Source of the DNA: Fibrobacter sp.
GTDB taxonomy: Bacteria > Fibrobacterota > Fibrobacteria > Fibrobacterales > Fibrobacteraceae
NCBI GenBank assembly: GCA_017550445.1
Contig: JAFZOV010000088.1
Span: forward strand, 1 to 8,528
Direction: 5' to 3'
Length of the DNA: 8,528 nucleotides
This document shows, one piece after another, positions 1 to 8,528 of this stretch. Position numbers and translations under genes: made by a program. Every line of letters begins with the position of its first letter. Position 1 is the first letter of the stretch. Below the pieces are notes generated by a model. That model was not told the origin of the DNA. It was given only the letters and a program-made list of their open reading frames with translations, and did not search any database.

Positions 1-1
1 G

Positions 2-1228
2 TCTGCAAAGTTCAAGGGTAAGGTTCCGCCGCGCGTCATCGTTTCTGAAGCCGGGGCTTCTGTGTACAGCGCAAGCATGATTGCTATTCAGGAATTCCCG
101 AAGGAAGACGTGACGACTCGTGGCGCCATCTCTATTGGCCGCCGCTTGCAGGACCCGCTGGCAGAACTTGTGAAGGTTGATCCGCAGTCTATTGGCGTGG
201 GCCAGTATCAGCACGACGTGAACCAGCGCGAACTCAAGAAGCGCTTGGACGAAGTGGTGGAAAGCTGCGTGAACATGGTCGGTGTCGATGTGAACAGCGC
301 CTCTGCTCCGCTGCTGTCCCATGTGGCGGGCCTCAGCAATACTTTGTCCGAAGCCATTGTGAAGTATCGCGAAGAAAACGGTGCCTACGCTAGCCGCGAA
401 GCCTTGAAGAACGTGAAGGGCTTTGGTCCGAAGGCTTTCGAACAGGCTGCAGGCTTTATGCGCATTCCGGGTGCCGAAAACCCGCTCGATGATTCTGCCG
501 TTCACCCCGAAAACTACGCCCTCGTCGAAAAGATGGCCGAAAAGGCTGGTGTCTCGGTGAAGGATATGGTGGGTAACGCCGAAGCCGTGAAGGCGATTAA
601 CCTCGAAGAATTCCTCTCGGACGAAGTGGGTAAGGCTACTTTGGACGATATTATGAAGGAACTTCAGAAGCCGAGCCGCGACCCGCGTAAGGAATTCCGT
701 TACGCCAAATTCGACGACAAAATCCGCACGATTCAGGACCTGATTACGGGTAGCTGGATGGAAGGTGTCGTGACGAACGTGGCTAACTTCGGCGCCTTCG
801 TTGACATTGGCGTTCACCAGGACGGCCTTGTGCACGTTTCTGAAATCAGCGACAAGTTCGTGGAAGATGCAAAGACTGTGCTGACTGTTGGCGACATCGT
901 GAAGGTGCGTGTGGTCGCAGTCGATGTGGGCCAGAAGCGTATTAGCCTTTCGATGAAGCAGGAATCTACTGACGGCGTTGCAGGTGCTGGTGCAAATGGC
1001 CCTCGTGGCCAGCGCGCTGGTGGTAACCGCGGCGGATTCGGTGGCCACGGCCGCGACAACGGTCGCGGCAATGCCCGCCCGCAGGGCGGCATCCAGGGCC
1101 ATGCAACCCTCGCAGACCTCAAGGCGAAAATCGCCGGCAAGGACCGCCCCGGTGCAGCTCCGAAAAAAGCCGCAGCCATGCCCGGCAAGATGAGTGCCCT
1201 GCTGAAGAATATGAAAAAAGGCTTCTAG
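2..1228 (+). CDS. tex: Transcription accessory protein Tex, C-terminal part (5' end outside window)
   Basis: The frame is open from base 2, so the start codon lies before the window; 408 residues are present. Tex is a cytoplasmic nucleic-acid-binding protein linked to transcription. Visible parts in order: the end of the YqgF/RNase H-like domain (VSEAGASVYSAS near the left edge); the conserved stretch containing SIGRRLQDPLAELVKVDP and GVGQYQHDVNQ; a helix-hairpin-helix region (VNSASAPLLSHVAGL, then ALKNVKGFGPKAFEQAAGF); and an S1 RNA-binding domain at about bases 750-960 (GVVTNVANFGAFVDIGVHQD, then RISLSMKQ). After S1 comes a Gly/Arg-rich, RGG-like tail (about 985-1095) and a basic end containing DLKAKIAGKD. 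A GTG at 62 is in frame but internal, inside the conserved SVYSAS motif, so it is not the start. No terminator lies directly after the stop; the first convincing one is at 1509. Family assignment is firm; the tail's role in RNA binding is inferred. Confidence 0.95.
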   Translation, partial: SAKFKGKVPPRVIVSEAGASVYSASMIAIQEFPKEDVTTRGAISIGRRLQDPLAELVKVDPQSIGVGQYQHDVNQRELKKRLDEVVESCVNMVGVDVNSASAPLLSHVAGLSNTLSEAIVKYREENGAYASREALKNVKGFGPKAFEQAAGFMRIPGAENPLDDSAVHPENYALVEKMAEKAGVSVKDMVGNAEAVKAINLEEFLSDEVGKATLDDIMKELQKPSRDPRKEFRYAKFDDKIRTIQDLITGSWMEGVVTNVANFGAFVDIGVHQDGLVHVSEISDKFVEDAKTVLTVGDIVKVRVVAVDVGQKRISLSMKQESTDGVAGAGANGPRGQRAGGNRGGFGGHGRDNGRGNARPQGGIQGHATLADLKAKIAGKDRPGAAPKKAAAMPGKMSALLKNMKKGF

Positions 1229-1239
1229 CCGAGCGTCGC

Positions 1240-1344
1240 AGGAACAGGTGTTTGCGAGGTGAACGGAATGGAGAAAAACTTGTTTTTCGACATTTCTGAG
1301 CCGTAGCAAACAGATGCTGAAAGCATCAAAGAAACCTGTTCCTA
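1240..1344. other. Nested inverted-repeat region, candidate structured RNA downstream of tex
   Basis: This gene-free segment has several nested complementary arms. The outer arms AGGAACAGGT (1240-1249) and ACCTGTTCCT (1335-1344) are perfectly complementary over 10 bases. Inside them GTTTGC (1250-1255) pairs with GCAAAC (1306-1311). Within that is GAAAAAC-TT-GTTTTTC (1273-1288). A separate branch is GATGCT-GAAA-AGCATC (1313-1328), a 6-bp stem closed by a GNRA tetraloop. Together these would make a closed multi-branch fold. I do not recognise an Rfam family. It could be part of the tex 3' untranslated RNA, a small RNA, or a mobile palindromic element. The strand is unproven, though the GAAA loop is only present if the plus strand is transcribed. 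Confidence 0.4.
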
Positions 1345-1358
1345 TGACCGAGGCAGAC

Positions 1359-1395
1359 CGTTTGCACTCCTTCGGAGTGCAACAAAGGATTCTAG
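1359..1395. repeat. 37-bp hairpin repeat unit, copy 1
   Basis: The unit begins CCGTTTGC and ends AAAGGATTCTA. Its core is a perfect 9-bp hairpin, TTGCACTCC-TTC-GGAGTGCAA (1363-1383). A second copy lies exactly 84 bases downstream (1443-1479) with identical outer flanks but a changed stem. It resembles short palindromic repeats found between bacterial genes. Confidence 0.7.
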
Positions 1396-1406
1396 CCGAA
1401 ACCTAG

Positions 1407-1428
1407 CCGGAGTGCTTGCACTCCGGCA
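1407..1428. repeat. Perfect 10-bp palindrome between the two repeat units
   Basis: GCCGGAGTGC (1407-1416), TT, then GCACTCCGGC (1419-1428). Its arms carry the same GCACTCC/GGAGTGC sequence as the copy 1 hairpin but in the opposite order, so the two hairpins could form alternative pairings. For example, 1375-1383 is perfectly complementary to 1417-1425. There is no T-run after it, so it is not a classical terminator. Confidence 0.6.
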
Positions 1429-1442
1429 TTGGCAAATCTAGG

Positions 1443-1479
1443 CCGTTTGCGCTACGAAGTAGCGCAATAAAGGATTCTA
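1443..1479. repeat. 37-bp hairpin repeat unit, copy 2
   Basis: Same CCGTTTGC and AAAGGATTCTA flanks as copy 1. The core is TTGCGCTAC-GAA-GTAGCGCAA (1447-1467), a perfect 9-bp stem. Compared with copy 1, two base pairs have changed on both sides (A-T to G-C and C-G to A-T), so the stem is kept while the sequence differs. The triloop is GAA instead of TTC, the reverse complement. Confidence 0.7.
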
Positions 1480-1508
1480 AACTCGCTCAAAAAGGGTTTA
1501 TAAAATAG

Positions 1509-1534
1509 GGCGAGCGCATTTGCGCTCGCCTTTC
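1509..1534 (+). terminator. Probable Rho-independent terminator upstream of the toxin-antitoxin operon
   Basis: GGCGAGCGCA (1509-1518), TT, TGCGCTCGCC (1521-1530): a perfect GC-rich 10-bp stem followed by TTTC. It would end transcripts running on from tex and insulate the next operon. The T-run is short, so it may be leaky or simply the fourth member of the hairpin cluster. Confidence 0.55.
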
Positions 1535-1565
1535 TCAACTTCGATAAATTGCTTGTAAACACAAA

Positions 1566-1584
1566 TTATTCCAAAACGGAATAA
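1566..1584. promoter_or_regulatory. Operator palindrome O1 (TTATTCC-N5-GGAATAA)
   Basis: A perfect 7-bp inverted repeat with a 5-base spacer (AAAAC), ending 5 bases upstream of the predicted -35 element. It is identical in both arms to O2, 51 bases downstream. By analogy with other modules of this type, the likely binder is the XRE-family antitoxin encoded at 2043; that is inference. Confidence 0.7.
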
Positions 1585-1589
1585 CTATA

Positions 1590-1618
1590 TTGAATTTTTA
1601 CGAAATTTTTTATATATT
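1590..1618 (+). promoter_or_regulatory. Promoter of the toxin-antitoxin operon
   Basis: A -35 element TTGAAT (1590-1595) and a -10 element TATATT (1613-1618) are separated by 17 bases. The predicted start point, near 1625, falls inside operator O2, which also overlaps the -10 element. A repressor at O2 would therefore block RNA polymerase directly. Confidence 0.6.
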
Positions 1619-1635
1619 ATTCCAAAATGGAATAA
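1617..1635. promoter_or_regulatory. Operator palindrome O2 (TTATTCC-N5-GGAATAA)
   Basis: Second copy of the palindrome, with spacer AAAAT. It overlaps the last two bases of the -10 element and the predicted start point. The distance from O1 is 51 bases, close to five turns of B-DNA, so dimers at both sites would sit on the same face. Confidence 0.7.
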
Positions 1636-1670
1636 ATTGAGCGCAAATAGGCAAAACTCCAGGAGTTCAA

Positions 1671-2036
1671 ATGCCACAAGAAAAAAATATATGGGAATTT
1701 AAAATAGCCCCGTGCTATTCAAAATCAACTGCTGACCGTATTAGTAAAAAGCATCCGCAAGAATTCCAAAATACATTTAAAAATTTGGACACCTATAAAA
1801 AGACTTTGGATGAGGGTGTCTCGTTAGAGCAGGCGAAGAGAACTCTTTCGTTTGTTCGTAACGAGCAAAAGGGCTTGCTCGCTATAGACCAAAGGCCGCC
1901 TAAAGGGGGCTTCCAATTGCGGCTGTACATTTACCCACAAGAGCCAACGCGAATAATTCATCTTACATCTATTGGAGATAAACAGTCTCAACAAAATGAC
2001 ATAAAAATAGGGCACAGGTTCATCCAGTCGCTTTAG
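1671..2036 (+). CDS. Putative RelE/HigB-like toxin of a type II toxin-antitoxin module
   Basis: A 121-residue basic protein with no signal peptide or membrane segment. AGGAG (1661-1665) sits 5 bases before the ATG. The C-terminal half resembles the RelE/HigB toxin fold: a strand ending in LRLYIYP, a strand RIIHLTSIGDK, and a final QQNDIKIGHRFIQSL helix; this IGDK..Q..DI pattern is seen in some HigB-like toxins. The N-terminal half is helical and Lys-rich and I do not recognise it. The toxin-first order, the downstream XRE gene and the flanking operator palindromes support a HigBA-type arrangement. If correct, it would act on translating mRNA and be neutralised by its partner. Six ATA isoleucine codons (none found in argB or argD) and low GC suggest a foreign origin. 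The family call rests on context plus weak similarity; a non-toxic partner of the regulator is possible. Confidence 0.55.
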   Translation: MPQEKNIWEFKIAPCYSKSTADRISKKHPQEFQNTFKNLDTYKKTLDEGVSLEQAKRTLSFVRNEQKGLLAIDQRPPKGGFQLRLYIYPQEPTRIIHLTSIGDKQSQQNDIKIGHRFIQSL

Positions 2037-2042
2037 GATAAA

Positions 2043-2609
2043 ATGGAGATTAGCATGGAACAGAAAATTTCGACAGTATCAGATTTAATGAATGAAATGG
2101 GTGTTGGCAAAGAAACCGCTGAAAAAGTCACGGAACACATAAAGAATTACAGTATTAGCCAAAACTTGACGGTTCTTCGCGCCAAGGCCGACCTTTCTCA
2201 AGCGGAAATGGCCAAAAAACTGAACACTTCCCAATCTTTCATTTCTAAACTAGAAAGTGCGAGCAATGATCAAATTAAAGTTGACGACATGTGCACGTTC
2301 CTTGCTGCACTTGGTTATGAGACGACTATAACAATTTCTAAACCGCAAAATATTGCGCAGAAAATTAAGGCTAGTTATTGTCAACTTGTTAACTTGGTTA
2401 AAGAATTGCAAAAATATGCCGTTAATGATGAGGCGATTCTTGAAGGTATTGCTAGCTTTGAAATAGAAGCAACGCATAATATGCTCAATTTGGCGTCAAT
2501 GCTTATAGAAAGTTCTTCTGCAAAACTTGAAAAAATCCATCCGCAGCAGGAACCTAAAATCATTCTTCAGAACGAGAGTGTTGGTAAGGCAAAAAAGGCT
2601 TTCGTCTAA
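2043..2609 (+). CDS. XRE-family helix-turn-helix protein, probable antitoxin and autorepressor
   Basis: Starts 6 bases after the toxin stop, so both come from one transcript. A helix-turn-helix of Cro/C1 (XRE) type spans about residues 42-95: LTVLRAKADLSQAEMAKKL, then NTSQSFISKLES, and a final helix near VDDMCTFLAALGYETTITI. An N-terminal helical section (residues 5-40) precedes it. A C-terminal region of about 85 residues is predicted helical and is longer than in most HigA-type antitoxins. It probably binds the toxin and represses the operon through O1 and O2. The start is uncertain: ATG 2043 has AGGA 4 bases upstream, while ATG 2055 has GGAG at 2045-2048 and gives a protein four residues shorter (MEQKISTVSD). 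Four ATA codons and AT-rich bases match the toxin gene rather than the surrounding genes. The helix-turn-helix call is firm; the antitoxin role follows from context. Confidence 0.75.
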   Translation: MEISMEQKISTVSDLMNEMGVGKETAEKVTEHIKNYSISQNLTVLRAKADLSQAEMAKKLNTSQSFISKLESASNDQIKVDDMCTFLAALGYETTITISKPQNIAQKIKASYCQLVNLVKELQKYAVNDEAILEGIASFEIEATHNMLNLASMLIESSSAKLEKIHPQQEPKIILQNESVGKAKKAFV

Positions 2610-2759
2610 TTGTGTAAACTTTTCTTACGGTTTACTCTGTGGTACGATTCGTCTCGTTTGTGTGATTCATGTCAAGAAAAGCCTTAAAAAGGCCGATTGG
2701 GCGTGTAAAAATTTCTGCCAGCTATTGCTTAGTGTGTAAAAATTATTTATTTTAAGGGT
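2610..2759 (+). promoter_or_regulatory. Regulatory gap before the TIGR02147 gene: GTGTAAA repeats and a possible promoter
   Basis: GTGTAAA occurs three times (2612, 2703, 2734); the last two extend to the shared GTGTAAAAATT. A dyad GTAAAC-N10-GTTTAC spans 2614-2635. A possible promoter is TTGCTT (2725-2730) with a 17-base gap to TATTTT (2748-2753). Its start point would fall about at the ATG at 2760, leaving almost no leader. No clear terminator follows the antitoxin gene; GCCTT-AAA-AAGGC (2681-2693) is a weak stem with no T-run. Confidence 0.35.
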
Positions 2760-3602
2760 ATGTGTATTGCGCTAGAACATCTGTTTGATTACGACGACTT
2801 CCGCAAGTTCCTGCAAGACTACTTTGAGGAACAGAAGAAAATGCGGGCCGTCTTTTCGCACCGATTCTTCGCGGCAAAGGCGGGCTTCAGCAGTTCTTCT
2901 TATTGCTTGAACGTAATCCGCGGACGCTTTAACCTCACGCCAAAGTCAATCGATAAAATCGCGAAGGCGATGGATTTCGAACCGTTGCAGAAGGCGTATT
3001 TCGAGGCCCTGGTGCAGTATAACCAGGCCCAGCAGGTGAACGAGCGCGAAAATGCCTGGGAACAGATTGTCCAGATTCGCAAGCAGATTGAATTTACACA
3101 CGTGACCACGCGTGAACAGGCCTACTTTAGCAAGTGGTACTATCCGGTGGTTCGCGAAATTGCGGTAAACTCCGACTGGCATGACGACTACATGGTGTTG
3201 GCTCGCATGCTTACCCCGCAGATTACTACCGAAGAAGCCCGCGACGCGGTCAAGAAGCTTTTGGAATGGAACCTGATCAAGAAGGTGGGGGACCATTACG
3301 AAGAAACTTCGCAAATGCTGGATGCCGCCGAAATTCCGCCGATTTCTCTGCGCCAGATCCGTCGCGAATACATTCAGCATGCCATCGGTGCCGTGGAATC
3401 CATGCCCAAGAACGAACGTTTTGCGGCGTTCACCACCTTGGCCATGAGCGAAAGTTCTTATAATTACGCTGTTGAAGTTCTAGAAGACGCCCGCAAAAAG
3501 ATAATTGCGAAGGCGGCGAATGATCCAAATGTGGAACGCGTCTACGAGATGATGCTTGTTGCGTTCCCCATGAGTAAGAAAATTGAAAAGGAGGCAAAAT
3601 AA
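2760..3602 (+). CDS. TIGR02147 family protein (HTH-like N-terminus plus DUF4423)
   Basis: A 280-residue cytoplasmic protein with no signal peptide. The opening FDYDDFRKFLQDYFEEQKK is the hallmark start of this family and supports ATG 2760. Residues about 30-75 look like an XRE-type helix-turn-helix (FFAAKAGFSSSSYCLNVIRG, then LTPKSIDKIAKAMDF). Residues about 115-270 match DUF4423: AYFSKWYYPVVREI, LTPQITTEEARDAVKKLLEW, NLIKKVGDHYEET, and the end ERVYEMMLVAFPMSKK. The family is a large paralogous set in Fibrobacter with unknown function; a DNA-binding regulator is inferred from the N-terminal fold. The stop overlaps the ATG of the lipoprotein by one base, so it probably controls or accompanies that protein. 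AAGGG ends only one base before the ATG, too close for a normal ribosome binding site, so initiation here may be weak or leaderless. Confidence 0.88.
   Translation: MCIALEHLFDYDDFRKFLQDYFEEQKKMRAVFSHRFFAAKAGFSSSSYCLNVIRGRFNLTPKSIDKIAKAMDFEPLQKAYFEALVQYNQAQQVNERENAWEQIVQIRKQIEFTHVTTREQAYFSKWYYPVVREIAVNSDWHDDYMVLARMLTPQITTEEARDAVKKLLEWNLIKKVGDHYEETSQMLDAAEIPPISLRQIRREYIQHAIGAVESMPKNERFAAFTTLAMSESSYNYAVEVLEDARKKIIAKAANDPNVERVYEMMLVAFPMSKKIEKEAK
3588..3594 (+). promoter_or_regulatory. Strong internal ribosome binding site for the lipoprotein
   Basis: AAGGAGG inside the last codons of the TIGR02147 gene, 7 bases before ATG 3602. With the TAATG stop/start overlap it indicates translational coupling. 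It contrasts with the poor site of the upstream gene, so more lipoprotein than regulator could be made from one mRNA. Confidence 0.75.
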
Positions 3603-5038
3603 TGGATATCTTGTTCAAATATGCCTCTGGTGTGGCTTTAGCTCTTTTTGCGGCGGGTTTGACTTCTTGTTCCAGGAGCGATGAAACTGCCGGTGGCGTT
3701 ACCGATATCGGTAACTCCGTTGCAAGCGGTATCGTGGTGACCGAGGCGAACCAGCCCGTGGCCCATGCCCGCGTGGTTGCCTATTACGACGACTGGGATA
3801 AGACCGCTATCGAAGATTCTGTCGAAGTTGTCACCGATGACAACGGAAGATTTGAATTGAAATTCGACAGTACCCGCTCTGTGGTGCTGTATGCCGAAAC
3901 CGGTTCCGAATCTGGCCTTTCTCGCATTCAGGATGCGGGCGAAGCTTTGGTGATGATTGGCCACCCCCGCAGACTCGAAAGTAGCGTTGCCGATGCCAAG
4001 TCCGGCTATATGCGCATCGTGGGCCGTAATGCCACGGCATCTGTGGGTAATAACGGCTCCTTTGCTTTTGACTCCATGCCTGTGGGCGACATCTCGCTGG
4101 TGTATGTTGCAAGCGAACAGGCCCAGGCAAGGTTCAACTTCATGACGGCTATTGTGGGCGATACGCTCAAGATTCCGTCTCTCGAAAACAAGAATAAAGG
4201 CTGGCTCACTGTTTCGGATTATCACTATTATAGTGGTGCTGCATACGGTGGCATTATGGTGAACGTACCCGATGGTGTGGTTGTCCCGAAGAACGATACT
4301 CCGCAAGATACGGTTGCTCTGCCGCCGATTGATCCTGATACCACAGCAAAAGATACGACCGTTTCCGATACTACGGAAGAATTGGCGATTTCCTTGGAAC
4401 TCCACATGGACGGCAAGGATGAACAGATTGAAATTCACAACAGTGACGGTTCGGTTGCCGATACAGTGACCTATGTGGAAGGTGTGTCGGGCAAGGGCAT
4501 TTTGCTGAAGGTTGGCCAGTATATCGAAGTGGGCGAGATTGACCCCTGTGCTGGTGACTTTACGATGACGGCATGGACTAAGTGGGGTGGTTATCGCGGT
4601 GACGGTATTTACCAGATTCTCTTTGCAGAACGCTTGAACTGGGAGACCGGATTGTCAAGGTTCCAGTTGCAGTACGAAATTATGCCGAGCTCGATTACGG
4701 CCGTTGGCGATGGCTTGGACTGGTCCGGTTATGGTTATGCTTGGCTTTCTAAGGGTAATGTCGAACGAGGCGGCAAGCTGCCTATGAATGAATGGGCTCA
4801 CTTGGCTCTTGTTTACGAAGGCGGCAAATTGTTCCTCTACATTAACGGCGAACTTGCAAGTGTCGAGGCTGGCGTTCCGTTTAGGCCGAAGGAATTGACA
4901 ACGGCGATGCCGTTCCGCATAGGAGGTTCCGAAGTTGCCGCTGATACTTGGAACGGCCCCATTGACGAAGTGAAGATTGAATCGGTCGCCCATAACGCTG
5001 AATGGGTTAAGGCCGAATACGAAAAATACGCTCGCTAA
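3602..5038 (+). CDS. Secreted lipoprotein with Ig-like/regulatory-like repeats and C-terminal LamG domain
   Basis: A 478-residue protein. Residues 1-22 are a type II signal peptide ending in the lipobox LTSC, with Cys23 as lipidation site, so it should be anchored at the cell envelope. Residues about 35-110 look like a carboxypeptidase-regulatory-like beta sandwich (SGIVVTEANQPVAHARVVAY, then DDNGRFELKFDS). A second, shorter sandwich follows (MRIVGRNATASV, NNGSFAFDSMPVGDISLVYV). A Thr/Asp/Pro-rich linker covers about 230-262. From about 264 to the end is a LamG/concanavalin-type domain of the Laminin_G_3 kind: FTMTAWTKW from 320, NEWAHLALVYEGG from 396, LFLYINGELA, and NGPIDEVKI from 451. Such domains often bind glycans or proteins, but no ligand can be read from the sequence and no catalytic motif was seen. 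Co-translated with the TIGR02147 gene. Lipoprotein and LamG calls are firm; cell-surface carbohydrate contact is inference. Confidence 0.88.
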   Translation: MDILFKYASGVALALFAAGLTSCSRSDETAGGVTDIGNSVASGIVVTEANQPVAHARVVAYYDDWDKTAIEDSVEVVTDDNGRFELKFDSTRSVVLYAETGSESGLSRIQDAGEALVMIGHPRRLESSVADAKSGYMRIVGRNATASVGNNGSFAFDSMPVGDISLVYVASEQAQARFNFMTAIVGDTLKIPSLENKNKGWLTVSDYHYYSGAAYGGIMVNVPDGVVVPKNDTPQDTVALPPIDPDTTAKDTTVSDTTEELAISLELHMDGKDEQIEIHNSDGSVADTVTYVEGVSGKGILLKVGQYIEVGEIDPCAGDFTMTAWTKWGGYRGDGIYQILFAERLNWETGLSRFQLQYEIMPSSITAVGDGLDWSGYGYAWLSKGNVERGGKLPMNEWAHLALVYEGGKLFLYINGELASVEAGVPFRPKELTTAMPFRIGGSEVAADTWNGPIDEVKIESVAHNAEWVKAEYEKYAR

Positions 5039-5039
5039 A

Positions 5040-5090
5040 GTCATCCCCGCGTTTTTCTCTCTTGTCATCCCCGCGTAGGCGGGGATCTCC
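5040..5090. repeat. GTCATCCCCGCG repeat: one half copy and one full palindromic copy
   Basis: GTCATCCCCGCG occurs at 5040-5051 and again at 5064-5075, a 24-base step. Only the second copy is completed by the right arm: ATCCCCGC (5067-5074), loop GTAG, GCGGGGAT (5079-5086), then CTCC. The first is a left half followed by a pyrimidine run. The element begins one base after the lipoprotein stop. This kind of GC-rich palindrome is widespread between bacterial genes; read backwards it gives the familiar spurious peptide IPAYAGMT. Confidence 0.75.
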
Positions 5091-5103
5091 TTTAAGAAAC
5101 AAA

Positions 5104-5130
5104 AAGGCTCTGTCATAACGACAGAGCTTT
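5104..5130. terminator. Bidirectional terminator between lipoprotein and ferredoxin genes
   Basis: An 11-bp stem with one G-T pair: the left arm is 5104-5114, the loop ATAAC is 5115-5119, and the right arm GACAGAGCTTT is 5120-5130. On the minus strand it is followed by CTTTTTG, a good T-run for ending the ferredoxin transcript. On the plus strand it is followed by AAAAGTTTTG, a weaker stop for the lipoprotein operon. A small GC hairpin, GGCGC-GGG-GCGCC (5149-5161), lies between it and the ferredoxin stop. Confidence 0.75.
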
Positions 5131-5169
5131 AAAAGTTTTGAGTAAAGCGGCGCGGGGCGCCACTAAAGA

Positions 5170-5367
5170 CTACTCGTACTTAATCACGCCGGCCGGGCAA
5201 GAGTCAGCAGCGTCCTTGATTTCGCTTTCGTAAGCGGAATAGTCAACGCCTTCCTTGACCTTCATCTTTTCAGGAACTTCGAACACTGCGTCGCAAGTAG
5301 CTTCGCAAGCGCCGCAGGAGACGCATTCGTCACTGGATTCGTCCAGCCAAACTTTCGTGATTGCCAT
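5170..5367 (-). CDS. Single-cluster [4Fe-4S] ferredoxin
   Basis: A 65-residue acidic electron carrier expected in the cytoplasm. Ligand pattern: Cys15, Cys18 and Cys21 (CVSCGAC), with Cys57 in the CPAGVI motif near the end, as in one-cluster ferredoxins such as that of Thermotoga maritima. The second cluster motif of clostridial 2[4Fe-4S] ferredoxins is missing; a linker with VPEKMKVKEGVDYSAY replaces it. Cys25 is a fifth cysteine at the position that in some relatives forms a disulfide, but no partner cysteine exists here. The residue after Cys25 is Asp, not the common Pro. Ribosome binding site AGAGG (complement of 5374-5378) lies 6 bases before the start. Transcribed alone, divergent from argB and ending at the terminator near 5104. 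The redox partner cannot be inferred from its neighbours. Confidence 0.9.
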   Translation of the reverse strand: MAITKVWLDESSDECVSCGACEATCDAVFEVPEKMKVKEGVDYSAYESEIKDAADSCPAGVIKYE

Positions 5368-5501
5368 AAATTACCTCTTTGTATTGGTTGAGTTTATGGG
5401 TATAATATAATAAAAACATTGCAGACGCGTTTACTTTTTCTAAATTTGCACCTAAATAATTTCACTGTCTCACAAGACAAAACGAGAGGTACGCACCCGC
5501 G
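5368..5501. promoter_or_regulatory. Divergent promoter region between ferredoxin and argB
   Basis: The AT-rich block 5401-5414 contains a consensus TATAAT on the plus strand (5401-5406), preceded by a weak TTGTAT (5379-5384, 16-base gap). On the minus strand it contains TATTAT (5412-5407) and TATATT (5409-5404). The two promoters may therefore share one -10 zone, but neither has a convincing -35. The argB leader would be near 90 bases and includes a small palindrome, TGTCT-N4-AGACA (5466-5479). AGAGG (5485-5489) lies a rather long 12 bases before the argB ATG. No recognisable ArgR box was found. Confidence 0.45.
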
Positions 5502-6278
5502 ATGAAAAAAGTGGTTGTAAAAATTGGTGGCAGCCTGGCAATCGACGAAGCCAAGCTCGCTGATTTTGTGTCGGCAGTCTCTACCCTCCCCGGTAGCGGC
5601 TGTCAGGTAGCCGTGGTTCACGGTGGTGGCAAGGACATCAACGAAAATATTGCCTTGCTCAAGGAACAACCTACATTTATCGACGGCCTGCGAGTAACGA
5701 CTCCCGGCATCATGAAGATGGTGGAAATGACTCTCTCGGGTCATGTGAACAAGAAGCTTGTTCGCATGCTCCTCACCAACGGCTGCAACGCCATCGGTAT
5801 TTCCGGCGTAGATGGCAACCTGTTCCAGGTTGTCAAGAAACAGGGCAAGGTGGACCTTGGCCTGGTGGGCGAAATCAAGCAGGTGAACCCGAAGATTATC
5901 AATGATTTGTTCAGCGCCGGTTGGACCCCGGTGGTAAGCCCCATCTCGATTGGCGACGGCCAGAGCTGGAACGTGAACGCCGACACCGCAGCCTCTGAAC
6001 TGGCAGTGGCGCTCGAAGCCGACCAGTTCGTGCTCGTGAGCGACGTGCCGGGCGTGATGGACGAAAACAAGAATGTGATTCCCGAACTGAGCGAAGCGGA
6101 CGCCGAAAAGCTGATTGAAGCTGGCGTCATCTCCGGCGGTATGATTCCCAAAGTCCGCGAGAGTTTCAAGTCGATCCGACGAGGACTCAAGAGCATCCAC
6201 ATCGTGGGTTGGAAGGACGCGGAACACTTTGGTAAACAAATTAATGGAGATTTAAACTATGGCACAATCTTGCGCTAA
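5502..6278 (+). CDS. argB: Acetylglutamate kinase
   Basis: Phosphorylates N-acetyl-L-glutamate with ATP in the second step of arginine synthesis, in the cytoplasm. At 258 residues it is the short form of the amino acid kinase family. Key positions: Lys7 in KIGG near the start (phosphate binding), HGGGKD at 40-45, Arg64 in GLRVT (substrate carboxylate), NVNAD at 157-161 with catalytic Asp161, SDVPGV, and SGGMIPKV with Lys217 for the transition state. Family knowledge: arginine-inhibited hexameric enzymes carry an extra N-terminal helix. That helix is absent here, since the protein starts directly at the first strand, so it is probably not inhibited by arginine. Its end overlaps argD by 20 bases. 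Promoter and long leader lie in the divergent region upstream. Assignment is firm; the feedback inference depends on length alone. Confidence 0.97.
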   Translation: MKKVVVKIGGSLAIDEAKLADFVSAVSTLPGSGCQVAVVHGGGKDINENIALLKEQPTFIDGLRVTTPGIMKMVEMTLSGHVNKKLVRMLLTNGCNAIGISGVDGNLFQVVKKQGKVDLGLVGEIKQVNPKIINDLFSAGWTPVVSPISIGDGQSWNVNADTAASELAVALEADQFVLVSDVPGVMDENKNVIPELSEADAEKLIEAGVISGGMIPKVRESFKSIRRGLKSIHIVGWKDAEHFGKQINGDLNYGTILR

Positions 6279-7473
6279 CCTGCTCGAACAGGACAAACAA
6301 ATTATCGCGCCGCTCTACGGCAAGGCTGACATTAACTTCGTTAAAGGCGAAGGCTCTTACCTTTACGACGATCAGGGTAACAAGTACCTGGACTTCGTGG
6401 CAGGCATCGCCGTAAATGCGCTCGGTCACCAGAACCAGGCCATCAAGGATGCGGTGGTGGAACAGATGAACCACTTCAACCACATCAGCAACCTCTACCC
6501 GAACTACCCGCAGATTAATCTCGGCAAGGCTCTCCTTGAAATCACCAAGTTCGATAAGGCCTTTTTCTGCAACTCGGGTACCGAGGCGAACGAAGGCTGC
6601 ATCAAGTTTGCACGTAAGTACTTCGACCGGAAGGGCGAAAAGAACAGGCAGAAGATTATCACGTTCGTGAACAGCTTCCACGGCCGTACCTATGCAGCCC
6701 TTTCTGCAACGGGTCAGCCGGCTATCAGGGAAGGCTTCGGCTCTATGCCGGGTGACTTTGTGCATGTGACTTGGAATGACTGCGCCGCCTTGAAGGCCGA
6801 AGTCAACAAGGATACTTGCGCTATCATGCTCGAAAGCCTCGCGGCCGAAGGCGGCGTGATGACGCTTTCTAAAGAAATGGTCGAAACCATCAACAGCCTG
6901 CAGAAGGAATTCGGCTGCCTCGTCATCGTTGACGAAGTGCAGGCAGGCGTGGGCAGGCTCGGAACCTTCTGCGGTTTTGAAAAGTACGGCCTGAATCCGG
7001 ACCTCGTTTCTCTCGCCAAGGGAATCGGTGGCGGCCTGCCGCTCGGTGCCGTGCTTCTGCGCCAGAAGATTGCCGACCAGCTTAAGGCCGGTGACCACGG
7101 CACGACTTTCGGCGGTAACCCGATTGCATGCGCTGCCGGTCTCGCTGTCGTAAAGCAGGTCACGGGCCTCTTGAAGAATGTGGAAGAACGTTCCGCCCAG
7201 ATTAAGGCTGGCCTCAAGGCTCTCGCCGACAAGTATGCCTTTGCTAAGGAAATCCGCGGCGAAGGCTTGATTCTCGGCGTCGCACTCGCCGAAGAAATGC
7301 CGGTGGGTAACATTATCGCCGCAGCCCGCGACGAAAAGCTCATGGTGCTGAGCGCCAAGGGCAACGTGTTGCGTATGCTCCCGCCGCTGAACGTGAGCGA
7401 AGCCGAAGTCGCCGAAGCCCTCGAAAAGCTCGGCAAGGCTTTTGCTACTGCAGCATCCAAGGCCGCTAAGTAA
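6259..7473 (+). CDS. argD: Acetylornithine aminotransferase (PLP-dependent, class III)
   Basis: Converts N-acetylglutamate semialdehyde to N2-acetylornithine using glutamate, the fourth step of arginine synthesis. At 404 residues it is full length. Visible class III aminotransferase motifs: NSGTEANE at 105-112 (phosphate contacts), FHGRTYAALSATGQ from 140 (ring stacking), VDEVQAGVGR with Asp225 (pyridine nitrogen), SLAKGIGGG with Lys254 (Schiff base), and HGTTFGGNP at 280-288 (phosphate contact from the partner subunit). The start is fixed by GGAGA (6246-6250) eight bases upstream, inside argB. The 20-base overlap suggests coupled translation, giving ordered synthesis of the two enzymes. The intervening reductase gene argC is not in the window and must be elsewhere. 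The same enzyme class can also use succinyl-diaminopimelate, so a dual role in lysine synthesis is possible. A terminator follows within 30 bases. Confidence 0.95.
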   Translation: MAQSCANLLEQDKQIIAPLYGKADINFVKGEGSYLYDDQGNKYLDFVAGIAVNALGHQNQAIKDAVVEQMNHFNHISNLYPNYPQINLGKALLEITKFDKAFFCNSGTEANEGCIKFARKYFDRKGEKNRQKIITFVNSFHGRTYAALSATGQPAIREGFGSMPGDFVHVTWNDCAALKAEVNKDTCAIMLESLAAEGGVMTLSKEMVETINSLQKEFGCLVIVDEVQAGVGRLGTFCGFEKYGLNPDLVSLAKGIGGGLPLGAVLLRQKIADQLKAGDHGTTFGGNPIACAAGLAVVKQVTGLLKNVEERSAQIKAGLKALADKYAFAKEIRGEGLILGVALAEEMPVGNIIAAARDEKLMVLSAKGNVLRMLPPLNVSEAEVAEALEKLGKAFATAASKAAK

Positions 7474-7500
7474 TTTCGTCAAACGCAAATAAAGCTTTGT

Positions 7501-7531
7501 AAAAATCTCCGCCCGCTGGCGGAGATTTTTT
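7501..7531. terminator. Strong Rho-independent terminator after argD
   Basis: AAAAATCTCCGCC (7501-7513), loop CGCT (7514-7517), GGCGGAGATTTTT (7518-7530): 13 paired bases with a T-run on the plus strand. The A-run on the left makes it symmetric, so it could also work for minus-strand transcripts. It ends the argB-argD operon. Confidence 0.92.
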
Positions 7532-7552
7532 ATACAAACTTTAAACATTCGC

Positions 7553-7581
7553 TTGCGAAAAATTCCTAATTCTTATATATT
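7553..7581 (+). promoter_or_regulatory. Probable promoter of the fibro-slime gene
   Basis: TTGCGA (7553-7558) and TATATT (7576-7581) are separated by 17 bases. The -35 lies inside a palindrome TTCGC-TT-GCGAA (7548-7559), and the -10 runs into a dyad ATTTGA-N7-TCAAAT (7579-7597) that would cover the start point. Both could be operator sites. The ribosome binding site GGGAGG (7607-7612) lies 4 bases before the ATG. Confidence 0.55.
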
Positions 7582-7616
7582 TGATTTGTATTCAAATGGA
7601 ATCTTTGGGAGGTTTC

Positions 7617-8528
7617 ATGAAAAAGAATCTGTGGTTTTGGGCAAGTGCTGTTTTCGCAGCTTCGCAAATGGTGTGGGCTGCTGGCGTCGAAGAGGACGAC
7701 TATTACGTACTCCCTGTGACAATTTATGATACCGATGCGAGCTTGCATCCGGCTTTCTCATGTTATTCAATTATGGTTGAAGGTTGTCAAAAGGGTGCGC
7801 AGGGAGTCGATTCTGCGGCTGCCGTTACTGCGGTTGAGGCTTGTGTTGGCGTTACCCCGGGTATCGTAGAATCTACGCTGGATCCGACAACGAAAAAGCC
7901 TAAGATGACAGCTGCTGGCAAGAAGTGCTTTATTGACGAAAAGTTCTTTAATCAGCTATTCAACTACACGCAGGGCGTGAACGAAAAGAGTCTTTTTGAC
8001 ATGCCCTTCTCCCGTATGGAAAATGGCTGGTGGAGCTTCAACTCCGATGTCTTTATAAACAAAGGCACGTCTGTTATAGGCGGGTTCTTTCCGGTAGAAA
8101 CGGTGAATGATGAAGATGTCTTGGCGGCGGATCCGGACCAGACTCCGGTGGCGGCTGCCCGAACTAAATACGTGGCCGAGGGTCCTACGTTTTTTGGAGA
8201 GGCGCTTAGGGCACTTGATCCTGCCGAGGGCGTTCCTGTAATTAACGTGTTCTGCAATGGCCCCGCATGGAACAAGGGCTTTGATTGTGAAGGCAACTTT
8301 GGCGATGGCGATGTCACGGCTACGTTTATCCAGAAATCCCTAGGTCTTGATACCGGGTTTGTAGCAAGCGAGTTGCCTGAAAATTGCGTGTTTGGATGGG
8401 AATGTCCCGATTACGCTCCTGAAGGTTGGCCACGCTATAAAAGTGGAACGGAAACGCCCTATAATGATTCATTGGCGGGCGATCCTCGTTGGGTGTCGCT
8501 TACTCAAGCTGGAGACGGAGGCCGCAAC
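7617..8528 (+). CDS. Secreted fibro-slime domain protein, N-terminal part (3' end outside window)
   Basis: The frame is open from ATG 7617 to the right edge, giving 304 residues with no stop. Residues 1-21 form a Sec signal peptide (KK, hydrophobic core, VWA before the cut), with no lipobox, so the protein is exported rather than lipid-anchored. The mature start has the layout of fibro-slime domains: YYVLPVTIYDTDASLHPAFS, then GVTPGIVES, KKCFIDEKFFNQLFNYTQGVN, FSRMENGWWSFNSD and GGFFPVE near 155-161. Several cysteines (49, 57, 76, 104 and others beyond 220) suggest disulfides outside the cytoplasm. The domain is known mainly from surface proteins of Fibrobacter and some slime moulds; in Fibrobacter such proteins have been linked to cellulose adhesion. 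That role is family knowledge and is not shown here. Expressed from its own promoter after the argD terminator. Confidence 0.85.
   Translation, partial: MKKNLWFWASAVFAASQMVWAAGVEEDDYYVLPVTIYDTDASLHPAFSCYSIMVEGCQKGAQGVDSAAAVTAVEACVGVTPGIVESTLDPTTKKPKMTAAGKKCFIDEKFFNQLFNYTQGVNEKSLFDMPFSRMENGWWSFNSDVFINKGTSVIGGFFPVETVNDEDVLAADPDQTPVAAARTKYVAEGPTFFGEALRALDPAEGVPVINVFCNGPAWNKGFDCEGNFGDGDVTATFIQKSLGLDTGFVASELPENCVFGWECPDYAPEGWPRYKSGTETPYNDSLAGDPRWVSLTQAGDGGRN

Follow-up and report, generated by a model that had tools for sequence, protein, structure and literature searches.

What ties a putative cytoplasmic regulator to the predicted surface lipoprotein encoded immediately behind it? In the window, by which we mean the whole 8,528-nucleotide stretch of Fibrobacter DNA analysed here, a gene for a TIGR02147/DUF4423 regulator-like protein (2760-3602, forward strand, 280 aa) and a gene for a predicted lipoprotein (3602-5038, forward strand, 478 aa) share a single base in the string TAATG at 3600-3604. 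A Shine-Dalgarno-like AAGGAGG for the lipoprotein gene (3588-3594, forward strand) lies inside the regulator gene, 7 nt ahead of the lipoprotein ATG at 3602. The overlap and the internal AAGGAGG had both been pointed out in the original prediction, and they match the two open reading frames. With starts chosen by script, 39 of 41 pairs (the related loci and the window) overlap in this manner, by 4 bases in 29 cases, 1 base in 7 and 11 bases in 3. An Rfam search of the window gave no match at the gathering score, and a search of viral contigs for relatives found none. The labels themselves say little, denoting a paralogue family and a domain of unknown function. In the literature searched, TIGR02147 was not found by name and DUF4423 occurred in one paper, in a single line of a Bdellovibrio table.

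TIGR02147 matches the window regulator at full length (220.4 bits for a cut-off of 50, E 3e-65, covering profile positions 4-272 of 272), and the protein matches listed in a wider search are close relatives. The original prediction of a DUF4423 domain behind a helix-turn-helix-like start held up, the former by its score (78.3 bits, cut-off 30, E 7.4e-22) and the latter through the fold model, since in Pfam it stays under threshold (HTH_3, 12.2 bits, cut-off 23). In the AF2 model (mean pLDDT 81, pTM 0.50), residues 12-95 (2793-3044, forward strand) adopt the helix-turn-helix expected of an XRE-type regulator, and residues 115-187 within DUF4423 (3102-3320, forward strand) align with winged helices, the rest being helical and of lower confidence. 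The protein is thus predicted, on the basis of this model, to combine an XRE-type helix-turn-helix with a winged helix. The profile matches that support the fold are weak and the fold matches modest: the N-terminal fold comes nearest to the HigA/GraA antitoxins, ComR and ElrR appear among the structure matches at chance-level E-values only, and Foldseek returned no match to the whole regulator at E <= 0.001.

The product of the second gene is predicted to be a lipoprotein lipidated at Cys23. Its signal peptide and LTSC lipobox span 3602-3670 (forward strand), with the Cys23 codon at 3668-3670, and are followed by a short conserved tag, two beta-rich stretches, a D/T-rich linker and a LamG domain (Laminin_G_3, 67.6 bits, E 1.7e-18) at 4514-5008 of the forward strand, residues 305-469. 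The LamG lipoprotein announced in the original prediction is therefore what the gene appears to encode. A CarboxypepD_reg match falls just below its cut-off (32.1 against 32.3 bits), and the AF2 model has a mean pLDDT of 79.6 and a pTM of 0.59. Homologues number 131 among 7998 scored candidates. C23 is the sole invariant column in an alignment of 61 partner lipoproteins and is also invariant in 61 rows of close homologues.

Is this pair peculiar to the window? TIGR02147 is present in 34 of 40 sampled genomes of the phylum, with 2-54 copies each, and each of six genomes holds 12-28 paralogues. In three genomes (one of them sampled in part) and the window, a same-strand gene for a predicted lipoprotein follows 61 of 67 TIGR02147 genes (59 found by script and 2, at loci L068 and L077, by eye), the corresponding figure for other neighbour pairs of the paralogue loci, counted by script only, being 69 of 520; lipoproteins were called in both with a home-made lipobox rule. 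Restricted to same-strand neighbours, the figures become 61/62 and 69/377. In three further genomes all 30 loci have a same-strand gene behind the regulator, and 29 of the 30 followers carry a cysteine and a loosely defined tag. Envelope proteins are thus enriched beside other TIGR02147 genes, as they should be if the module is repeated, and the module reaches through the phylum sample. What did not survive is LamG as its general feature. In fact, partner bodies vary (FISUMP, LamG, CBM, pectate lyase), and neither LamG, which matches 9 of the 61 partners, nor FISUMP, which matches 18, can serve as a hallmark; FISUMP has 129, 88 and 87 matches genome-wide in the three genomes and, judging from these numbers, most of them should lie outside cassettes. 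The outer LamG and FISUMP parts are predicted to have carbohydrate-binding or adhesion roles. One partner has even been retained, relocated, in a genome whose matching regulator sits elsewhere. The pair in the window is one copy of a two-gene cassette that occurs phylum-wide, and we regard the pairing as secure.

Nearly all partners have in common a tag of about ten residues just past the lipid cysteine, in the window AGGVTDIGNS (3689-3718, forward strand, residues 30-39). Among 37 close relatives, which were chosen as TDIGN carriers and so leave out L036-L039 with TDIDH, somewhat favouring the tag, its mean pairwise identity is 98%, ranking first of 469 ten-residue windows, compared with 47% for the lipoprotein body and 30% for the signal peptide. 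The tag is conserved as protein and not as DNA: over 41 loci, third codon positions score 0.51 and second positions 0.98, and because third positions vary we rejected an RNA or DNA cause. It is composed of Gly, Thr/Ser, Glu/Asp and Asn and starts 5-9 residues from the cysteine in 42 of the 51 partners with a regex match. In the lipoprotein model it lies mostly within the low-confidence stretch 1-36, the first strand beginning at 38. The same TDIGN/TDIDH split is visible in regulator identity. The tag had no place in the original prediction.

How faithfully does the tag accompany the regulator? When a profile trained on partners from one genome (G003) is applied to G006, G022 and the window, 30 of 37 partners reach at least 5 bits, as do 10 of 110 other lipoproteins of those loci; four of these ten (L090, L047, L100 and L082) turned out to have a regulator that had been missed or is divergent. 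The simple gene caller had indeed overlooked the regulators in L080 and L090, and its starts can be misplaced. Across the 22 genomes with complete regulator lists, 92 of 100 tag matches at E <= 1e-4 lie at most 350 bp downstream of a TIGR02147 gene, and for 4 others such a gene is found within 4 kb; 150 of 252 (G003) and 150 of 218 (G006) first-look candidates were scored, and tags away from regulators may have been missed. Over 40 genomes, tag and regulator counts correlate with a rho of 0.92, or 0.87 given genome size, values uncorrected for phylogeny and obtained with tag counts that are lower bounds in candidate-rich genomes, where 150 first-look candidates each were scored. For two of the profiles (A4 and A5), sensitivity is inflated in those searched genomes that had contributed to building them. 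The six genomes without TIGR02147 yielded six matches at E <= 1e-3, one of them at 1e-4. That last one is Gly-rich and looks chance-like by eye. Exceptions occur on both sides: the regulators of L055, L078, L080, L081 and L093 have no tagged neighbour in the stretch seen, and one true-looking tag (G013:C14) has no regulator in the 14 kb of sequence covered there. The tag is the strongest evidence that regulator and lipoprotein belong together, and this analysis adds both the tag and the lipoprotein pairing to the description of the TIGR02147/DUF4423 family.

From sequence and conservation we presume a promoter ahead of the regulator gene, at 2725-2753 (forward strand; TTGCTT at 2725-2730, 17 nt, TATTTT at 2748-2753), which a simple sigma-70 scan did not call and which would give a nearly leaderless mRNA. 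Three copies of an operator-like repeat, all written on the forward strand, lie upstream of it or within it: a distal copy TGTGTAAAC at 2611-2619, a middle copy CGTGTAAAAATT at 2702-2713, upstream of the -35-like TTGCTT, and a proximal copy TGTGTAAAAATT at 2733-2744, inside the presumed promoter spacer. Their operator function is a presumption. Of 39 related regulators, 37 have one to four copies of TGTGTAA, counting both strands, within the 160 nt that precede the gene, and TGTGTAAAAAT is present in 35 of these 39 upstream regions versus 1 of 912 other genes. It also appears in 2 of 76 other TIGR02147 regions, L060 and L085, which are window-group genes, namely the L012 and L032 genes retrieved a second time. 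Thus, regulators of the window's group do carry a repeated site in their own promoters. The idea that every cluster shares a promoter repeat was rejected, as only 2 of 17 regulator clusters exceed shuffled sets in group-specific repeats, without correction for the 17 tests, and the general enrichment of promoter repeats is modest (16/57 versus 37/210, Mann-Whitney p 0.005).

To explain these results we propose, with a probability of about 0.5, an autoregulated cassette in which the tag links the lipoprotein to its cognate regulator. The putative DNA-binding regulator would bind the TGTGTAAAAATT repeats in its own promoter and so control its own operon, a step we consider likely; because one copy lies inside the presumed promoter spacer, it would probably act as a repressor. 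Translation of the lipoprotein would be coupled to that of the regulator, and the outer domain of the lipoprotein would meet plant polymers. The tag would then be recognised by the cognate regulator and report the state of the lipoprotein, closing the loop, most simply if a pre-lipoprotein that has not been exported, made close to newly synthesised regulator, presents its signal peptide and tag to the cytoplasm. This reading of the tag is the least certain step, and we advance it tentatively: we see no route by which a lipoprotein of the envelope could reach a protein in the cytoplasm, which counts against it. Repeated promoter sites in the window's group and a tag that tracks the regulator lend support to the functional link of the original prediction, that each regulator may control its own lipoprotein. 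One could go further and imagine every TIGR02147 regulator directly reading its own lipoprotein's tag ahead of export or while export proceeds, with the unexported lipoprotein or a returned tag peptide resetting the switch, in up to about fifty orthogonal pairs per genome; so complete a code we think rather unlikely.

Could the tag instead be an envelope sorting or anchoring signal for one class of surface lipoproteins, with an internally cued regulator that never meets it? We find this conceivable, though less likely than not. In favour of the proposed link to the regulator, relatedness of the 14 tag residues follows that of the regulators (Mantel r 0.55, against 0.44 for the whole body and 0.07 for the signal peptide; 0.40 for the tag given the body), in a set of 61 partners from which 3 were dropped for short regulator calls and 14 for tag regex failure, and in which a few tags are misparsed. 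Against this, cassettes are apparently duplicated whole, in which case a slowly evolving tag would track its regulator without the two ever touching. The position of the tag just behind the lipid cysteine and the low model confidence there would also suit a sorting signal, as would the frequency of acidic residues: 56 of 61 partners have one between +2 and +7, versus 62 of 112 further lipoproteins encoded at these loci. These acidic residues are reminiscent of the Bacteroidetes lipoprotein export signal, described in passages of PMC5080379 as K-(D/E)2 or Q-A-(D/E)2 at a fixed distance behind the cysteine. Yet other lipoproteins hardly ever carry the tag, and a general signal should mark them too; the tag lies further from the cysteine than C-X-K-(D/E)2, and the pattern.K[DE][DE] at +2 to +5, the K form being the one scored, is found in 0 of 61 partners.

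Two other explanations detach the regulator from the lipoprotein or change the nature of the pair. If the regulator mainly controlled distant genes, for example those of fibre-degrading enzymes, the lipoprotein would be incidental or merely co-expressed. Passages of the S85 genome paper (PMC3079729) do mention few recognisable regulators close to cellulase genes and expect regulators to lie elsewhere; a tagged pairing that persists across the phylum sample, divergent and relocated pairs included, hardly looks incidental, and we judge this improbable. A toxin-antitoxin-like or selfish module, in which a helix-turn-helix protein of HigA-like fold restrains a harmful partner, would account for the overlapping genes and for the nearest fold of the N-terminal domain. 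We give it very little credence: a helix-turn-helix fold in common shows no function, LamG, FISUMP, CBM or similar domains are what the partners, all predicted lipoproteins, carry, and no toxin family was found among them, the domains of the window's partner being LamG and CarboxypepD_reg-like. The autoregulated cassette with a linking tag remains the reading we prefer.

Fibrobacter is a main rumen cellulose degrader, and many of these genomes hold TIGR02147 genes in tens of copies. Their pairing with tagged surface-type lipoproteins offers tens of testable regulators per genome, in the window with a putative site at 2600-2760. Passages of the S85 genome paper call cellulase gene regulation an unanswered question (PMC3079729), and the cassette would help to explain how fibre-digesting microbes choose their surface proteins. 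If the regulator reads the tag, a new link runs from the envelope to transcription, and if it does so directly, we envision a private export-feedback code that selects which surface proteins are displayed; if the tag is a sorting signal, it would be a new one for Fibrobacterota.

How does the cassette compare with known systems? Unlike the HigA/GraA antitoxins, whose XRE fold it recalls, the regulator has an extra winged-helix-like domain and a lipoprotein in place of a toxin as partner. Like the Bacteroidetes export signal, the tag is a short conserved stretch soon after the +1 cysteine of surface lipoproteins, but it is longer, starts mostly 5-9 residues on and marks one gene-neighbourhood class. 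RRNPP/PrgX-type regulators, with C-terminal TPR repeats, read peptides, some of them derived from lipoprotein signal peptides. There too a helix-turn-helix regulator is tied to a short N-terminal lipoprotein sequence, whereas here the C-terminal part models partly as a winged helix and the conserved sequence comes after the lipid cysteine, the signal peptide being the poorly conserved part. RsgI is a membrane-spanning anti-sigma factor. The partner here is a predicted lipoprotein without a cytoplasmic part and the regulator a helix-turn-helix protein rather than a sigma factor; in fact, at E <= 1 neither protein matches a sigma or anti-sigma family in Pfam or NCBIfam. In Clostridium thermocellum, paralogous SigI/RsgI pairs sense biomass, each responding to different substrates, as PMC4711584 describes, and the Fibrobacter cassettes share with them the principle of paralogous regulators, each individually paired with its own envelope protein.

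The regulator gene of the window (2760-3602, plus strand) encodes what profile matches identify as a full-length TIGR02147 member with a DUF4423 domain, and its partner (3602-5038, plus strand) encodes a predicted lipoprotein with a lipobox (Cys23), a LamG domain and a CarboxypepD_reg-like stretch that scores just below the cut-off. The originally predicted one-base overlap is indeed there, the A of TAATG being common to both genes, and AAGGAGG (3588-3594, plus strand) lies 7 nt ahead of the lipoprotein gene start. Just upstream of this cassette, profile scores point to a HigBA-like toxin-antitoxin pair (1671-2609; HTH_37 antitoxin match 36.6 bits, RelE/ParE-like match 17.5 bits and thus below cut-off). 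In relatives' loci L001-L007, our simple gene caller placed nothing, or a different small ORF, in this slot, which comes after a conserved gene. Just downstream of the lipoprotein gene lies an inverted-repeat element (5039-5090, GTCATCCCCGCG...GTAGGCGGGGATC), of a kind often recurring between genes. After it, at 5107-5127, comes a hairpin that could serve as terminator of the minus-strand gene. From their sequences, we take the genes downstream of the cassette to be a ferredoxin-like gene (minus strand), argB and argD.

In a sample of 40 genomes of the phylum, 34 carry TIGR02147 genes, with 2 to 54 copies each. One scan found relatives of the window regulator in 40 Fibrobacter or related loci (the related loci), and six genomes of these loci carry 12-28 TIGR02147 genes each, 136 in total. 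We fetched the neighbourhoods of all 25 TIGR02147 genes of genome G003, all 26 of G006 and 17 of the 34 of G022, where a simple gene-calling script detected 66 of 68 regulators. In these loci and the window, a lipoprotein gene comes next on the same strand after 61 of 67 regulators (59 by script and 2 by eye, a rescue not given to control neighbours), versus 69 of 520 other neighbouring pairs with a lipoprotein second (69/377 on the same strand). Thus, the module does repeat across Fibrobacter, as had been proposed. Of the other regulators, five have their next gene on the opposite strand and one has only a distant gene. Overlaps occur in 30 of 62 same-strand regulator-neighbour pairs and in 39/377 control pairs. 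In three further phylum genomes (30 of 88 matches, comprising all 9 of G008 and the best of G013 and G045), a same-strand gene lies behind the regulator in 30/30 loci, frequently with a 4-base overlap.

The bodies of the 61 partners scanned are largely unrelated (CarboxypepD_reg 22, FISUMP (TIGR02145) 18, LamG 9, a few pectate lyase or CBM). Despite this, nearly all share a short pattern behind the lipid cysteine, roughly Cys, 3-10 residues, A-G-[GTS]-x-[ST]-[ED]-[TED]-x-[NG]-x-[IVL]-A (AGGVTDIGNSVA in the window), which we call the tag; by eye, loci L055, L070 and L082 fall outside it. At 5 bits or more, a tag profile built from 24 partners of G003 recognised 30 of 37 partners of G006, G022 and the window. 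It also matched 10 of 110 further lipoproteins in these loci, and four of the ten go with a regulator that is divergent or had been missed. Under a looser definition that admits some weak cases, GGxxSETxN or similar appears in 29/30 loci of G008, G013 and G045; in the thirtieth, L111, the tag sits in a gene farther downstream. Hand-checking the two regulators missed by the gene caller revealed a tagged partner at L090 and an untagged lipoprotein, similar in look to a solute-binding protein, behind the TIGR02147 gene at L080 (5909-6925). FISUMP matches number 129 in G003, 88 in G006 and 87 in G022, often several per protein, so this is a widely used outer domain, found in cassettes in a minority of cases. 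Published descriptions of FISUMP call it a putative cellulose binder or possibly analogous to cohesin (PMC4704652). In a proteome study, 40 of the 49 lipoproteins quantified were reported to be lowered on cellulose, and four of the lowered ones in its table have CarboxypepD-like domains (PMC6851124).

The tag is present in the window and all 40 related loci. Among 37 sequences with TDIGN, its ten residues are the best conserved stretch of the lipoprotein, with a mean pairwise identity of 98% (body 47%, signal peptide 30%). This comparison leaves out L036-L039, which have ITDIDHS or MTDIDHS where the window has VTDIGNS; their regulators share just 61-66% identity with the window regulator. Third codon positions of the tag vary (conservation 0.51) and second positions hardly do (0.98), so selection acts on the protein. 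In the AlphaFold2 model, residues 1-36 have low confidence and the first strand begins at 38. Such conservation of a linear motif, in what is probably a flexible stalk, points to a binding partner.

Could this partner be the regulator? In Mantel tests on 44 of the 61 pairs (17 dropped; tag taken as 14 residues), regulator distance correlated with the tag at r = 0.55, with the whole lipoprotein body at 0.44 and with the tag given the body at 0.40 (partial), versus a non-significant 0.07 for the adjacent signal peptide. Because cassettes may duplicate as units, this result alone does not prove contact between tag and regulator. Whole-genome tag searches, in genomes with a complete regulator list or without any regulator, gave 100 matches at E <= 1e-4: 92 follow a TIGR02147 gene at a distance of up to 350 bp, four are within 4 kb of one in another arrangement and four are elsewhere. 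The latter are a lipobox-only match, an accidental-looking Gly-rich match in a genome without regulators, a true-looking tag with no regulator inside the 14 kb examined, and a relocated partner (L131, G006). At E <= 1e-3, the six genomes without regulators gave six matches, one of them at 1e-4. Over 40 genomes, tag number follows regulator number (rho 0.92; 0.87 given genome size), uncorrected for shared ancestry and with tag counts that are partly lower bounds (150 of 252 first-look candidates scored in G003, 150 of 218 in G006). The main rival explanation is that the tag is a sorting signal.

Some cassettes are rearranged. The regulators of L009, L016, L047 and L100 are divergent from two genes, the second encoding a tagged lipoprotein; in these loci and L077, a divergent gene encodes a secreted-looking protein of roughly 790-860 aa. 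L077 (G006) carries that group's regulator (80-83% identical) and retains this divergent gene, and another G006 contig (L131) holds a tagged lipoprotein that shares about 36-46% identity with those of the group. The pair seems to persist unlinked, with the caveat that G006 is a metagenome assembly. The tagged lipoprotein of L082 is likewise divergent from its regulator, and no tagged partner was found within the stretch seen in L078, L081, L093, L055 and L080.

Upstream of the window regulator gene, operator-like repeat copies begin at 2611, 2702 and 2733, the last inside the presumed promoter. TGTGTAAAAAT is kept in 35 of 39 otherwise diverged upstream regions of the related loci. Elsewhere it is found for 1 of 912 other genes and in 2 of 76 other TIGR02147 upstream regions, both of them duplicate fetches of genes from the window's group. 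Upstream regions of the related loci average 2.2 copies of TGTGTAA. A second group (L041, L065, L091) has repeated GAACACC and AGTGTTC in 3/3 regions, versus 0/109 other regulators. These repeats are compatible with self-specific operators; the remaining 15 of 17 regulator clusters had no promoter repeats beyond shuffled sets. By eye, many other TIGR02147 genes (among them L048, L056, L070, L073, L076 and L096) have TTTTTGTAT or similar upstream, then a variable stretch, just ahead of a TATTGAC-like -35; here might lie the part that makes each operator specific. About 6 nt separate the end of the presumed -10 from the regulator ATG in the window (2725-2760), so the mRNA may be nearly leaderless, and some other family members look similar.

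We take the regulator-lipoprotein pair to be an autoregulated cassette. The regulator would be made first and the lipoprotein probably through coupled translation; the latter would combine a variable outer domain with a constant and specific tag, which we propose as the link back to the cognate regulator, the least certain step. In the literature searched, we found no mention of TIGR02147 by that name and a single one of DUF4423, and the available parts of PMC4704652, PMC4619616 and PMC6851124 do not describe the pairing. In design, the cassette comes closest to the SigI/RsgI pairs of C. thermocellum, which have a different regulator and a membrane-spanning partner.
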